Shown here piece after piece: positions 1-64,000 of a stretch of 64,000 bases of DNA (positions are counted from its first letter, which is position 1; each line of letters begins with the position of its first letter). Below the pieces are notes generated by a model that worked only from the letters and a program-made list of their open reading frames with translations, had not been told where the DNA came from and did no database searches. Where the stretch lies: assembly GCA_009840355.1 (NCBI GenBank), contig VXNZ01000039.1, forward strand, positions 1 through 64,000. The letters run 5' to 3'. Made by a program: the position numbers and the translations under genes. Source of the stretch: Chloroflexota bacterium. Its GTDB lineage: Bacteria > Chloroflexota > Dehalococcoidia > Lucifugimonadales > JADFKI01.

Positions 1-92
1 AGCCAAAGTTATGAATAGAACGGCTCGTGTCAACAACATATGGACTTGGTACTAGTTTGACCTTTGTGCCTGTCATTCGTGTATGTGTTGAC

Positions 93-298
93 TAGGCTGT
101 GTGGACATTTCGACGATGGCTTTAATTGCCTTGTCATTTCGAGCGAAAGCGAGAAATCTAAAGTCGAAAATAGGCTTATGTGCAACGGTCCTTGCCTTCG
201 CGGGGACATGTTAGATTCCTCACTGCGTTCGGAATGACAAGGAAACTGGGTGCGGAATGACATTATAAGCGTATCTGGGCAAATGTCCGCAGAACCTA
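93..298. repeat. Short inverted-repeat element, family 1, copy 1
   Basis: The ends TAGGCTGTGTGGACATTT (93-110) and AAATGTCCGCAGAACCTA (281-298) are inverted copies matching at 15 of 18 positions. The inside holds a second imperfect inverted pair, a 'TCATTTCGAGCGAAAGCGAG' type arm near 132 and a 'CACTGCGTTCGGAATGA' type arm near 220. No reading frame of interest lies inside. Similar elements occur at 3419, 44985 and 55780, and isolated left ends at 13009 and 25836. Each full copy starts and ends with TA. This is the layout of a MITE moved by a transposase encoded elsewhere; no transposase is in the window. Confidence 0.75.
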
Positions 299-383
299 AT
301 TCGCTGACAGCGCTGACAGATTGGGTATAACAACCTGCCGTTCCCGCTTCGCGGGGAAAGGAGAGCGGCGATGAGAATACGAG

Positions 384-420
384 AAGAGTCCCTTCTGTCC
401 GAAGAGCAGAAGGGACTCTT
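384..420 (-). terminator. Intrinsic terminator-like hairpin downstream of the GPP34 gene
   Basis: A perfect 14-bp inverted repeat (384-397 against 407-420) encloses a 9-nt loop. On the minus strand it lies 44 nt past the stop codon of the GPP34 gene and is followed by the pyrimidine-rich stretch CTCGTATTCTC. The T-run is weak, so termination is likely but not certain. Confidence 0.6.
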
Positions 421-463
421 GCAATCGTCAACCAGTGTCAGGCGTATGACTTAGTGTGCCGTC

Positions 464-1114
464 CTAGTATGCGTGCGGCTGCACCGATGCGGCGATGGTC
501 ATTTCGATGTCGTGGATACCTCTTGACAGCGCTTGTCCGATTAGGTCTAGGCGGCGTACTTGTTCAATGCGGGGTGCTACGTTGTCTAGTTCGCGGTTGG
601 ATAGCAGGCTCTTGAAGATGCCGCAGGCGTCGGCAAGGCAGATGATGACCACATCGCGCGGCGACGGTATCTCGTCGCTGAACAGGACGCCCATGATGCG
701 CAACTTCACCTCGCGCTCGGCGGTGCCGTCGATGGACGGGTAGCGCCGCGAACGGAACACCCACAGGAAACGGTCGTCTTCCACTTCCAAAATGCCCTGT
801 TCTATCAGCCGCGACAACACCTGTTCGCGGATGGTGTCCGCCTTGTCCGCGGTCTGCTCCAGCCAGTAGCTCGTGTTGCGGTTGGTGCCGGCGGCAATAT
901 CCTCGAGCGTCGGGTCGAGCAGGCTGTCGCCCGTCGGTGTGCTGTCGATCAGCACCATGTTCTCCAAGTCGGTGTCGATGCGGTTCTCCAAGGCGAGGTC
1001 CATCAGCACGCCGCCTGCGAGCGCGTAGTCCAAAGACCACTTGGGAACGCGGGCGAACCGTCCGTCGCCATCGTTAAGCAGCAGTAGAATAACCTCCTCT
1101 GCGAATCTCAGCAT
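464..1114 (-). CDS. GPP34 family protein (Golgi phosphoprotein 3-like)
   Basis: The 216-residue protein spans the whole GPP34 domain, the fold of eukaryotic GOLPH3 and of many actinobacterial and Chloroflexota proteins. Typical blocks are visible: an N-terminal leucine-rich helix with an EE pair, the 'LDYALAGGVLMDLAL' helix (about residues 29-43), 'DSTPTGDSLLD', and a C-terminal 'DVVIICLADACGIF' helix. GOLPH3 binds phosphatidylinositol-4-phosphate on membranes; the bacterial role is unknown, so a membrane-surface function is only inference. A ribosome site GAGAGGAGA precedes the ATG. The gene stands alone on the minus strand, with a hairpin after its stop. Confidence 0.88.
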   Translation of the reverse strand: MLRFAEEVILLLLNDGDGRFARVPKWSLDYALAGGVLMDLALENRIDTDLENMVLIDSTPTGDSLLDPTLEDIAAGTNRNTSYWLEQTADKADTIREQVLSRLIEQGILEVEDDRFLWVFRSRRYPSIDGTAEREVKLRIMGVLFSDEIPSPRDVVIICLADACGIFKSLLSNRELDNVAPRIEQVRRLDLIGQALSRGIHDIEMTIAASVQPHAY

Positions 1115-1939
1115 GAAATTTCTCCTCTCTGTAAGTTGGGCATCATGTCGTTCACATCCATTCCAACCGTTTCCCCCGCCCAGCGGAGAAGGGTCAGCAG
1201 AGCGAATGCCGCGCTTACTATATGCTATCTCATTTTGCTTTTGCGCACACTATAATAGCATGATATTATGCCCGATAAATACATGGCGCGACTTGATTTC
1301 GAGAATTGTATCTGTGCCGCCCCTTTTCCATTTGACGATGGAAGCCTTCCATAAATCCCTTTCCCCTTGACATGGGGCTGAAGCCTTGGAATGCCGGGCT
1401 GCGGCGATTTAGGAATGATAATTATCGAGTATCAAGTATTCTCACCATAGAGGGAATATTGCAACGCGTAAGAAGCTCAACCGCGTGGATTCCTGCTTTC
1501 GCAGGAATGACGAATTGAAAATCAAATGCATAGTGAGAATGACAATTATCGGTTGGGTTGACAATATCATATAGTCGCCCCCACACTACTCATTCACAAA
1601 CGCACGAAGGCACAAAGGCACGATGGTAAACGCACGAAGGTAAACGGGTAGAAGTGCAGGGTCTTTCAGTTGTCACCCTGAACGAAGTGAAGAGTCTAAA
1701 ATCGTTGTGTGGAAACAAGGCTGTCCGTAGTTAACGCGTTTAGATTTCTCGCTTCGCTCGAAATGACCTGAATAATACCTGAATTATCATGAAAGAAATA
1801 TGCAAAAGGGTACATTTAGGACAATTGACGGGAGTTTCACCCCCATCCTAACCTTCCCCCATCAAGGGGGAAGGGACTTTTGCATATTTCTCAATCGTGA
1901 CATGAGTGATCGAAAGACCCTAGGTAGAAGTGGCAAGAT
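1115..1939. other. Intergenic region with scattered repeat fragments
   Basis: No convincing gene is seen between the divergent GPP34 and ATP-grasp genes. It holds fragments of intergenic repeats: a 'GGATTCCTGCTTTCGCAGG' hairpin near 1490, a 'TTTCTCGCTTCGCTCGAAAT' arm near 1745, a minisatellite-like 'CGCACGAAGGCACAAAGG' stretch near 1600-1640, and near 1848-1878 an inverted repeat built on CTTCCCCC/GGGGGAAG that recurs at 20900 and 62319. The AT-rich stretch around 1240-1270 may carry the GPP34 promoter, but no clear -35 box is visible. Confidence 0.6.
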
Positions 1940-3421
1940 ATGGATTTTGACGCTTATCGATTGAATCCGGCGATATATGATGAGATGTTTTCTGATGACG
2001 GTAGTCCTCGCAGGCATAGTTTGCTGCTGCATCAGGAACTGCTTGATATATCGCTGGAAGAGCTGTCAACCATTCAGGAGCGCGTAACGCGGTCGTTCTC
2101 GAACGAAGGCATTACATTTACCGTTTACGGCGACGAAGAGGCTGAGGAGCGCATCATACCCGTCGATTGCGTGCCGCGAGTGTTGTCCGCTTCCGAATGG
2201 CTGCACATCGAAAGCGGGCTTACGCAGCGTATCGCGGCGCTTAACCTGTTCCTGCAGGATGTGTACGGCAACGCGGCGCCGGTGGGCGCAGACGGCGAAT
2301 CCGGCGGCAACGGCACAATGCCGAGAATCATCGCGGATGGCGTGATACCGGCGGACATGGTGGAAAACTGCCCGCAGTACCGTACCGAGATGCGCGGCTT
2401 TTCCGCGCCGCACGGCGCTTGGGTTTCGATATGCGGCACGGACATCGTGCGCACCAACGACGGCTTTATGGTGCTCGAAGACAACCTGCGCGTGCCGTCC
2501 GGCGTGTCCTACATGATTGCGAACCGCAAGGCGGTCAAGACGAGCTTCCGCCTCCTATATCGCCAATCGAGAGTGCGCGAGGTGGAACACTACGGCAGCG
2601 TATTGCACGAGACGCTGGCCGAGCTTGCACCTGAAGGCAGGACCGACGCTACCATCGCTTTGCTGACGCCCGGCATCTACAACTCGGCGTTCTATGAGCA
2701 CATGTTCCTCGCGCAGGAAATCGGCGCGGAGCTGGTCGAAGGCAGAGACTTGCAGGTGGACAACGGCGTCGTGTATATGCGCACGACGAAGGGACTGCGC
2801 CGCGTGGACATCATCTACCGCCGCGTGGACGACGACTTTATCGACCCGCTGGTGTTCAGGAAGGATTCGCTGCTGGGCGTGCCAGGCCTGATAGACGCCT
2901 ACAAGCGCGGCAATGTAACGATGGTGAACGCACCCGGCACCGGCGTCGCGGACGACAAGAGCGTGTACGCTTTTGTGCCGGATATGATCCGCTATTACTT
3001 GGGCGAAGAGCCGATACTCGCAAGCGTGGAGACATACCTGTGCCGCAGGCCGCAGGACTTGGAGTACACGCTGGACAACCTAGACAAGCTTGTGGTCAAG
3101 CGCGTGGGAGAATCGGGCGGCTACGGCATGCTGATAGGCGCGCACGCCACACAGGCAGAGCGCGACGAATACGCCGAGCAGATTTTGGCAGACCCGGCGG
3201 ACTTCATATCGCAGCCCACGCTGGACCTGTCGCAGTCGCCGTGCTTCATCGAAGGCGGCTTCGAGCCGCGACATGTGGACTTACGTCCATTCGTGCTGCA
3301 CGGACGCCAAACGCGCATAGTGCCAGGCGCATTCTGTCGCGTGGCGCTCAAGCGCGGCAGCCTCGTAGTGAATTCGAGTCAAGGCGGCGGCGGCAAGGAC
3401 ATGTGGGTGTTGGAGGATTAG
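1940..3421 (+). CDS. Circularly permuted ATP-grasp type 2 family protein
   Basis: The 493-residue protein matches the circularly permuted ATP-grasp family (formerly DUF407) along its full length. Visible landmarks are the N-terminal 'YDEMF' block, the 'EDNLRVPSGVSYMIANR' nucleotide-site block (about residues 179-195), 'KRVGESGGYGM', and the C-terminal 'NSSQGGGGKDMWVLED' ending typical of the family. Such enzymes are predicted to form amide or peptide bonds with ATP and usually sit beside an alpha-E protein, as here (5124). Here an ammonium channel lies between them. The stop codon TAG coincides with the first bases of a mobile element (3419), yet the protein ends where relatives end. Substrate unknown. 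Confidence 0.9.
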   Translation: MDFDAYRLNPAIYDEMFSDDGSPRRHSLLLHQELLDISLEELSTIQERVTRSFSNEGITFTVYGDEEAEERIIPVDCVPRVLSASEWLHIESGLTQRIAALNLFLQDVYGNAAPVGADGESGGNGTMPRIIADGVIPADMVENCPQYRTEMRGFSAPHGAWVSICGTDIVRTNDGFMVLEDNLRVPSGVSYMIANRKAVKTSFRLLYRQSRVREVEHYGSVLHETLAELAPEGRTDATIALLTPGIYNSAFYEHMFLAQEIGAELVEGRDLQVDNGVVYMRTTKGLRRVDIIYRRVDDDFIDPLVFRKDSLLGVPGLIDAYKRGNVTMVNAPGTGVADDKSVYAFVPDMIRYYLGEEPILASVETYLCRRPQDLEYTLDNLDKLVVKRVGESGGYGMLIGAHATQAERDEYAEQILADPADFISQPTLDLSQSPCFIEGGFEPRHVDLRPFVLHGRQTRIVPGAFCRVALKRGSLVVNSSQGGGGKDMWVLED

Positions 3422-3606
3422 GCTCTGTGGACGGTTCGACGATGACTCTGATTTCCTTGTCATTGTCATTTCGAGCGAAAGCGAGAAATCTAAAGTCGAA
3501 AATAGGCTTATGTGCAACGATTTCAGATTCCTCACTGCGTTCGGAATGACATTATAAGCGTATCTGGGCAAAATAAGCGTATCTGGGCAAATGTCCACAG
3601 AACCTA
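3419..3606. repeat. Short inverted-repeat element, family 1, copy 2
   Basis: The ends TAGGCTCTGTGGACGGTT (3419-3436) and AAATGTCCACAGAACCTA (3589-3606) are inverted copies matching at 15 of 18 positions. The interior repeats that of copy 1, and near the right end a 'ATAAGCGTATCTGGGCAAA' unit is duplicated in tandem. The first three bases are also the stop codon of the ATP-grasp gene. The element fills most of the gap before the ammonium channel gene. Confidence 0.75.
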
Positions 3607-3714
3607 GCAAGCCGGAAACTACAAGGTATGACATGAACTGAGTGCCGTTTTGCCCCATTCTGCCTATACTCTCCATCCCGTTAGACGAAATATGCATGAA
3701 GAAAGGACGCACGC

Positions 3715-5118
3715 ATGAAGACATTCGCAGCCTTTTATAGGCGGCACAAGTACGCGACACTTGCGGCGCTGCTGCTGGTGTCCGTCGTCTGCATATTCGT
3801 GAGACCGGACATGGCGCACGCGGCGGGCGTGGACGAGGAGACGATGTTCGTCTTCAACACATTCTCGTTCCTCATCTGGGGGGCGTTGGTAATGTGGATG
3901 TGCGCCGGCTTTACGATGCTGGAATCCGGCTCGGTGCGCACGAAGAACGCATCGACCATCTGCCTGAAGAACATTGGCATATACTCCATCGCCGGTCTCG
4001 CCTACTTCGTCATCGGATACAACCTGATGTATGTGGACATTGTGGGCGGCGTCATCGGTTCGTTCAACCTGATGTACCAGTCCTCCGCCGAAGAACTCGC
4101 GCTTCTGGGGGGCGACGAATCCGCGACTGCGGCAGTTATCGGCAATGGCTATGCCACGATGTCCGACTGGTTCTTCCAGATGGTCTTCGTGGCTACGGCG
4201 GCGTCCATCGTGTCGGGCGCGCTGGCGGAACGCGTGAAGATGTGGCCGTTCTTCCTGTTCACGCTGGCGCTGACTGCGGTCATATACCCCATCGTTGGCG
4301 CGTGGACTTGGGGTGGAGGCTGGCTCGCCGAGCTGGGCTTCCAAGACTTCGCGGGATCGACCATAGTGCACAGCACGGGCGGCTGGGCAGCGCTCGCCGG
4401 CGTGCTGATTGTCGGACCGCGACTCGGCAAGTTCCGCCGCGACGGGTCGGTTCGCTCCACGCCGCCGTCGAACATTCTGGTCGTAACGCTGGGCGTGTTC
4501 ATTCTTTGGTTCGGCTGGTTCGGCTTCAACGCGGGTTCGCAGCTCGCGCTGGGCAGCGCACTCGATGTCGTTTCGATGGCAAATGTGATGGTGAACACGA
4601 ACCTCGGCGCGGCTGCCGGCGTGATGGCTGCGCTCGCAGTGTCCCGCCCGGTGCTGGGACGCATGGACTTGGTGGCAGGGTTGAACGGCGCAATCGCCGG
4701 GCTGGTGTCCGTTACCGCGGCGCCGGACATGGTTGACCACTGGTTGGCTATCATCATCGGCGCGGTGGGCGGCATTATACTGGTGCTCGCCGTCAAACTT
4801 ATGGAACGGCTGAAGTTGGACGATGTTGTCGGCGCGATACCGGCGCACCTGTTCGCAGGCATCTGGGGCACGCTCGCGGTCGCCATCACGAAGGGACCGT
4901 TCCTGACGCAGATTGTCGCGCAGCTCATCGGCATTGTGGCGGTTGGCGTGTTCGTGTTCTGTGTATCGTGGATAGTGTGGAAGCTGCTGGACATCGCGCT
5001 GAGCGCGCGCGTTTCGCCTAGTGTGGAGCGTATCGGGATGGACGCGGGCGATCTGGGGATAGAGTCGTACCCCGAGTTCGTGCTAATGCCGGAAGAAGAC
5101 GACGAGGAAGAGGTATAA
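3715..5118 (+). CDS. amt: Ammonium transporter (Amt/MEP/Rh family)
   Basis: The 467-residue protein has a cleavable-looking signal peptide (about residues 1-36, ending AHA-AG) followed by the usual series of about eleven membrane helices. The two pore histidines are present: His219 in 'IVHSTGGWAAL' and His378 in 'IPAHLFAGIWG'. Other Amt marks are 'GSVRTKN' and 'GFNAGS'. It conducts ammonia or ammonium across the inner membrane. The C-terminal tail ends in an acidic EEDDEEE run. A ribosome site GAAAGGA lies upstream of the ATG. No glnK/glnB follows, unlike many amt operons. It sits between a cp-ATP-grasp gene and an alpha-E gene and is 5 nt from the latter. Confidence 0.95.
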   Translation: MKTFAAFYRRHKYATLAALLLVSVVCIFVRPDMAHAAGVDEETMFVFNTFSFLIWGALVMWMCAGFTMLESGSVRTKNASTICLKNIGIYSIAGLAYFVIGYNLMYVDIVGGVIGSFNLMYQSSAEELALLGGDESATAAVIGNGYATMSDWFFQMVFVATAASIVSGALAERVKMWPFFLFTLALTAVIYPIVGAWTWGGGWLAELGFQDFAGSTIVHSTGGWAALAGVLIVGPRLGKFRRDGSVRSTPPSNILVVTLGVFILWFGWFGFNAGSQLALGSALDVVSMANVMVNTNLGAAAGVMAALAVSRPVLGRMDLVAGLNGAIAGLVSVTAAPDMVDHWLAIIIGAVGGIILVLAVKLMERLKLDDVVGAIPAHLFAGIWGTLAVAITKGPFLTQIVAQLIGIVAVGVFVFCVSWIVWKLLDIALSARVSPSVERIGMDAGDLGIESYPEFVLMPEEDDEEEV

Positions 5119-5123
5119 CCGAA

Positions 5124-6098
5124 TTGCTTGCCCGCACCGCGCAAGGTTTATATTGGATGAGCCGCTACTTGGAGCGGTCACAGCACCTGTGCCGCCTGCT
5201 TCGCTTGCAGTCTCAGGCGCTGATCGACCGTCCCGTCCGAGAGATTAACCTAGGCTGGAGCCGCATCTACGGCAGCGTGGGTCGCGTTCCGCCCGCCGGC
5301 TACATCGAGTCGTTCGACAGCGATAGCTACGCGCTGGCAGACTCGTACACGCTCGCCGGAGACGCTACATTCGAGCGGGACAACCCGGAATCGGTGTGGA
5401 GCTGCTTCGCGCTGGGCAGGGAGAACGCACGGCAGATGCGCTGGTCGATCAGCGCGGAAATGTGGTCGTGCCTCAACCTCGCGTATCTGCGCATCAAGGA
5501 CTTGAACATCGAGGATATTTGGCGCACCTCTCCGGAGAGCTTCTATGCGAACTTGGAGGAGGATATCGACACATTCAACGGCGTGGCGTCCACCACGATG
5601 TACCGCGACGAAGGTTGGCACTTCCTGCGGCTTGGGCAGTTCATCGAGCGCGCGCAGCTGCTTACCTCGCTGCTGATAACGCAGCTGGAACTCGACGAGA
5701 GCGGCGAAAACGGCGATGTCAACATCGCGGACTGGATGACCCTGCTGCGAATGTACCACGCGGTAGAGGCGTACAACCGCCGCTTCAATGTCGAAGTGGC
5801 GCCGGGTAATGTGCTGGATGTGCTGGCGACCGACGGATTGCTGCCCGTATCGCTGGCGCGCACTCTGGACCGGGCAGGCTTGGAAATATCGTCCATCGGC
5901 ACGGGTCCGGACGCGCGAGCGAGCGATTCGACAAGGCGGCTTGCAGGCAGGCTGTCGTCGATGATCCACTACGAATGGCCCGACAGGCAAGACAAGAAGG
6001 CGATGCTGGTGCGCGCGAACGAACTATGCCGCGACCTGCACCAGCGCGTGAGCGACACATACTTCGAGTATTCGACGGAAGAGCTGCCGCGCCAGTGA
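5124..6098 (+). CDS. Alpha-E domain protein (partner of circularly permuted ATP-grasp)
   Basis: The 324-residue, mostly helical protein starts with the family signature 'LARTAQGLYWMSRYLERS'. Alpha-E (formerly DUF403) proteins nearly always accompany circularly permuted ATP-grasp enzymes and are predicted to work in a peptide- or amide-forming pathway, often with a transglutaminase and a proteasome-like peptidase, neither of which is visible here. The start is TTG at 5124, chosen because the signature begins there and GAGGAAGAGG lies 10 nt upstream. The gap of only 5 nt after amt implies cotranscription and coupled translation. Confidence 0.9.
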   Translation: MLARTAQGLYWMSRYLERSQHLCRLLRLQSQALIDRPVREINLGWSRIYGSVGRVPPAGYIESFDSDSYALADSYTLAGDATFERDNPESVWSCFALGRENARQMRWSISAEMWSCLNLAYLRIKDLNIEDIWRTSPESFYANLEEDIDTFNGVASTTMYRDEGWHFLRLGQFIERAQLLTSLLITQLELDESGENGDVNIADWMTLLRMYHAVEAYNRRFNVEVAPGNVLDVLATDGLLPVSLARTLDRAGLEISSIGTGPDARASDSTRRLAGRLSSMIHYEWPDRQDKKAMLVRANELCRDLHQRVSDTYFEYSTEELPRQ

Positions 6099-6263
6099 GG
6101 GACGCTATTCTACCAATCCTGTACATCTTGTTTAGAAAAACTGCGTTAAACTGCAATTTATAAGTGCCGTAGTCTATGGTAGTCTATGGTAGTGTTAGGT
6201 GTTGTGGAGATTTATTGGAGGGTATAGAGGCAGACATTCCTTGCTCTAAACTTTTCCAGTAAT

Positions 6264-6291
6264 TTGCAATGCCTATCCTTTGATGTAAAAT
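6264..6291 (+). promoter_or_regulatory. Possible promoter of the STAS/kinase locus
   Basis: TTGCAA (6264-6269) and TAAAAT (6286-6291) are separated by 16 nt, with TG two bases before the -10 box. The STAS gene starts about 58 nt downstream. The rest of the 250-bp gap holds an imperfect tandem repeat of GTAGTCTATG near 6168-6193. Confidence 0.35.
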
Positions 6292-6348
6292 ACCCATAGC
6301 AATTGAAGCCGCAACTTCAGCTACCTGCAAGCCAAGGAGACAATATCC

Positions 6349-6687
6349 GTGAAAGTTAACATTGAAAGAGAAGGCGACATCCTAGTTGCAATGGTGGAAG
6401 ACCGTGTTGACGGCACCAATGCCGGCGAGTTTCAGCAGGCGCTAGAGGCTGACATTAGTGAGAGCGATCGCATCGTAATCTTGGACTGCGAAGGGCTTTC
6501 GTACATCAGCAGCGCGGGCTTGCGCGTGGTGCTGCTGATGGCGCGCGCGCTCCAGAAGCAGAATTCCAAGTTCGCCATTTGCTCGCTCTCCGAGCAGATT
6601 CGCGAAGTCTTCGAAATCAGCGGATTCGACAAAATTATTCCTGTCCATCCCAACCGCACGGCCGCGGTAGAGGCTCTTGGCGACTAG
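6349..6687 (+). CDS. STAS-domain anti-sigma factor antagonist (SpoIIAA/RsbV-like)
   Basis: The 112-residue protein is a single STAS domain. The phosphorylatable serine region is intact: 'YISSAGLRVV', with Ser54/Ser55 at the position of SpoIIAA Ser58. Such proteins bind an RsbW-type kinase and are switched off by serine phosphorylation, thereby freeing a sigma factor or other target. An RsbW-like ATPase lies 420 nt downstream (7107). The start is GTG, set by an AAGGAGA ribosome site. No PP2C phosphatase is seen nearby. Confidence 0.9.
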   Translation: MKVNIEREGDILVAMVEDRVDGTNAGEFQQALEADISESDRIVILDCEGLSYISSAGLRVVLLMARALQKQNSKFAICSLSEQIREVFEISGFDKIIPVHPNRTAAVEALGD

Positions 6688-6851
6688 CGGCAAGCGGCGG
6701 ATATGTCATCGCGGAGCGGCGCTTGTGCAGAGTCGCCATTTTGCGCTCGCACCCGCGCGCTGACAGCCATAATTTATACCGCCCATATAAGCGCATAGTC
6801 CAAACAACCACATAGCCGGTTGCAATATCCGCACGAATTGGGAGGAATTCC

Positions 6852-7106
6852 GTGAGGGAAGCCGAATACAAGATTTTGGTGGTGGACGACGAACCTGAGA
6901 TTGAAGCTATGGTTCGCCAGCGCGTGCACCGCGACATCCGCTCCGTCATCATCTCCGATTACGGTGTCATGTCCGACATCCGCACTGCAATGAACCGCGG
7001 CGCGTTCGACTTCGCGGACGCCGTGCCGGACAATCCCATAAGCTCATTCGCGGACGGCGCAGCGCAGTCCGACGATAACACTTGTTCAACCCTACGCCGA
7101 AGTTGA
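6852..7106 (+). pseudogene. Degenerate response-regulator receiver domain (internal deletion)
   Basis: The reading frame begins like a receiver ('KILVVDDEPEIEAMV', with the acidic Asp pair at residues 12-13) but jumps from about residue 28 straight to 'RSVIISDYGVMSDIRTAM', the beta4/alpha4 part. The stretch that should carry the phospho-accepting Asp is missing, about 40-45 residues by comparison with the normal fold. The end diverges after 'RGAFDF', losing the Lys-Pro loop. It therefore cannot act as a normal phosphoreceiver. It has a GTG start with a GGAGGAATTC site, and its stop directly abuts the next GTG, so translation of the downstream ATPase may still depend on it. Confidence 0.75.
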
Positions 7107-7538
7107 GTGCCAGCCTTGAGCGCAAAAGTATCGCTGAATATCGAATCTTCGCCTGAAGCATTGAACCGCATCGTTGATGCGATCGAATCCATCAGCCTTC
7201 AGGAAGAATGGCCGCCCGAACTTCTCTTTACGATGAACTTGGTCATCGAGGAGCTGGGAATAAACATCATGGAGTACGCGTACGGCGGCGATTCCGGCGA
7301 GGCTTTCGAGATTATTATCACTTCCGAGCCGAGCGAGCTCACCGTGGACCTGGTTGACGCGGGTCCGCCGTTCAACCCACTGACGGACGCGCCGGAACCG
7401 GACACCGAAGCACCTATGCTGGACAGACCCGTTGGCGGGCTGGGCATCCATCTGGTCAAATCCATGATGGACGAGGTGGACTACAAGCGCGAATGTGACC
7501 GCAACCACTTGCGATTAGTCAAGCGGAGGGAGAAATGA
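7107..7538 (+). CDS. RsbW-like ATP-binding anti-sigma regulator / serine kinase
   Basis: The 143-residue protein is a stand-alone HATPase_c_2 domain. The N-box 'EELGINIMEYAYGG' carries Asn53, and the ATP-lid and G-box region reads 'DAGPPFNP' and 'GGLGIHLVKSMMDEVDY'. The family phosphorylates STAS-domain antagonists, so the protein at 6349 is the likely partner. The GTG start directly follows the TGA of the receiver remnant. An alternative TTG start lies three codons further on. The 3' end overlaps the next gene by ATGA. Confidence 0.88.
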   Translation: MPALSAKVSLNIESSPEALNRIVDAIESISLQEEWPPELLFTMNLVIEELGINIMEYAYGGDSGEAFEIIITSEPSELTVDLVDAGPPFNPLTDAPEPDTEAPMLDRPVGGLGIHLVKSMMDEVDYKRECDRNHLRLVKRREK

Positions 7539-8857
7539 ACATCCCGGCTCCACTTACTTCATTCAGTATTGGAGCCGCCGTTCTGCTAACTCTAGCTGTC
7601 GCCCTCGCCGCCTGCTCCGATACAGGGTCGAATGAAGGGAGCACACCCGTTGCCGTATCGCAAACTGCACAGGCGGCGGCAAGCGCGGGGGATACCCTAG
7701 CGACTGGCCCCGTGACTGGCGCCGCGACTGGCAACAGCGCAATCGCCACCAGTGCCAGCGCGGGCGGCAGTGGCGTAACCGACGACGAGGTGCTGTTCGG
7801 GCAATCCGCCGCGCTGTCCGGTCCCGCGCTTGAACTCGGATCCAACATGCGGCTGGGTATCGAAGCCGCCTTCCATGAAGTGAACGAACAGGGCGGCGTG
7901 AATGGCCGCATCCTGAAGCTAGTATCGCTCGATGACGCATACGAGCCGGAAGCCGCCATCACGAATACGCTGAAGCTCATTGAGGAAGAGGGCGTGTTCG
8001 CGCTCATCGGCGAAGTAGGCACGCCCACATCGCGCTCTGCCACGCCTATCGCCGCGGACGCAGGCGTACCGTTCATCGCGCCATTCACCGGCGCCGAGTT
8101 CTTGCGCGACGACGACTGGGACAACATCGTCAACCTGCGCGCGTCCTACTATCAAGAAACCGAGGAGATGGTCGAGCGCCTGACGCAGGACTTGGGCATA
8201 ACGAGCATCGGAGTGCTGTATCAGGACGATTCGTACGGACGGGCGGGCTATCGTGGCGTGCGACAGGCGCTTGACCGGCGCGGCATGGAACCCGTGTCTA
8301 TCGGCTTGTACCCGCGCAACACCAAGGCAGTGCGTGCGGCGCTGCTCGACTTGAACCGGGGGGACCCTGAAGCGGTAATAATGATTGGCGCGTACGAACC
8401 CGTCGCCGCGCTGGTGGAACTGGCGCGGTTCACCGGCACATCACCTGTGTTCCTGACGGTGTCGTTCGTTGGCAGCAACGCACTCGCGAACGAACTCGGC
8501 ACGGATGGCGCGGGCGTGTATGTTACGCAAGTCGTGCCGTTCCCGACGGACTCATCGCTGCCCATAGTATCTGCGTACCTGCAAGCGCTATCCGCATACG
8601 ACAGATTCTCCGACCCCGGTTTCGTGTCGTTGGAGGGCTATTTGGCAGGTCGGCTTGCCATTGAAGGCTTGCAGCGGTGCGGTCGCGATGTTGACCGCGC
8701 GTGCTTCCTGGACATACTGAACAGCACGGACGGAATCGACATCGAAGGGTTTCCGCTGCGCTTCGGCGACGACAATCAGGGGTCGGACCAGGTGTTCATC
8801 ACCGTTATCGGCGAGGACGGCGAATACCATCCCGTAACCACTTTGAGCGACAACTAG
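7535..8857 (+). CDS. Periplasmic ligand-binding lipoprotein (Peripla_BP_6, amino-acid/amide type)
   Basis: The 440-residue protein starts with a lipoprotein signal peptide (lipobox LAAC, Cys27), then an Ala/Thr/Ser-rich linker to about residue 80, then a type-I periplasmic-binding fold of the branched-chain amino acid class ('VLFGQSAALSGPALELG', 'GGVNGR'). No permease or ATPase gene is adjacent; instead a sensor kinase follows 15 nt later and a serine-switch ATPase precedes it with a 4-nt overlap. The likely job is therefore to present a ligand to the kinase, like TorT with TorS, rather than transport. The ligand is unknown. Confidence 0.88.
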   Translation: MNIPAPLTSFSIGAAVLLTLAVALAACSDTGSNEGSTPVAVSQTAQAAASAGDTLATGPVTGAATGNSAIATSASAGGSGVTDDEVLFGQSAALSGPALELGSNMRLGIEAAFHEVNEQGGVNGRILKLVSLDDAYEPEAAITNTLKLIEEEGVFALIGEVGTPTSRSATPIAADAGVPFIAPFTGAEFLRDDDWDNIVNLRASYYQETEEMVERLTQDLGITSIGVLYQDDSYGRAGYRGVRQALDRRGMEPVSIGLYPRNTKAVRAALLDLNRGDPEAVIMIGAYEPVAALVELARFTGTSPVFLTVSFVGSNALANELGTDGAGVYVTQVVPFPTDSSLPIVSAYLQALSAYDRFSDPGFVSLEGYLAGRLAIEGLQRCGRDVDRACFLDILNSTDGIDIEGFPLRFGDDNQGSDQVFITVIGEDGEYHPVTTLSDN

Positions 8858-8872
8858 GCAAGAGGTTGCGAA

Positions 8873-11185
8873 TTGATCACTCATCAGCCTCCTGAATCGG
8901 GTATTAGACGGCTTCTTGAGAGCCGCTACCGCATATCCACTCAACTATACTTGGCGATTGGCAGTGCGGTCGCGCTGACTATCGCGGCGAGTTTGGTCGG
9001 CTGGATTTCGTTCAACAGCGTCGGCGAGGCGCAGAGCACGGTGAACGAAGACAGCCTGCCGGAGGTCGTGGCAGCGTTCGGCATCGCACAGAACAGCGGC
9101 ACGTTGGTGAACGCCGCACCGTTGCTCACCGCGTCAACGAGTCCGGAAGAGCTTGCTGACGTATCGGCGGCTATCGACGACGCGCGTATCTCACTAGACC
9201 AGCACCTTACCGTCCTGCTTGGCGCGGATATGTCGAGCGACACGACGATTATCAGCTTGCAGCGCTTGCCCGATATTCCCGGCTTGACGGACCTCTTGAA
9301 TCTTGACGATGTGCAGATATCGGACGACGAAGGTGGCACATCGGAACATATACGCTCGCAGGTGGATACCCTCACCATCGGCATTGGCGCAATCGAAAGC
9401 GGCATGACCGAGATTTTCGAGATTAACGAGCAGAAAGATGCGCTGCGGAGCGAACTCGCCATTATGCGCGAGCAGATTGACGATGTGATGGTGCCCGCAG
9501 TGGACAACCAGCTCTTCTATACGATGACAGGCTATCGCAATTTGGGAGACGCGCCGGCGGAGCGCGTCGAACACTTCTCGGAAGCTGAACTCGCGCGCTA
9601 TCGCAGCCTAGCCGGTCTGCATGCCGATGCGACTACCGCGAGCCAGATATTGGAAAGCTCCTTCTCCGTGTCGTCGGCGCCGCACATCGAGCCTCTGCGC
9701 GAACGTTTCGAGTCTGCCGCAGGCAGTATGGACCGCAACTTGGCGGCGCTCGAAGGCTGGCCCTACCGTCCTCAGATATTGCCGCTGATGAGCCGCCTTG
9801 TAGAGCTTGGCACCGGCACGGACAGCGGATTCGACCTGCTTGAACGGCAGCTTGTGATAAAGCAGCAGCAACAAGACCTGCTCGCGCTCAACCGCGCCAT
9901 CGCGTCCACGCTGGTGCAAGAAGTCGATGCGCTGGTAGAATCGGCACGAACCAGCGCGGATGAGGCGACATTAACATCCGCGCAGGCGATACTGACGGGC
10001 AGGACGCTGCTGCTGGCGATTAGCGCGGTTAGCATCGTTGGCGCGCTGATAGCGTGGTTGTTTGTCGGGCGAATGCTGCTGCGCCGCTTGTGGACGCTAC
10101 ACGACCGCATGTTGGAAATGGCGGGCGGCGATTTGGAGACTGAGGTCGAATTGGACGGTCGAGACGAAGTGGCGGACATGGCGCGTGCGCTCGAAGTGTT
10201 CCGCCGAAATTCGCTTGAGGCGCAGCGCCTGAACCTCGTAGAAGAACTCGCCGATGAACTGCTGAACAAGAACGAAGAGCTGGAGACCGTGCTTGCGGAC
10301 CTAGAACGCGCGCAAGACCAGATTGTGGTGCGAGAGAAGCTGGCGGCGCTGGGCGAGCTGACCGCCGGCGTCGCGCACGAAATCCGCAATCCGCTGAACT
10401 TCATTAAGAACTTCTCGGAGGCATCGGAAGAGTTGCTTGACGAGCTCGGCGAACTGATGACGGATGTCGCGGATGACCTGGACGAAGAGGACAAGGATTA
10501 CCTAGATGAGATAACCGGCGACCTGACCGGCAACATGGAACGCATCCGTACTCACGGCGACCGCGCAAACCGCATCGTGAACGACATGCTGATGATGGGC
10601 AGGGACACGGGCGAACAGCGTATGACCGACATAAACTCGCTGCTGGACGAACACGCGCGGCTGGCATATCACAGCGCGCGCGCGCTCGACACCGAGTTCC
10701 AGCTTGGCATAGAGCGCGACTTGGACCCGAACATGGGCGAGGTGAATGTCGTGCCGCGAGACTTGGGCCGTGTTTTCCTGAACATGGTCGGGAACGCCTG
10801 CGACGCCACGGACGAAAAGCGGCGCACGATAGATGCGGAAATTGCCGCAGAGGGACACCCGGCGGACTCCGAGCCGTACATGCCGACGCTATGGATTGCC
10901 ACGCACAGGAGCGATCACAATATCCAAATCCGCATCAGAGACAACGGCGGCGGCATGCCTCCGGACATCATCGACAAGATTTTCAACCCGTTCTTCACCA
11001 CCAAGCCCACCGACAAGGGAACGGGCCTCGGCTTGGCAATATCCAACGACATAGTGCGTCAACACGGCGGCACCATCACCGTAGAATCCCAGCCCGACGA
11101 ATACACCGAAATGCTTATCGAAATCCCGCTAGAGACGCCGGCGATAGAGGCAGAGGCGCTAGAGGCAGAGGCGGTGAGTTGTTAA
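8873..11185 (+). CDS. Membrane sensor histidine kinase
   Basis: The 770-residue protein has a first membrane helix at about residues 25-47, a long extracytoplasmic helical region (48-375), a second helix (376-398), a HAMP domain, a Glu-rich coiled coil, then a HisKA domain with the phospho-accepting His502 in '[13 protein letters not shown]' and an ATPase domain with 'NMVGNACDA', 'DNGGGMP' and '[18 protein letters not shown]'. The large helical sensor suits contact with the binding lipoprotein encoded just upstream. It starts at TTG 15 nt after that gene. The only receiver nearby is the deleted one at 6852, so its true partner must be elsewhere. Confidence 0.92.
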
Positions 11186-11280
11186 TCGATGCACTCAACG
11201 ATTGCGCTGCGTATAGGCAGGATGGGGCAGAGTAAGGGCGAACAAGCGCAAGGAATATCCTGTCGCATAAAGAGCCAGCC

Positions 11281-11757
11281 ATGACCGCTATGACAACGGT
11301 GACCACAGTGACCACAACAGCAGTTCACGAACGGTATATGCGGATCGCGCTCGAAGAGGCGCAGCGGGCGGCGGATGAGGGCAATGTCGGCGTTGGGTCG
11401 GTGATTGTACTTGGCGGCGAGCTTATCGCGCGCGGCCGCAATCTCGTACCGACGACAAATGATCCGACGGCGCACGCGGAATCTGTCGCGCTGCGGGAGG
11501 CGTCAGTCGTGCTCGGCACGGACAACATGGCAGGCGCTACGATGTACACGACATTCGAGCCATGCCCGATGTGCTGCGGCGCGATGATGAACGCGAACAT
11601 CGCGTGCTTGGTAATGGGTGGCAGACCGACCGCCGAACAGACGATGTGGGGCGATTACACACTCGAACGCCTGCTGCAAATGTGCCGCTGGAATGACCGA
11701 ATCGAAGTCATAACCGGCGTCCTAGCCGAAGAGTGCCTTTCCATCCGCCTGCCATAG
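11281..11757 (+). CDS. Nucleoside/cytidine deaminase-like zinc hydrolase
   Basis: The 158-residue protein carries the deaminase zinc site: His65-Ala-Glu67 and Cys95-Pro-Met-Cys98. It deaminates a purine or pyrimidine base or nucleoside; relatives include guanine deaminase, cytosine deaminase and TadA, and the sequence does not decide among them. The first 16 codons are Thr/Val-rich and come from an 'ACAACGGTGACCACAGTGAC' type tandem repeat, so translation may really begin later, for example at Met20 (11338). Confidence 0.85.
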   Translation: MTAMTTVTTVTTTAVHERYMRIALEEAQRAADEGNVGVGSVIVLGGELIARGRNLVPTTNDPTAHAESVALREASVVLGTDNMAGATMYTTFEPCPMCCGAMMNANIACLVMGGRPTAEQTMWGDYTLERLLQMCRWNDRIEVITGVLAEECLSIRLP

Positions 11758-11929
11758 CAGTTCCTTCTACCTGTGGGGGAAGGCTAGGATGGGCAGTATA
11801 ATACACATCAATACTGCAACTCTATATCACCGCGACCTAATAGCATCCATCCAAAGCATCCGCCTAAACATCCACCTAAACATCCACCTAAAGCATTCAC
11901 CTATAGGCGAGAGGACAAGGCTACCCATA

Positions 11930-12985
11930 TTGAGATTTGGCGCGTTTTGGCAAGTCCCCGGATACTTAGGCTCATCGGTGGCGCGCCGCCACTGGGAGAC
12001 CATCGAGCAGATTGCGCTCGCTGACAAGCTCGGCTTTACGACGGCGTGGCTCGCGGAATCGACATTCTTCCCCGGCCGCCCGATGTCCAATCCGCTGATG
12101 GTGGCGTGTTCCGCCGCCCACCTCGCGCCGCGCATCCGCTTCGGCACGCTGGCGGCGCAGTTCCCGCTGCACCATCCCATCCACATGGCTACGCAAGCGG
12201 CAACCTGCGACATTCTGACAAACGGCAGGCTCGACCTGTGCCTTGGCGGGCGTTGGGGATCGCCGTCCGGTCAGGCATTCGGTCAGGCGGGCGACATTAG
12301 CAGCGCAGAAAGCCGCGCTCGCGTCGCAGAGGGCATCGAATTGCTGAAGGCAGCGTGGACGCAAGAGCGCGCGAACTTCGAGGGCGAATACTGGGGGATG
12401 AAGGACCTGCTGGTGATGCCGAAGCCGGTGCAAGAGCCGTTCCCGCCGCTGCTGCTCGCCGCGAACAGCGACGAAACATTCCCGTATGCGGCGCGCATGG
12501 GTCTGGGCGTCATCGGCACGACGCTGAGCCAGCCGATGCCGAGAATGATCGACCGCCTGCGCGAGTTCGAGCAGGCTACGAAAGGCAAAATCGCCGCGCA
12601 TCCGCAGCCGTTCCATGTGAACATATCGTTCTTCGTCGCGGAGACGCGCGAGAAGGCGCACGAACTGATGCGGCGCAATTGGCGCGACGATGATGTGGTG
12701 AACACGGCGGCGCCGGACCCTACGGCGTCATCGATAGGCACGGCGCGGCACAGCTTCACAAGCGGCGTAGGCGGCTGGGCGACTTGGGACTTTGATGAGG
12801 CGCTGAAGTATTCCATCTACGACAGCCCGGAAGGCTGCATTGAGCAGCTAAGCCAACTGCGCGCAGACCTGCCCGGCATGACCGAGTGCATCTTGGAGTT
12901 CAACCGCCGAGGCCGCCTGACCAACGAAGAGATAAAGCAATCAATGCAGCTCTTCGCCGATAAGGTGATGCCCACGCTGGCGTAG
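11930..12985 (+). CDS. LLM-class flavin-dependent oxidoreductase (luciferase-like monooxygenase)
   Basis: The protein has the luciferase-like TIM-barrel fold, with 'LRFGAFWQVPG' at the N-terminus, 'WLAESTFFPGRPMSNP', 'LGGRWGSPSGQAFG' and a C-terminal substrate region. These enzymes use reduced FMN or F420 and oxygen. The open frame extends back to 11789, but that part is built of 'AACATCCACCTAA' tandem repeats and has no homology. I place the start at TTG 11930, preceded by GAGAGGACAAGG, giving 351 residues. It stands alone. Substrate unknown; such genes are numerous in SAR202-type Chloroflexota. Confidence 0.85.
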   Translation: MRFGAFWQVPGYLGSSVARRHWETIEQIALADKLGFTTAWLAESTFFPGRPMSNPLMVACSAAHLAPRIRFGTLAAQFPLHHPIHMATQAATCDILTNGRLDLCLGGRWGSPSGQAFGQAGDISSAESRARVAEGIELLKAAWTQERANFEGEYWGMKDLLVMPKPVQEPFPPLLLAANSDETFPYAARMGLGVIGTTLSQPMPRMIDRLREFEQATKGKIAAHPQPFHVNISFFVAETREKAHELMRRNWRDDDVVNTAAPDPTASSIGTARHSFTSGVGGWATWDFDEALKYSIYDSPEGCIEQLSQLRADLPGMTECILEFNRRGRLTNEEIKQSMQLFADKVMPTLA

Positions 12986-13008
12986 GAGGATTAGATAGCG
13001 TTTCCTTC

Positions 13009-13158
13009 TAGGTGGTGTTGACATTTCGCCATTTTCCTGTCATTTCGATCGAAGCGAGAAATCTAAAGCCGGAAACAGGTTTGCATGCAACGATTTCAGA
13101 TTCCTCACTGCGTTCGGAATGACAACGATAGGGATTTGTGAAATCGTCTTGAAGGTTT
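13009..13158. repeat. Degenerate copy of the intergenic inverted-repeat elements
   Basis: A family-1 left end, TAGGTGGTGTTGACATTT (13009-13026), is followed by the usual interior arms ('TCATTTCGATCGAAGCGAG' and 'CACTGCGTTCGGAATGAC'). The right side is instead TTTGTGAAATCGTCTTGAAG (near 13136-13155), which resembles an end of family 2 (see 30100). This looks like a hybrid or rearranged copy. Confidence 0.55.
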
Positions 13159-13194
13159 AGGGATGGGGGCAGAGCGCCTACACACTGCCCTATC

Positions 13195-14472
13195 CTACTC
13201 GCAAATCTCCCGCAGCCGGTCGAAGTAGTCGGGGAAGGTCTTGGATACGGTGTCGGGATCGTTGATGGTGATGCTGGAATTGCCTAGCGCGGCGAGTGAG
13301 AAGCACATTGCGATGCGGTGGTCGTTGTAGGTGTCGATGACGGCGGTGCGGATGTTAGCCGGCGGCGTAATCTCGATGTAGTCCTCGCCTTCCACGACGC
13401 CCGCGCCAACTTTGCGCAGCTCAGTCGCCATCGCCGCGAGCCTGTCGGTCTCCTTGACGCGCCAGTTGTGCACATTGCGAATCGTCGTCTTGCCCTCGGC
13501 GAACAGCGCCGTAACCGCGACAGTCATAGCGGCGTCCGGAATGTGGTTCAGGTCGGCGTCGATACCCGTCAGCGAACCGCGCGAAATCTCGATCCAGTCG
13601 GGCCCGCTGGACACATTCGCGCCCATCTGCTGCAGAACCTCCGCATGCGCGATGTCGCCTTGAATGCTGTCGTCGCCCACGCCGTTGACGCGCACAGGAC
13701 CGCCGCCAATCGCGCCGGCGGACAGGAAGTATGACGCGGACGACGCATCGCCTTCCACGAGTATGCTGCCGGGCGATGTGTAGTGCTGGTTGCCGGGCAG
13801 GCGGAACCATTCGTAGTCGCTGCGTTCGACCTCGATGCCAAAGCGCCGCATCACGTCGAGCGTCATCTCGATATATGGCTTGGATACCAAATCGCCCTCG
13901 ACTTCGATGGTCAGCGGCGCGAGAGCCATAGGCGCAGCCATCAGCATGCCGGTGAGGTACTGGCTGGATATGTTGCCGCGAATGCGAACCGTGCCGCCTT
14001 TCAACCCGCACGCGTCGATGGCTAGGGGCGGGTAGCCGTCCGCGCCGGTGTACGCAATCCGCGCGCCAACCTGCCGCAGCGCATCCACAAGATCGCCAAT
14101 CGGACGCTCCAGCATGCGCGGCTCGCCTGTGAGCGTGTATCGACCGTTGCCCGCGCAAATCGCGGCGCACAGCGAGCGCATCGTCGTACCGGAGTTGCCG
14201 AGAAACAGAGTCGCTTCGCCTTCAGGGAACGCGCCGCCAAGCCCGGTAACCTCGCAGTACGCGCCATCGTCGGAGTGGCGAATTCGCACACCCAACGCGG
14301 CGAGCGCGTTCAGCATGTGCGTGGTGTCGTCGGATTCCAGCAAGTTGCGAACCTGCGTCGTGCCCTCGGCAAGCGCGGCGAGCAGCAGCACGCGGTTGGA
14401 CATGCTCTTGGAGCCGGGCAGCCGTATCTCGCCCCGCACGCCGCGAATGGGTTGTAGTGTGAGTTGTTTCAT
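13195..14472 (-). CDS. aroA: 3-phosphoshikimate 1-carboxyvinyltransferase (EPSP synthase)
   Basis: The 425-residue protein is full length for AroA, the sixth step of the shikimate pathway (shikimate-3-phosphate plus PEP to EPSP). The signatures are intact: '[10 protein letters not shown]' (about 18-27) binding both substrates, '[11 protein letters not shown]' around the PEP/glyphosate site, '[12 protein letters not shown]' with the catalytic Asp, and '[13 protein letters not shown]'. It has an ATG start with a GGAGGGCAACA site. No other aromatic-pathway gene is adjacent. Confidence 0.97.
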
Positions 14473-14585
14473 ATTGTTGCCCTCCGGTTATTCCGGGAAT
14501 GCCGATGCAGGTAATCCGCGAATTGCTCCCGTACCATCTTTCCATACATCCCATACATCCTGTACATCAATTTCAATTGCAGAAA

Positions 14586-16013
14586 TTATAGCCGACCGCC
14601 CATATTTGTGGCGCGTCGCAGTAGGTAGATGCGCGGGCGGATATAGCCGCGCCGGTATGGGATGCTGATAGGGATTTCCTTGTTCAAGTCCCACTGCGAG
14701 GACTCTGAGATGGCGTCGAGCATTGCGCGGTGGCGCGTGGTGATGGCGACGAACGCGGCATCCGGCGCGGCGACTCTGGCGGCTTCGGCGAGCGCGGCGC
14801 GATATAGAGATGCGATTTCGGCACCTTTTGGCAAGCCTTCCTGCACCATGCCGAACGGCAAGTCTGCTGTTATCGTATCCACGCCGGCGTCAGGCAGGGG
14901 GATGTCGGCGCAGTCGGCTTGCAGCATCGACACCGATGTGCGATGTCCGGCGGCGCGCAGATTGGCATCGGCGCACTGCAACGCGGATTCGCTGATGTCC
15001 ACGCCGGTAACGCTCGCGGCGCGTCCCATGCCGAGCCGCTCTATCATCAGAGTGCCGCTGCCGCAGCATAGGTTCAGCACGTGCTCGTCTTGGCGCGGCT
15101 TGGCGAGATTCACCATCACACTCGCGACGGTGGCGTTGAGCGCGCCCTGCATGTCGCAGACACGCCACCTGCGCGCGGACAGCGGCAAAGGGCTTGTGCG
15201 GATGAGTGCCTGCCAGCCACCTTCGTCTTCGGTCGCGCGGCGCACGGCGATTTGCAGATTCGCGGCGTCTTCGGTCGGTTCGAGCGCGATGGCGGCGGCG
15301 ATTTCCTCGCGGAGCCGAGCATAGACGCCGCTGTCCGATCCTGCCGCCGCAATGCGGAATGTGCGAAACGCGCCGTCAGGTCGAGCGTCCAGTACGCTGC
15401 GAATTGCGCTGAGCAGGCGAGTCAAATGCTGATGCCCGAGCAGCGCGCGCGGACGCGGCACGGCGAATGTTTCGACTCTGTGGATGGCGGTTATCGTGCG
15501 GAGTTCGCCGAAGCGGCGGATGCTGCCGTCAAAGCGCAAGCCAAAGCGCCCATCAGCGCCGCCGCCATTAGTCAACACTGCCCTGCCCAACACTGCCCTG
15601 CCCGACGACGCCTTGCCGAACAGCCTGCGTATCTCACGGCGGGCGTACTCCTCTAACCCAATGACAGTCTCCACTTCATAAACCTGCGCGGTGTTGATGT
15701 CCGGCTTGTCGCTGCGCGCGGCTGCGTTGCGGGTATTTCCACCTTGCACTTTCGATCGGCGAGCATTCCTGCCGCGCTCAATTTGACTGTCCGTATTCCT
15801 GCTGCGCGGATTTCTGCCACGCGCATTTTCGCTGTCGGAGTTCTTGCCACTTGTGTTACGACCGCGTGCATTGCCACTCTGCGCGTTTCCGCCGCGTACA
15901 TTCGCATTTCCGCGTGGTGTTCGCGTTCTGCGCGTGTCTTGCCTGCTTGCGGGTGAGTTACGCGCGGGCGAGTTGCGTGTACCTGATCTGCGTTTCGGTG
16001 TTCTGCGGGTCAT
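14586..16013 (-). CDS. SAM-dependent RNA guanine-N2 methyltransferase-like protein with disordered N-terminus
   Basis: The C-terminal two thirds (from about residue 125) resemble Trm14/RlmL-type THUMP methyltransferases: a THUMP-like part, then SAM motif I 'VLNLCCGSGTLMIE' and the catalytic 'DLPFG' (a variant of the N/DPP[YF] motif). The target is probably tRNA or rRNA guanine; which one is not decided. The first 120 residues are Arg/Asn/Gly/Ser-rich with a clear five-residue period (xxxxN, roughly residues 38-97), likely disordered and RNA-binding. The start overlaps the stop of the upstream kinase by ATGA, so the two are cotranslated. Confidence 0.8.
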   Translation of the reverse strand: MTRRTPKRRSGTRNSPARNSPASRQDTRRTRTPRGNANVRGGNAQSGNARGRNTSGKNSDSENARGRNPRSRNTDSQIERGRNARRSKVQGGNTRNAAARSDKPDINTAQVYEVETVIGLEEYARREIRRLFGKASSGRAVLGRAVLTNGGGADGRFGLRFDGSIRRFGELRTITAIHRVETFAVPRPRALLGHQHLTRLLSAIRSVLDARPDGAFRTFRIAAAGSDSGVYARLREEIAAAIALEPTEDAANLQIAVRRATEDEGGWQALIRTSPLPLSARRWRVCDMQGALNATVASVMVNLAKPRQDEHVLNLCCGSGTLMIERLGMGRAASVTGVDISESALQCADANLRAAGHRTSVSMLQADCADIPLPDAGVDTITADLPFGMVQEGLPKGAEIASLYRAALAEAARVAAPDAAFVAITTRHRAMLDAISESSQWDLNKEIPISIPYRRGYIRPRIYLLRRATNMGGRL

Positions 16014-17665
16014 CTGTCATTCAGCCTTACGACTAGGTTTGTCAGGGCATCGTCGTCGCCCACGTTGCCGGGGAATATGATGCAGGGCATGCCGGGATGC
16101 AGCGTCTCGTCGCCGAGTATCCAAGCCGGCACGCCCGGCGCTGCCTGTCCCGGCGACCATGCGCGCCGTACAGTAAGCGCCTTCGTCGCGACCGCGTATG
16201 ATGTCGCGCCGCCTTTTACCACGACGCAGCGTGGGCGCACGCCGATGCCCGCGACAATCTCGGAGATTGCCTGCGATACCTGGTGTCCGATGGCGAGGCT
16301 GTGGTCTGCGCTGCGTCCCTCAACGAGCGCGCGGCTGGTGTACAGCACGGCGTCCTTGCCTTCGCGGACGGCGTCTTCGGCGGCGCGGATGCTGCGGTCA
16401 ATCTCGGCTTGGCGCGTGCTGTCCGCAAGCAAGTGGCTGACATTCGCTTCCACGCCGCGCGCGCCGGTGTTCGCGAGCAGGTGGTCGAGCTGCCCGGTCG
16501 TGCGCGGCACGTGCGAGCCTACGACGATTAGCATGCCGTTGTCGCTGCCCACGCTGCCGGCGCTCATGCCGAGTTCGGCGGGCGTCAGCAATTGGCGTTC
16601 AGTCTGCCCCAACAACGCCTTGATGAACGATGCGGCGGCGCGGAACAGGAATCGCCTGCCGCCCGATTCGACTTGCAGCATGCCTTGCACGAACACTTCC
16701 ATGTCGCGGTTGTTCGCGCCGCTCACGACGCAGATGCCGCTATTCGAGAGAGTCGATAGAATCGCTGCTACTCGTTCGGGACCACCTAGCCGCAGGTCTT
16801 CGATACTGACGCTCGCCACTGAATCGGCTGGCACTTCGCCCGAGGTCTTTTCTTCGACCCATTTGCGCAGGTTGGACGATGTGAAGGCGAACGCTGGGTC
16901 GCGGGCGAACTCGGTTTCGCCGACGGGTGCTAGCCACTCGCCGTCTAGTACATACTGCGTGTCGTTGATGGTGAAGCGGCCGCCTTCTAAGAACAGCGGC
17001 GCGATTATCCAGCCGCTCGGATTAGGATTGCCAGCCTTGTCGCTTGCGGGTTTGGCGGACGAATCTTGAGCGAGCGCGGATTCGATAGCGCGCATGTCGG
17101 TGGGGAAGTGTCCTCGCAGGGTGGAATCAAGGCGGCTCACTATCGAGAAATCGACGCCCGCCTGCCGCGCCGCTTCGCACAGGTTGCGCGTGATGAATGC
17201 GCTGACCGTCCGCGCCTGCGATTCGGGCATCGTGCGCGCGTTGGTCACCACGAAGAACGCGCGGCTGTCCGATTCCAACTCCGAGCACAGCGCGTCCACC
17301 GACCAGTCCATCAGCACCGCGATGTCGTGGACGCTCTGCGTGCCCATCACATCGTCGTCCAATATGACGATTTTTCTGCCGGACGCATTCAACGCGGCTT
17401 CTATGTGCGGCAAGGGGTCGGCATCCCACTGCCGCGGCAGGTTGTTCAATGCATCATCAAGGCGCACGCGGACGGATTGACCGGCGTGCGAGTGCTGCGA
17501 TTGAGTGGCTGGCGGCAGGCTGGCATGCACATCTTTGTCGTACTCGTGGCTGGATTCGCCGACTTGCTCGCGCTCTTGTGCCAACTGCGTGCCTGACGAA
17601 TGAGAGTCCGGCGGCTGCTTATTCGACATCTGTGCATTTCGTGGCGGCGTATTTGGCGATGGCAT
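16010..17665 (-). CDS. Four-carbon acid sugar kinase family protein
   Basis: The protein matches the four-carbon acid sugar kinase family (DUF1537; OtnK/DtnK), which phosphorylates threonate- or erythronate-like acids. Marks are 'VILDDDVMGTQSVHD' near residue 97 and the C-terminal nucleotide-binding blocks 'VVVKGGATSYAVA' and 'PGMPCIIFPGNVG'. The first 80 or so residues are low-complexity, and Met13 is an alternative start. It lies 9 nt after the D-aminoacylase-like amidohydrolase and overlaps the methyltransferase by 4 nt, so the three form one operon. The usual aldolase and dehydrogenase partners are absent, and the substrate is unknown. Confidence 0.85.
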   Translation of the reverse strand: MPSPNTPPRNAQMSNKQPPDSHSSGTQLAQEREQVGESSHEYDKDVHASLPPATQSQHSHAGQSVRVRLDDALNNLPRQWDADPLPHIEAALNASGRKIVILDDDVMGTQSVHDIAVLMDWSVDALCSELESDSRAFFVVTNARTMPESQARTVSAFITRNLCEAARQAGVDFSIVSRLDSTLRGHFPTDMRAIESALAQDSSAKPASDKAGNPNPSGWIIAPLFLEGGRFTINDTQYVLDGEWLAPVGETEFARDPAFAFTSSNLRKWVEEKTSGEVPADSVASVSIEDLRLGGPERVAAILSTLSNSGICVVSGANNRDMEVFVQGMLQVESGGRRFLFRAAASFIKALLGQTERQLLTPAELGMSAGSVGSDNGMLIVVGSHVPRTTGQLDHLLANTGARGVEANVSHLLADSTRQAEIDRSIRAAEDAVREGKDAVLYTSRALVEGRSADHSLAIGHQVSQAISEIVAGIGVRPRCVVVKGGATSYAVATKALTVRRAWSPGQAAPGVPAWILGDETLHPGMPCIIFPGNVGDDDALTNLVVRLNDR

Positions 17666-17674
17666 GGTTATCCG

Positions 17675-19252
17675 CTACCTGCCGACGGAGCGACCCGGCA
17701 GCGCGCCGGTGTGTTCGCCGTTGTCTATGACGACAGTACCGTTGACGATGACGTATTCGATGCCGATGGGGAACTGCTTGGGTTCTGTGCGCGTGGCGGG
17801 AGTGTGCACATTGCGCGGGTGGAACACGGTGATGTCCGCTTTCATGCCGTCCCGCAAGATGCCCCTGTCGCTCAGTCCGATGCGCTGCGCAGCGAACGAT
17901 GTCATCTTGCGTATCGCCTCCGGCAGCGAGAGCTGGTTTTCCTCACGCACATACTCGGCGAGAATGACGGGGAAACAGCCATAAGTGCGCGGACTGGGGA
18001 AATCGCCTACCAGCACGGCGTCGCTGCCAACCATCGACAGCGGATGGCTGACGAACGCAGGCAGCGTGTTGCCGTTCGCGCCGTCCGTTACATAGCAGGT
18101 CTGCAAGTCTTCTTCGAGCAGCAGGTCGCATATCGCATCGACCGGATGCTGCCCGCGCACGGCGGCGATCGCCTCCACTGACATGCCCTCATACAAGTGG
18201 TTGTGCGGCTGCTTGAAGTATGTCAGCCAGACATTGTCCCAAGAGGGCCCGCGCGGTTCCATCTCGCGGCGCAGACGTTTGCGCGCGTCCTCCGATGCCA
18301 GCGCCGCTTTCAGATTCGCGACGCCGCCGTCGTGCGTCCAATCCGGCACCATAATCAGCAAGCGCGTGCTGCCGAACACATACGGGTAGCTATCGAAAGT
18401 AACATCCTGCCCGCCGTCCGCCGCGTCTTCAACTAGGTCGAGCAGCCCCTGCCCGCCGCCGGTGCTGGGGGCGCGCTGGAAGAAGTGCGTGATGTGCACG
18501 GGGATGCGGCTGCGCGTGCCGATTTCGAGCGCCTCGCGGAACGGGTCGAGATAGCGGTCGCCGAGCCGATAGCGCACATGCGTGTGGTAAAAGCCGCCCA
18601 TATCCGCGACAAGCTCGCTCAGTTCAACGAGTTCGTCCGTGTCCGCGTAACTGCCCGGCGGGTAGTCCAGCCCGGTGGACAGCCCAACAGCGCCTTCCTC
18701 CATCGCCTCGCGGGTAATCGCCTTCATGTCCGCAATCTCGGACTCGGTCGCGGGTCTGTCGTCCCAGCCCACGGCGTTGATGCGCACCGGCGCATTGCCC
18801 AGAATGTACGCGATGTTCACAGCCGTCTTCCGGTCGAACATGGCGAGATACTGCTCAACCGTGGACCACCTGCCGGGCAAGGGCGGGTTGCCGTCAAGGC
18901 CGGAATTGAGCGCAACGAAGTCGAGAAAGTCTTCGTGCTTGTGGAACGGCGCGTAGGAATTGCCGTCCACGCCGATGAGCTCGGTGGTGATGCCTTGCCG
19001 CACCTTTGGATGATGCTCCGGTTCGGACAATATAACCAGACCGGCGTGTGAGTGCATGTCGATAAAGCCGGGCGAGACAACATGGTCGGTGGCGTCAATT
19101 GTGCGCGTCGCATCGACGCCGCTGATGTCGCCGCGAAACACGCGCACCACATCGCCCTCAACGCCCACCGCACCGTAAAAGCCGGGACTGCCAGTACCAT
19201 CGATGATAAGCCCATTGGCGATGAGCAAGTCCAGCATATTCACCTTCTCCAT
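17675..19252 (-). CDS. Amidohydrolase, N-acyl-D-amino-acid deacylase (D-aminoacylase) family
   Basis: The protein aligns with D-aminoacylases: metal-binding 'DMHSHAG' (about residues 70-76), 'HITHFFQRAP', and the C-terminal 'VGSDAVLVGDFPSPRTYGCF' holding the catalytic Asp. The family hydrolyses N-acyl-D-amino acids or related amides. At the metal-ligand Cys site the usual 'GNCG' is replaced by 'GVDG', so Asp stands in for Cys; activity or metal use may differ. Two starts are possible: ATG at 19252 and ATG at 19237, the latter preceded by GAGAAGGTG. First gene of a three-gene operon with the sugar kinase and the methyltransferase. Confidence 0.85.
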   Translation of the reverse strand: MEKVNMLDLLIANGLIIDGTGSPGFYGAVGVEGDVVRVFRGDISGVDATRTIDATDHVVSPGFIDMHSHAGLVILSEPEHHPKVRQGITTELIGVDGNSYAPFHKHEDFLDFVALNSGLDGNPPLPGRWSTVEQYLAMFDRKTAVNIAYILGNAPVRINAVGWDDRPATESEIADMKAITREAMEEGAVGLSTGLDYPPGSYADTDELVELSELVADMGGFYHTHVRYRLGDRYLDPFREALEIGTRSRIPVHITHFFQRAPSTGGGQGLLDLVEDAADGGQDVTFDSYPYVFGSTRLLIMVPDWTHDGGVANLKAALASEDARKRLRREMEPRGPSWDNVWLTYFKQPHNHLYEGMSVEAIAAVRGQHPVDAICDLLLEEDLQTCYVTDGANGNTLPAFVSHPLSMVGSDAVLVGDFPSPRTYGCFPVILAEYVREENQLSLPEAIRKMTSFAAQRIGLSDRGILRDGMKADITVFHPRNVHTPATRTEPKQFPIGIEYVIVNGTVVIDNGEHTGALPGRSVGR

Positions 19253-19592
19253 TCCTGCCTTTTTGGCATGCTCCTATGGGCTGCCTCTATGCTTGCCTTA
19301 ATTGGCCTGCCTCAGGCGCGTCGTTGTTTGCAATCAGGTATCGATAGAACAGGATTGTACACCGTCAATCATCACGCGCCAACATTGCCAATATTCACAA
19401 GACGATTTCACAGATGCAATTTATACCTGTCATTTCGAGCGAAGCGAGAAATCTAAAATTGCTGACTATGGGTTGCCTTGTTTTCACACGGCGATTTTAG
19501 TCCCTTCACTTCGTTCAGGGTGACAATCGAAAGATAATGGCAGGGTGACAACCAAAAGACCATGGGCAGGCGAGCGGCACGGCATATATCAA
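19253..19592. other. Intergenic region with repeat fragments
   Basis: No gene is visible. Near 19394 lies AAGACGATTTCACA followed by 'GATGCAATTTATACCTGTCA', matching the right end of the family-2 element at 30322-30336 in inverse orientation. A 'TCATTTCGAGCGAAGCGAG' arm (about 19431) and a 'CCCTTCACTTCGTTCAGGGT' arm (about 19501) follow. Confidence 0.55.
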
Positions 19593-19627
19593 GATTAGTT
19601 TATACTAATCGGTTACGCTGATATAAT
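19593..19627 (+). promoter_or_regulatory. Probable prfB promoter with overlapping palindrome
   Basis: TATAAT at 19622-19627 is preceded, 17 nt upstream, by TTTATA (19599-19604), a 4/6 match to the -35 consensus. The -35 box lies inside a perfect palindrome, GATTAGT-TTAT-ACTAATC (19593-19610), which could be an operator. The prfB ATG is 83 nt downstream of the -10 box. Confidence 0.45.
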
Positions 19628-19709
19628 CATTTACGGCGCGGCTGCTAACCACTTTTGCAGGAAGCGCGTTTCATAATTTACACAGCGACTCGCGAGGATG
19701 CTAGTTACG

Positions 19710-20823
19710 ATGCAGGATATTAAGAGTCAGATTGCGGATGTGAGGGGCAGGATTGCCGAACTTCTGGTGCGTCTTTGACCTGCCTGTTGATGAGAAGGAG
19801 ATAGCCGCGCTCGAAGAAGAGGCGACGGCGCAAGGCTTTTGGGATGTGCCGGAAGCGGCGCAGCGCAAGATGCAGCGGCTGTCCGACCTCAAGGGAAAGG
19901 TCGCAGACTGGCGTACGCTCGAAACGCAGGCGGAATCGCTCGAAGACTTGCTGCTGCTCTCCATCGAGGAGGGAGACTATTCTCTGCTGGACACCTTTGT
20001 TCAGGAATTGGCAGAAATGCGGCGCAGACTCGCCGAGCTGGAATTCGATCTGACGCTGTCCGGTCCGTACGACGAGCGCAACGCCATCGTCGCGCTGCAC
20101 GCAGGCGCAGGCGGCGTAGAATCGCAGGACTGGGCAAGCATGCTGATGCGGATGTACCTGCGATGGGCAGAACAGCGCAGGTTCAAGCAGGATGTGCTGG
20201 ATGTGTCGGTCGGCGACGAAGCCGGCATCAAGAGCGCGGTGATTCAGGTTACGGGCAGGTTCGCTTACGGCTATCTGCAAGCGGAACGCGGCGTTCACCG
20301 GCTCGTCAGGCTATCGCCGTTCGACTCCGACCACGCGCGGCATACATCGTTCGCGCTGATGGAAGTGCTGCCCGAAGTGGAGGAAGGCGTCGATGTCGCC
20401 ATCAACCCGGACGACCTGCGGGTAGATGTGTTCCGCGCGGGCGGACACGGCGGGCAGAATGTGCAGAAGAACTCGACCGCGGTGCGAATAACCCACCTGC
20501 CGACAGGAATCCGCGTCAGCTGCCAGAACGAGCGCTCGCAGCACCAGAACCGCGAAATCGCGATCCGAATACTGCTGTCGCGGCTGGTCGAGCGGGAGAT
20601 GGAAGAAAAGGCGCGCGAGATTGCGCGGCTCAAGGGCGAGCATGTGTCGCCGGAATGGGGCAACCAAATTCGCAGCTACGTGCTGCATCCGTACAAGATG
20701 GTCAAAGACCACCGCACCGGCTACGACACCTCAGACGTCGATGCCGTGCTAGACGGCGAACTCGACGATTTCATCAAGGCATGGCTGACGACAAAAATCG
20801 GAAATGACGAAAGTACATCATAA
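19710..20823 (+). CDS. prfB: Peptide chain release factor 2, with programmed +1 frameshift
   Basis: Release factor 2 terminates translation at UGA and UAA. The first 22 codons run from ATG 19710 to CTT 19773-19775 and then meet an in-frame TGA (19776-19778). Skipping the T at 19776 joins the frame that continues to 20823, giving 370 residues. The slippery site CTTTGAC is identical to that of E. coli, where low RF2 level promotes the shift. The rest is orthodox: stop-codon motif SPF in 'RLSPFDSDHARH' and the catalytic GGQ in 'RAGGHGGQNVQKN'. Annotation that starts at 19753 or later would miss the autoregulatory leader. Confidence 0.95.
19766..19779 (+). promoter_or_regulatory. RF2 recoding site (CTT TGA C, +1 frameshift)
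   Basis: CTT at 19773 is followed by TGAC. GGTG (19766-19769) lies exactly 3 nt before CTT, where E. coli has its stimulatory Shine-Dalgarno-like AGGGGG. It can pair with only part of the anti-Shine-Dalgarno, so stimulation may be weaker. A better match, AGGGGCAGG at 19743, is too far upstream to act in the same way. Confidence 0.85.
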
Positions 20824-20899
20824 TTATAATAGACGCGACTTTTCGTGCTAATGTACATTTCTCTTTTCGTTAAATTAATAGCGTTTTGAGGATGAATAG

Positions 20900-20940
20900 A
20901 GTCCCTTCCCACTTGAAGAGGGAAGGTTAGGACGGGGGTG
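20900..20940. repeat. Intergenic GTCCCTTCCC...GGAAGG repeat
   Basis: The unit GTCCCTTCCCACTTGAAGAG, continuing as GGAAGGTTAGGACGGGGGTG, matches (inverted) 1848-1878 and in part 62319-62346, 56638-56672 and 11761-11796. Its G-rich end supplies the ribosome-binding sequence of the following gene. Confidence 0.65.
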
Positions 20941-20946
20941 ATAAAC

Positions 20947-22839
20947 ATGGTGAACAACATAAGCAGATTTATGATTATCCCGATGATGCTGGTAGCGATA
21001 TTCGCGCTGCTTGCATGCAGCTCGGATGTCGCTGTCGAAGAGCCGGCCCCAGCCGTCGCGCAGCCGACCGCAGGCAGCGAAACTACGGCAGAGGCGACCG
21101 CGACGCCGGAATCACCGGCTGCTATGCAATCTTCTGCACAGCAGCAAAGCACGCCTAGCACGTCTGCGCCGTCCGGCACACCGACAAGCATTCCGGTGCA
21201 GACAGCGCCGCCGACTGCCTCTCCCGCCATAAGCGCGGCATCGACCGAGCGCGACAGCGACAAGCCCGTAGGCGGCGTGATGCGCCGGCTGTTCAGCGAC
21301 CCGCCGACGCTCGACCCGCACAAGACATCCGATACCACATCCGCGTTCATCGTGGGCGAGGTGTACAGCGGGCTGGTTACGCTGAACACCGACTTGCAGA
21401 TAGTGCCGGACATCGCGGAACGGTGGGAGATTAGCGACGACGGCATGGTCTATACATTCCACCTGCTGCCCGACGCCAAGTTCGCGGACGGCAAGCCCGT
21501 AACGGCACAGGACTTCGTTTATTCGCTCAACCGCGCGGCAGACCCCGAACTGGCGTCGCCGGTCGCGCGCACTTATCTCAGCGACATAGTGGGCGTAACC
21601 GAAGTGCTGGACGGCGAGGCGACCGAGATTACCGGCGTCAAAGCCATCGACGAGCGCACACTCGAAATCACCATTGACGCGCCCATCGCATACTTCCTCG
21701 CCAAGCTGACATACCCGACCGCCTTCGTGGTGGACAAGGCGAATGTGGAAGCGGGCGGCGACAACTGGACTGACGCGCCCAACTCGACGGGTCCGTTCAA
21801 GCTGAAGGAATACCGGATAGGCGAGCACATCATCTTGGAGCGCAACGACAACTTCTACCGCGAGCCGGCGTATATAGACCAAGCCGTGTTCAACTTGGCG
21901 GGCGGTCAGGCGATGGCGCTGTACGAGAACGACGAGATAGACATCACGGGCGTCGGGCTGTTCGACCTTGAGCGGCTGAGCGATCCGAACGAGCCGCTGA
22001 ACGCAGAGTTGAAGGTCGCGCCGCCGGGCTTCAGCGTGTCGTACATCGGCTTCAATGTGGACAATCCGCCGTTCGACGACCTACACTTCCGCCGCGCGCT
22101 GAACTACGCCATCGACAAGGAACTCATCGCGAACGAAGTGCTGTCCGGACTGACGGTGCCGGCATACGGCATACTCCCGCCCGGCTTCCCCGGCTATACC
22201 GATGACATCGAAGGCTTGACGTATGACCTAGAGCGCGCCGTTGACGAAATCTGCGCGTCTGCATACGCCAACGCTGCCCGTTGCGACGAAGCAAGCGCAT
22301 CCGGCGACTTCCAACTTGGCGAAGGCGAGTCGTTCTACGCTGACGATGGACCGCGCATCGTGCTGTCCGTGTCCGGCACGGGCGGCGACATCGGCATCGA
22401 CATGCAGGTCATCCTAGAAATGTGGAAGACAGGTCTCGGCGTGGAAGTGGAGATTCAGCAGTCCGAGTGGGCGACATACTTGCAAGACCTGAACCGGCGC
22501 AACTTCCAGATATACGCGCTCGGCTGGCAGGCGGACTACCCGGACCCGCAGGACTTCCTGGACATCCTGTTCCACACCGAAAGCGAGACCAACCACGGCG
22601 CATATTCGAATGCGACGGTTGACGCGATGCTGGAAGAGGCGCGCGTTGAACGAGATTCCGCGCGGCGGGTCGAGTTGTATAATCAGGTGGAGCAGATGAT
22701 AATAGACGATGCCGCGTGGGTGCCGCTGTGGTACCGCAGCGAGCGCAACTTGCTGCTCAAGCCGCACATCAAGGACTATCGCCTAGTGCCGATGACCATC
22801 CCCAAGCTGCGGTACGTGTACTTCGACTACGACAACTAG
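20947..22839 (+). CDS. Peptide/nickel-type ABC transporter substrate-binding lipoprotein (SBP_bac_5)
   Basis: About 630 residues. A lipoprotein signal peptide with lipobox LLAC is followed by a Pro/Ala/Thr/Ser-rich linker of about 80 residues, then a full SBP_bac_5 domain starting 'GGVMRRLFSDPPTLDPHKT'. Such proteins capture oligopeptides or similar solutes outside the membrane. ATG 20947 is chosen because GGGGGTG lies 6 nt upstream; GTG 20938 is in frame. Permeases follow at 23823 and 24824 after an unrelated gene, but no ATPase genes are found. Confidence 0.92.
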   Translation: MVNNISRFMIIPMMLVAIFALLACSSDVAVEEPAPAVAQPTAGSETTAEATATPESPAAMQSSAQQQSTPSTSAPSGTPTSIPVQTAPPTASPAISAASTERDSDKPVGGVMRRLFSDPPTLDPHKTSDTTSAFIVGEVYSGLVTLNTDLQIVPDIAERWEISDDGMVYTFHLLPDAKFADGKPVTAQDFVYSLNRAADPELASPVARTYLSDIVGVTEVLDGEATEITGVKAIDERTLEITIDAPIAYFLAKLTYPTAFVVDKANVEAGGDNWTDAPNSTGPFKLKEYRIGEHIILERNDNFYREPAYIDQAVFNLAGGQAMALYENDEIDITGVGLFDLERLSDPNEPLNAELKVAPPGFSVSYIGFNVDNPPFDDLHFRRALNYAIDKELIANEVLSGLTVPAYGILPPGFPGYTDDIEGLTYDLERAVDEICASAYANAARCDEASASGDFQLGEGESFYADDGPRIVLSVSGTGGDIGIDMQVILEMWKTGLGVEVEIQQSEWATYLQDLNRRNFQIYALGWQADYPDPQDFLDILFHTESETNHGAYSNATVDAMLEEARVERDSARRVELYNQVEQMIIDDAAWVPLWYRSERNLLLKPHIKDYRLVPMTIPKLRYVYFDYDN

Positions 22840-22852
22840 CATGTTAGTCTAA

Positions 22853-22891
22853 CAGTGCGTCAGTCTTTCAGTTAGTCAGACTGACGCACTG
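22853..22891. other. 13-bp inverted repeat (hairpin) after the substrate-binding gene
   Basis: CAGTGCGTCAGTC (22853-22865) and GACTGACGCACTG (22879-22891) are perfect inverted copies around a 13-nt loop. There is no T-run on either side. It may act as an mRNA-stabilising or attenuating hairpin giving the binding protein higher expression than the permeases. Its words (CAGTC, GACTG) belong to the same repeat vocabulary as the tracts at 23745, 25790 and 30721. Confidence 0.55.
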
Positions 22892-22932
22892 ACAAATTGA
22901 CAGACTGAAATACTTCTCACCGGAGGATAAAA

Positions 22933-23610
22933 ATGCGACTGATATTGGCGGGATGCGAGTACACGGGGACTAGCACGCTGGCGTTTGCTATCGACGATTG
23001 GATGGAGGCGAACATCGGCGCGCGCTTTCCTCTGATTCACGACCACTGGAAGCTGCCGCACACATCGGGGCATCCGCAGCCGGACATGACCGAAGAAGAG
23101 CGACAGCAGGTGCTCGCGCTCAGCCCCATCCTCAGGGAGATGACGCAGCGGCACAGCCTGTACTACCACATCCAGCCGAATTCGTGGCTCGGTCCGGACT
23201 GGATGGCTATCGGCTTGCACATCGACGACGCGGTGTACAGCCCGATGTATTTCGGCTACGGCGCAGACCACCAGGACCACGACCGCAAGACGGTCTCGCG
23301 GCAGGTGGAAGACAGCATCCTGCGGTTCGCGCCGGACATCGTGCTGGTGCATGTGAAGGCGTCCGCCGAGGTCATCGCACAGCGCATGCAGGCTGACCCG
23401 CGCGAGCATAGCCCCTTGACGGTGGACGACATCCCGACCGTGCTGAGCCGCTACGAAGAGGCGGTCGCCAACTCCACGCTGCGCCGCAAGATTTCGCTGG
23501 ACACCGGCAATGGCAGCGTCGAAGAGACGATAGCCGACTTTGCCAGCAAGATAGAGCGACACCTGAGCGAAGCCGATAGGTCGCGCATATTGGTGCATCG
23601 GAGTTGGTAA
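22933..23610 (+). CDS. P-loop kinase-like protein of unknown function
   Basis: The 225-residue protein opens with a beta strand and a Walker-A-like loop, 'LILAGCEYTGTSTLAFAI', as in small nucleotide kinases, but Thr replaces the usual Lys (GTST rather than GKST). A later 'PDIVLVHVKASAEVIAQRM' resembles the kinase core strand with following lid. The His-rich 'FGYGADHQDHDRK' in between is unexplained. It may be an inactive or divergent sulfotransferase- or kinase-fold protein. An ATG with CGGAGGAT upstream sets the start. It sits between an ABC binding protein and its permeases. Confidence 0.6.
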   Translation: MRLILAGCEYTGTSTLAFAIDDWMEANIGARFPLIHDHWKLPHTSGHPQPDMTEEERQQVLALSPILREMTQRHSLYYHIQPNSWLGPDWMAIGLHIDDAVYSPMYFGYGADHQDHDRKTVSRQVEDSILRFAPDIVLVHVKASAEVIAQRMQADPREHSPLTVDDIPTVLSRYEEAVANSTLRRKISLDTGNGSVEETIADFASKIERHLSEADRSRILVHRSW

Positions 23611-23744
23611 GGAGTTTTTAGTTTTCAGTCGTCAGTTTTCAGTTGTCGGGCAGTGACGGCGTTGCGTAGCATCTGAGTACAGGCTATCCTTGCGCTGTTG
23701 TGGGCGCCATCGAAGAAGTTCGCCGGCTGCCGCGCTGAATGCCT

Positions 23745-23815
23745 GACCGACTGACCACTAACAACCGACACACTGACCACTGACCACTGACCACTGACCA
23801 CTGACCACTGAAAGA
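23745..23815. repeat. TGACCACTGA tandem tract
   Basis: Tandem copies of 'ACTGACCACTGACC' type heptamers (CTGACCA) fill this stretch just before the permease ATG at 23823. Related inverse words (GTCAGTTTTCAGTGG) occur at 23620-23650, 25788-25835, 30721-30805, 34755-34775 and inside cobN at 33174. There is no conserved-repeat/unique-spacer pattern, so it is not CRISPR. Confidence 0.7.
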
Positions 23816-23822
23816 CTTTACT

Positions 23823-24752
23823 ATGTGGGTGTACATAGCGCGCCGCTTGCTTTGGCTGCCCGTGCTGCTGATAGCGACAAGTCTCGTTACCTTTACGCTG
23901 CTGAGATTTGGTCCCGGCGATCCTGCCGAAGTCATTCTCGGCAGCCGCTACAATGAAGAGGCGGCGCAGCAGATACGCGGGCAACTTGGGCTGGACAAGC
24001 CGTTCGGCGTGCAGTACGCGACATACATGTGGGGCGTAGTGCGCGGCGACTTCGGCGAGAGCTACCGCTATCGCGGGCGCTCGGTATCCGAGTTGCTGTT
24101 CCCGAAGATGTGGGTGTCCTTCCAGTTCAATATCGCAGTGATGTTTGCCAGCCTCGTCATCGGTCTGCCTCTAGGCTTCTACATCGCCCACCGGCAAGGC
24201 ACTTGGCTGGACCCTGCCGTCGTCGCGATAGCGCTGTTCTTCAGCTCGATCCCTATCATGATTACCATCCCGTTCGTCCTCTGGGGATTGTGTCTGAAAC
24301 TGAGCCTGGTTCCCTGCTCCGGATGGGGTGGACTCTTGGACCCGCGTATTATCACGCCGGTCATCACATTGGGCGTATTCGGAGTGGCGGGCTTGGTGCG
24401 CTTCATGCGCGCGAGCACCTTAGACGTTCTCGGGCAGGATTTCATCCGAACCGCAAATGCCAAGGGACTTTCGGTAGTCACGGTCGATGTGCGTCATGTG
24501 TTGAAGAACGCGATGATTCCCATCGTTACCTTGCTGTCATTCTCGCTGGCGGGCATATTCATCACTAGCTTCATCGTCGAGCGCATACTCGGCATTCCGG
24601 GAGTCGGCAACTTCACCATAGACTCCATCTTCAACCGCGACTATCCCATCATACTGGCGGTGGGGATACTCGGCTCGGCGGGGTTCGTCATCGCCAACCT
24701 GCTGGCGGATATAACCTACGCCTTCATAGACCCGCGGATACGGTATCAGTAG
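23823..24752 (+). CDS. ABC transporter permease (DppB/OppB type)
   Basis: The 309-residue inner-membrane protein has six predicted helices, the N-terminal family block 'RRLLWLPVLLIATSLVTF', and the ATPase-contacting EAA-like loop 'FIRTANAKGLSVVTVDVRHVLKNA' in halves around residues 216-239. With the permease at 24824 it forms the channel for the solute captured by the lipoprotein at 20947. The ATG directly follows a CTGACCA repeat tract, and no strong ribosome site is seen. Confidence 0.92.
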   Translation: MWVYIARRLLWLPVLLIATSLVTFTLLRFGPGDPAEVILGSRYNEEAAQQIRGQLGLDKPFGVQYATYMWGVVRGDFGESYRYRGRSVSELLFPKMWVSFQFNIAVMFASLVIGLPLGFYIAHRQGTWLDPAVVAIALFFSSIPIMITIPFVLWGLCLKLSLVPCSGWGGLLDPRIITPVITLGVFGVAGLVRFMRASTLDVLGQDFIRTANAKGLSVVTVDVRHVLKNAMIPIVTLLSFSLAGIFITSFIVERILGIPGVGNFTIDSIFNRDYPIILAVGILGSAGFVIANLLADITYAFIDPRIRYQ

Positions 24753-24823
24753 CGAAATCAATCGTTAGCCGAAGTAGCGAACTATCGACATACCGATAAA
24801 CTGACCGACTGAAAGACTTAATC

Positions 24824-25789
24824 ATGGCAGTGGCAGAAGTCGCCGAAGCCGCGGAAGCGCGGGAAAGAAGCAAAGGACATCTCAGGCGGGCGATGGAGCG
24901 CCTTGTGCGCAAGAAGATTGCCATCGTCTGCATGGTCGTGCTCGCTATCATATACTTCGCGGGCATATTCGCGCCGCTGGTTGCGCCTTATGACTACACG
25001 GAAGTCAATTACACCGCCATCCGCAAGCCGCCGAGCCTCGAGCATTGGGCAGGCACGGATTTCGGCGGACGGGATGTGCTGTCTCGTGTGCTGTGGGGCA
25101 TTCAGAATACGGTCATCATAACGCTTGTTTCGATGGTGACGGGCGGCTTGCTCATCGGCATTACGATGGGATTGATATCGGGATACTTCGGCGCATGGAT
25201 CGACGGGCTTATCATGCGCGTCGGCGAACTGTTCGCCGCGTTCCCTGACATCTTGTTCATGATAATCATCGCCGCCGCGCTCAGGCCGCGCTTCATTGAT
25301 ATGGCGCGCCAAATCGAAGAGAGCACCGGAATCGACGGCATAGTGCGCACCGGCATAGTGGACTACTTTGTCATATCGCTCGCATTGGTCGCTTTCGGCT
25401 GGGTGGGAATGGCGCGCCTTGTGCGGGGGCAAGTGCTGTTTCTGAAGGAGACGCCGTTCGTGGAGGCGGCGCGCGCGGCGGGCGCGAGTACTCCTCGCGT
25501 GCTGTTTGTGCATCTGCTTCCCAATGTCATCAGCCCCGTAGCCGTCAGCGTCTCGGCGGGCATGGGCGCGATGATCGGCGCTGAAATAGTCCTCAGCTGG
25601 CTGGGGCTGGGCATACAGCCGCCGCGTCCGAGCCTGGGGCAGATGCTATTGCAGGCTGGCAGCATCAGCGCGCTGCGCGAAGTTCCTTGGCTGCTGATTG
25701 CGCCCAGCGTAGTGGCGCTGGCGCTGGTGCTTGCCTGGAACTTGCTGGGTGACTCGCTAAACGATGTGCTAAACCCACGCACGCGGTAG
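24824..25789 (+). CDS. ABC transporter permease (DppC/OppC type)
   Basis: The 321-residue protein has the DppC layout: a cytoplasmic N-terminus, one helix ('IAIVCMVVLAIIYFAGIFAP'), the extracellular 'GTDFGGRDVLSRVLWG' block, further helices, and the EAA loop 'VEAARAAGASTPRVLFVHLLPN'. It partners the DppB-type permease 71 nt upstream. Neither DppD- nor DppF-type ATPase follows, so the transporter needs ATPases from elsewhere. Confidence 0.93.
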   Translation: MAVAEVAEAAEARERSKGHLRRAMERLVRKKIAIVCMVVLAIIYFAGIFAPLVAPYDYTEVNYTAIRKPPSLEHWAGTDFGGRDVLSRVLWGIQNTVIITLVSMVTGGLLIGITMGLISGYFGAWIDGLIMRVGELFAAFPDILFMIIIAAALRPRFIDMARQIEESTGIDGIVRTGIVDYFVISLALVAFGWVGMARLVRGQVLFLKETPFVEAARAAGASTPRVLFVHLLPNVISPVAVSVSAGMGAMIGAEIVLSWLGLGIQPPRPSLGQMLLQAGSISALREVPWLLIAPSVVALALVLAWNLLGDSLNDVLNPRTR

Positions 25790-26003
25790 TGGTCAGTTTT
25801 CAGTGGTCAGTTTTCAGTGGTCAGATGTCAGTGGTTAGGCTTTGTGGACATTTCGACGATGGCTCTAATTTCCTTGTCATTTCGAGCGAAAGCGAGAAAT
25901 CTAAAGTCGTAAATTGGCTTATGTGCAATGATCCCTGCCTCGCAGGGACAGGCTTTAGATTCCTCACTGCGTTCGGAATGACAAGAAGAATAGTGCTGGA
26001 ATG
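25790..26003. repeat. Repeat block: GTCAGTTTTCAGTGG tract plus solitary family-1 element end
   Basis: Three copies of a TTTTCAGTGGTCAG unit (25790-25835) run into a family-1 left end, TAGGCTTTGTGGACATTT (25836-25853), followed by the usual interior arms. No inverted right end is found, so this copy is truncated. The stretch lies between the DppC-type permease and the spermidine-synthase-like gene. Confidence 0.6.
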
Positions 26004-26047
26004 ACAAGAACAGCGCGGAATGACGGGTTGAAAGTTATGGAGGGGGA

Positions 26048-27568
26048 ATGCGTCGTGTTGCTGCGGGGATAGCGCCTTACTTTGTCGTCTTTTCGGCGAG
26101 CGCTTGCGGGCTGATAATCGAGATTGTCGCGTCTCGGCTGCTTGCGCCTACGGTGGGCGTGTCGCTGTTCACCTGGACTAGCATCATCGGCGTGGTGCTG
26201 GCGGGAATCAGCATCGGCAACTACCTCGGCGGCTTGACGGCGGACCGGTTCCCCACGCCCAAGACGCTGGGCATATTACTGTTCGGAGCCGGGTTAACCA
26301 GCCTGAGCGTCCTGCCGCTGCTTGAAATCGTCTCGCGATTGTACGACTCGCTGCACATCCTGCCGCGCATCGTGCTGATAACATCCACGCTGTTCCTCGT
26401 GCCGAGCGTCATATTGGGCATGGTTTCGCCGGTCGTCATAAAGCTGCGGCTGAGCGACCTTTCGCGGACAGGCAATGTCGTGGGCAAGATATACGCCGTA
26501 TCCACCGCGGGCAGCATATTCGGCGTGTTCGTAACCGGCTTCGCGCTCATCCAATGGTTCGGCACGCGGCCGATACTGCTCGGCGTCGCCGTGTTCCTGC
26601 TGCTGATGGCAATCGTGTTCGGCAACTTGTGGCGTATGCGTATCGTGGGCGCGGCAGGTCTGGTTCTATTCGCGGGCGTTGCCGCTATGGGATTTGCCAC
26701 GGACTCGCTGCAGACCGAGTGCCAAGTGGAAAGCAACTACTTCTGCATCAAGGTGCGAGAGCGCGAGGTGGACGGACGCGAAGTGCGCACGCTCGCGCTC
26801 GATAGGCTGATTCACAGTTATGTCGATCTGGATGATCCGACATTCTTCGTGTACGGCTACGAAAAGATATTCGCGGACGTCTCCACGATGGTCGGGCACG
26901 ACAAGCCGCAGTTCAGCGTGCTGTACATCGGCGGCGGCGGATACACGATGCCGCGCTTCTTGCAGACGACATATCCGCAGAGCCGTCAGGAAGTCATCGA
27001 GATTGACCCGGCGGTAACGCAGGTTACGCACGAATACTTGGGCATGCCGCGCGACACGGCGATCATCACGCATAATCAGGACGCTCGGCTGATTATCCCC
27101 GAATTAGAGGCGGGCAGGTACGACATCGTTATCGGCGACGCATTCAACGATGTGTCAGTGCCGTACCACCTGACGACTATGGAGTTCAACGAAGAGGTCA
27201 AGCGGCTGCTGACGGACGACGGCATATATGCGGTGAATGTGGTGGACAAGTTCCACAGCGGCGGCTTCCTGCGCGCGGTCGTTACTACGCTGCGGGCAAG
27301 TTTCCCGCATGTGTACCTGCTGGCGGACAGCGATAACTTCGTGGAAGACAACCGCTTCACATTCGTCGTCGCGGCGGCGATGCAGCCGTTCACTTATGCG
27401 GATGTGTACTTCGCTAGTCACGCGCAGGGACGCGGCGACCCGGAGTTGACGGTGATGTCGCAAGACGAGCTGGACGACTGGCTAGCCAGAAAGCGCAACA
27501 TCCTCCTGCGCGACGACTATGTGCCGGTGGACAATCTTCTCGCGCCCGTATTCCTGGAGATTCCGTAG
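26048..27568 (+). CDS. Membrane-fused spermidine synthase-like protein
   Basis: The 506-residue protein combines seven or so N-terminal membrane helices (to about residue 225; 'VASRLLAPTVGVSLFTWTSI' is typical of the fused MFS/spermidine synthase family) with a C-terminal spermidine-synthase fold. The latter shows the SAM-type loop 'YIGGGGYTMPRF', 'VIEIDPAV', and 'IGDAFNDVSVPYHLTT' with the family's Asp. Polyamine aminopropyl transfer is the namesake reaction, but membrane-fused members are mostly uncharacterised. Stand-alone gene with a GGAGGGGG ribosome site. Confidence 0.85.
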   Translation: MRRVAAGIAPYFVVFSASACGLIIEIVASRLLAPTVGVSLFTWTSIIGVVLAGISIGNYLGGLTADRFPTPKTLGILLFGAGLTSLSVLPLLEIVSRLYDSLHILPRIVLITSTLFLVPSVILGMVSPVVIKLRLSDLSRTGNVVGKIYAVSTAGSIFGVFVTGFALIQWFGTRPILLGVAVFLLLMAIVFGNLWRMRIVGAAGLVLFAGVAAMGFATDSLQTECQVESNYFCIKVREREVDGREVRTLALDRLIHSYVDLDDPTFFVYGYEKIFADVSTMVGHDKPQFSVLYIGGGGYTMPRFLQTTYPQSRQEVIEIDPAVTQVTHEYLGMPRDTAIITHNQDARLIIPELEAGRYDIVIGDAFNDVSVPYHLTTMEFNEEVKRLLTDDGIYAVNVVDKFHSGGFLRAVVTTLRASFPHVYLLADSDNFVEDNRFTFVVAAAMQPFTYADVYFASHAQGRGDPELTVMSQDELDDWLARKRNILLRDDYVPVDNLLAPVFLEIP

Positions 27569-27658
27569 GCATTTACCATCAGGGGGCAGAACTAACATGG
27601 ATGGTCAGGATGTTGCGCTTTATTGCAAAGGTTAGCGGAGTTGGGTAGGATTGCGATG

Positions 27659-27732
27659 CCCCCCGTAGTTTAATTGGAAAGAACGACACCCTTACGCAGT
27701 GTTAGATACGGGTTCAAGTCCCGTCGGGGGGT
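27659..27732 (+). tRNA. tRNA-Val (anticodon TAC), somewhat unusual
   Basis: A full cloverleaf can be folded: acceptor CCCCCCG/CGGGGGG, D-stem GTTT/GAAC, anticodon stem ACACC/AGTGT with one C-A mismatch next to the loop, loop CTTACGC giving anticodon TAC (27693-27695), and T-arm ACGGG-TTCAAGT-CCCGT. The discriminator is T and no CCA is encoded. A C1-G72 pair, T73 and the mismatch are atypical of valine tRNAs, so a tRNA of altered identity or a decaying copy is possible. Confidence 0.75.
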
Positions 27733-27836
27733 CTATCAGAGCGTTGACCAGAGAGTTGACAACAAATGCCGGATTTGCTAGTATTCGTTTGCGTAAGGGT
27801 GTTATGTAGTTCACCGATTGAACTAAACTAACACAG

Positions 27837-27872
27837 GGGCGTTCTCCGAATGCGGGGAGCGCCCTTTCCTTT
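27837..27872 (+). terminator. Intrinsic terminator after the tRNA
   Basis: GGGCGTTCTCC (27837-27847) pairs with GGGGAGCGCCC (27854-27864) through 11 bp including G-T pairs, with a GAATGC loop, followed by TTTCCTTT. It lies about 105 nt past the tRNA and closes its transcript. Confidence 0.8.
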
Positions 27873-27935
27873 GTCGTTACCCCAAACCACCCTTGCCTTC
27901 ACAGGGGCAGGCTCTAACCTTGCACTCTGAAGGGA

Positions 27936-29381
27936 TTAGAGCGCCTGCAATGTCGCGGTGAAGGTTCGGCTCCAGTTTTGAGATGAGTGCTTTTCTACTA
28001 CGGACAGGAGTTTGCGGTTGCGCCGGCGGCGCTCTTCCAGGGGCATCCGCAGCGCCTGATATGTGGCTTCTGCCGTGCCGTCGATGTCGTATGGATTGAC
28101 GATGACGGCATCGTGCATTGTGCTTGCTGCGCCGGCAAAGCGCGACAGCACCAGCACGCCGGGCGAATCCTCGCCTTGCGCCGCGACGAACTCCTTCGCC
28201 ACTAGGTTCATGCCGTCTCGCAATGGCGTAACCAAACACACATCGGCGTCGTGGTAGAAGCCCGCCAAGTCGGACTGCGCATACGACCGATATAGGTATC
28301 GTATCGGCACCCAGCCCGCCTCGGAAAAGCGCCCGTTTATCTGGCCGACAAGGCGCTCCACCTGTTCCTTTTCCTGCACATATTCCGGCACGCGCGTGCG
28401 CGACGGCGACGAAATCTGGATGTAGATTAGCTTGTTACGCAGGTTCGGGTGGCGCTCGAGCATGCGCTCGAAGATGCGCAGACGGTTTGGGATGCCCTTC
28501 GTGTAGTCAAGTCTGTCCACGCCTAGAATGAGCTGCAGGTCGGGCGTGGACGCAAGCGACAGTTCATCGACCAGGCTGCGTTTGCCGTTGCCATTGAAGC
28601 CGCCGCTGCCGTCGCCCTGACTGCCGTTGTCCCGGCGCGCCTTTTTCGGGCGGAATGTGTCCGGGTCTATGCCTATGGGGAATACACCGAGCCGCGTGGC
28701 ATTGCCTTCGTAGTAGTAGGTGTCGCCGTGCGATTCGCCGCTGAGTTCGATGTCTAGCGAGTCCACGAGATTGTGCATGTAGCGTTCGTTGTGCAAGCCG
28801 ACGAGGTCGTATCCCAGCAGCGCCTGCAGCGTATCGTGCGACCACGGCAGGATGTTGAATATCTCCGCCGGCGGGAACGGCACATGCAGGAAGAAGCCAA
28901 TCTTGCCGCGCCAACCCATGCGGCGCAGTTCGTAACCGAGGTGGAACAGGTGAAAGTCTTGTACCCATATCAGGTCGTCGCGGCTGAGCAATGGCAGCAA
29001 CGATGAGGCGAAGCGCCGGTTGACGCGGCGATAAGTGCGGTATGTTTGGCTACGGATATCCACATGCGAGGGGAAGCTGTGGAGCAGGGGCCAAAGCGTG
29101 CGGTTGGAATAGCCGAGGTAGAACTGGCTAACCTCGTCGCCGGACAGGTCCATCGTGGCGTGCTGCAAGCGCCCGAACACCCTGACGGTTGGGCCCATCG
29201 TGACTCTGCGGCGGGAGGTCCGGCCACTCCAGCCGAACCACATCCCGCCGCTAAGTTCCATTGCGGCGCGAACGGCGGTAACCAATCCACCCGCCGACGC
29301 CTCGCCTTTGCCTTGCTCTTCGAAGCTTTCACTGGGCGGGACACGGTTCGACACGACTATGAGTCTGCGGTTCAGCGCCAT
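27936..29381 (-). CDS. otsA: Trehalose-6-phosphate synthase
   Basis: The 481-residue GT20 glycosyltransferase joins UDP- or GDP-glucose to glucose-6-phosphate. Family blocks are visible: '[10 protein letters not shown]' at the N-terminus, 'SAGGLVTAV', '[10 protein letters not shown]', '[16 protein letters not shown]' and '[15 protein letters not shown]'. A Gly/Asn-rich insertion of about 25 residues (around 253-277) sits before the '[14 protein letters not shown]' strand and is not normal for the family. The ATG has an AAAGGCGG site. No OtsB phosphatase is seen next to it; a DoxX protein precedes it on the same strand. Confidence 0.95.
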
Positions 29382-29459
29382 GGACTGCCGCCTTTCAGAG
29401 CGCGATGCCCCGCCGCACTAGGCCGCACTATGAACGATTGTTGATACTGAAATCGATGT

Positions 29460-29945
29460 TTATAGGGGTTCCCGCTTGAATACTACGCGGTCAAGCGCGT
29501 ACTTACCGCCGCCGATAACGCCGATAACGCCCGCAACGATGAACCACAGGATGGTAACTTCGCCGCCGTGCGCCACGAACGCATTGCCGCCGTCCGGAGG
29601 ATTGGGATACAGGTGCGGCCAGGGCCAGACAGGGCTAAGCATGGCGTGTACGCCGAAGTACGCGATTATCATCGTTACGGCGATAGCGCCTGCGCCGAGC
29701 CGCGTCAGGAAACCGAAACCGATGAGCAGAGCAGAAATCAGCTCGACCCAGCCTGCGAGATCAACCAGTGCGCCAAGCCCGTTGGGGTTTGCGCCGGCGG
29801 GGAATCCCCACAGCAAGAACGCCTTCTGGATTCCGTGCAGGAAGACCAGAATCGCGAATATAACGCGGAACAGCAGCCAAAACTCGTCCGCATACTTTTC
29901 CAAAATACCGCCGAAGATACCGGGTTGAGTGTCACTTTCCTGCAT
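29460..29945 (-). CDS. DoxX family membrane protein
   Basis: The 161-residue protein has four membrane helices in the DoxX layout: 'LLFRVIFAILVFLHGIQKAF' first, then 'LVDLAGWVELISALLIGFGF', 'LGAGAIAVTMIIAYFGVHA' and a last 'VTILWFIVAGVIGVIG'. DoxX relatives act with quinones or in redox stress, but the role is usually unassigned. An AGGAGGGG ribosome site precedes the ATG. Upstream lies the 860-bp non-coding region before cobN. Confidence 0.85.
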   Translation of the reverse strand: MQESDTQPGIFGGILEKYADEFWLLFRVIFAILVFLHGIQKAFLLWGFPAGANPNGLGALVDLAGWVELISALLIGFGFLTRLGAGAIAVTMIIAYFGVHAMLSPVWPWPHLYPNPPDGGNAFVAHGGEVTILWFIVAGVIGVIGGGKYALDRVVFKREPL

Positions 29946-30092
29946 GGACCCCTCCTGAGCCGTTGCGGGCGTCTTCCATAAACCTGCTCAAATAAACTTG
30001 AGCATTCCCATACATTGGGCTATCAGTATGCAACGCAAAGCCAAATGTGTCAACATCTTACGCGCGCGAGGTACGAATGACAAGTGGTAACT

Positions 30093-30344
30093 AAACCATG
30101 AGACGATTTCACAAGTCTTTAATGTTGTCATTCCGACCCTTAATCTATTATTCCGAATGCTCTTCCCTTGTCATTCCGAACGCAGTGAGAAACCTGAAAT
30201 CGTCGCGTGCAAACCTGTTCCCGACTTTAGATTTCTCGCTGCGCTCGAAATGACGATGAATTGCCGAAATGAAAGGGGTAACTTGCGAATGACAGGTACA
30301 AATGACAGGTATAAATTGCATTTGTGAAATCGTCTCAAACCATG
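30093..30344. mobile_element. Short inverted-repeat element, family 2, with flanking direct repeat
   Basis: GAGACGATTTCACAA (30100-30114) and TTGTGAAATCGTCTC (30322-30336) are perfect 15-bp inverted ends. AAACCAT directly flanks both sides (30093-30099 and 30337-30343; eight bases if the shared G is counted), as expected of a target-site duplication. The interior holds inverted arms shared with family 1 ('TCATTCCGAACGCAGTGAG' near 30171, 'TTTCTCGCTGCGCTCGAAAT' near 30232). No transposase is encoded. Confidence 0.7.
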
Positions 30345-30369
30345 CCCAGTATCAAATTCGCACGCTCTA

Positions 30370-30398
30370 TTGACACTTATATCGCAAGGTGATAGATT
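30370..30398 (+). promoter_or_regulatory. Probable promoter of the riboswitch-cobN transcript
   Basis: A perfect TTGACA (30370-30375) is followed after 17 nt by TAGATT (30393-30398). Transcription would begin near 30405, about 35 nt before the riboswitch P1 stem. Confidence 0.5.
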
Positions 30399-30439
30399 TC
30401 GCGTGACTTGATATGTACCTTAATATAAGCTGAATATCT

Positions 30440-30614
30440 AACGCGCAGGTTTACGGGGAAGGGGGTGTGAATCCCCCACGGACGCGCCACTGTGAGCGGG
30501 TAGCGTTGCGGCATTTGCCACTGGTCTAGCCGATGCACCATATCGATGCACGGACGACTGGGAAGGCGCCGCAACCGCGACGATTCGCGAGTCAGGATAC
30601 CTATCCCGCGCGTT
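30440..30614 (+). promoter_or_regulatory. Cobalamin (B12) riboswitch upstream of cobN
   Basis: The ends AACGCGC (30440-30446) and GCGCGTT (30608-30614) form P1. Inside are the conserved blocks 'GGGAAGGGGGTGTGAATCCC', 'ACGCGCCACTGTGA', 'GCCACTGGTC' in variant form, 'TGGGAAGGCGCC' and the B12 box variant 'GAGTCAGGATACC' (30589-30601). It senses adenosyl- or other cobalamin and represses the downstream genes. The terminator at 30686 supplies the output. Confidence 0.92.
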
Positions 30615-30637
30615 GGAAGTTGGCTTCTCGTCGGTAG

Positions 30638-30720
30638 GGAGCGCTTCCATGCCCGCGCTTGTTCAGCGTGGGTATCGCTAATTTGCGCTCCGACTATTGT
30701 GGATGTCGGGGCGTTTTTTT
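30638..30720 (+). terminator. Riboswitch-controlled intrinsic terminator with antiterminator
   Basis: CGCTCCGAC (30686-30694) pairs with GTCGGGGCG (30705-30713), followed by seven T: an intrinsic terminator. GGAGCGC (30638-30644), just after the riboswitch, is fully complementary to GCGCTCC (30685-30691), the left arm of the terminator, and so can form an antiterminator. Ligand binding would decide between them. cobN starts 87 nt after the T-run. Confidence 0.8.
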
Positions 30721-30806
30721 GTCAGTCTTTCAGTTGGTCAGCAATGACCACTGCGTTTGATTTACGAACTGGCAGACTGACATGCTGAAAGACTGACTGA
30801 CCACTT

Positions 30807-33800
30807 ATGATTGTACTTCTGACCACATCGGACACGGACATCATGACGCTCGAGCGCGCGAAGGCGGCACTGCCGGACGGTCTCGCGGATACGGGCGCGG
30901 TGAATCCGTTTGCGCTGATGCAGGAAGATGGCGCGTTCGACGAGTTCGCGCGGGATGTGCTGCCGAATGCCGGTATCGTGCTTGCGCGGCTGCTGGGCGG
31001 CGATAAGGCGATGGGCGAACACTTCCGCACGCTTGAGTCGGAATGCGGGCGGCTAGGCGTGCCGTTGGTCGCGTGCTCCGGCGAGCCTGTACGCGATGCG
31101 GTGTTCGAGCGGCGTTCGACCACGCCTCCGATTGTGGCGCAGACGGCGTTCGAGTACCTTAACCACGGCGGGGTGGCGAATCTAGCCAACCTGCTGCGAT
31201 TCCTGAGCGACGAAGCGTTGGGCAGCGAATATGGATACGAACCGCCGGTGCCGCTGCCTCAGGACGGCATATATCGCGCGGGCAGATTGGACGCCGTGCC
31301 ACTCGACGAGTACCGGCGGCTGTACTGCGACGCGGACAAGCCCACCGCCGCGCTGCTGTTCTACCGCGCGCACTGGGTCAGCCAAAATCTCGAGTTCGTG
31401 GACGCGATGGTTGACGCGCTCGAACGGCACGGCTGCAACGCGCTGCCGGTCTTTTGCTCCAGCCTGCGCGAGGACAACGGCGCAGTTTTCCGCAAGTATC
31501 TGATGCGCGGCAATGGCGCAAACGGTACAGGCAGCGTTCATGTCAAAAACGAAAGCGGCATCGCTGCCGACCGGAACGGCGTGGATGTCACGGACGACTC
31601 ACAGGGCGCGAAGCGCGGCAACGGCAACACAGCCGCAGCGGTCGATGTGGTGATATGCACGCAGAGCTTTGCCATGAGCCATCATCGTGGTGTGGAAAGC
31701 GCGCAGGCGGACGGTGAGACGGATGCGAACTGGGACATTCGCGCGTTGCAGCAACTGGATGTGCCGATTTTACAGGCTATCGTAGCCACCGAGCCGCGCG
31801 CGCTTTGGGAAGAGCGCGAAATCGGACTTAGTCCGATGGACATCGCGATGAATGTCGCGCTGCCAGAACTGGACGGGCGCCTCATCACCGTGCCGGTGTC
31901 GTTTAAGGAACGAGTCAATGCTGACATGGATGGGAAGGATGGTATGACCGGCGGCGAGACGCGGCGGTATGTGCCGGACTTGGAGCAGACGGAGGCGGTG
32001 TGTTCGTTGGCGGCGCGGTATGCGCGCATGGCTCGCACGCCCGCGTCCGAGCGCAAAATCGCCATCGTGCTGAGCAACTATCCAACGAAGGCGTCCCGGC
32101 TGGGCAATGCCGTCGGGCTGGATACACCCGCATCCGCCATTAACCTGCTGCGCGCGATGCAGAACGCCGGCTACACTGTCGAAGACATCCCCGCGCACGG
32201 CGACGAACTTATGCAGCGGCTCATCGATCGCTGCACCTACGACGCCGACATCCTCACGCCGGAGCAGATGCGGAACGCCGAAGGACGCGTCTCCGCCAAT
32301 GAGTACGCCGGGCAGTTCGCCGCGCTGCCACAGGATGTGCAAGCCGATGTGCGCGAGGATTGGGGCGAGCCGCCGGGCAGCGTCTATGTGGACGACGACC
32401 ACCTGTTCATAGCGGGTTTGCGGCTGGGCAATGTGTTTGTCGGCATACAGCCGCCGCGCGGATTCGGCGAAAATCCGATAGCCATCTACCACAGCCCGGA
32501 TATTGCTCCCACGCACCACTACATCGCGTTCTATCGCTGGCTGCGCGACGGATTCGGCGCGGACGCGGTAGTACATCTGGGCAAACACGGCACGCTCGAA
32601 TGGATGCCGGGCAAAGGCGTCGGGCTGTCGCGTTCCTGCATACCGGAGGTCTGCCTGCCGGACCTGCCGCACTTCTACCCGTTCATCATTAACAACCCAG
32701 GCGAAGGAACGCAGGCGAAGCGCCGCAGCCACGCGGTCATCATCGACCATCTAGTTCCCGCGATGACGACCGCAGACAGCTACGGCGACATTACGCGTTG
32801 CGAGCAGCTTATGGACGAGTACGCACGCGCGCAGGGAATGGACCCGCAGAAACTGCCGATGCTGCGTCAGCAGATTTGGGAAGTCGTGCAGAAGGCGCGG
32901 CTGAACGAAGACCTGAATGTGCATGAGATACCGGACGACTTCGACGACTTTATCCTGCACATCGACGGCTACATCTGCGAGCTGAAGGACGCGCAGATAC
33001 GCGACGCGCTTCATACCTTGGGCGAAGCACCACAAGCTGAAATGTTAATCGGGCTGCTGCTCGCGCTGACGCGGCTGAACAACGGCGACATACCCGGCTT
33101 GCGACACGCCATCGGAGACGCGCTCGGCATCGATTACGCGGCGATGATGCGCGACAGAAGTGCGGCGGTTGCGAGTAGTCAGTTTTCAGTTTTCAGTGAT
33201 ATGTTGTCGGCTGTGAATGGGCAGGGACAGACGGATGGTTACGAGATACGCAGTGCCGGGGGTGTTGTTGAAGGGTTGGAAACGATGGCGCGCGAACTCT
33301 ACCGGCGTCTGTACAAGACGGATTTCGACAGCGCCAGCGTAGAGCGGATAGCCACAGATATGCTTATCGATACCGGAGACGTGCCGCGCGTGCTGCGCTA
33401 TGTGTGCGACAGCATCTACCCCGCGCTCACGCAGACGACCGACGAGATAGACGCGCTGCTTCGCGGCTTCGACGGGCGCTTCATATCGCCCGGTCCCGCG
33501 GGCGCGCCCACTCGCGGCATGGCAGGCGTACTGCCTACGGGCCGAAATTTCTACTCGATGGATCCGCGCAGTCTGCCGTCCGAAACATCGTGGCAGATTG
33601 GCAGGGAACTCGCGGATTCGCTTGTCGAGCGATACCTGAACGACGAGGGCGAATATCCGGAGTCGGTCGGTATCAGCGTCTGGGGCACATCAGCGATGCG
33701 CACGCACGGCGACGACATCGCGCAGATACTCGCGCTCATCGGCGTGCGCCCGACATGGCAGGAAGAAAGCCGGCGAGTGAGCGGGCTGGAAGTCATACCG

Positions 33801-34757
33801 CTCGAAGAACTCGGACGACCGCGCATTGATGTTACCGTGCGCATCAGCGGCTTCTTCCGAGACGCGTTCCAGAACCTCATCGTGATGATGGACGACGCAT
33901 TCCACAAGGTCGCCAATCTGGACGAGCCGACAGGGCGCAACTTCATCTTGAAGCACTACGCCGCAGAACTCGCCGAGAAACGCGCGAGTGACATCAGCGT
34001 GGAGACGGCGGCATCCGAGTCTCTGTACAGGATATTCGGCAGCAAGCCGGGCAGCTACGGCGCGGGCATATTGCAGGCTATCGACGACGGCAGCTGGCAG
34101 TCCGACGAAGACTTGGCGGCGGTCTATACCGCGTGGGGTTCATACGCTTACGGCAGACGGCAGCACGGCGTCAGCGCGGCGCCGGAGTTTCGGCGGCGGT
34201 TCGCCGCGATCGATGTCGCCACGAAGAATCAAGACAACCGCGAGCATGACATATTCGACTCGGACGACTATATGCAGTTCCATGGCGGGATGATCGCGAC
34301 GGTGCGCGCGCTCGCCGGCGACAATCCGCGACATTTCTTTGGGGACTCGTCGGACACGTCGCTGCCGCGCACCCGCGACTTGAAGGAAGAGGCGCAGCGC
34401 GTGTTCCGTTCGCGCGTGGTCAACCCGAAGTGGATGGACGGAATGAAGCGGCACGGCTACAAGGGCGCATTCGAGCTTGCCGCGACGGTGGACTACATCT
34501 TCGGCTACGACGCCACATCGCAAATCATAGATGACTGGATGTACCAGGAAGTTACTGAGCGATACGCGCTGGACGCGGATATGCAGCAGTTCTTCGAGCA
34601 GAGCAACCCGTGGGCGCTGCACTCCATAGCCGAGCGCCTGATGGAGGCGGCGGACAGGGGCATGTGGGAAAACGCACCCGAAGAGACGCTGAACGAACTG
34701 CGCCGCGTCTATCTGCAAACGGAAGCGCTGCTGGAGGAACGGCAGGAAGTTGGTTAG
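30807..34757 (+). CDS. cobN: Cobaltochelatase large subunit CobN
   Basis: The 1316-residue protein is the large, tetrapyrrole-binding subunit that inserts cobalt into the corrin ring, driven by an ATPase subunit (36597). Family blocks include 'GENPIAIYHSPDIAPTHHYIAFY', read in parts around 553-575, 'VVHLGKHGTLEWMPGKGVGLS' around 589-609, and 'VDYIFGYDATSQIIDDWMY' near the C-terminus. Two non-family insertions stand out: a Gly/Asn-rich stretch at about 233-275, and about 790-815, whose DNA (33174-33200) is the intergenic GTCAGTTTTCAG repeat read in frame. A B12 riboswitch controls it. Confidence 0.95.
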   Translation: MIVLLTTSDTDIMTLERAKAALPDGLADTGAVNPFALMQEDGAFDEFARDVLPNAGIVLARLLGGDKAMGEHFRTLESECGRLGVPLVACSGEPVRDAVFERRSTTPPIVAQTAFEYLNHGGVANLANLLRFLSDEALGSEYGYEPPVPLPQDGIYRAGRLDAVPLDEYRRLYCDADKPTAALLFYRAHWVSQNLEFVDAMVDALERHGCNALPVFCSSLREDNGAVFRKYLMRGNGANGTGSVHVKNESGIAADRNGVDVTDDSQGAKRGNGNTAAAVDVVICTQSFAMSHHRGVESAQADGETDANWDIRALQQLDVPILQAIVATEPRALWEEREIGLSPMDIAMNVALPELDGRLITVPVSFKERVNADMDGKDGMTGGETRRYVPDLEQTEAVCSLAARYARMARTPASERKIAIVLSNYPTKASRLGNAVGLDTPASAINLLRAMQNAGYTVEDIPAHGDELMQRLIDRCTYDADILTPEQMRNAEGRVSANEYAGQFAALPQDVQADVREDWGEPPGSVYVDDDHLFIAGLRLGNVFVGIQPPRGFGENPIAIYHSPDIAPTHHYIAFYRWLRDGFGADAVVHLGKHGTLEWMPGKGVGLSRSCIPEVCLPDLPHFYPFIINNPGEGTQAKRRSHAVIIDHLVPAMTTADSYGDITRCEQLMDEYARAQGMDPQKLPMLRQQIWEVVQKARLNEDLNVHEIPDDFDDFILHIDGYICELKDAQIRDALHTLGEAPQAEMLIGLLLALTRLNNGDIPGLRHAIGDALGIDYAAMMRDRSAAVASSQFSVFSDMLSAVNGQGQTDGYEIRSAGGVVEGLETMARELYRRLYKTDFDSASVERIATDMLIDTGDVPRVLRYVCDSIYPALTQTTDEIDALLRGFDGRFISPGPAGAPTRGMAGVLPTGRNFYSMDPRSLPSETSWQIGRELADSLVERYLNDEGEYPESVGISVWGTSAMRTHGDDIAQILALIGVRPTWQEESRRVSGLEVIPLEELGRPRIDVTVRISGFFRDAFQNLIVMMDDAFHKVANLDEPTGRNFILKHYAAELAEKRASDISVETAASESLYRIFGSKPGSYGAGILQAIDDGSWQSDEDLAAVYTAWGSYAYGRRQHGVSAAPEFRRRFAAIDVATKNQDNREHDIFDSDDYMQFHGGMIATVRALAGDNPRHFFGDSSDTSLPRTRDLKEEAQRVFRSRVVNPKWMDGMKRHGYKGAFELAATVDYIFGYDATSQIIDDWMYQEVTERYALDADMQQFFEQSNPWALHSIAERLMEAADRGMWENAPEETLNELRRVYLQTEALLEERQEVG

Positions 34758-34830
34758 TTTTCAGTGGTCAGGCAGGCGAGGGCTGACATAGATGGACAGG
34801 ATGGATAGGGCGGGAGATAGGTGAGCATAG

Positions 34831-35604
34831 ATGCCTTATGTTGAGAATGGCGGGGTTCGCATTCATTACCATGTGGAGGGCGAAGGAATGCCTCTGGTAC
34901 TTCAGCACGGGCTTACCAGCAGCATACAGCGCTGGTACGAGTTCGGCTTTGTCGAAGCGCTGAAGGGCGATTATCGGCTGCTGCTGGTTGACGCGCGCGG
35001 ACATGGCGACAGCGATACGCCGCACGACGCCGATGCCTATGATCAGACGACGATGGCGTCCGATGTTATCGCCGCGATGGATGCGGCGGGCATCGACAAG
35101 GCGCACTACATGGGCTACTCCATGGGCGGCAGCATCGGATTCGCCATCGCGGAGTCGTTCGCTGACCGCTTTCACTCGCTTATAATCGGCGGCATGCACC
35201 CGTATCCGCTGGACGCCGCCAGGCTGGAAGACCGCATCAGGCGCATCAAATCGGGCGGCATGGAAGGCTATGTAGCAGACCTTGCAGCCGATGGCGATGT
35301 CATTTCGCCTGAGCGCAAGGCGCAGTTGCTCGCCAACGATCCTGAGGCAATCATCGGCGCGTCTTTGGGTCTCATCCAACGGCAGGATATGTCTCCTGTG
35401 CTGCCCACGATGACGATGCCCTGCTTGGTGTATTGCGGCGACGCAGACGGCTTGCATGTGGGCGCGTCGGAGTGCGTACAGCATATGCCGAATGTTACCT
35501 GGGTTTCGCTGCCGGGACTGGATCATACGCAAGCGATGGAACGGAGCGAGTTGGTGCTGCCGCATGTGCGGGCGTTTCTGAAGGGAGCAGGCGACGGGAA
35601 CTAA
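34831..35604 (+). CDS. Alpha/beta-fold hydrolase
   Basis: The 257-residue protein has a complete hydrolase fold: oxyanion 'LQHGLTSS', 'VDARGHGDSD', nucleophile elbow 'GYSMGGS' (Ser about 91), a late Asp in 'YCGDADGLH' and His in 'GLDHTQ'. It could be an esterase, lactonase or haloperoxidase-like enzyme; the sequence does not say which. It lies between cobN and the chelatase ATPase, but relation to cobalamin synthesis is unproven. Repeat-like 'GATGGACAGGATGG' text surrounds its 5' end. Confidence 0.85.
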   Translation: MPYVENGGVRIHYHVEGEGMPLVLQHGLTSSIQRWYEFGFVEALKGDYRLLLVDARGHGDSDTPHDADAYDQTTMASDVIAAMDAAGIDKAHYMGYSMGGSIGFAIAESFADRFHSLIIGGMHPYPLDAARLEDRIRRIKSGGMEGYVADLAADGDVISPERKAQLLANDPEAIIGASLGLIQRQDMSPVLPTMTMPCLVYCGDADGLHVGASECVQHMPNVTWVSLPGLDHTQAMERSELVLPHVRAFLKGAGDGN

Positions 35605-35638
35605 CATCGATGGACAGGATGGGAAGGATATGTGAGAA

Positions 35639-36586
35639 ATGGCGGTCCAGAAACTGGGAAAATTGGAGCTAATGGATGTAAGGAAAGTCTGGCCAAATGA
35701 GGCACAGGACTTCACTCCATGGCTTGCGCGCAATCTGACACTGCTAGGTGATGCATTACAGATAGACCTTAAATTGGAGCGGACTGAGGCACAGGTCGGT
35801 GCTTTCTCATTGGACATTTTAGCGACTGATGGAAATGGCGTAGGGGTCGCTATTGAGAATCAACTCGGGACGACTGACCACACTCACCTTGGTCAACTAC
35901 TCACCTATGCGGCCGGGTACAAGGTGCGAACCTTGATATGGGTAACGCCGAGTTTTAGGGACGAACACCGTAAAACGTTAGAATGGCTGAATAGTTGGGC
36001 TCCAGACGAAATTGAAGTCTATGGCGTAGAAGTGCGTGCCGTGCGTATCGGAGATTCGCTCCCTGCTCCTGAATTCGTTCCTGTTGTATTTCCCAATGAG
36101 AGAAGACCTAGCCTGCAAGGTCCGGATGCTCCCAATCGCAAAGAGTTCTATCAGCCACTGGTGAATAGGCTGCGAGAAGAAGATTTCACCACAAAACAAA
36201 ACGCTACATCCGCTTGGATACAAAGATTCGAATCCAATGTGCCGGGGCTGACATACAATGCTGATGTCGGAAGCAATCCGAGAGTGTTTATGTCCATGAG
36301 TGATAGAAACACGAAGCAACAAGTCTTCGACTCATTGCGCGAAGATGCGGAGCGAGTAAAACGAGTGGAGAACGCTCTAGGGATACAGGATGATCCTAGT
36401 ACTGAAATAATATGGAAGACCGCTCCAGGGAACATATCAGTATCCAGAAAAGGTTCTGGTAACAATATGACGGACGAGGTAAGAGACTGGATGTTTAACT
36501 ATCTCATCAAGTTCAAGAAAGTCTTCAATCCTCATATAGAAGCGATAGTTAACAATCTACCTACCATACCATCTGGCGATGAGTGA
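35639..36586 (+). CDS. DUF4268-type nuclease-fold protein
   Basis: The 315-residue protein resembles DUF4268 proteins: an N-terminal PD-(D/E)XK-like nuclease core with Asp59 in 'AFSLDILATDGN' and Glu73-Asn-Gln75 in 'GVAIENQLG', then 'HLGQLLTYAAG' and a C-terminal DUF4268-like region with 'FYQPLVNRL'. The codon and base composition looks more A/T-rich than its cobalamin neighbours, hinting at transfer. No methylase or restriction partner is adjacent. It is inserted between the hydrolase and the chelatase ATPase, all on one strand and closely spaced, so it is probably cotranscribed. Activity is not established. Confidence 0.75.
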   Translation: MAVQKLGKLELMDVRKVWPNEAQDFTPWLARNLTLLGDALQIDLKLERTEAQVGAFSLDILATDGNGVGVAIENQLGTTDHTHLGQLLTYAAGYKVRTLIWVTPSFRDEHRKTLEWLNSWAPDEIEVYGVEVRAVRIGDSLPAPEFVPVVFPNERRPSLQGPDAPNRKEFYQPLVNRLREEDFTTKQNATSAWIQRFESNVPGLTYNADVGSNPRVFMSMSDRNTKQQVFDSLREDAERVKRVENALGIQDDPSTEIIWKTAPGNISVSRKGSGNNMTDEVRDWMFNYLIKFKKVFNPHIEAIVNNLPTIPSGDE

Positions 36587-36596
36587 CTGATTTGGC

Positions 36597-38645
36597 ATGA
36601 CGCAGCACAACTATGACCCACAACATAACATCTTCCCCTTCTCCGCCATCGTGGGGCAGGAGCGGATGAAGCTCGCGCTGGTTCTGAACGCCATCAATCC
36701 GGCGATTGGCGGCGTGCTGATTCGCGGCGAGAAGGGCACGGCGAAATCCACGGCGGCGCGGTCGCTGGCTGCGCTATTGCCGCAGATCGATGTATTGCCG
36801 GGATGCGCGTATCGCTGCGAACCAAGCGTGCCATTCGCGGGCTGCGGGTTCTGCGAGGCGTCTCAGCGGGATGCCGTATCGCGGCAGGTGCGCCTGGTGG
36901 AGCTGCCCGTGAGTGCGACTGAAGAGGCGGTGGTGGGAACGCTGGACATCGAAGCCGCCATACGCGAGGGTAGCCGCCGCTTCGAGCCGGGTCTGCTCGC
37001 GGCGGCGCATCGAGGCATCCTGTACATCGATGAGGTGAACCTGCTCAACGACCATGTTGTCGATGTGCTGCTCGACTCGGCGGCGATGGGTCGCAACTTC
37101 GTGGAACGCGAGGGCATCTCGTTCGCGCATCCCGCGCGCTTCCTGCTCATTGGCACGATGAATCCGGAAGAAGGCGACTTGCGACCGCAGTTCATCGACC
37201 GATTCGGGCTTGCGGTGGAAATCGACCATATCCGCGATGCAGAACGCCGCGCCGATGTGATACGGCGGCGCATCGCTTTCGAGAACGATCCGGCGGCGTT
37301 CCGAGAAGGCTGGGCGAAAGCGGAATCGGCGGAGCGAGAGCGCATCGCGTCCGCCATGGCGCTGCTGCCATCAGTCAAGGTCGATGACGGCATCCTGACA
37401 TTCATCGCGCGGCTGTGCGCCGAGCACGATGTTGACGGGCTGCGCGCGGACATCGTGATATACAAGGCGTCTCAAACTCTCGCGGCGTACGAGGGCAGGA
37501 CGAGTGTAACGCCCGAGGATGTGCTGCGCGTGGCGGAGATGGCACTGATGCACCGCATGCGCCGCCAGCCGTTTGATGACCCGGAGATGAACGGCGAGCG
37601 GCTGCAAGAAATGGCGCAAGACTTGCTATCGCAAAATCAGCCGCCGCCCGAAAACTATATGCGCGAACCTGACATGCCGGATGCGCCGCCGCCTGAATTG
37701 CCACTTGAGACTGAACACCGTAATGAACACTATGAGGACGGCGCGGATGAGGATGTGTTCAGCACCGGCGAGTCGTTTCAGGTCAAGCCCCTGAACTTGG
37801 ATGCGCCGGACAGTCAGGCGCGCGCGAGCCACGGCAGGCGCACGGTAAGCCGCGTGAGCGACCGGCGCGGGCGATATATTGGCGCGGCGTTACCCGATAG
37901 CAAGGTAACTGATCTCGCCGTGGACGCGACGGTGCGCGCGGCATCGCCGTATCAACTGCGGCGCGGCGCGGACCACACTGCGACGGACGGTAATCTCGCG
38001 CTCAAGGTGGAGGCTTGGGACTTGCGGCAGAAGGTACGCGAGTCGCGGGTTGGCAACCTTGTCGTGTTCCTCGTGGATTCCAGCGGCTCGATGGGCGCGC
38101 GGCAGAGGATGGTCGCCACGAAAGGCGCGGTCGTATCGCTGCTGATGGACGCGTACCAGCGGCGCGACCGCGTGGCCATGATTGCGTTTCGCGGCACGCA
38201 GGCGGAGGTCGTCTTGCCGCCGACGGGCAGCCCAAAGTTGGCGCAGCAGCGGCTCGACAATTTGCCCACAGGTGGCAGAACGCCGATGGCAAAGGCGCTC
38301 GCGGATGCCCGTAGGCTCATCAAGCAGCAGAAACAGCGCAGCCCGGACACGCCGCCCTTGCTGGTAATCGTCTCCGACTGCCGCGCGAATGTGGGCATGT
38401 CCGGCGACAAGTCTGACGGCAAATCGGGCGGCGATCCGTTCGACGATGCGCTGCGGATGTGCGAGGAATTGCGCCAAGACAAGGTGCGCGCGATAGTGCT
38501 AGACCCGGCGCCGCGCAGCAACCGATTCGGGCTAGTGGAGCGCATCGCTGACGCGCTCGGCGGCGAGTACATCCCGCTAAACGAACTGCGCGCGGACGCG
38601 ATTAGTTCGGCAGTGAGACGGGTGCAGGATTCGGAAGTGCGATAG
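36597..38645 (+). CDS. Cobalt/magnesium chelatase ATPase, fused ChlI-ChlD type
   Basis: The 682-residue protein joins an AAA+ ChlI-like domain (Walker A 'RGEKGTAKST' at about 43-52, Walker B 'GILYIDEVNLL'), a Pro/acidic-rich linker (about 345-385), and a C-terminal von Willebrand A domain whose MIDAS reads 'DSSGSMG'. It would drive metal insertion by CobN (30807), replacing the CobS/CobT pair of the classical aerobic pathway; this pairing is common outside Proteobacteria. ATG 36597 lies 10 nt past the previous stop. Confidence 0.92.
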   Translation: MTQHNYDPQHNIFPFSAIVGQERMKLALVLNAINPAIGGVLIRGEKGTAKSTAARSLAALLPQIDVLPGCAYRCEPSVPFAGCGFCEASQRDAVSRQVRLVELPVSATEEAVVGTLDIEAAIREGSRRFEPGLLAAAHRGILYIDEVNLLNDHVVDVLLDSAAMGRNFVEREGISFAHPARFLLIGTMNPEEGDLRPQFIDRFGLAVEIDHIRDAERRADVIRRRIAFENDPAAFREGWAKAESAERERIASAMALLPSVKVDDGILTFIARLCAEHDVDGLRADIVIYKASQTLAAYEGRTSVTPEDVLRVAEMALMHRMRRQPFDDPEMNGERLQEMAQDLLSQNQPPPENYMREPDMPDAPPPELPLETEHRNEHYEDGADEDVFSTGESFQVKPLNLDAPDSQARASHGRRTVSRVSDRRGRYIGAALPDSKVTDLAVDATVRAASPYQLRRGADHTATDGNLALKVEAWDLRQKVRESRVGNLVVFLVDSSGSMGARQRMVATKGAVVSLLMDAYQRRDRVAMIAFRGTQAEVVLPPTGSPKLAQQRLDNLPTGGRTPMAKALADARRLIKQQKQRSPDTPPLLVIVSDCRANVGMSGDKSDGKSGGDPFDDALRMCEELRQDKVRAIVLDPAPRSNRFGLVERIADALGGEYIPLNELRADAISSAVRRVQDSEVR

Positions 38646-39069
38646 TATGGCGGCGCCGTTAACCAGCGAAAGCAAGGTAGATGGTATTGAGACTGTCCAA
38701 TTCAGATTATGCGTGATTCCACAGGTGAAGATTACGGATTATCTGCTTGCGCCATAGCATACCGGCGGCATGCGCAAACAAGTCTTTTCACAAAATTCGG
38801 TTGCAGTGTTGAAAATTGGCAGGGTTTTGCAGACGCGCTTTCTGTAACAGAGTTTGGCATGCGAAGCAATGAGGGTTATTGAAGACAATTTCGGGACCCG
38901 ATGTATCATACAAGGCGCATAAAGGCAACTGATTGACGCAAGACTTATGCACGGACAGTTTGGCAAATATAGATACGGTTAGCGGAATCCCAAGTCTGCT
39001 TGCAGCGTACCAAGTATCAAGAAGGCGAGTATCAAGAAAGGAGTGAATGACTATGCCGGAGAATACGAC

Positions 39070-39296
39070 ATGGTTGTGCTTGCCGAAGATGTTTCGGGCG
39101 ACGAATGCGAGTGGGAAGTAGGGGATGTTGGCACAATCATTCACATCTGTCCAATATCCAAAAGGAGGGGGCATTTGTGGTGGGTCTCGTTACAATTGGC
39201 GGCAACGCTATCGACATCGCCACAATTCCCCACGACGGCTACGCTCTATTACGGACTCCGACAGCGCCCACGCAAGAATGGCTGGGTTGCAGGTAA
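39070..39296 (+). pseudogene. DUF4926-like small gene, frameshifted
   Basis: The frame from ATG 39070 (or GTG 39043) reads 'MVVLAEDVSGDECEWEVGDV' and then 'GTIIHI', which resembles the start of DUF4926 proteins. After 'ISK' the family-like continuation ('GAFVVGLVTIGGNAIDIAT') is found in another frame, reached at the run AAAAGGAGGGGG (about 39161-39172). One missing base there would explain it. DUF4926 genes often sit in toxin-antitoxin-like settings. The rest of the 737-bp gap before cbtB (38646-39382) shows no other gene. Confidence 0.55.
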
Positions 39297-39382
39297 ATAA
39301 GGGGATTTCTGTCTGGGCATCTCCCGGCAATCTATTGAATGAAACGAATCATTTAATTGCTAAAAGTCAAGGAGGGTAAACT

Positions 39383-39595
39383 ATGGCTGCAATGGCAAGA
39401 GAAGGCGGAATCCTGTCCCGCAAGGCGATTGGACTGCTCCCGTGGATAGGCGGAGCAGCGCTGATGCTGTATGCGATGGGCTATGTTGACGGCAGCGTTC
39501 ACGCCGCCGCGTTCATCGGCGAACAGGGCGCGGCGCTGGACTATGTCCATGAGTTTTTCCACCATGCGCGGCATGTCGCTCTGATGTGTCACTAG
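39383..39595 (+). CDS. cbtB: Cobalt transporter subunit CbtB
   Basis: The 70-residue protein has one membrane helix (about 17-36) and the His-rich C-terminal CbtB signature 'HEFFHHARHVALMCH', the likely metal-binding tail. With CbtA, encoded 91 nt downstream, it forms a predicted cobalt importer found next to cobalamin genes. An AAGGAGGGTAAACT site precedes the ATG. Confidence 0.9.
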   Translation: MAAMAREGGILSRKAIGLLPWIGGAALMLYAMGYVDGSVHAAAFIGEQGAALDYVHEFFHHARHVALMCH

Positions 39596-39686
39596 GCATT
39601 CGTCAATAGTCAACTTATATGCGGTTGCTGGCGAATCATCACTGATGACCGATTACTGAACGCTGATAACTCTGGGGAGGCTCGCT

Positions 39687-40421
39687 ATGCAACGAACAAT
39701 CATTCGCGCGGTTCTTGTGGGTATTGTGGCAGGCTTGATTGTGGGCGTGTACCATAACATCTTCACTGTGCCGATTATTGAGCAGGCAATTGTGCTCGAA
39801 GAAGAGCGTGCCGCCGCCGCACTGCCCGCCGGCGCACAGGCAGAAGAAGAACCGCCTCTGGTGTCTCTCGGAATGCAGCGAGTTGGAATGGCTCTCGGCA
39901 CTGCCATACTTGGCGGTGTGTTCGGCCTCCTGTTCGCGGGCGCCTATGGAATGCTGCGCTGGTCCCTTCCCAACTCTAACGCAATCGCTATGGCGGTTGT
40001 TGCCGGGCTTATTGGGTTCTGGGCGTTGTCGTTCCTCGTTTCCGTAAAGTTTCCATTTGTGCCACCGGGCGTTGGAAGCGAGGACACCTTGCTATCTCGG
40101 CAGGCGCTTCACCTGCTGTTCTACATTATGTCGGCGCTGGGCGTAGCGGGCGTCATTATGGCGCTGAACGAGATCAATAACAGCGCGCAATCCCAGGCAG
40201 CCCGCCAGGGATTCTACGCTCTAACAGGGCTGGTTTACGCAGCGTTTTTGGTTCTCATATTCTGGCTGGTTCCCGGCAACCCTGACCCGGTGCCGGTTCC
40301 CCCCGCTTTGTTCCTGGACTTCAATAATGTAACGCTCATCGGCCACCTGCTGACATGGTTGCTGATGGCGGCTAGCTTCGCCTATCTGCTGAAGAAAGAC
40401 CAGATTTCCTCTCAAACCTGA
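39687..40421 (+). CDS. cbtA: Cobalt transporter subunit CbtA
   Basis: The 244-residue membrane protein has six or so helices and the CbtA N-terminus 'GIVAGLIVGVYHNIFTVPII'. It is the permease-like partner of CbtB. Its gene is followed 22 nt later by cobO, tying cobalt uptake to cobalamin synthesis. A GGGGAGG ribosome site precedes the ATG. Confidence 0.9.
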   Translation: MQRTIIRAVLVGIVAGLIVGVYHNIFTVPIIEQAIVLEEERAAAALPAGAQAEEEPPLVSLGMQRVGMALGTAILGGVFGLLFAGAYGMLRWSLPNSNAIAMAVVAGLIGFWALSFLVSVKFPFVPPGVGSEDTLLSRQALHLLFYIMSALGVAGVIMALNEINNSAQSQAARQGFYALTGLVYAAFLVLIFWLVPGNPDPVPVPPALFLDFNNVTLIGHLLTWLLMAASFAYLLKKDQISSQT

Positions 40422-40443
40422 TAACCTAACATCGGAGGCGATT

Positions 40444-41046
40444 ATGACCACTGACTCCACCGCGAACGAAAATGGATCCACGACAGAGACTGAACGCGAG
40501 CATCAGCCCGTTAAGGGGCCTCGCATCAAGAAGGGGCTTGTCGTCGTCAACACGGGCAACGGTAAGGGCAAGACGACCGCGGCGCTGGGCGTGCTGTTTC
40601 GCGCTTGGGGACGCGGTATGCGCGTGGAGATGTTCCAGTTTCTGAAGCACACCGGCTCGCGCTTTGGCGAAAGCCGCGCCGCCGAGAAGGTGGGCATCCC
40701 GATGAGCGCGATGGGCGACGGCTTCACTTGGCGCACTAAGAACATGGAAAGCACGCAGGAACTCGGGCGCGCTCAGTGGGAGAATTGCAAGCGAGCGATA
40801 CTGTCCGGCGAGCACGATGTCATCGTCCTGGACGAGTTCACATATCCGCTGCACTACGGCTGGGTCCCCGTCGAAGATGTCATTGAGACACTGAAACAGA
40901 AGCCGCACATGCTCCATGTCATCATAACCGGCAGGTACGCGCCGGACGAGCTCGTGGAGTTCGCCGACCTCGTAACCGAGATGCGCGAGATAAAGCACCC
41001 GTACCGCGAGCAGGGCATCAAGGCGCAGCCGGGCTTGGAGTTTTAG
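40444..41046 (+). CDS. cobO: Cob(I)yrinic acid a,c-diamide adenosyltransferase
   Basis: The 200-residue CobA/CobO/BtuR-family enzyme transfers adenosyl from ATP to cob(I)alamin precursors. It has the P-loop 'VNTGNGKGKTTAALG' (about 36-50), 'VEMFQFLKH', 'VIVLDEFTYPLHYGW' and the C-terminal 'KHPYREQGIKAQPGLEF'. The ATG has CGGAGGCG upstream. Third gene of the cbtB-cbtA-cobO run. Confidence 0.96.
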   Translation: MTTDSTANENGSTTETEREHQPVKGPRIKKGLVVVNTGNGKGKTTAALGVLFRAWGRGMRVEMFQFLKHTGSRFGESRAAEKVGIPMSAMGDGFTWRTKNMESTQELGRAQWENCKRAILSGEHDVIVLDEFTYPLHYGWVPVEDVIETLKQKPHMLHVIITGRYAPDELVEFADLVTEMREIKHPYREQGIKAQPGLEF

Positions 41047-41169
41047 GCGGTATTAACATCCATGGATATGGTGGGCATGGACAAGATGGCATTGACAAGA
41101 TGGGTAAGATAGGATGAAGGCGGCAAAGCGCTTGCAAGACAGTAAGGCAGTAAGTAAGTAGGTAGGTCG

Positions 41170-41451
41170 ATGGTAGAACAGTACGAATACTACGACGAGG
41201 ACTTCGACAACGCGCTGGTGAGCATGCTGGACGAGGCGCGCGCGCGCGGTGACGGCAGCCGGCGCATCACCGCGAAGGAGCTGCACGCGAGCGTGGTAAC
41301 ATCACGCAAGATGTACATGCGGATGGCGTGCGACGCGATGTGGAAGCTGTGGCGAAAGCAAGGGGCATACGAAAGCCGTGTGGTCTTCACCCCCGCCAGC
41401 AATCAGGGATCGAAACTGGAGATAGAGTACGATGCAGCAGAAATGGACTGA
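41170..41451 (+). CDS. Hypothetical protein, 93 residues
   Basis: No family is recognised. The N-terminus is acidic and Tyr-rich ('QYEYYDEDFDNAL'), the middle is helical and basic with several Met/Trp ('RKMYMRMACDAMWKLWRKQG'), and the end is predicted strand. It might be a small winged-helix DNA-binding protein, which is only a guess. The codon use matches its neighbours. It lies between cobO and cobT. Upstream is a low-complexity GTAAGTAAGTAGGTAGGT stretch. Confidence 0.55.
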   Translation: MVEQYEYYDEDFDNALVSMLDEARARGDGSRRITAKELHASVVTSRKMYMRMACDAMWKLWRKQGAYESRVVFTPASNQGSKLEIEYDAAEMD

Positions 41452-41714
41452 TAGTCGACTAATTGTCTATCAACTGCCATCCAGACACTCCTGACTGTCA
41501 TTACGAGCGCTCATCATGGTCATTCCTCACTGCGTTCGGAATCAAGAATCGCCGATTGCAAGCAGGTATCTGACTTTGACTTTCTCGCTTCGCCTTTTGC
41601 TTTTAGATTTCTCGCTTCGCTCGAAATGACATGGCAAAGAGGGAATAACAAAAATGGCCCGGAATGACATGGCAAAAAAGATAACCCAAAGACCATGGAG
41701 AAGTAGCAATTAGA

Positions 41715-42806
41715 ATGGCGCGGACACTTTCTGATGTTATAGCGGCGGTGATGCCTGCGGATACGGGCGCTATGCGGCGCGCGCTTGGTAGGCAGCGCAA
41801 TCTGACGAAGCCGCCGGGCAGTCTTGGCAGGCTTGAGGATGTGTCGGTGCAACTTGCGGGCATATTTGGCAGCGAGCGTCCGATCATAGGCGGCAAGGCG
41901 GTCATAGTCGCGGCAGGCGACCACGGCGTCGTGGCGCAGGGCGTGACCGGCTATCCGCAAGAGGTTACGGCGCAGATGGTGCTGAACTTCCTCGCGGGCG
42001 GCGCGGCGGTCAGCGTGATGGCGCGTCGAATCGGCGCGCGACAGATTATCGTGGATGCGGGCGTTGCGGCGGACTTGCCGGAGCATCCTGAATTGCGCGC
42101 GGTACGCATCGACAGCGGCACGGCGGACACCAGCGAAGGTCCGGCGATGACTCGCGAACAGGCGGAGCGCAGCGTGCTGGCAGGCTTCGAGATTGCGGTG
42201 GAAGCTGCCGAGTTCGGGGCGGACCTGATTGCGGCGGGTGAGATGGGCATCGGCAACACAACCGCGTCGAGCGCCATCACAGCAGCGTTCACGGGCGCGT
42301 CTCCGCAGGAAACGACCGGCGCAGGCACGGGACGCAATCCCGAAGAGTTGGCGCACAAAGCCGCAATCGTGCAGCGCGCGCTCGATGTCAACGCGCCTGA
42401 CCCATCGGACGGGTTGGATGTGCTGGCGAAGGTTGGCGGATTCGAGATTGGCGTGCTTGCGGGCGTGGCACTGGGGACGGCGAGCATGCGGCGCGCGCTC
42501 ATCGTGGACGGATTTATATCCGGCGCGGCGATGCTCATCGCGCAGGCGCTCTGCCCTACTGCACGCGACTACATGATCGCGTCGCACCGTTCCGCCGAGA
42601 GGGGACATAGCATCGCGCTCGCGCACCTGAACTTACTGCCCTTATTGGAACTCGACATGCGACTCGGCGAAGGCAGCGGCGCGGTTCTCGCGATGCCCGT
42701 AGTCGAGGCGGCGGCGGCGTGCCTGAGCGAGATGGCGACATTCGGCGAAGCAGGCGTATCCGACCGCGACGATAGCGCAGTTGAGGCGGCGATAGATAGC
42801 CAATGA
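41715..42806 (+). CDS. cobT: Nicotinate-nucleotide-dimethylbenzimidazole phosphoribosyltransferase
   Basis: The 363-residue enzyme activates the lower ligand base by making alpha-ribazole phosphate. Family marks: 'TKPPGSLGRLEDV' (about 31-43), 'AAGDHGVVAQGV', 'GEMGIGNTTASSA', 'GTGRN' and near the C-terminus 'DMRLGEGSGA' with the catalytic Glu. ATG 41715 starts a tightly overlapping run: cobS overlaps by ATGA and cbiB overlaps cobS. Upstream (41452-41714) is a repeat-containing gap with CACTGCGTTCGGAAT and TTTCTCGCTTCGCTCGAAAT arms. Confidence 0.96.
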   Translation: MARTLSDVIAAVMPADTGAMRRALGRQRNLTKPPGSLGRLEDVSVQLAGIFGSERPIIGGKAVIVAAGDHGVVAQGVTGYPQEVTAQMVLNFLAGGAAVSVMARRIGARQIIVDAGVAADLPEHPELRAVRIDSGTADTSEGPAMTREQAERSVLAGFEIAVEAAEFGADLIAAGEMGIGNTTASSAITAAFTGASPQETTGAGTGRNPEELAHKAAIVQRALDVNAPDPSDGLDVLAKVGGFEIGVLAGVALGTASMRRALIVDGFISGAAMLIAQALCPTARDYMIASHRSAERGHSIALAHLNLLPLLELDMRLGEGSGAVLAMPVVEAAAACLSEMATFGEAGVSDRDDSAVEAAIDSQ

Positions 42807-43744
42807 ACGGGTTGCGCTCTGCCATCGGTTTCCTGACGATATTGCCGCTCGCCCCGCGTGATGCGCCTAGTTCTATGTCGTCGGCGCGCGGCTGGTTTCC
42901 GTTTGTGGGGCTGCTACTTGGCATAATCCTTGCCGCCGTTGAGTCCCTTACAGTCCTCTTACTGGGGGGGAATTGGGGATGGGCTTCGCTGGAATCTATG
43001 GAATCGGCTGTCTTTTACAGCGAACCTAGTCCCATGGTGATGCTATGGGCGGTAATGACGGTCGTGCTGCTGGCAGCGTTGACGCGCGCGCTACACCTTG
43101 ACGGGTTTATGGATTCGTGCGATGCGCTGTTCGGCGGCTTCGACAGGGAGCGGCGGCTTGCGATATTGCGCGACCCTCATGTGGGCGCGTTCGCCGTCAT
43201 TGGCGTAGTGTGCCTGCTGATGGCAAAGGCAGCGGCTATAGCGGCGTTGCCACAAGTAGGTCCAATTCCCCCGGTATCCCTGGACAGGCCCGACAAGTTG
43301 CCCATGCTGCTGCTGTTCCCCTGCCTTTCGCGCTGGGCGATGCTGCTGACGATGGAGCTGTATCCCTACGCGCGGCGAAACGGGCTAGGCACAGCATTCT
43401 TTCATGAAAGCAAGGATGCGAGCGGCAGCGATAGTGGCGCGAACAGCGATGGCAAACGGCGCATCCGCTGGCATTTGATACTTGGGTTCGTCTTCACGCT
43501 GGTCGTGAGCGTTGCACTGGCGGGCGTAACGGGCTTGATGATGCTCGCGGCGGCGTGCGCTGTGGCGTGGGGCGTGGGCGCATGGGCGACGCGGCTGCTC
43601 GGCGGCGTCACCGGCGACATATACGGCGCTGTCAACGAGATCGCGGAGGTGGCAGTGTTGTTGCTTGCGCTGATATTAATTGCGGCAGCGCCTATTAGCA
43701 TATACTCGCCTCTGTTTGAATTGCTATGGTCGGTACTCCCATGA
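42803..43744 (+). CDS. cobS: Adenosylcobinamide-GDP ribazoletransferase
   Basis: The 313-residue membrane enzyme joins adenosylcobinamide-GDP to alpha-ribazole (phosphate), the last step of nucleotide-loop assembly. It has the family block 'LHLDGFMDSCDALFGGFDRE' and several helices. A hydrophilic Ser/Asp/Gly/Asn insertion (about 205-218) lengthens it. It overlaps cobT by ATGA and cbiB by at least 4 nt. Confidence 0.95.
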   Translation: MNGLRSAIGFLTILPLAPRDAPSSMSSARGWFPFVGLLLGIILAAVESLTVLLLGGNWGWASLESMESAVFYSEPSPMVMLWAVMTVVLLAALTRALHLDGFMDSCDALFGGFDRERRLAILRDPHVGAFAVIGVVCLLMAKAAAIAALPQVGPIPPVSLDRPDKLPMLLLFPCLSRWAMLLTMELYPYARRNGLGTAFFHESKDASGSDSGANSDGKRRIRWHLILGFVFTLVVSVALAGVTGLMMLAAACAVAWGVGAWATRLLGGVTGDIYGAVNEIAEVAVLLLALILIAAAPISIYSPLFELLWSVLP

Positions 43745-44742
43745 CATGGTGGCTGCCGTGGCATCCTGACTGGTGGGTGAACGCGGGTGTGCTGCTGCTT
43801 GCGATCGCGCTGGACGCCCTACTGCCGGAGCCACCGAACGCGCTGCATCCCGTAGTCTGGATGGGCAAGGTCATAGCCGCGCTAGAACGACTCGCAGACG
43901 GACGCAGCGATACGGCGTCGTTCCTGATTGGCGCGATGATGGCGATAGTCGTGCCTGCGCTGTTCTGCGGCGCGGCTTGGCTTGCGGTCATCTGCCTGCG
44001 CGAGATTGGCGATATGCCGTATCTGCGCGACATTGCGTATCTGCGAGATTTGCCGTACTTGCTTGGCAGCGCGATATTGCTGAAGACGACATTCGCGGTG
44101 CGCGGGTTGGGACAGGCGGCGCGTGACACGCAGCGCAGCATCGAAGGCGACGATGTGGACGAAGCGCGGCACAGCCTCCGCAGTCTCGTCAGCCGAGACG
44201 CCGCCACGCTGTCCGAGCCGCTAGTCGCCGCAGCCGCCATCGAGTCGGTCGCCGAGAACACGACGGACAGCTACATCGCGCCGTGGCTGGTGTTCGCGCT
44301 TCTGGGCGTGCCGGGCGCATTCGCCTATCGCGCGGCGAACACGCTGGACAGTATGGTGGGCTACCGCGGCAAGTACGAATACTTAGGCAAGGCATCGGCG
44401 CGTATCGACGACTTGCTGAACCTCATACCGGCGCGAATATCCGCCATTCTGCTGATAATCGCCGGCGCGCTGTCCGGGCACAACGTGGCGCAAGGCTGTC
44501 GCACCGCATGGCAACAGCGCCGCCTGACCGACAGCCCCAACGCCGGCTGGACAATCGCGGCGACGGCGGGGCTACTAGGCGTCGCGCTGGAGAAGCCCGA
44601 TCATTACCGCATAGGCAGCGCCTACCGCGAACCTACCGCGCCTGACATCAGTAGAACGGTGAATCTCGCGTACATCGTGGCAGCGCTAGGCGCGGCGGTG
44701 GCGGTAGGCGTAATGGCGCTCTTTGCTGCCGCTGCGGGATAG
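43741..44742 (+). CDS. cbiB: Adenosylcobinamide-phosphate synthase
   Basis: This membrane enzyme attaches aminopropanol phosphate (made by PduX and CobD, encoded at 51727 and 56753) to adenosylcobyric acid. Family blocks include 'ALDALLPEPPNALHPVVWMG' near the start, 'DEARHSLRSLVSRD', 'ESVAENTTDSYIAPW' and 'YRAANTLDSMVGYRG'. I choose ATG 43741, whose ATGA overlaps the cobS stop; ATG 43726 is also in frame. Confidence 0.95.
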   Translation: MTWWLPWHPDWWVNAGVLLLAIALDALLPEPPNALHPVVWMGKVIAALERLADGRSDTASFLIGAMMAIVVPALFCGAAWLAVICLREIGDMPYLRDIAYLRDLPYLLGSAILLKTTFAVRGLGQAARDTQRSIEGDDVDEARHSLRSLVSRDAATLSEPLVAAAAIESVAENTTDSYIAPWLVFALLGVPGAFAYRAANTLDSMVGYRGKYEYLGKASARIDDLLNLIPARISAILLIIAGALSGHNVAQGCRTAWQQRRLTDSPNAGWTIAATAGLLGVALEKPDHYRIGSAYREPTAPDISRTVNLAYIVAALGAAVAVGVMALFAAAAG

Positions 44743-44984
44743 GCAAATCAGATTCACCCTTCCTCTTGACGGGCTGATGGGGATAGGCGAGGAGTATGTA
44801 TTTGCTTGACGGCGCTTTGGCAGTTTCCCTTACGCCGCATAACGCTTCTGCCTGAGATTATCGTACAGGCTTGTATTATGACGGATATTTGGATTCTTCG
44901 CTCCGATGCACTGCGTTCAGAATGACAAGAATAGAGTTGCATTTCAAGTATAAAACGCTTCATGCACCAAATGTCCACAGAGCC
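44743..44984. other. Intergenic region with part of a repeat element
   Basis: No gene is seen. Near 44758 there is a CACCCTTCCTCTTGACGGGC fragment of the GTCCC repeat, near 44903 a 'CTCCGATGCACTGCGTTCAG' arm, and at 44969-44986 a family-1 right end (AAATGTCCACAGAGCCTA) whose own left end is not found. Confidence 0.5.
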
Positions 44985-45139
44985 TAGGTTCTGTGGACAT
45001 TTGCGTCATTCCCGTTTTCACGGGAATCCAGAGCCGTAAGATGGAGTCGAATTCGTGCCAATAATGTTATCTGCAAACCACTGGATTCCTGCTTCCGCAG
45101 GAACGACGGGCTGAAAATCAGAAATGTCCACAAAGCCTA
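44985..45139. repeat. Short inverted-repeat element, family 1, copy 3
   Basis: The ends TAGGTTCTGTGGACATTT (44985-45002) and AAATGTCCACAAAGCCTA (45122-45139) are inverted copies matching at 16 of 18 positions. The interior differs from other copies: it holds 'CATTCCCGTTTTCACGGGAA' and 'GGATTCCTGCTTCCGCAGGA' hairpins. It abuts another family-1 end sharing the TA, which creates a long palindrome (44969-45002). Confidence 0.7.
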
Positions 45140-45169
45140 GCAACCCCTTGACTATTGCCGCCCGCCCCT

Positions 45170-45198
45170 TTGACAACTACACCGCGCGCCAATAGTAT
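45170..45198 (+). promoter_or_regulatory. Strong promoter-like sequence of nadX
   Basis: TTGACA (45170-45175) and TAGTAT (45193-45198) are separated by exactly 17 nt. Transcription should start about 7 nt later, at or next to ATG 45206, so the message may be leaderless. Confidence 0.6.
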
Positions 45199-45205
45199 GT
45201 GCCAC

Positions 45206-46024
45206 ATGAGTAAAGCACGAAAGATTGTCGGAATCGCGGGCTGCGGTACTATTGGGCGCAAGGTCGCCGCCGCGTTGGACGGTGGCGCGCTGCCGAGCGC
45301 CGTTCTGGGCGGCATAACTAGCCGCAATTTGGAACGCGCGGCCAGTTTTGCATCCACGCTTGACGGCGCGACGCCGGTGGTCGAGTTGCAGCGTCTCGTG
45401 GAGATTGTCGATATTGTAGTTGAGGCGGCGCCGGCGAGCGCTATGGAGTCGATTGCGACCGCCACGCTGTCCGCAGGCAAAGATCTGATGGCACTCAGCG
45501 GCGGCGCATTGCTCGAACGCGACGACCTGTTTGCGCTGGCAGCCAACAACGGCGCGACGATATATGTGCCGTCGGGCGCGATAGCCGGTCTCGACAGCGT
45601 GGCGGGCGCGTGCGAAGGGCGAATCGACTCGCTGACGATGATTACACGCAAGCCCCCAGCAGGACTGAAAGGCGCACCCGGCATCGCCGCATCGGGCATC
45701 GACTTGGACGCGGTTACAGAGCCGACCGTCGTTTACGAAGGTGCCGCGCTGGAGGCGTGCAGACTGTTCCCCGCTAATGTCAATGTGTCCGCCGCGCTAA
45801 GCATGGCGGGCTTGGGTCCGACGAAAACGCGGATCCGAATCTACGCCGACCCGACCGTTGACAAGAACACGCACGACATCGTGGTCGAAGGCGAGTTCGG
45901 CAGGCTGAGCATCCGCATCGAGAACACGCCGTCAGATGAAAATCCAAGAACTGGCAAGATTTCCGCGCTGTCTGCACTCGCTACATTGCGAAAGATAACA
46001 TCGACCGTTCAGGTCGGTACATGA
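45206..46024 (+). CDS. nadX: L-aspartate dehydrogenase
   Basis: The protein is an NAD(P)-dependent aspartate dehydrogenase, feeding iminoaspartate to NAD synthesis. Marks: the Rossmann loop 'IVGIAGCGTIGRKVA', 'VEAAPASAME', 'LSGGALLE', 'IYVPSGAIAGLDSV', and the catalytic region 'FPANVNVSAALSMAGLGP'. The frame opens at 45155, but that part overlaps the promoter. ATG 45206 gives 272 residues, normal for the family. No nadA or nadC is adjacent. Confidence 0.92.
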   Translation: MSKARKIVGIAGCGTIGRKVAAALDGGALPSAVLGGITSRNLERAASFASTLDGATPVVELQRLVEIVDIVVEAAPASAMESIATATLSAGKDLMALSGGALLERDDLFALAANNGATIYVPSGAIAGLDSVAGACEGRIDSLTMITRKPPAGLKGAPGIAASGIDLDAVTEPTVVYEGAALEACRLFPANVNVSAALSMAGLGPTKTRIRIYADPTVDKNTHDIVVEGEFGRLSIRIENTPSDENPRTGKISALSALATLRKITSTVQVGT

Positions 46025-46120
46025 CGCTGTGGTCTGACAGGCGCTGCCTGTCGGGTGTGGCATAACGGGCAAAACTTGCGTGCGCCGCGTGGATATGGCA
46101 CAAATCGGCAACGGCGCATA

Positions 46121-46208
46121 TGGCGGAGGGGACAGGATTCGAACCTGCGGTAGCTTTCACTACTCCTGTTTTCAAGACAGGTGCCTTCAACCGCTCGGCC
46201 ACCCCTCC
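46121..46208 (-). tRNA. tRNA-Ser (anticodon TGA)
   Basis: On the minus strand the acceptor GGAGGGG pairs with CCCCTCC, followed by G and an encoded CCA. The D-arm 'GGCCGAGCGGTTGAAGGC', anticodon stem CTGT/ACAG around loop CTTGAAA (anticodon TGA), a long variable arm 'AGTAGTGAAAGCTACC' typical of class II tRNAs, and the T-arm 'GCAGGTTCGAATCCTGT' are all present. Confidence 0.97.
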
Positions 46209-46245
46209 GCGATGCGTTCGGCGCCGCGCCGAAGTCGCAAATCCA

Positions 46246-46251
46246 ATTATA
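46246..46251 (-). promoter_or_regulatory. Possible -10 box of tRNA-Ser
   Basis: TATAAT on the minus strand lies 38 nt before the tRNA 5' end. No convincing -35 box is seen at the right spacing, so support is weak. Confidence 0.35.
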
Positions 46252-46399
46252 GCGCAAATGCCGCGCCCAATTCTGTCTATCCCAATATCCCTGCCAGTTT
46301 CCGCGCCGTGCTATTGATACAGGCGTTCAGTTCTGCGAAACTTTACGGTGCGCCTTCACGCGCGCCATCTTCACGAAAGGGTCGTAAGCCAACAAGACA

Positions 46400-47287
46400 A
46401 TGCAGAAAGCCTCACTGTTAGCGGACAACCTTGTCAACAAGCGCGTTTTCGAGTACTTCATAATCGGTCTGATTCTGGTGAACGGTGTCATCTTGGGTCT
46501 CGGCACATCGCAGACCGTAGAGCGGCAATTCGGCAGCTTGCTTCATTTCGGCAATCAGATCATCCTGTTCGTGTTCATACTCGAAGCGCTGTTGAAGATG
46601 CTCGCGCACTCACCGCGCGTGGACAATTATTTCCGTGACGGCTGGAACGTGTTCGATTTCTTGGTGATAATCGTCGCGCTTGTGCCGGCGACGGGCGACT
46701 ATGCGATGATAGCGCGACTGGCGCGTCTGCTGCGCGTGCTGCGACTCATTTCGGCGGTCATGGAACTGCGGCTCATCGTTTCGGCACTGGTGCGCTCTAT
46801 ACCCAGCGTCGGTCATGTGATGCTGTTGATGGGCATCATTGTGTACATCTACGCGATAATCGGCTACCAGCTCTTTCACGAGCACGACCCGATGCACTGG
46901 CGCAGCTTAGGCGCGTCAGTGCTGACGCTGTTCAACATCATCACGCTTGAAGGCTGGACTGTGGTGATGGACAACGCCATGCAGCTTCATTCGTGGGCGT
47001 GGGTGTACTTCGTCAGCTATGTCGTAGTGGCGACATTCGTGGTGATAAACCTGTTTGTCGCCATCATCATCAACAATCTAGACCAAGCGAACGCCGAGCG
47101 ACTGCGCGAATTAGAGCCGCCCGTAACCCGCGAGGAGCTGCTGCGCGAACTACGCTCCACCCGCTCGGCCCTCCGTCGGCTAGAACACCGCCTAGAAGAT
47201 GAAGGCATAACCACGCGGGGCGACGGCAAGGATGATGACGGCGAGGCGGACGACAGCGCAGACAAGACGCAAAACGGCAGGGAGTAG
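46400..47287 (+). CDS. Prokaryotic voltage-gated cation channel (NaChBac/NavAb-like)
   Basis: The 295-residue protein has six membrane segments. The S4 voltage sensor carries Arg106, 109, 112 and 115 at every third position ('ARLARLLRVLRL'). The pore filter is Thr182-Leu-Glu-Gly-Trp-Thr187, where classical sodium channels have TLESW. The C-terminus (from about 227) is a charged helical coiled-coil neck followed by an acidic tail. Four subunits would form one channel. Selectivity for Na+ or Ca2+ cannot be read off with certainty, but the Gly at the fourth filter position is unusual. It stands alone after tRNA-Ser. Confidence 0.9.
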   Translation: MQKASLLADNLVNKRVFEYFIIGLILVNGVILGLGTSQTVERQFGSLLHFGNQIILFVFILEALLKMLAHSPRVDNYFRDGWNVFDFLVIIVALVPATGDYAMIARLARLLRVLRLISAVMELRLIVSALVRSIPSVGHVMLLMGIIVYIYAIIGYQLFHEHDPMHWRSLGASVLTLFNIITLEGWTVVMDNAMQLHSWAWVYFVSYVVVATFVVINLFVAIIINNLDQANAERLRELEPPVTREELLRELRSTRSALRRLEHRLEDEGITTRGDGKDDDGEADDSADKTQNGRE

Positions 47288-47377
47288 CAGTCCATTCCCC
47301 GCAATGTCATTCCTGTAAGTGTTAGGTAATTCGCTGACAGATTGGGTACAACATGGATGACAAACCCAACCTGCCTG

Positions 47378-48862
47378 CTATCGCGTAGCGGGCAGCGGCC
47401 CATCCACATCCGCTTGCAGCGCTACATCGTCAGCGAACGGCTTCGGGTATTCGTCTGAGCCTACTAGCCCGATTTGCCCTCTGCCGTACACCGCTTGCTT
47501 CGCGCCGTCCATCACTTCGTCCACATAGCGGGCGTACCAAGTTTCCAGCTCTTCGCGCAGCGCGGCGACTCTGCCCGCGTACGCCGGGTCGTTGACGATG
47601 TTCGCGGTCTCTGTCGGGTCTCCGGACAGGTCGTATAGTTCGTTGGGACCATGCGGGTAGCGGTGCACGTATTTCCAGTTGCGCGTGCGGATCATCCGCG
47701 TTGGCCCGTATTCGTCGAATACGAACACGGGCGTAGCATCCCCCAACGATTCGCCGCGCAGCACGGGCGAAAAGTCGGTGCCCGGCAGCCCGTCCGCGTG
47801 TGGGTTGTCCACGCCGGTATAGCCCAACAGCGTCGGCATCACATCGTACTGGCTCAGCAGGCGATCGCACACGAGGTCTTGCGGAACGCTGCCCGGCATC
47901 GACGCCAGCGCGGGGATTTTCACCGCCGTGTCGTACATATTCGGCGGGTATGTGCCGTTGCCCTTGCCCCAAACGCCGTGATGCCCCATGCTCATGCCAT
48001 TGTCCGCCATGAACATCACCAGCGTGCTCTCGCGCAGTCCGTTCGCCTCCAGCCAGTCGAGTATTCGCCCGATGTTGCGGTCCATCTCGGTTACCGCGGC
48101 GAAGTAGCCGCTCAGCGCGATCCTGCGATTTTCAGGAGTATCGCCCACAGTCGCAGCGGATGGTTCTTTCGCCAGCTGGTTGGGGTGCATAGGCTCGTTG
48201 GGCACGGAGTCGAAGGCGCAGTTGTCGTGGAAGTCGTCGAAGACGGCATCCGGGTGTTCGTCGCGTCCCCAGGGCGCGTGCGGCGCGGTGTAGTGCACAT
48301 TCAGCGAGAACGGCGCGTCCGAGCCGAACTGCCCGTTCAGGAAGTCGAGCGCGTTGTCGGTGATGATGTCGGTAACATACTCGTCGGTCTGAGAGCGCTC
48401 GCCGTTGAGAATCATCGGCGCGTCGTAGTAGTGTCCGCCGCCGGCGGCATGCACATTCCAGAACGAAAAGCCAGCGCGCTGCAACGCCGCATGCCCGATG
48501 TGCCACTTGCCGCTAAGTCCGCACTCGTAGCCGTTCTCCGCGAGCAGCTCGATGTATGTCGGCTGTCCGGCGATGTAGTCGATCTCCAAGCCGTCGTTGG
48601 GCAGGTAGGTGGCATTGCCTGCGCGCAGGAAGTCTTGCACTCCGTGCTGCGATGGGATGCGCCCGGTGAGTATTGACGCGCGCGCCGGCGAGCACACGGG
48701 CGACGCGCAGAAGAAATTATCGAAGCGAATGCCCGTCGCCGACAGCCGATCGAGATTGGGCGTAACCATCTCGTCATTACCCGCGCAGCGCATAGCCCAA
48801 GCCCCTTGGTCGTCGCTCAGAATGAACAGGATGTTGGGACGGTTGGGGTTAGTGCTTGGCAT
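47378..48862 (-). CDS. Sulfatase (Cys-type, formylglycine-dependent)
   Basis: The 494-residue enzyme has the alkaline-phosphatase-like sulfatase fold. Metal ligands are seen in 'ILSDDQG' (Asp17, Asp18), the modified Cys57 in 'CSPAR' followed by 'ASILTGRIPSQHG', and late 'FMADNGMSMGHHGVWGKGN'. It cleaves sulfate esters; the substrate is unknown, with choline- and arylsulfatases as relatives. There is no signal peptide, so it is probably cytoplasmic. A formylglycine-generating enzyme or anSME maturase is needed but not encoded here. Confidence 0.93.
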   Translation of the reverse strand: MPSTNPNRPNILFILSDDQGAWAMRCAGNDEMVTPNLDRLSATGIRFDNFFCASPVCSPARASILTGRIPSQHGVQDFLRAGNATYLPNDGLEIDYIAGQPTYIELLAENGYECGLSGKWHIGHAALQRAGFSFWNVHAAGGGHYYDAPMILNGERSQTDEYVTDIITDNALDFLNGQFGSDAPFSLNVHYTAPHAPWGRDEHPDAVFDDFHDNCAFDSVPNEPMHPNQLAKEPSAATVGDTPENRRIALSGYFAAVTEMDRNIGRILDWLEANGLRESTLVMFMADNGMSMGHHGVWGKGNGTYPPNMYDTAVKIPALASMPGSVPQDLVCDRLLSQYDVMPTLLGYTGVDNPHADGLPGTDFSPVLRGESLGDATPVFVFDEYGPTRMIRTRNWKYVHRYPHGPNELYDLSGDPTETANIVNDPAYAGRVAALREELETWYARYVDEVMDGAKQAVYGRGQIGLVGSDEYPKPFADDVALQADVDGPLPATR

Positions 48863-48879
48863 GGGGTGCTCCTTGTGTG

Positions 48880-48910
48880 AATGATAAGTTATCGATAATC
48901 AGTTATCATT
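48880..48910. promoter_or_regulatory. Palindromic operator-like site between divergent genes
   Basis: AATGATAA (48880-48887) and TTATCATT (48903-48910) are perfect inverted arms, enclosing the perfect 10-bp palindrome TTATCGATAA (48889-48898). It lies 17 nt from the sulfatase start and about 35 nt before the PLD-NTPase start, so a repressor here could control both. Confidence 0.5.
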
Positions 48911-48945
48911 GAGCAGAACAGAATAGAACGAACATCGCTCTTGAT

Positions 48946-51045
48946 ATGTCAATGAACTTCATTGCCGTAAAATATACGGCAATGGTTACAAGTGTCAACG
49001 CTAGGGCTAGAGAAATGACCACGCAACAAGGCTTTACATTCGACGATCCTGATCCCCGCACGCGAAGCAGTACGCTGAATGTTGTTTATGCCAAAGCGAA
49101 GTCGGTATCTGCGTTTGACCGTAGTCTATTTGCCGATTTTGATTCGATGAAGGCTTTGACATACACATCGAGTATTCCGATGATACTCGGGCTACTGAAG
49201 GATTTCGACTATGCCGAATTCGAGTGCATTTTCGGACATAACGGCGTCCTGACACGCTCTGCCGCCGACTTGCTTGCTTTTCAATCAGCAGTGGACGAAA
49301 GTTTGAACAAAGGCTTTGTCGGCATTGCAGGACTGTCCGAAGAACGCCGGCGAATAATCTACGACCGGGCGGCTAGTGGGGCAGCGCGGTTCTACGTGGT
49401 TAAGGACGCCATAGCCCATGCCAAGATATATCTGCTGGAGCGGGATGACTTGAAGCGCGTCATAGTCGGCTCCGCCAACCTATCCGAGACGGCGTTCTCA
49501 GGTCGGCAGGCGGAAACTCTGATAGTCTTCGACAATGATGACATGGCATGGCGGCACTATTCACGGCAATATGAAGCGGTTCGCTCAATCGCTTCCAGTA
49601 GGATTCCCCTCAGGGAGAAGCCTATCCCAGCCCAAGTTATGCCTATCGAAGAAACTCCTGCGTTGAAAGATACTGAAGCAAGCGAAACGGGCATATCTCT
49701 TTACATACCCGCTCAGATTGCAGACGAGGAAGAGTACAGTACGCCACAGATTCTAAACAAAGTGGAGCATATCAAGCCCATTTACCAAAAGGCAATGGCG
49801 GATATTAAGCCTGACCGTCAAGGAGTTGTTAGCTTCACTTCAAACATCGTGAAGCAGATGACGCGCATCGCAACCTCTGTGGGAGCTGACGATGCGCCCT
49901 CGACATATTTGTCATATGACGGTCAGCGGTTCATCTTATCGGACGACGATGTAAGCATGGAAACAGAACCTGACGAAGTACGAAGCGACGTAGAGGCATG
50001 GATCGAGTTCTTCAGCAACTATGAAAATGGCTTTGTGGGCGATGTGCCTCGCCTGCAGAAGGACTACTTCACTTTCATGTCATGGTTCTACTTCGCGCCG
50101 TTGATGTGCGATGTGCGAAACTCTGCAATTCGGACTGACGCTTTCAGCTTCGACCAGCCTATGTTCGCCGTGGTTTATGGGCAGAGCAATTGCGGCAAAA
50201 GCAGTCTTATCGAGACGCTTATGAAGTCGATGTTCTCCTATCCGCGCATAGTGGAGACTCAGTATTTCACGCGCAGCAACTTGCGAGGATTGCAGCATGC
50301 ATACAAGCGTTTCCCAGTGGTGTTCGACGATGTGACGCGGGACAGGTTCAATCGCCACGCTCCCGAAATCATCAAAGAACCGGCAACTTCTCTTCCCGCC
50401 GGCGCTGAATATCCATGTTTCGCCCTCTCGATGAATGCGGACGCTCGAAGTTTCCAGCCTGAGATTGTTAAGCGCTGTCTGATGATTTACACGCGGACAG
50501 CCCTGCCAGGCGACGACACCGCCGCCCGCCGGCGACTGCAAAGGTCAGTGTCCAGCATCCGAGAACGTCTCACGACCGCCCTATATCGGCATTACCTACA
50601 GCAAGTTACGAGTTCAATGGAAGCAATACCCAAATCTGAGTATATAAACTTGGATGTGCTGGAACTGTCCTCGTCAACTCTACATCGCATATTCAAGGAA
50701 AATCTGCATGACGGCGCGAAGGTTCCCGATTGGTGCGCTCCCGCTTCGTTGGAAGAGTATCAGAATAGAGCGTTTGAGCGGCCTCGCCTGGTGCTCGAAA
50801 ATCTGATACACCCTGACAAGTATGTGAAAGAGCGTCGCCCGCCTGTTGGGAGTTGGACAATATCGGGTGACATTGTGCTAATCGGTGTAGAACCGTTTTC
50901 CGCCAACCGCACTAAGGGCGATATACCGGATTGGATACTGGATGATACGGCGAGTGTGTCAGACCAGATTGCGATGAAGCGCGAACTGCTTGGTGATTTT
51001 CTCGGCAAGCAGATTCGGCGACCACGTCGCTGGCTGGTTTTCTAA
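48946..51045 (+). CDS. PLD-family nuclease fused to a P-loop NTPase, defence-like
   Basis: The 699-residue protein has an N-terminal phospholipase-D-like nuclease domain (about 45-205) with a single HxK motif: His158-Ala-Lys160, then 'VGSANLSETAFSGRQAE' with Asn178 and Glu190. After a linker comes a P-loop NTPase domain (about 345-535): Walker A 'YGQSNCGKSSL' (411-421), Walker B 'FPVVFDD' (456-462), sensor 'ALSMNAD' (493-499), and 'EIVKRCLMIYT' with a possible Arg finger (510). The order resembles SF3/AAA-like ATPases. A third C-terminal part (540-699) is unassigned. One HxK per chain implies a dimeric active site. Met24 (49015) is an alternative start. Confidence 0.75.
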   Translation: MSMNFIAVKYTAMVTSVNARAREMTTQQGFTFDDPDPRTRSSTLNVVYAKAKSVSAFDRSLFADFDSMKALTYTSSIPMILGLLKDFDYAEFECIFGHNGVLTRSAADLLAFQSAVDESLNKGFVGIAGLSEERRRIIYDRAASGAARFYVVKDAIAHAKIYLLERDDLKRVIVGSANLSETAFSGRQAETLIVFDNDDMAWRHYSRQYEAVRSIASSRIPLREKPIPAQVMPIEETPALKDTEASETGISLYIPAQIADEEEYSTPQILNKVEHIKPIYQKAMADIKPDRQGVVSFTSNIVKQMTRIATSVGADDAPSTYLSYDGQRFILSDDDVSMETEPDEVRSDVEAWIEFFSNYENGFVGDVPRLQKDYFTFMSWFYFAPLMCDVRNSAIRTDAFSFDQPMFAVVYGQSNCGKSSLIETLMKSMFSYPRIVETQYFTRSNLRGLQHAYKRFPVVFDDVTRDRFNRHAPEIIKEPATSLPAGAEYPCFALSMNADARSFQPEIVKRCLMIYTRTALPGDDTAARRRLQRSVSSIRERLTTALYRHYLQQVTSSMEAIPKSEYINLDVLELSSSTLHRIFKENLHDGAKVPDWCAPASLEEYQNRAFERPRLVLENLIHPDKYVKERRPPVGSWTISGDIVLIGVEPFSANRTKGDIPDWILDDTASVSDQIAMKRELLGDFLGKQIRRPRRWLVF

Positions 51046-51079
51046 TCTGACATTTACACGAACCATACCTGCAACCCCA

Positions 51080-51739
51080 TCACCCCATCGGGAACGCCAG
51101 TATCGTCAAGTCGCTGAACTCGGCGGGTTCGGAGGCTAGGGTGGATAGCGTGTATTCGGTGATCGTTTCGCCTTCCAGTGAGAGGCGCTGCAACGCCCAG
51201 AGCGGCGTGTCGGCGGGGATGCCTTGTTCTAGCAATTGGGCGGCGATTGTGGCGGGCATCAGGTCGAACGGACGCGGCAGCACGATGAGGTTGCGCCGGC
51301 GCACTCGCAGCATTTCCGTGAGTTCCTGCAAACCCGCTTCGTGCCCGTCGCGCGCGTGCAGCGTGATGAACAGCGATGTCTCCATCGTGAAGCCCAGCCG
51401 CGTACACGCCACCTGCACCGAGCTTATGCCGGGGATGAGCTCGACTTCGGCGCGACGCCGCACACGATCGAGCAACTCTTTCGACGAGAAGTTCAGGTCG
51501 CCCCACGCGCAGACAACGCAGTGCTTGCCTGCTTCCGCGTGAGACGCGAGTTGCTCCAGCACATCCTCTTGGTCGCGGTAGCGCATCGGCATCGCCTCGC
51601 CGCCAATCCAGCGCCGCACCGGACCAAGTACCGTCTCGAATCCAGCAACATAATCGGCGTCGCGGATAGCGTCCCGTGCCTTAAGCGTCAGCAAATCCGG
51701 ATCGCCCGGACCCACGCCCACAATGGTTATCTTCGCCAC
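51080..51739 (-). CDS. cbiE: Cobalt-precorrin-7 (C5)-methyltransferase
   Basis: The protein belongs to the tetrapyrrole methylase family: the N-terminal 'ITIVGVGPGDPDLLTL' binds SAM, with 'ELIPGISSVQVACTRLG' in the middle. It methylates C5 of the corrin ring. The GTG at 51739 is chosen because GGAGGAGG lies 7 nt upstream; the longer frame to 51841 has no support. It gives 219 residues, normal for CbiE without a fused CbiT. It overlaps the pduX 3' end by 13 nt. No CbiT or other ring methylase is next to it. Confidence 0.88.
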   Translation of the reverse strand: MAKITIVGVGPGDPDLLTLKARDAIRDADYVAGFETVLGPVRRWIGGEAMPMRYRDQEDVLEQLASHAEAGKHCVVCAWGDLNFSSKELLDRVRRRAEVELIPGISSVQVACTRLGFTMETSLFITLHARDGHEAGLQELTEMLRVRRRNLIVLPRPFDLMPATIAAQLLEQGIPADTPLWALQRLSLEGETITEYTLSTLASEPAEFSDLTILAFPMG

Positions 51740-52668
51740 AGAGTTGCCTCCTCCGGTTTGTTGCATGTTTCGACGGGAATAACGCCGCCGCCCACGATGC
51801 GGCGGTTGTATATTCGCCTTATACCGAACAATGTCTCCCACGCGCGCGATATGGCGTTCTCGGCGAGGGCGCCATCGTCGTCGAAGAGCATTCCCAGCAC
51901 GGTGCCGCTGTGCGCCGCGGTGACGCCCACCGCGCCGGCGTCATCGGCGAGGCGTATCACTGCGTCCAACTGCGGCTTGTAGAGCAGATGCTGATTTGCA
52001 ATCGCGCTGCGAGTCGCGCCTGCGCCGATGTCCGCCGCGTTGCCTTTCCGCACGCCGCGACTGATGAGCGACAACGCTTCCTCGAATTCGGGCTGCATTT
52101 CGAGCAAAATGCCGTCGCGGTTGACGCCGTTGAACGCGAGCGTGTCCACATCGCCGCCGAAATCCAGTACGACTACGCGCATCGGCGGAGGATGCCCCAG
52201 AATCTCCGCGATGTTGCCCCGCTTGTGGTCGAGAACGGCGATGCCGGGCAGCATAATGCTGTCGCTCGGCTCCACGCGCAGCGCGATTGACGCGATGGTC
52301 TGCGGAGATATGTCCTGCTGTTCGTCCAATGCGGCAGCGGTCGCGGCGATCGATGCCGACACATCAGCCGTGCTGCTCGCCATACCCTTGCCGCGCGGCA
52401 GTTGGCTCGACAAACGCAGGAGCGCGTCAACATCATCGCGTCCGAAGTGCGCCAGGGTCAGAATCACCGCTTGCCGAGATTTCGGCGCGTGCGGCGGCGC
52501 ATCCACACGACCATCGCCCGGCGTTAGCGTAACCGTCGCGGTAGAGTGCATGTCGATGGGGCAGCTCACGAGGAAGTAGTCGCCATCAACCATGCCCTGC
52601 GCCAGCTCGCCGCAACTGCCGGGCGCGCGCATAGTCGCCGTGCGGGTGATGTTCGCCGTCTGTGTCAT
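51727..52668 (-). CDS. pduX: L-threonine kinase (GHMP family)
   Basis: The 313-residue GHMP kinase makes L-threonine phosphate, the precursor of the aminopropanol arm of cobalamin. It has 'RAPGSCGELAQGMVDGDYFL' at the start, the GHMP glycine-serine loop 'PRGKGMASSTADVSA', and the C-terminal 'GAVGVTAAHSGTVLGMLF'. ATG 52668 overlaps the cobU stop by ATGA; TTG 52674 is a less likely start. CobD, the next enzyme, is encoded at 56753 on the same strand. Confidence 0.92.
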   Translation of the reverse strand: MTQTANITRTATMRAPGSCGELAQGMVDGDYFLVSCPIDMHSTATVTLTPGDGRVDAPPHAPKSRQAVILTLAHFGRDDVDALLRLSSQLPRGKGMASSTADVSASIAATAAALDEQQDISPQTIASIALRVEPSDSIMLPGIAVLDHKRGNIAEILGHPPPMRVVVLDFGGDVDTLAFNGVNRDGILLEMQPEFEEALSLISRGVRKGNAADIGAGATRSAIANQHLLYKPQLDAVIRLADDAGAVGVTAAHSGTVLGMLFDDDGALAENAISRAWETLFGIRRIYNRRIVGGGVIPVETCNKPEEATLWRR

Positions 52669-53291
52669 TCGCAATCGCGCCGCAGTCCTGAATCGAAGAT
52701 GCCCATATCGGGCGTGTCACCTATATCGTTGATGTGCCGCGCGCCGAGCGCCCGCAGGTCGAGCGCGAGCCCAGCCGCCATAAGATACACCTTGTCCGCG
52801 CGAGATGCCACAAGCGAGTTGACGCGGCCAAGCGCATCGCGGTAGGCGCGCCCCAGCGAAGACGGCGGCACGACGCCTAGCCCAACCTCGTTCGTGACGA
52901 TTATCCACTCTGCATCGGATGCGGCGTACACATCCAGCAATTCCCGCGCCGCGCCCGTGATTCGCGCTTCGCAATCGGCATCGTATTCGTACTGCAGCAG
53001 CAGATTGCTAACCCACATAGTCAGGCAATCCACGACGATGGTGTCGTAGAGGCACGGCGTGTCCGCGATACGAGCGCGGATTGCATCGGGCAAGCTGCGT
53101 GGCTCTTCGAGCGTGTGCCATTCGGGGGGGCGGCTTGCTTGGTGCGCGGCGATGCGGCTACGCATGTCGTCGTCGAGCGCCTCCGCCGTGGCGACGAACA
53201 GCACTCGCTCGCCCCGCATCGCAAGCCGCTCTGCAAGCGAGCTTTTACCGGAGCGCGCGCCGCCCGTGATGAGCGTGAATTTGCGGTTCAT
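52665..53291 (-). CDS. cobU: Adenosylcobinamide kinase / adenosylcobinamide-phosphate guanylyltransferase
   Basis: The bifunctional enzyme phosphorylates adenosylcobinamide and transfers GMP to it. It has the P-loop 'LITGGARSGKSSLAERLA' at the N-terminus, 'HQASRPPEWHTLEEP' with the guanylyl-accepting His region, 'DCLTMWVSNLL', and 'VTNEVGLGVVPPSSLGRAYRD'. The start at ATG 53291 (208 residues) is set by the P-loop position; the frame to 53360 has no homology. cobU, pduX and cbiE overlap and form one operon. Confidence 0.95.
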   Translation of the reverse strand: MNRKFTLITGGARSGKSSLAERLAMRGERVLFVATAEALDDDMRSRIAAHQASRPPEWHTLEEPRSLPDAIRARIADTPCLYDTIVVDCLTMWVSNLLLQYEYDADCEARITGAARELLDVYAASDAEWIIVTNEVGLGVVPPSSLGRAYRDALGRVNSLVASRADKVYLMAAGLALDLRALGARHINDIGDTPDMGIFDSGLRRDCE

Positions 53292-53305
53292 TCCAAATCT
53301 CACCC

Positions 53306-53566
53306 TTACCTCAATGGTGCAATTCTGCTCGGCGCTTCGCCGCGCTGCGCCTGATCCCACGCAGTCGAAAGCTCATCCTGATGCTCCCTAGCCCATACCA
53401 TAACGCTCCGGCGTACTGAAGCGGGCAGGTGTCCCCGCAGCATGGTGATGGGATCAATGCCTACCAGCGCCGTACTGCCGCCGTATCGGACATGGAAGTG
53501 TGGCGGATTGTGGTCATTGTGGTACATGGAAATGACGATACCGTAGAATCGGCTGAGTTCAGGCAT
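53306..53566 (-). CDS. DUF4160 family protein
   Basis: The 86-residue protein carries the DUF4160 signature 'ISMYHNDHNPPHFHVRYG' (about 13-30). DUF4160 genes are typically paired with DUF2442 genes, as here: it overlaps the upstream DUF2442 gene by 8 nt. The pair is predicted to be toxin-antitoxin-like, but biochemical proof is lacking. It lies 14 nt upstream of cobU, so it may be cotranscribed with the cobalamin genes. Confidence 0.88.
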   Translation of the reverse strand: MPELSRFYGIVISMYHNDHNPPHFHVRYGGSTALVGIDPITMLRGHLPASVRRSVMVWAREHQDELSTAWDQAQRGEAPSRIAPLR

Positions 53567-54149
53567 TCTGAACCAGAGGCGCGGCGTTATGGGACTTGAT
53601 GATGGTGTTCAACTGCTCCCAAGTAATGCCGGTTACATCTAAATACAGCGAATCGGCGCACATCTCGATGTCATCGTTCCACGAGATTGTACCGTAGGAT
53701 GTTACGCGAACATCTTCAAAGAAATCCGGCTTGTTCCACGCCTTGAAGACGCCTTTCCCCACAAGATGAGCGAGATTAACTTCCCCGCTGACACCATCGT
53801 TGAAGGCTAACCACAAGCGATAATCGGGGAGTGGAATTACATCGACTGCCGCCAATTGCCAGTCATTCCCGGGCGGCGTCGCTTCATCCTGAATCTCGGA
53901 AGGCAGTTCGTCATACGACTTGCCCGTGATTCGCAAGTACAAGTCGTAAGCGTTTTCACCAATGCCATCGCCCCACAGTATAGCGCCGCCGTGTACCCGC
54001 GCATTCTCGAAGACGCCCGTTTTTTCCCAGTCCTTATAGTATTCGTGGCGCAGCTTCTCTGATAGGTCAACTTCGCCGCTGACGCCATCGCTGTACTCAA
54101 TCCATAGGCGATAATTCGGCAAAGCCTTCACGCTCACGGGCTTTAGCAT
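53559..54149 (-). CDS. Tandem DUF2442 protein
   Basis: The 196-residue protein holds two DUF2442 domains in tandem. The first begins 'VSVKALPNYRLWIEYSDGVS' and the second 'VDVIPLPDYRLWLAFNDGVS' (about residue 102); each also has a 'GEV(D/N)L' strand and an 'I(L/S)W' segment. DUF2442 proteins usually have one domain of about 80-100 residues and pair with DUF4160, so this is an internal duplication. Its likely role is antitoxin or DNA-binding partner, by inference. Confidence 0.88.
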   Translation of the reverse strand: MLKPVSVKALPNYRLWIEYSDGVSGEVDLSEKLRHEYYKDWEKTGVFENARVHGGAILWGDGIGENAYDLYLRITGKSYDELPSEIQDEATPPGNDWQLAAVDVIPLPDYRLWLAFNDGVSGEVNLAHLVGKGVFKAWNKPDFFEDVRVTSYGTISWNDDIEMCADSLYLDVTGITWEQLNTIIKSHNAAPLVQNA

Positions 54150-54194
54150 ATTCGCATTCCTTTCCCGCCGCTAATCGCAACCCACATCCGAGAC

Positions 54195-55751
54195 CTACAA
54201 CCCCACCATAGCATACACCGCGTCCATGTCCACGCTGTGGCGGATTAGGGCGGCTAGCTTGTCGTATTCGGCGTCGAGGTCGAGGATTGCGCCGTCGGGC
54301 AGTGTGATACCCTTGCGGCGCGCGATGTTCGTCAGCAGCGTGTGGCGCAGGCTGTGGTTGTGGAACAGCCCGTGCATATATGTGCCGAGCGTCAAGCCGT
54401 CCGCGTCCATCGCTCCGTCCGACGAATTCACCGACTTGCCGGAGCGCTCCGTGATGCGGAAGGGCGCACCGGATTTGCCGTCGCCGTTGTCGTAGGTCTG
54501 TCCCATATGTATCTCATAGCCGGCGATTGCGCTGCCGCCGTTGCCCGCCAGCATGCCCGCTGACGATGCAGCCACCTTGCCGCGAACCTGATGCGTAGTC
54601 TTGGTCGCGGCGAATGTGGTGGTGAGTGGCAGCAAGCCTAGTCCGCGAGTTTCCTGTACGGTGGATTCCACGCCGTCCGGGTCGAGTATGCGCTCGCCGA
54701 GCATCTGATAGCCGCCGCACACGCCGATGACCGGCGTACCGGCACATCGCCGCGCTGTTACCGCGTCCGCGATGCCGCTTTGTCTCATCCATTCGAGGTC
54801 GGCGACTGTGGTCTTGGAGCCGGGCAGGATAATCAGGTCGGGCGCGCCCATCTCGCTTGCGTTGTTGACATATCGCAGGCGCACACGCTCTTCGCGGTAC
54901 AGCGGGTCGAAGTCGTCGAAGTTGGCGATGCGCGGCAGACGAACGACCGCGATGTCGATGAAATCGTCCGATTGACTGTTGTTCCACGCGCGTGGCGGGT
55001 CGAGACCGAGCGAGTCTTCTTCCGGAATGTGGATGTCGTCGAACCATGGGATGACGCCCGCGACACCCACGCCCGTGCGCTCTCGCAGTATGTCGAAGCC
55101 GGAGTCTAGCAGCGACGGATCGCCGCGAAACTTATTGATGACGAACGCCTTGACCAGCGCCTGCTCTTCCGGTTCCAGCAGCGCCATCGTGCCAACTAGT
55201 GACGCGAACACGCCGCCGCGGTCGATGTCGCCCACGATGATTACCGGCGCGTTCGCATACCGTGCAACGCGCATGTTGACGATTTCGTGCTCGCGTAGGT
55301 TTATCTCCGCCGGGCTGCCCGCGCCTTCGATGACCACGATGTCGTACCGGCTGCGCAGCGTGTCCAGCGCCTGCGTTACGAGCGGCCAGAGGCGCAGCTT
55401 CATCTCGTAGTATTCGCGCGCGGACGCCACGCGCGTCGGCTTGCCCATCACCACGACCTGCGACTTGCGGTTGCCTTCGGGCTTGAGCAGGATGGGGTTC
55501 ATTTCCACAGTGGGCGCAATCCGCGCGGCTTCGGCTTGCACCGCCTGCGCCCTGCCAAACTCGCCGCCGTCCGGCGTGACGAACGAGTTCAGCGACATAT
55601 TTTGCGCCTTAAACGGCGCAACCCGCAGCCCGTCCTGCGCAAAAATGCGACAAAGTGCCGCCGTCATCAGCGACTTCCCCGCATGCGAGGTCGTGCCTTG
55701 CACCATTATCGTTTTGCCCATTATTGGCGCCTTGTTCATCTGCATTTGCAC
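54195..55751 (-). CDS. cobQ: Cobyric acid synthase
   Basis: This glutamine-dependent amidotransferase amidates four side chains of adenosylcobyrinic acid a,c-diamide. It has the N-terminal ATPase part 'MVQGTTSHAGKSLMTAALCR', 'FKAQNMSLNSFVT', then 'IILPGSKTTVADLEWMRQSG', and the glutaminase Cys in 'GVCGGYQMLGE' with a late His in 'THQVRGK'/'YMHGLFHN'. The frame opens at 55751 but family homology begins at Met11 (55721); no ribosome site decides between them. A family-1 mobile element lies 29 nt upstream of the ORF. Confidence 0.95.
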   Translation of the reverse strand: MQMQMNKAPIMGKTIMVQGTTSHAGKSLMTAALCRIFAQDGLRVAPFKAQNMSLNSFVTPDGGEFGRAQAVQAEAARIAPTVEMNPILLKPEGNRKSQVVVMGKPTRVASAREYYEMKLRLWPLVTQALDTLRSRYDIVVIEGAGSPAEINLREHEIVNMRVARYANAPVIIVGDIDRGGVFASLVGTMALLEPEEQALVKAFVINKFRGDPSLLDSGFDILRERTGVGVAGVIPWFDDIHIPEEDSLGLDPPRAWNNSQSDDFIDIAVVRLPRIANFDDFDPLYREERVRLRYVNNASEMGAPDLIILPGSKTTVADLEWMRQSGIADAVTARRCAGTPVIGVCGGYQMLGERILDPDGVESTVQETRGLGLLPLTTTFAATKTTHQVRGKVAASSAGMLAGNGGSAIAGYEIHMGQTYDNGDGKSGAPFRITERSGKSVNSSDGAMDADGLTLGTYMHGLFHNHSLRHTLLTNIARRKGITLPDGAILDLDAEYDKLAALIRHSVDMDAVYAMVGL

Positions 55752-55779
55752 ATCAGCGTCTCCGGAATAAGCAACTTGC

Positions 55780-55964
55780 TAGGTTGTGTGGACATTTCGT
55801 CGCTGTATCTTATTACCTTTGTGATTTCTCGCTATCGCTCGAAATCTAAAGTCGGAAACAGGTTTGCAAGCGACGATTTCAGATTCCTCACTATGTTCGG
55901 AATGACAGATGAGTGCGCTTTTCGTGTTTGAAATGCCTCGCGCGCTAAATGTCAATACGCCCTA
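55780..55964. repeat. Short inverted-repeat element, family 1, copy 4
   Basis: The ends TAGGTTGTGTGGACATTT (55780-55797) and AAATGTCAATACGCCCTA (55947-55964) are inverted copies matching at 14 of 18 positions. The interior holds the usual arms. It occupies nearly all of the gap between cobQ and cobC, so the cobQ promoter must lie inside it or the gene depends on read-through from cobC. Confidence 0.7.
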
Positions 55965-55970
55965 GTCCGG

Positions 55971-56618
55971 TTACTTTCGAGCGGCGAAAACATTTTTGAT
56001 TACATCTTCTAAGTGGCTGGTGTCGTTGAGCAGATCGAGCGCTGCGCCGCCGTCGAATGTGTTGATGACGGTGATGCCGCAGTTCGACAGGCGCAGACGC
56101 CACATATACTCGGCAGGCATGCCCAGCATCGCGGCGATGAGCCCACGCAGCGAGCCGCCGTGCCCCGCGATGAGGATGTTGCCCTCGCTGTCTGCGTGCC
56201 GTGTCAGCAGTTCGTCTGCCGTCGTCTTCATACGGGCGTAGAGTTGAATGTCGCTCTCGCCACCGGGCGGCGCGAAGTCCACATCCTCGTCGAACAGCCG
56301 ACGGAACAGCGACGGGTGACTGCGCTCGACTTGCTCGAATGTCAGCCCTTCCCACTCGCCGAACGCCTTCTCGCGCAGTGACACCATCTTGGTGAAGCTC
56401 ATATCGCGGCCGCGCATAATCGCCTCTGCGGTGTGCGCCACGCGCTGTAAATCGCTCGAATACGCCGCCTCGAAGTCCAATGGCGCAAGCCGAGTCGCCA
56501 CGAGTTCCGCCTGCGCGCGCCCCTTCGCGTTCAGCGCCGTGTCCGCCTGCCCCTGCGCGCGACCCTCATCATTCCAAGCCGTTTCACCATGCCTAACCAA
56601 AAACCATCTGCAATTCAT
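55971..56618 (-). CDS. cobC: Histidine phosphatase, probable alpha-ribazole phosphatase
   Basis: The 215-residue protein has the phosphoglycerate-mutase-like fold: catalytic 'FLVRHGETAWN' (His at about 10), 'YSSDLQRVAHTAE', 'EKAFGEWEGLTFEQV' and 'ILIAGHGGSLRGL' with the second His. In its cobalamin setting between cobQ and cobD it most likely removes phosphate from alpha-ribazole-5'-phosphate or cobalamin-5'-phosphate. By sequence alone it could be another small-molecule phosphatase. Confidence 0.82.
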   Translation of the reverse strand: MNCRWFLVRHGETAWNDEGRAQGQADTALNAKGRAQAELVATRLAPLDFEAAYSSDLQRVAHTAEAIMRGRDMSFTKMVSLREKAFGEWEGLTFEQVERSHPSLFRRLFDEDVDFAPPGGESDIQLYARMKTTADELLTRHADSEGNILIAGHGGSLRGLIAAMLGMPAEYMWRLRLSNCGITVINTFDGGAALDLLNDTSHLEDVIKNVFAARK

Positions 56619-56752
56619 TGCTTTATCCTGTTCCTGCTGTCCCTTCCCCTAGGAGGTAGGCTAGGGAGGGGCAAGATATTCCCCAAGTCATGCCAATATC
56701 CGCTATCGCCATTCGCTTGCCCAATCCGATTTCAAGTCTCAGTCATGCGAAG

Positions 56753-57838
56753 TCAGCCATGAGAAGTCAGCGCCATTAGCCCGCCAAATATGTCTCGCAG
56801 CGCGCCGATGAGCCTCTCGCAGTCCGCCTTTGTTTTAACGCCGATGCGGATGTATTCGGGCAGCCCGAACGATGCGCAGTCTCGCACACTGATGCGATGC
56901 CCGGTCAGCAGCGCCTGCCGCAGTGCGCGCGCATCGCCGACCTTGACCAGCACAAAGTTCGCGGCGGACGGCATGCATCGCAAGCCTATCGCATCGAGTT
57001 CGCTGACGAGGTATCGTTTGGCGGCTCGTGTCTCAGCGCGACCGTCTTCGACATGCCGCGTATCGGCGAGCGCGGCTATTCCTGCCTCCTGCGCCAAGCC
57101 GTTCACGCTCCAGCTGTGCTGCAACGCCCGGACGCGCTCCACGACTGCGGGCGGCGCAAGCATATAGCCCAGACGCAGCGCGGTCAATGCGTAGTCTTTC
57201 GTCATTGACCGCAGCAGCGCGACATTGCCTAGATTCAGCAGCGGCATCGAATCCCACCGCGCCTCGACGAACGGCAGATATGCTTCGTCCAGCATCAGCA
57301 GCGAATCTTCGGGCAGCGAGTTTGCGATACGCCGCACATCCGCCTCGCTCAGATAGCGCCCGGTCGGATTGTTCGGGTTGCACAGGAAGACCAGCGATGG
57401 CGCGCGCTCCGCGATAATGCGTGCCGCGCGCTCAATGTCCCAAGCGAAATTATTGCCTTCGTCCGCAACGATGCTGAGTACATCCGCGCCGTGCATATCG
57501 CAAGCTGCCGCGAATTCGCCGAATGTGGGCGCGAAGATTACTGCACGGTTGCCTGCGTTCAAATATGCGCGGGCAGTCAGATGTATCAGCTCGGTTGAGC
57601 CGTTACCGGCTAGAATTTGCGCTGTAGACACCGCCAGCCGCGCCGCCAGCGATTCGCGGAGCGCGGTGCATTCGGTATCAGGATACGCCGCTAAGTTGAC
57701 TGCGCCTATCGCCTGCGATATGCAAGATGGAGCGCCCAAAGGATTGATGCTGGCGCTGAAGTCGAGCACATCCTCGGGACGCAGTCCAAGAGAGCGCAGT
57801 TCGGCGATGTTCGCGCCGCCGTGTATCGGCAGAGTCAT
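56753..57838 (-). CDS. cobD: L-threonine-O-3-phosphate decarboxylase
   Basis: This PLP enzyme converts threonine phosphate to aminopropanol phosphate. It is a class I/II aminotransferase fold with 'HGGANIAELRSLGL', 'DFSASINPLGAP', 'NPNNPTGRYLS', and the PLP-lysine motif 'RSMTKDYALTALRLGY'. ATG 57838 gives 361 residues; a frame running to 57970 overlaps the Uma2 gene and has no homology. It lies 7 nt after the Uma2 stop, so it is probably cotranscribed with it. PduX, the previous enzyme, is 4 kb away. Confidence 0.93.
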   Translation of the reverse strand: MTLPIHGGANIAELRSLGLRPEDVLDFSASINPLGAPSCISQAIGAVNLAAYPDTECTALRESLAARLAVSTAQILAGNGSTELIHLTARAYLNAGNRAVIFAPTFGEFAAACDMHGADVLSIVADEGNNFAWDIERAARIIAERAPSLVFLCNPNNPTGRYLSEADVRRIANSLPEDSLLMLDEAYLPFVEARWDSMPLLNLGNVALLRSMTKDYALTALRLGYMLAPPAVVERVRALQHSWSVNGLAQEAGIAALADTRHVEDGRAETRAAKRYLVSELDAIGLRCMPSAANFVLVKVGDARALRQALLTGHRISVRDCASFGLPEYIRIGVKTKADCERLIGALRDIFGGLMALTSHG

Positions 57839-57845
57839 AAGCAGC

Positions 57846-58610
57846 CTATCCTTGCCGCCGCAGACGCTCAATCTCTTCGAGCAACGCACGCTCTCGCGCT
57901 TCTGACGCAAGCCGCGCCGTTCGTTCGGCGTCTGCGCGGTCTTCGGCACGGTCGGCTCGATTTTCTGCAAAGTCCGCGCGCTCCTCTGCTGCGACTCGTT
58001 TGTCTATCGTGATGCCGGCAATGGGGTCGAGCACGTCGAACTCACTGCCGTCCCAGTGGAAATCGACATTCAGCAACTCGCTGTACGCTGTAACCGAACC
58101 GTCAGCGCCGGCGCGAAGCTCGTATGCCTGATATGCGCCGTCCACAAGACGCTCCCCAATGAGCGGAAGCTCGTACAACTCGCCGCCGGTAGGGTCTAAC
58201 CGCCAGTATTCGGATATTCCCAAGCTCTCGTAACGGCTGCGCTTGTCTCCCATATCGTTCGCCGCAGTGCTCGGAGACGCCACTTCCATCACGAATTCCG
58301 GAACTTTGCCGATCTCCCACAGCCAGAAATTGGGCAGCTTCTCGCGTATCTCCTCGGCAGGAACAGCGAACGCGATGAACAAATCCGGCTTGATGCGTCT
58401 GTTGCCGTCCGTCCTGTCGTACGAGATGAAAATATCGCCATGAATAAAGACATCCGGCGAGTCTTCGTACTTTTCGCGGAGCAGCTGCCCGATGCGCGCT
58501 ATTGGGAAGTATTGCAGCATGCCGTCCTCCACCCGCTCCGGCTCTTCGTAGAAGATGTCAGGCAGCGTCCTGTGTTCCCATGCGTTGGTTATTGTTCCGG
58601 TAGTTGCCAT
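57846..58610 (-). CDS. Uma2 family (DUF820) nuclease-fold protein
   Basis: The 254-residue protein has the Uma2 PD-(D/E)XK core: 'IKPDLFIAFA' with its Asp, 'PEFVMEVASPSTAANDMGDK' with Glu, and 'YESLGISEYWRLDP'. The last 50 residues are a charged Arg/Glu/Ala coiled coil starting near 'AAEERADFAENRADRAED', common in this family. Despite the nuclease label, the function of Uma2 proteins is largely unknown; they multiply in Cyanobacteria and Chloroflexota. It lies directly upstream of cobD. Confidence 0.88.
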   Translation of the reverse strand: MATTGTITNAWEHRTLPDIFYEEPERVEDGMLQYFPIARIGQLLREKYEDSPDVFIHGDIFISYDRTDGNRRIKPDLFIAFAVPAEEIREKLPNFWLWEIGKVPEFVMEVASPSTAANDMGDKRSRYESLGISEYWRLDPTGGELYELPLIGERLVDGAYQAYELRAGADGSVTAYSELLNVDFHWDGSEFDVLDPIAGITIDKRVAAEERADFAENRADRAEDRADAERTARLASEARERALLEEIERLRRQG

Positions 58611-58938
58611 CTCAACCCTCCGGCGTTGAATTCCACACTACGCATTATACAGCGATGCGAGGCTTTCGGTTTGCCGCATGTCCTATCTGTCAGCGGATTA
58701 CTTAACACTTCCTGCCTAACACTTACAAGAATGACATAAGACACAACCGGCAATTGCCTGATGCAGGTTTCACGGTGCGGTGGGGCATGGTGATAAACGG
58801 CGGGTATATCCGTATAATTGTTAACAGCGAGAGTGGAGTTAGGCTGGAATGGCTTTGTAACCGAATGCGCGAATCCATTCCCTTCAATACCCAATCACCA
58901 ACAACCGACCCCATGAATAACCGATGTGAGATTGCAAT
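58611..58938. other. Divergent intergenic region before sucC
   Basis: No gene is seen. A TATAAT at 58813-58818 may be the sucC -10 box, but no good -35 box stands 16-18 nt upstream. The leader to sucC would be about 115 nt. A short direct repeat, TAACACTTCCTGCCTAACACTT, split around 58704-58725, is present. Confidence 0.4.
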
Positions 58939-60102
58939 ATGAAAATTCATGAGTATCAGGCGAAGCAGATATTGAGCAAGTATGGCGTGCCGGTGCCTGA
59001 AGGGAGCGTTGCGTCCACGCCGGAGGAAGCGGCGAATTTGGTCGAAGCGCTCGGCGGCAATGCGGTCGTCAAGGCGCAGGTGCATGCCGGCGGACGCGGT
59101 AAGGCGGGCGGCGTCAAGCTAGTCTCGTCGGCCGCTGAGGCGGCTGAGTTCGCGGCGTCCATCCTCGGCACGAATCTGGTTACATTCCAGACGGGACCGG
59201 AAGGCGTGCCGGTGCGTCAAGTGCTGGTCGAAGAGACGATAGATGTCGCGGACGAGCTTTATCTGGGCGTGGTAATAGACGGCGCGGCAGAGGGCATCGT
59301 CGTCATAGCGAGCGAGGCGGGCGGCATGGAGATAGAAGAGGTCGCAGACGCCACGCCGGAGAAGATCCTGCGTGCGACGATAGACCCCGTGCTTGGGTTT
59401 CAGCCATTCCAAGGCAGAAGTCTCGCCTACGGCTTGAATCTCGACGGCTCGCTGGTGCGCCCGGTCGGCACGCTCATCGAAAATCTGTGCCGCGCGTTTC
59501 AGGAGAACGACTGCTCGCTGGCGGAAATCAACCCGCTGGTCATTACGACGGACGGTCGCGCGCTCGCCGTTGACGCCAAGCTCAATTTCGACGACGACGC
59601 GATGTTCCGCCACAAGGACTTGGACGAGTTCTACGACGCGGAGCAAGAGGACGACGGCGAGGTCGAGGCGCGCAAGTACGACATCAATTATGTGAAGCTG
59701 GACGGTAGCGTGGGCTGTATCGTGAACGGCGCCGGTCTTGCGATGGCGACGATGGATGTGGTGCTGTCCGGCGGCGCGAAGCCGGCGAACTTCCTGGACA
59801 TAGGCGGCGGCGCGGACGAGGACAAGGTCGCGCAGGCGCTCAACATCGTGCTGTCGGATAAATCTGTCGAGCTGGTGCTGGTGAACATATTCGGCGGCAT
59901 ACTGCGCTGCGATGTGGCGGCGCGGGGCTTCCTGCAAGCAGCCGAAGCCGCACCGGACGGCATCCGCCCCATGGTCGTGCGAATGCTAGGCACAAACGCC
60001 AACGAAGGCAGACGCATCCTAGCCGAATCCAGCCTAGACGTAACGCTAGTGGACGACCTAAGCGGCGCGGCAGGAGCAATTAGGGCGGCGGTCGGCGCGT
60101 AG
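58939..60102 (+). CDS. sucC: Succinyl-CoA ligase (ADP-forming) subunit beta
   Basis: The 387-residue ATP-grasp subunit has 'MKIHEYQAKQILSKYGVPVP', 'QVHAGGRGKAGGVKLV', 'EINPLVIT' and the C-terminal CoA-ligase part 'GAGLAMATMDVVLSGGAKPA', 'NIFGGILRCDVAA'. It makes ATP (or GTP) from succinyl-CoA in the TCA cycle together with SucD. Normally sucD follows at once; here sucD starts at 63588, after five other genes. Confidence 0.97.
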   Translation: MKIHEYQAKQILSKYGVPVPEGSVASTPEEAANLVEALGGNAVVKAQVHAGGRGKAGGVKLVSSAAEAAEFAASILGTNLVTFQTGPEGVPVRQVLVEETIDVADELYLGVVIDGAAEGIVVIASEAGGMEIEEVADATPEKILRATIDPVLGFQPFQGRSLAYGLNLDGSLVRPVGTLIENLCRAFQENDCSLAEINPLVITTDGRALAVDAKLNFDDDAMFRHKDLDEFYDAEQEDDGEVEARKYDINYVKLDGSVGCIVNGAGLAMATMDVVLSGGAKPANFLDIGGGADEDKVAQALNIVLSDKSVELVLVNIFGGILRCDVAARGFLQAAEAAPDGIRPMVVRMLGTNANEGRRILAESSLDVTLVDDLSGAAGAIRAAVGA

Positions 60103-60133
60103 CTGCGGGGCATGCTGAAAATCCGGAGGTGTT

Positions 60134-60586
60134 GTGGCACTTTACGAGAGACCCATCATAGGAGAACGCGAGGATTTGCTGAGTGTCTTGCGCGATCTTC
60201 GGCCATATTACTTCTCGCTTTTGGTGGTGCAGTTGGCGGTTTGGGGCGTTGTGGTATTCTTATCTGAAAGAAGCGTATGTATCAATGAAGACATTGCCGG
60301 CTGCACAGTAACGATAGGACTGAAGATGAGTGGGCTAGTCCCGCTATCGTTGATCACAAGCGTAATCTTAGTAGATGCAGGGAGGTACTTAATGGTACTG
60401 TTACGCAATTCCCGGGAAAGACTGATAACGCGAGCTAAAATCGAGGCGAACGCAGAAGGCAAAGCAGAAGGCGCGAACGAAATGCATGCCAAGTGGAGCG
60501 CTTGGAATGTGCGGCGCATTGAGCATGAGCGCAGGGGTGAACCCTTTGACGTGCCGCCGCCTTCGCCGGAAGATTGCGACCGATAA
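60134..60586 (+). CDS. Small membrane protein of unknown function
   Basis: The 150-residue protein has two membrane helices, about 26-43 ('YYFSLLVVQLAVWGVVVF') and 66-90, with two Cys (49, 57) in the short segment between them, which may form a disulfide outside. The C-terminal third is hydrophilic and charged, with 'AEGKAEGANEMHAKW'. It starts at GTG with GGAGGTGTT upstream. No family is recognised. It lies 31 nt after sucC and 39 nt before the selenoprotein candidate. Confidence 0.65.
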   Translation: MALYERPIIGEREDLLSVLRDLRPYYFSLLVVQLAVWGVVVFLSERSVCINEDIAGCTVTIGLKMSGLVPLSLITSVILVDAGRYLMVLLRNSRERLITRAKIEANAEGKAEGANEMHAKWSAWNVRRIEHERRGEPFDVPPPSPEDCDR

Positions 60587-60625
60587 TATGGTGCTAACAA
60601 GCAGTTGCCCAAAAGGAGGCATACC

Positions 60626-62266
60626 ATGGACCTACTCGAAGTTCTTAATCCCATCGGGCAGCAGCGAGGTCTGATAAACTCGCTGACCATCAGCCCACGT
60701 CCGGACACGCTGGACAACAAGACCGTCGGGCTGCTCTGGTCCGGCACGCACGGAGGCGACCTCGCGCTCAATCGCGCCGGCGAGATGCTGCAAGAGCGCT
60801 TCAGCAATGTCAAGGTCAACTTCTACACGGGCGGCAACTATCCCGCGCCGCCGCCTATCGTGCAGCAAGCCGCCGCGGAGTGCGATGTCGTCATCGGCGC
60901 CACAGCCGATTGAGGGACGTGCGCGTCGTGGATGGTCCACGACATGATCGAGATTGAGAAGACGGGCAAACCCGCCATCCCAATCGTATCCGGGCGCTTT
61001 GAAGAAGACGCTATCGCAAGTTCGCGCGCGTTCGCAATGCCGGACCTGCAGTTTGTCATCGTGCCGCGCATCTATCGCAACCTCGCGCCAGAGCTGTGCG
61101 TCAGCCAGACCGAAGCGGTTATAGACGAAATCGTCGAAGTTCTCACCATCGACAAAGAGCACGGACGCCGCGAGCGCGACACCGCGACCGCCGTCGAACG
61201 ATTCGAGGGCGAAGACCGCTGGGACGCCATCCTGAAGATGAACGAGCAGTGGCTGATGCGCGACTGGGGCGACGCGATGGTTTTGCATCCTCCCACTGAG
61301 GAAGCCGTCGCCGCGCTTGTCGAAGGCACGGGACTCGACCGCTACGACTTGGTGTGCGACATGCCGCCCGGATTCGGGCTGGCGACTGTGGAGAAGATCG
61401 CCATCAACGCGGCTATGGCAGGCGCGAAGCCTGAACATATGCCGGTCATCATCGCGGCGGTCAAGGCGCTGTCGGAAGTAGGCGAACACGGCGGCAAATC
61501 GCTGCTGATGTCCACCAGCCCGCACGCGCCAATGCTGGTGGTCAACGGGCCCATCGCCAAGGAACTGGGGATTAACCCGCGCTCCGGGCTTGGTCCGGGC
61601 CGCGACAACGAGGTGAACATCACCATCGGGCGCGCGTTCTCGCTGTGCCTGCGCAATCTGGGCTACTGGTATCCGGGTCAGATGGACATGGACACCATCG
61701 GCACCACGCGCAAGTTCGTGCACTGCATCGCGGAGAACGAAGAGATGAGCCCTTGGCAGCCGTTCCATGTCGATCAGGGCTTCCGCGCGGACGAAAGCGC
61801 GGTCAGCGTGTTCATCACGGACGGCGAGCTGGATGTGCAGGACCAGGGTAATACCGACGCCGACGATCTGCTCAAGACCATCGCCTACGGCAGCACATTC
61901 GGCACTCGCGGCATGGGCGCGCGCCACACCAACGAGCGCCTGATATTCATGCCGCCGGATGTCGCGCGACCGGTCGGCGGTGAAGGCTTTTCCAAGCAAG
62001 AGGCGAAGCAGTTCATTCACTACAACGCGAACATGAGCCTTGGCAAGATGATGCACTACATGCCGATCGACGACGCGCGCGTTGGTCAGCAGTGGCAATG
62101 GCTGAAAGACAAGACCGAGCAAGAGCGGCTGGACATCGAAGTGTCGCTGCTGGAGAGCGTTGACCGCTGGTTCATCGTAGTTGTCGGCGCGGACCGCGCC
62201 AAGACGCTAGTGATGCCCACCGGCGAAGGCGCATCCACGGTAGGCATTGACCAGTATATGCCGTAA
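60626..62266 (+). CDS. UGSC-family selenoprotein candidate (in-frame TGA as selenocysteine)
   Basis: Two consecutive open stretches in one frame are separated only by TGA 60911-60913. Read through, they give 546 residues with selenocysteine 96 in the motif U-G-T-C (96-99), preceded by 'CDVVIGATAD' and followed by 'ASWMVHDMIEIEKTGKPAI', as in UGSC-type (seleno)proteins. The C-terminal part ('PPGFGLATVEKIAINAAMAG', 'VNGPIAKELGIN', 'ENEEMSPWQPFHVDQGF') is found in the long members of that family. The U/Cys pair suggests thiol redox chemistry; the substrate is unknown. ATG 60626 is chosen because AAAAGGAGG lies 6 nt upstream. Confidence 0.85.
60925..60943 (+). promoter_or_regulatory. SECIS-like hairpin
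   Basis: GTCGTGGA (60925-60932) pairs perfectly with TCCACGAC (60936-60943) around the triloop TGG. It begins 11 nt after the TGA codon, and its apical loop lies about 20 nt from it. A short stem with a G in a 3-nt apical loop at this distance is what bacterial SelB requires. Confidence 0.7.
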
Positions 62267-62318
62267 GGAACAACACAGCCGCACATCATTGCCAATCCTT
62301 TAGGCGCCAATCCTAATT

Positions 62319-62346
62319 GTCCCTTCCCCAATCAAGGGGAAGGGAC
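62319..62346. repeat. GTCCCTTCCCC inverted repeat
   Basis: GTCCCTTCCCC (62319-62329) and GGGGAAGGGAC (62336-62346) are perfect 11-bp inverted copies around AATCAA. The same text occurs at 1850-1878 and 20900-20940. No T-run follows, so it is listed as a repeat, though it could still shape the mRNA end of the selenoprotein gene. Confidence 0.65.
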
Positions 62347-62421
62347 GCTAGCGTTAACGATCAACCACACTACCGGCACACTACCAACACACTACAGGCA
62401 ATCAACACTATTGGAGGACGG

Positions 62422-62835
62422 ATGCTCAATACTTATTTGAACTTTGACGGCAATTGCCGCGAGGCTTTTGACTTTTATCGCTCTGTGTTTGGCGGCGAGT
62501 TTATGATTTTGCAGACTTTTGGGGACGCGCCGGGCGAGTATCAGCCACCTGAGGGCGAGCAGGACAAGGTGATGCATGTCTCGTTTCCGATAGGCGATAA
62601 TATCCTTATGGGCAGCGATATTCCGTCGAATATGGGAATGACGCTCGTATCGGGCAACAACTTCTCCATCAGCGTCAGCCCGGAGAGCCGCGAGCACGCG
62701 GAGTCGTTGTTCAACGCGCTGTCGGACGGCGGCACGGTTACGATGCCGATGCAGGATATGTTCTGGGGCTCGTACTTCGGCTCTTGCGCCGACAAATTCG
62801 GCATTAACTGGCAGGTTAATTACGAACAGGGGTAG
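62422..62835 (+). CDS. VOC/PhnB-like glyoxalase-superfamily protein
   Basis: The 137-residue protein has the PhnB-like start 'MLNTYLNFDGNCREAFDFYR' and a late 'DMFWGSYFGSCADKFGINW', as in small VOC proteins. The enzymatic role of this subgroup is unknown; the fold serves metal-dependent isomerases, dioxygenases and resistance proteins. ATG 62422 has a TTGGAGGACG site; an open frame back to 62317 runs through repeat sequence and is not used. Confidence 0.9.
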   Translation: MLNTYLNFDGNCREAFDFYRSVFGGEFMILQTFGDAPGEYQPPEGEQDKVMHVSFPIGDNILMGSDIPSNMGMTLVSGNNFSISVSPESREHAESLFNALSDGGTVTMPMQDMFWGSYFGSCADKFGINWQVNYEQG

Positions 62836-62859
62836 GAATAATTCCGAAGGGAATGACGC

Positions 62860-63135
62860 ATGTTGAGCAAGAATCTGAAAGAGCAGTCGGACGAAAGCCA
62901 CTTCAACAGCGCGCGGGAAAGGATACCCTCAGGCGCGCCTATCGAGATAGGCATGAAGAAGTCTCTTGACATTCTCGCAACGGTTCCGCACGAAAGGAAT
63001 AAACTCACTGATATTCAGAAAAGGGCAGTGCAAAAGTTCTTCAAAACCATTGACGCTGACGCTGAATCAGATAAAGAGCCTGTGGACGCTTCAGTAAATC
63101 ACGACAAGTATATCTACGGACGCCCAAGAGCATAA
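62860..63135 (+). CDS. Putative antitoxin-like small protein
   Basis: The 91-residue, highly charged protein lies 13 nt before a PIN-domain gene. It has no recognised family. The position, size and charge suit an antitoxin for the PIN protein, but no DNA-binding motif can be named. The ATG has a CGAAGGGAATG stretch upstream. Confidence 0.6.
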   Translation: MLSKNLKEQSDESHFNSARERIPSGAPIEIGMKKSLDILATVPHERNKLTDIQKRAVQKFFKTIDADAESDKEPVDASVNHDKYIYGRPRA

Positions 63136-63148
63136 AGAAAATGAAGAC

Positions 63149-63583
63149 ATGCCGGAAGAAGTCTTCATTGACGCAAGTTTTGGGATAGCACTATCATATT
63201 TGAGGGACCGATGGCACCAGAGTGCCAAGCTGCTATGGACTATGGCTGAGGAGAATGATTGGCGACTTGTAACCACCAACTGGACACTCTACGAAGCTTT
63301 GACCGCTTTAAGCGGCAGCTTTGGCAGGCATGACCTCGATGCTGCGCTTTATGAAATGGTCATTGACTCTGCTATCTTGGTCTTCGATGCTTCCAGCCTT
63401 GAAGAGGAGGCACTTTATGTATTCACGACACATTCCGATAAGCGCTGGAGCGTTGTAGATTGCGCGAATTTCGTTTGTATCAGAGACAGGCAAAGCAAGT
63501 ACGCTTTCGCCTATGACCAAGACTTTAATCAAGCACAGAATGAGTTCGGTTTCACACGGTTGGGACCACAAATTAGAGGCTGA
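63149..63583 (+). CDS. PIN-domain protein (VapC-like)
   Basis: The 144-residue protein has the four acidic residues of PIN nucleases: Asp8 in '[11 protein letters not shown]', Glu49 in '[13 protein letters not shown]', Asp104 in '[10 protein letters not shown]' and Asp123 in '[10 protein letters not shown]'. PIN toxins cleave RNA, often tRNA or rRNA, and are held by a small antitoxin; the protein at 62860 is the candidate. The module sits directly before sucD (4 nt gap), so transcription of sucD may pass through it. Confidence 0.88.
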
Positions 63584-63587
63584 ATCT

Positions 63588-64000
63588 ATGGGAATCCTTG
63601 TTGACGAAAATACGCGCCTTCTCGTGCAGGGCATTACCGGCAGAGAGGGCAGTTTCCACGCGCTGCGCTGCCGCGAGTACGGCGCAAACCTTGTCGCCGG
63701 TGTAACGCCGGGACGCGGCGGGCAGGTCTTCGACGGCGATGTGCCAGTGTTCAACACCGTGCGGCAGGCGGTGGACGATACGCAGGCAAACTGCGCTCTG
63801 ATATTCGTGCCGCCCCCGTTCGCAGCGGACGCCATCGTGGAATCGGTGGATGCGGGCATACCCACTATCGCCTGCATCACTGAGGGCATTCCCATTATGG
63901 ACACCATCGCGGTCAAGCGCTACATCCGCGACAAGCCGGTTCGTCTCATCGGGCCCAACTGCCCGGGAATGATTACGCCCGGCGCGCGCGTGAAGGTCGG
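63588..64000 (+). CDS. sucD: Succinyl-CoA ligase (ADP-forming) subunit alpha, 3' truncated by window end
   Basis: The first 137 codons are present. Clear SucD features: '[19 protein letters not shown]', '[10 protein letters not shown]', '[10 protein letters not shown]', '[10 protein letters not shown]' and '[14 protein letters not shown]' in the CoA-binding Rossmann domain. It pairs with SucC (58939). The active-site His lies beyond the window. The gene continues past 64000. Confidence 0.96.

Follow-up and report, generated by a model that had tools for sequence, protein, structure and literature searches.

A UGSC-family selenoprotein gene with a fused second domain in a Chloroflexota bacterium and its likely distant kinship to the selenocysteine domain of glycine and proline reductase

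In 2008, Zhang and Gladyshev described selenoproteins of the UGSC family from ocean metagenomes (PMC2398784), in which the family is one of the five with the greatest abundance (PMC2398784, Table 2), and proposed a thioredoxin-like fold for them (PMC2398784). A fusion of the UGSC domain with a conserved domain of unknown function, UGSC/Unknown_1, was also reported from these metagenomes (PMC2398784, Figure S1A). A 2026 review places UGSC among the selenoproteins with largely uncharacterised functions (PMC13188914), and homologues in NCBI plasmid records are already annotated as 'UGSC family (seleno)protein'. The second described system that is relevant here is glycine reductase, which receives its electrons from NADPH via thioredoxin reductase and thioredoxin (PMC3091704).

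The gene that we analysed lies in a stretch of 64,000 nucleotides of a Chloroflexota genome (the window) and belongs to this known, functionally uncharacterised family; the kind of fusion that it represents has been known since 2008, and Unknown_1 is likely the C-terminal domain of the window gene. A literature search, conducted with most subscription papers outside its reach, retrieved no description of a link to GrdB, of a flavodoxin-like model or of a thioredoxin reductase neighbourhood. With the connections drawn here to GrdB/PrdB, thioredoxin reductase and a defined partner domain, the 'unknown redox protein' becomes an enzyme hypothesis that can be put to the test. The coordinates of the features are collected in Table 1.

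Table 1. Features of the selenoprotein gene, in positions of the window.
Feature	Positions	Strand	Evidence
Shine-Dalgarno sequence AAGGAGG, 6 nt upstream of the ATG	60613..60619	+	read directly
Selenoprotein gene, complete, 546 residues, Sec at 96	60626..62266	+	read directly; homologues; dN much lower than dS before and after the TGA
UGSC domain, residues 6-174, modelled flavodoxin-like, probably a remote homologue of the Sec domain in GrdB/PrdB	60641..61147	+	Pfam PF24696, AF2, Foldseek, hhalign
TGA codon, Sec 96 (UGTC motif, predicted resolving Cys99)	60911..60913	+	128 Sec and 7 Cys in 143 homologues
Bacterial SECIS hairpin, 8 bp, UGG loop	60925..60943	+	published rules, covariation
Uncharacterised C-terminal domain, residues 186-546; separate adjacent gene in many genomes	61181..62263	+	no family match; AF2; split homologues

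Between the start ATG and the terminal TAA the frame is interrupted only once, by the TGA at residue 96, which is embedded in the residues ADUGTCASW. An earlier note on this DNA had claimed a single frame broken by nothing but this TGA, and re-reading reproduced the frame, the coordinates and the TGA; the UGSC-type motif that it had also claimed held in part, as the family domain is indeed present (Pfam PF24696) but the motif reads UGTC and not UGSC. The gene almost certainly encodes one intact protein with a selenocysteine in its active site. Ordinary gene calling would place the start about 100 residues too late and thereby lose that active site.

A scan of GTDB species genomes recovered at least 549 confirmed relatives. 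The family was found in 43 of 400 Chloroflexota genomes, with one TGA in nearly every UGSC domain found there. The alignment at residue 96, which the earlier note had put forward as a check, comprised 143 homologues covering the position and showed TGA in 128, Cys in 7 and another residue in 8 of them. The Cys forms were retrieved from Actinomycetota (Mycobacteriaceae, Nonomuraea), haloarchaea and a Sphingomonas, and a tree of 67 fused proteins implies at least four transitions into or out of the Cys state, three of which are forced by well-supported branches. The homologue from Natrinema (L213) likewise encodes Cys. The motif itself varies among the homologues (UGSC, UGGC, UGAC, UGTC and USTC); in a Chloroflexota subfamily (L079, L088, L089, L090-L096) USTC replaces UGSC (HUSTCAPAVAVHGM), and a gene for a CxxC thioredoxin reductase often adjoins the members of this subfamily.

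The machinery for selenocysteine insertion was sought in the genome that contains the window (3.28 Mb in 57 contigs, 97% complete). All four components, which the earlier note had stated to be absent from the window, were found outside of it: tRNA-Sec, with anticodon TCA, SelA (531 bits), SelB (342 bits) and SelD (389 bits). The selD gene (C14:129387-130307) contains an in-frame TGA within the motif SCAGUAS, and SelD is itself probably a selenoprotein. SelA was present in 39 of the 42 Chloroflexota genomes having the family versus 24 of the 38 without it. One genome (G344, 98% complete) carries a TGA-containing fused homologue (L076, contig C35), yet neither SelA nor SelB was found there above the cut-off; an assembly gap, a contaminant contig or unusual decoding could each account for this exception.

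The hairpin downstream of the TGA, GUCGUGGA-UGG-UCCACGAC, has a loop of 3 nt with G in second position, a UGA-to-loop distance of 19 nt and a folding energy of -11.1 kcal/mol. The stem and triloop were as the earlier note had described them, and all four published rules for bacterial SECIS elements are obeyed (a loop of 3-9 nt on a stem of 4-16 bp, G among the first two loop positions, a spacing of 16-37 nt and a minimum free energy of at most -7.5; PMC13188914). Of the 23 TGAs in the window that have at least 90 open codons on either side, only the one at residue 96 is followed by a hairpin that conforms to these rules. Taken by itself the hairpin is mildly unusual: 8 out of 8 pairs also arise in 5-8% of synonymous recodings of the same stretch, and the shuffle z-score is -1.5. 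It is the evidence from the homologues, and not the hairpin alone, that settles the Sec reading. Within 112 distinct Sec homologues, the pairing at fixed distance from the TGA averaged 6.33 out of 8, whereas 500 synonymous recoding trials gave 4.63 ± 0.12 pairs with a maximum of 5.01; sliding the 3' arm by 1-4 nt reduced the pairing to 1.8-3.8, and 14 different fully paired 6-bp cores were encountered. Since the observed pairing exceeds the synonymous-recoding null, there is a signal in the RNA beyond the conservation of the protein, and the proposed fit to a bacterial SECIS model is thus borne out both by the rules and by covariation. Cys homologues had been expected to have lost the hairpin; they form on average 5.86 of 8 pairs, compared to a null of 4.79 ± 0.47, in a sample (n = 7) that is too small for a decisive contrast with the Sec forms. 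Raw folding energy did not separate Sec from Cys homologues.

The UGSC domain is full-length (profile positions 2-171 of 172 of PF24696) and scores 104.9 bits against a cut-off of 25, i.e. four times as high. It shares with the described family the UxxC arrangement, the TGA and the bacterial SECIS element, and carries the Sec/Cys-G-x-C pattern as UGTC at residues 96-99; the protein differs from the family in this UGTC and in the extra fused domain of about 370 residues. NCBIfam NF041046 was matched with 97.5 bits, which is below the equivalog cut-off of 125, and the protein is therefore a homologue outside NCBI's equivalog, for which that entry is no basis to assign a function. AF2 modelled the full-length protein (67-row alignment; pLDDT 92.3, pTM 0.93) with the UGSC domain as alternating strands and helices and with Sec96 immediately before helix 97-111. 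Foldseek matched the folds of TIR, flavodoxin and lumazine synthase along segments as long as the domain, and thioredoxins were absent from the top 50 matches. Model and Foldseek search together speak against the thioredoxin fold (mixed sheet, beta-alpha-beta-alpha-beta-beta-alpha). Sequence searches of the PDB, with the single protein and with profiles, returned nothing useful.

Profile comparison connected the UGSC domain to glycine and proline reductase. Alignment of 136 UGSC domains with GrdB proteins by hhalign yielded 97.1% (E 7e-11), and with GrdB plus PrdB-like proteins 93%; after removal of the motif columns 82% remained. The controls remained far lower: at most 4.6% for five unrelated neighbour families and the fumarase family, at most 0.7% for twenty column-shuffled profiles and 0.6% for the reversed profile. 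The Sec positions of the two profiles coincide in the alignment, and the likeness within the Sec domain comprises, in this order, a strand, a UGTC where a helix begins, and a conserved E-xx-G-x-P segment. The protein had no direct match to Pfam PF07355 at E <= 1, the source genome contained no PF07355 genes, and the search of the PDB by sequence found no solved structure for a GrdB relative either. Distant homology between the UGSC domain and the Sec domain of GrdB/PrdB is strongly supported by the profiles; the domain is too remote to be a member of PF07355. A further parallel lies in the supply by thioredoxin reductase and thioredoxin of glycine reductase, which is mirrored by the trxB and trxA neighbours of UGSC loci (see below). 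The partner, in contrast, is a different and uncharacterised domain. GrdB-type activity requires partners, the pyruvoyl proteins GrdE/PrdA, and neither GrdE/GrdA/PrdA-like nor GrdC/D partners were present among the annotated or Pfam-typed neighbours of the loci.

The length of the C-terminal domain had been put at about 440 residues in the earlier note; it is actually about 370, because the UGSC domain ends near residue 175, and 444 is the length of the ORF after an internal ATG. That this domain has no known function agrees with our searches: none of 55 C-domain homologues matched a family in Pfam or NCBIfam, and a profile search of the PDB gave no match. Modelled alone by AF2 it reached a pLDDT of 91.5, and its conserved motifs include MAG-x-x-P, NGPI and AENE. 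Foldseek gave a weak echo of class I fumarase and the Toblerone fold (best E 2.4e-4, probability 0.69). The TM-scores to class I fumarase and cyanuric-acid hydrolase (Toblerone) are about 0.2 at an rmsd of about 19 A, no homology to them is known, the hhalign comparison with the PF05681 profile was negative, and a fumarase/Toblerone origin was rejected.

The organisation of the two domains varies. In the same genome, the UGSC genes at C14:82748 and C4:24845 adjoin separate C-domain genes, one further gene of each kind is solitary (UGSC on C46, the C domain on C19), and the window gene is a fusion. Split pairs were recovered across phyla, including haloarchaeal and Arthrobacter plasmids, and one locus (L199, 7299-9608) has both domains in a single frame in inverted order, the C-terminal domain preceding UGSC. 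Domains that are fused here and encoded by adjacent genes elsewhere form a Rosetta-stone pattern and therefore point to two interacting subunits; that the C-terminal domain would be the partner subunit of the UGSC domain is well supported by these gene arrangements.

We then inspected the genomic neighbours of the loci for recurring functions. Thioredoxin-reductase (TrxB-like) genes all encode a CxxC (12 of 12). Of the 12 loci having such a gene, 10 have it no more than 1.5 kb away, where 33% would be expected (p about 4e-4 if the loci were independent). In Arthrobacter, trxB, trxA, the C domain and UGSC are consecutive, and the Cys form of Mycobacteriaceae adjoins a fused TrxR-Trx gene. For TctC carboxylate-binding proteins, 18 of 23 loci have the gene at no more than 1.5 kb. 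The loci are not mutually independent, so that the p-values of such associations are soft, and TctC genes are plentiful in Betaproteobacteria generally. SBP_bac_5 proteins rank next after TctC in the Pfam tally of neighbours, and genes that recur nearby in small numbers encode: CoA transferases, members of the PEP-mutase/isocitrate-lyase and adenylosuccinate-lyase families, and phosphosulfolactate-synthase-like proteins. Neither trxB nor tctC lies alongside the window gene, the neighbours of which include sucC and a glyoxalase-like gene. The sucC gene (Pfam ATP-grasp_2/CoA-ligase) occupies 58939-60102, a sucD-like ORF, assigned from reading its sequence, 63513-64000, and between the two lie the selenoprotein gene and another three or four genes of small size. 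Elsewhere in the window there is a Cobalamin riboswitch (30431-30622, + strand; Rfam RF00174, 84.6 bits).

Taken together, selenocysteine decoding at the UGA is near-certain, and the protein as a whole is probably a thioredoxin-fed selenoenzyme that resembles glycine/proline reductase and would act on an organic acid. This reading draws on computation throughout, namely on the Sec decoding, the homology to GrdB/PrdB, the modelled fold, the two-subunit logic and the association with thioredoxin reductase and acid uptake. SelB, bound to the hairpin, would bring Sec-tRNA to the UGA 19 nt upstream; in the flavodoxin-like UGSC domain, as modelled, Sec96 would sit at the N-terminus of a helix with Cys99 as the resolving residue, and the C-terminal domain may be a substrate-binding or activating subunit that presents the organic acid. 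The Sec96 selenolate might then attack this acid or join in the reductive cleavage of a carbon-heteroatom bond, upon which a Sec96-Cys99 selenenylsulfide would arise that, by analogy to glycine reductase, could be reduced by thioredoxin and thioredoxin reductase. The selenium-dependent redox enzyme of the earlier note, for which the reaction had been left open, retains its Sec, and the kinship of the domain to GrdB/PrdB, together with the repeated occurrence of thioredoxin reductase next to the system, narrows down what this reaction may be. More tentatively, UGSC and its partner domain could constitute an unrecognised third branch of glycine/proline reductases: widespread, two-component and fed by thioredoxin reductase, reductively cleaving a carbon-heteroatom bond in imported organic acids, where a new fold that activates the substrate would replace the pyruvoyl subunit.

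Several other readings were weighed against this thioredoxin-fed enzyme. The protein might be a general thiol oxidoreductase (a peroxidase or disulfide reductase) with the C-terminal domain as a scaffold, in which case there would be no C-X cleavage and the chemistry would be unlike that of GrdB. Bacterial UxxC selenoproteins are for the most part thiol oxidoreductases, and the association with thioredoxin reductase would fit equally well, as would the guess of 2008 (PMC2398784). We nevertheless judge it rather unlikely in view of the flavodoxin-like model, the lack of any thioredoxin in the Foldseek top 50, the profile link to GrdB/PrdB and neighbours that belong to organic-acid uptake and catabolism rather than to stress responses. 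A non-redox enzyme (e.g. a racemase, isomerase or lyase) that uses Sec as nucleophile or base appears improbable: the conserved second Cys of UxxC and the CxxC reductases nearby imply redox cycling, and the faint structural resemblance of the C-terminal domain to class I fumarase, which would speak for such an enzyme, is unsupported by sequence profiles. The idea derives from flavodoxin-like racemase folds, in which cysteines serve as nucleophile or base, and from the contexts of Cys-dependent racemases and decarboxylases, which the flavodoxin-like fold and the TctC neighbours recall.

Finally, a pseudogene, a sequencing error or two separate genes divided by the TGA, with ATG 60932 as the start of the second, was rejected as having a negligible chance of being correct. 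A 444-codon ORF does start at this ATG, but the ATG runs from the stem into the apical loop of the conserved hairpin; among the homologues, the residue aligned with it is mostly not Met. The TGA is conserved in 128 homologues, including orthologues of 95% and 70% identity, it is the only one of the 23 comparable TGAs in the window to have a rule-conforming hairpin, and the two signs of a pseudogene named in the earlier note, a genome without selenocysteine machinery and homologues without Cys or Sec, were both contradicted by what was found. Selection is purifying and similar on either side of the TGA, and we take this comparison of coding sequences to mean that the gene is not decaying: dN/dS relative to the 95% identical orthologue (L126) was 0.05/0.81 before and 0.03/1.05 after the TGA, and the more distant L127 and L128 gave the same picture, with dS near or at saturation.

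Two observations concern individual relatives. In three loci (L169, L174 and L191) neighbouring fused paralogues are without Sec or Cys at the active position (DNGMG, DSGIG, QLDTC and HMDTL), and these paralogues are possibly inactive or differently acting subunits. The 70% identical orthologue (L127) stems from Candidatus Entotheonella, a member of another phylum, and is nested among Chloroflexota on the tree, where it likely represents a horizontal transfer.
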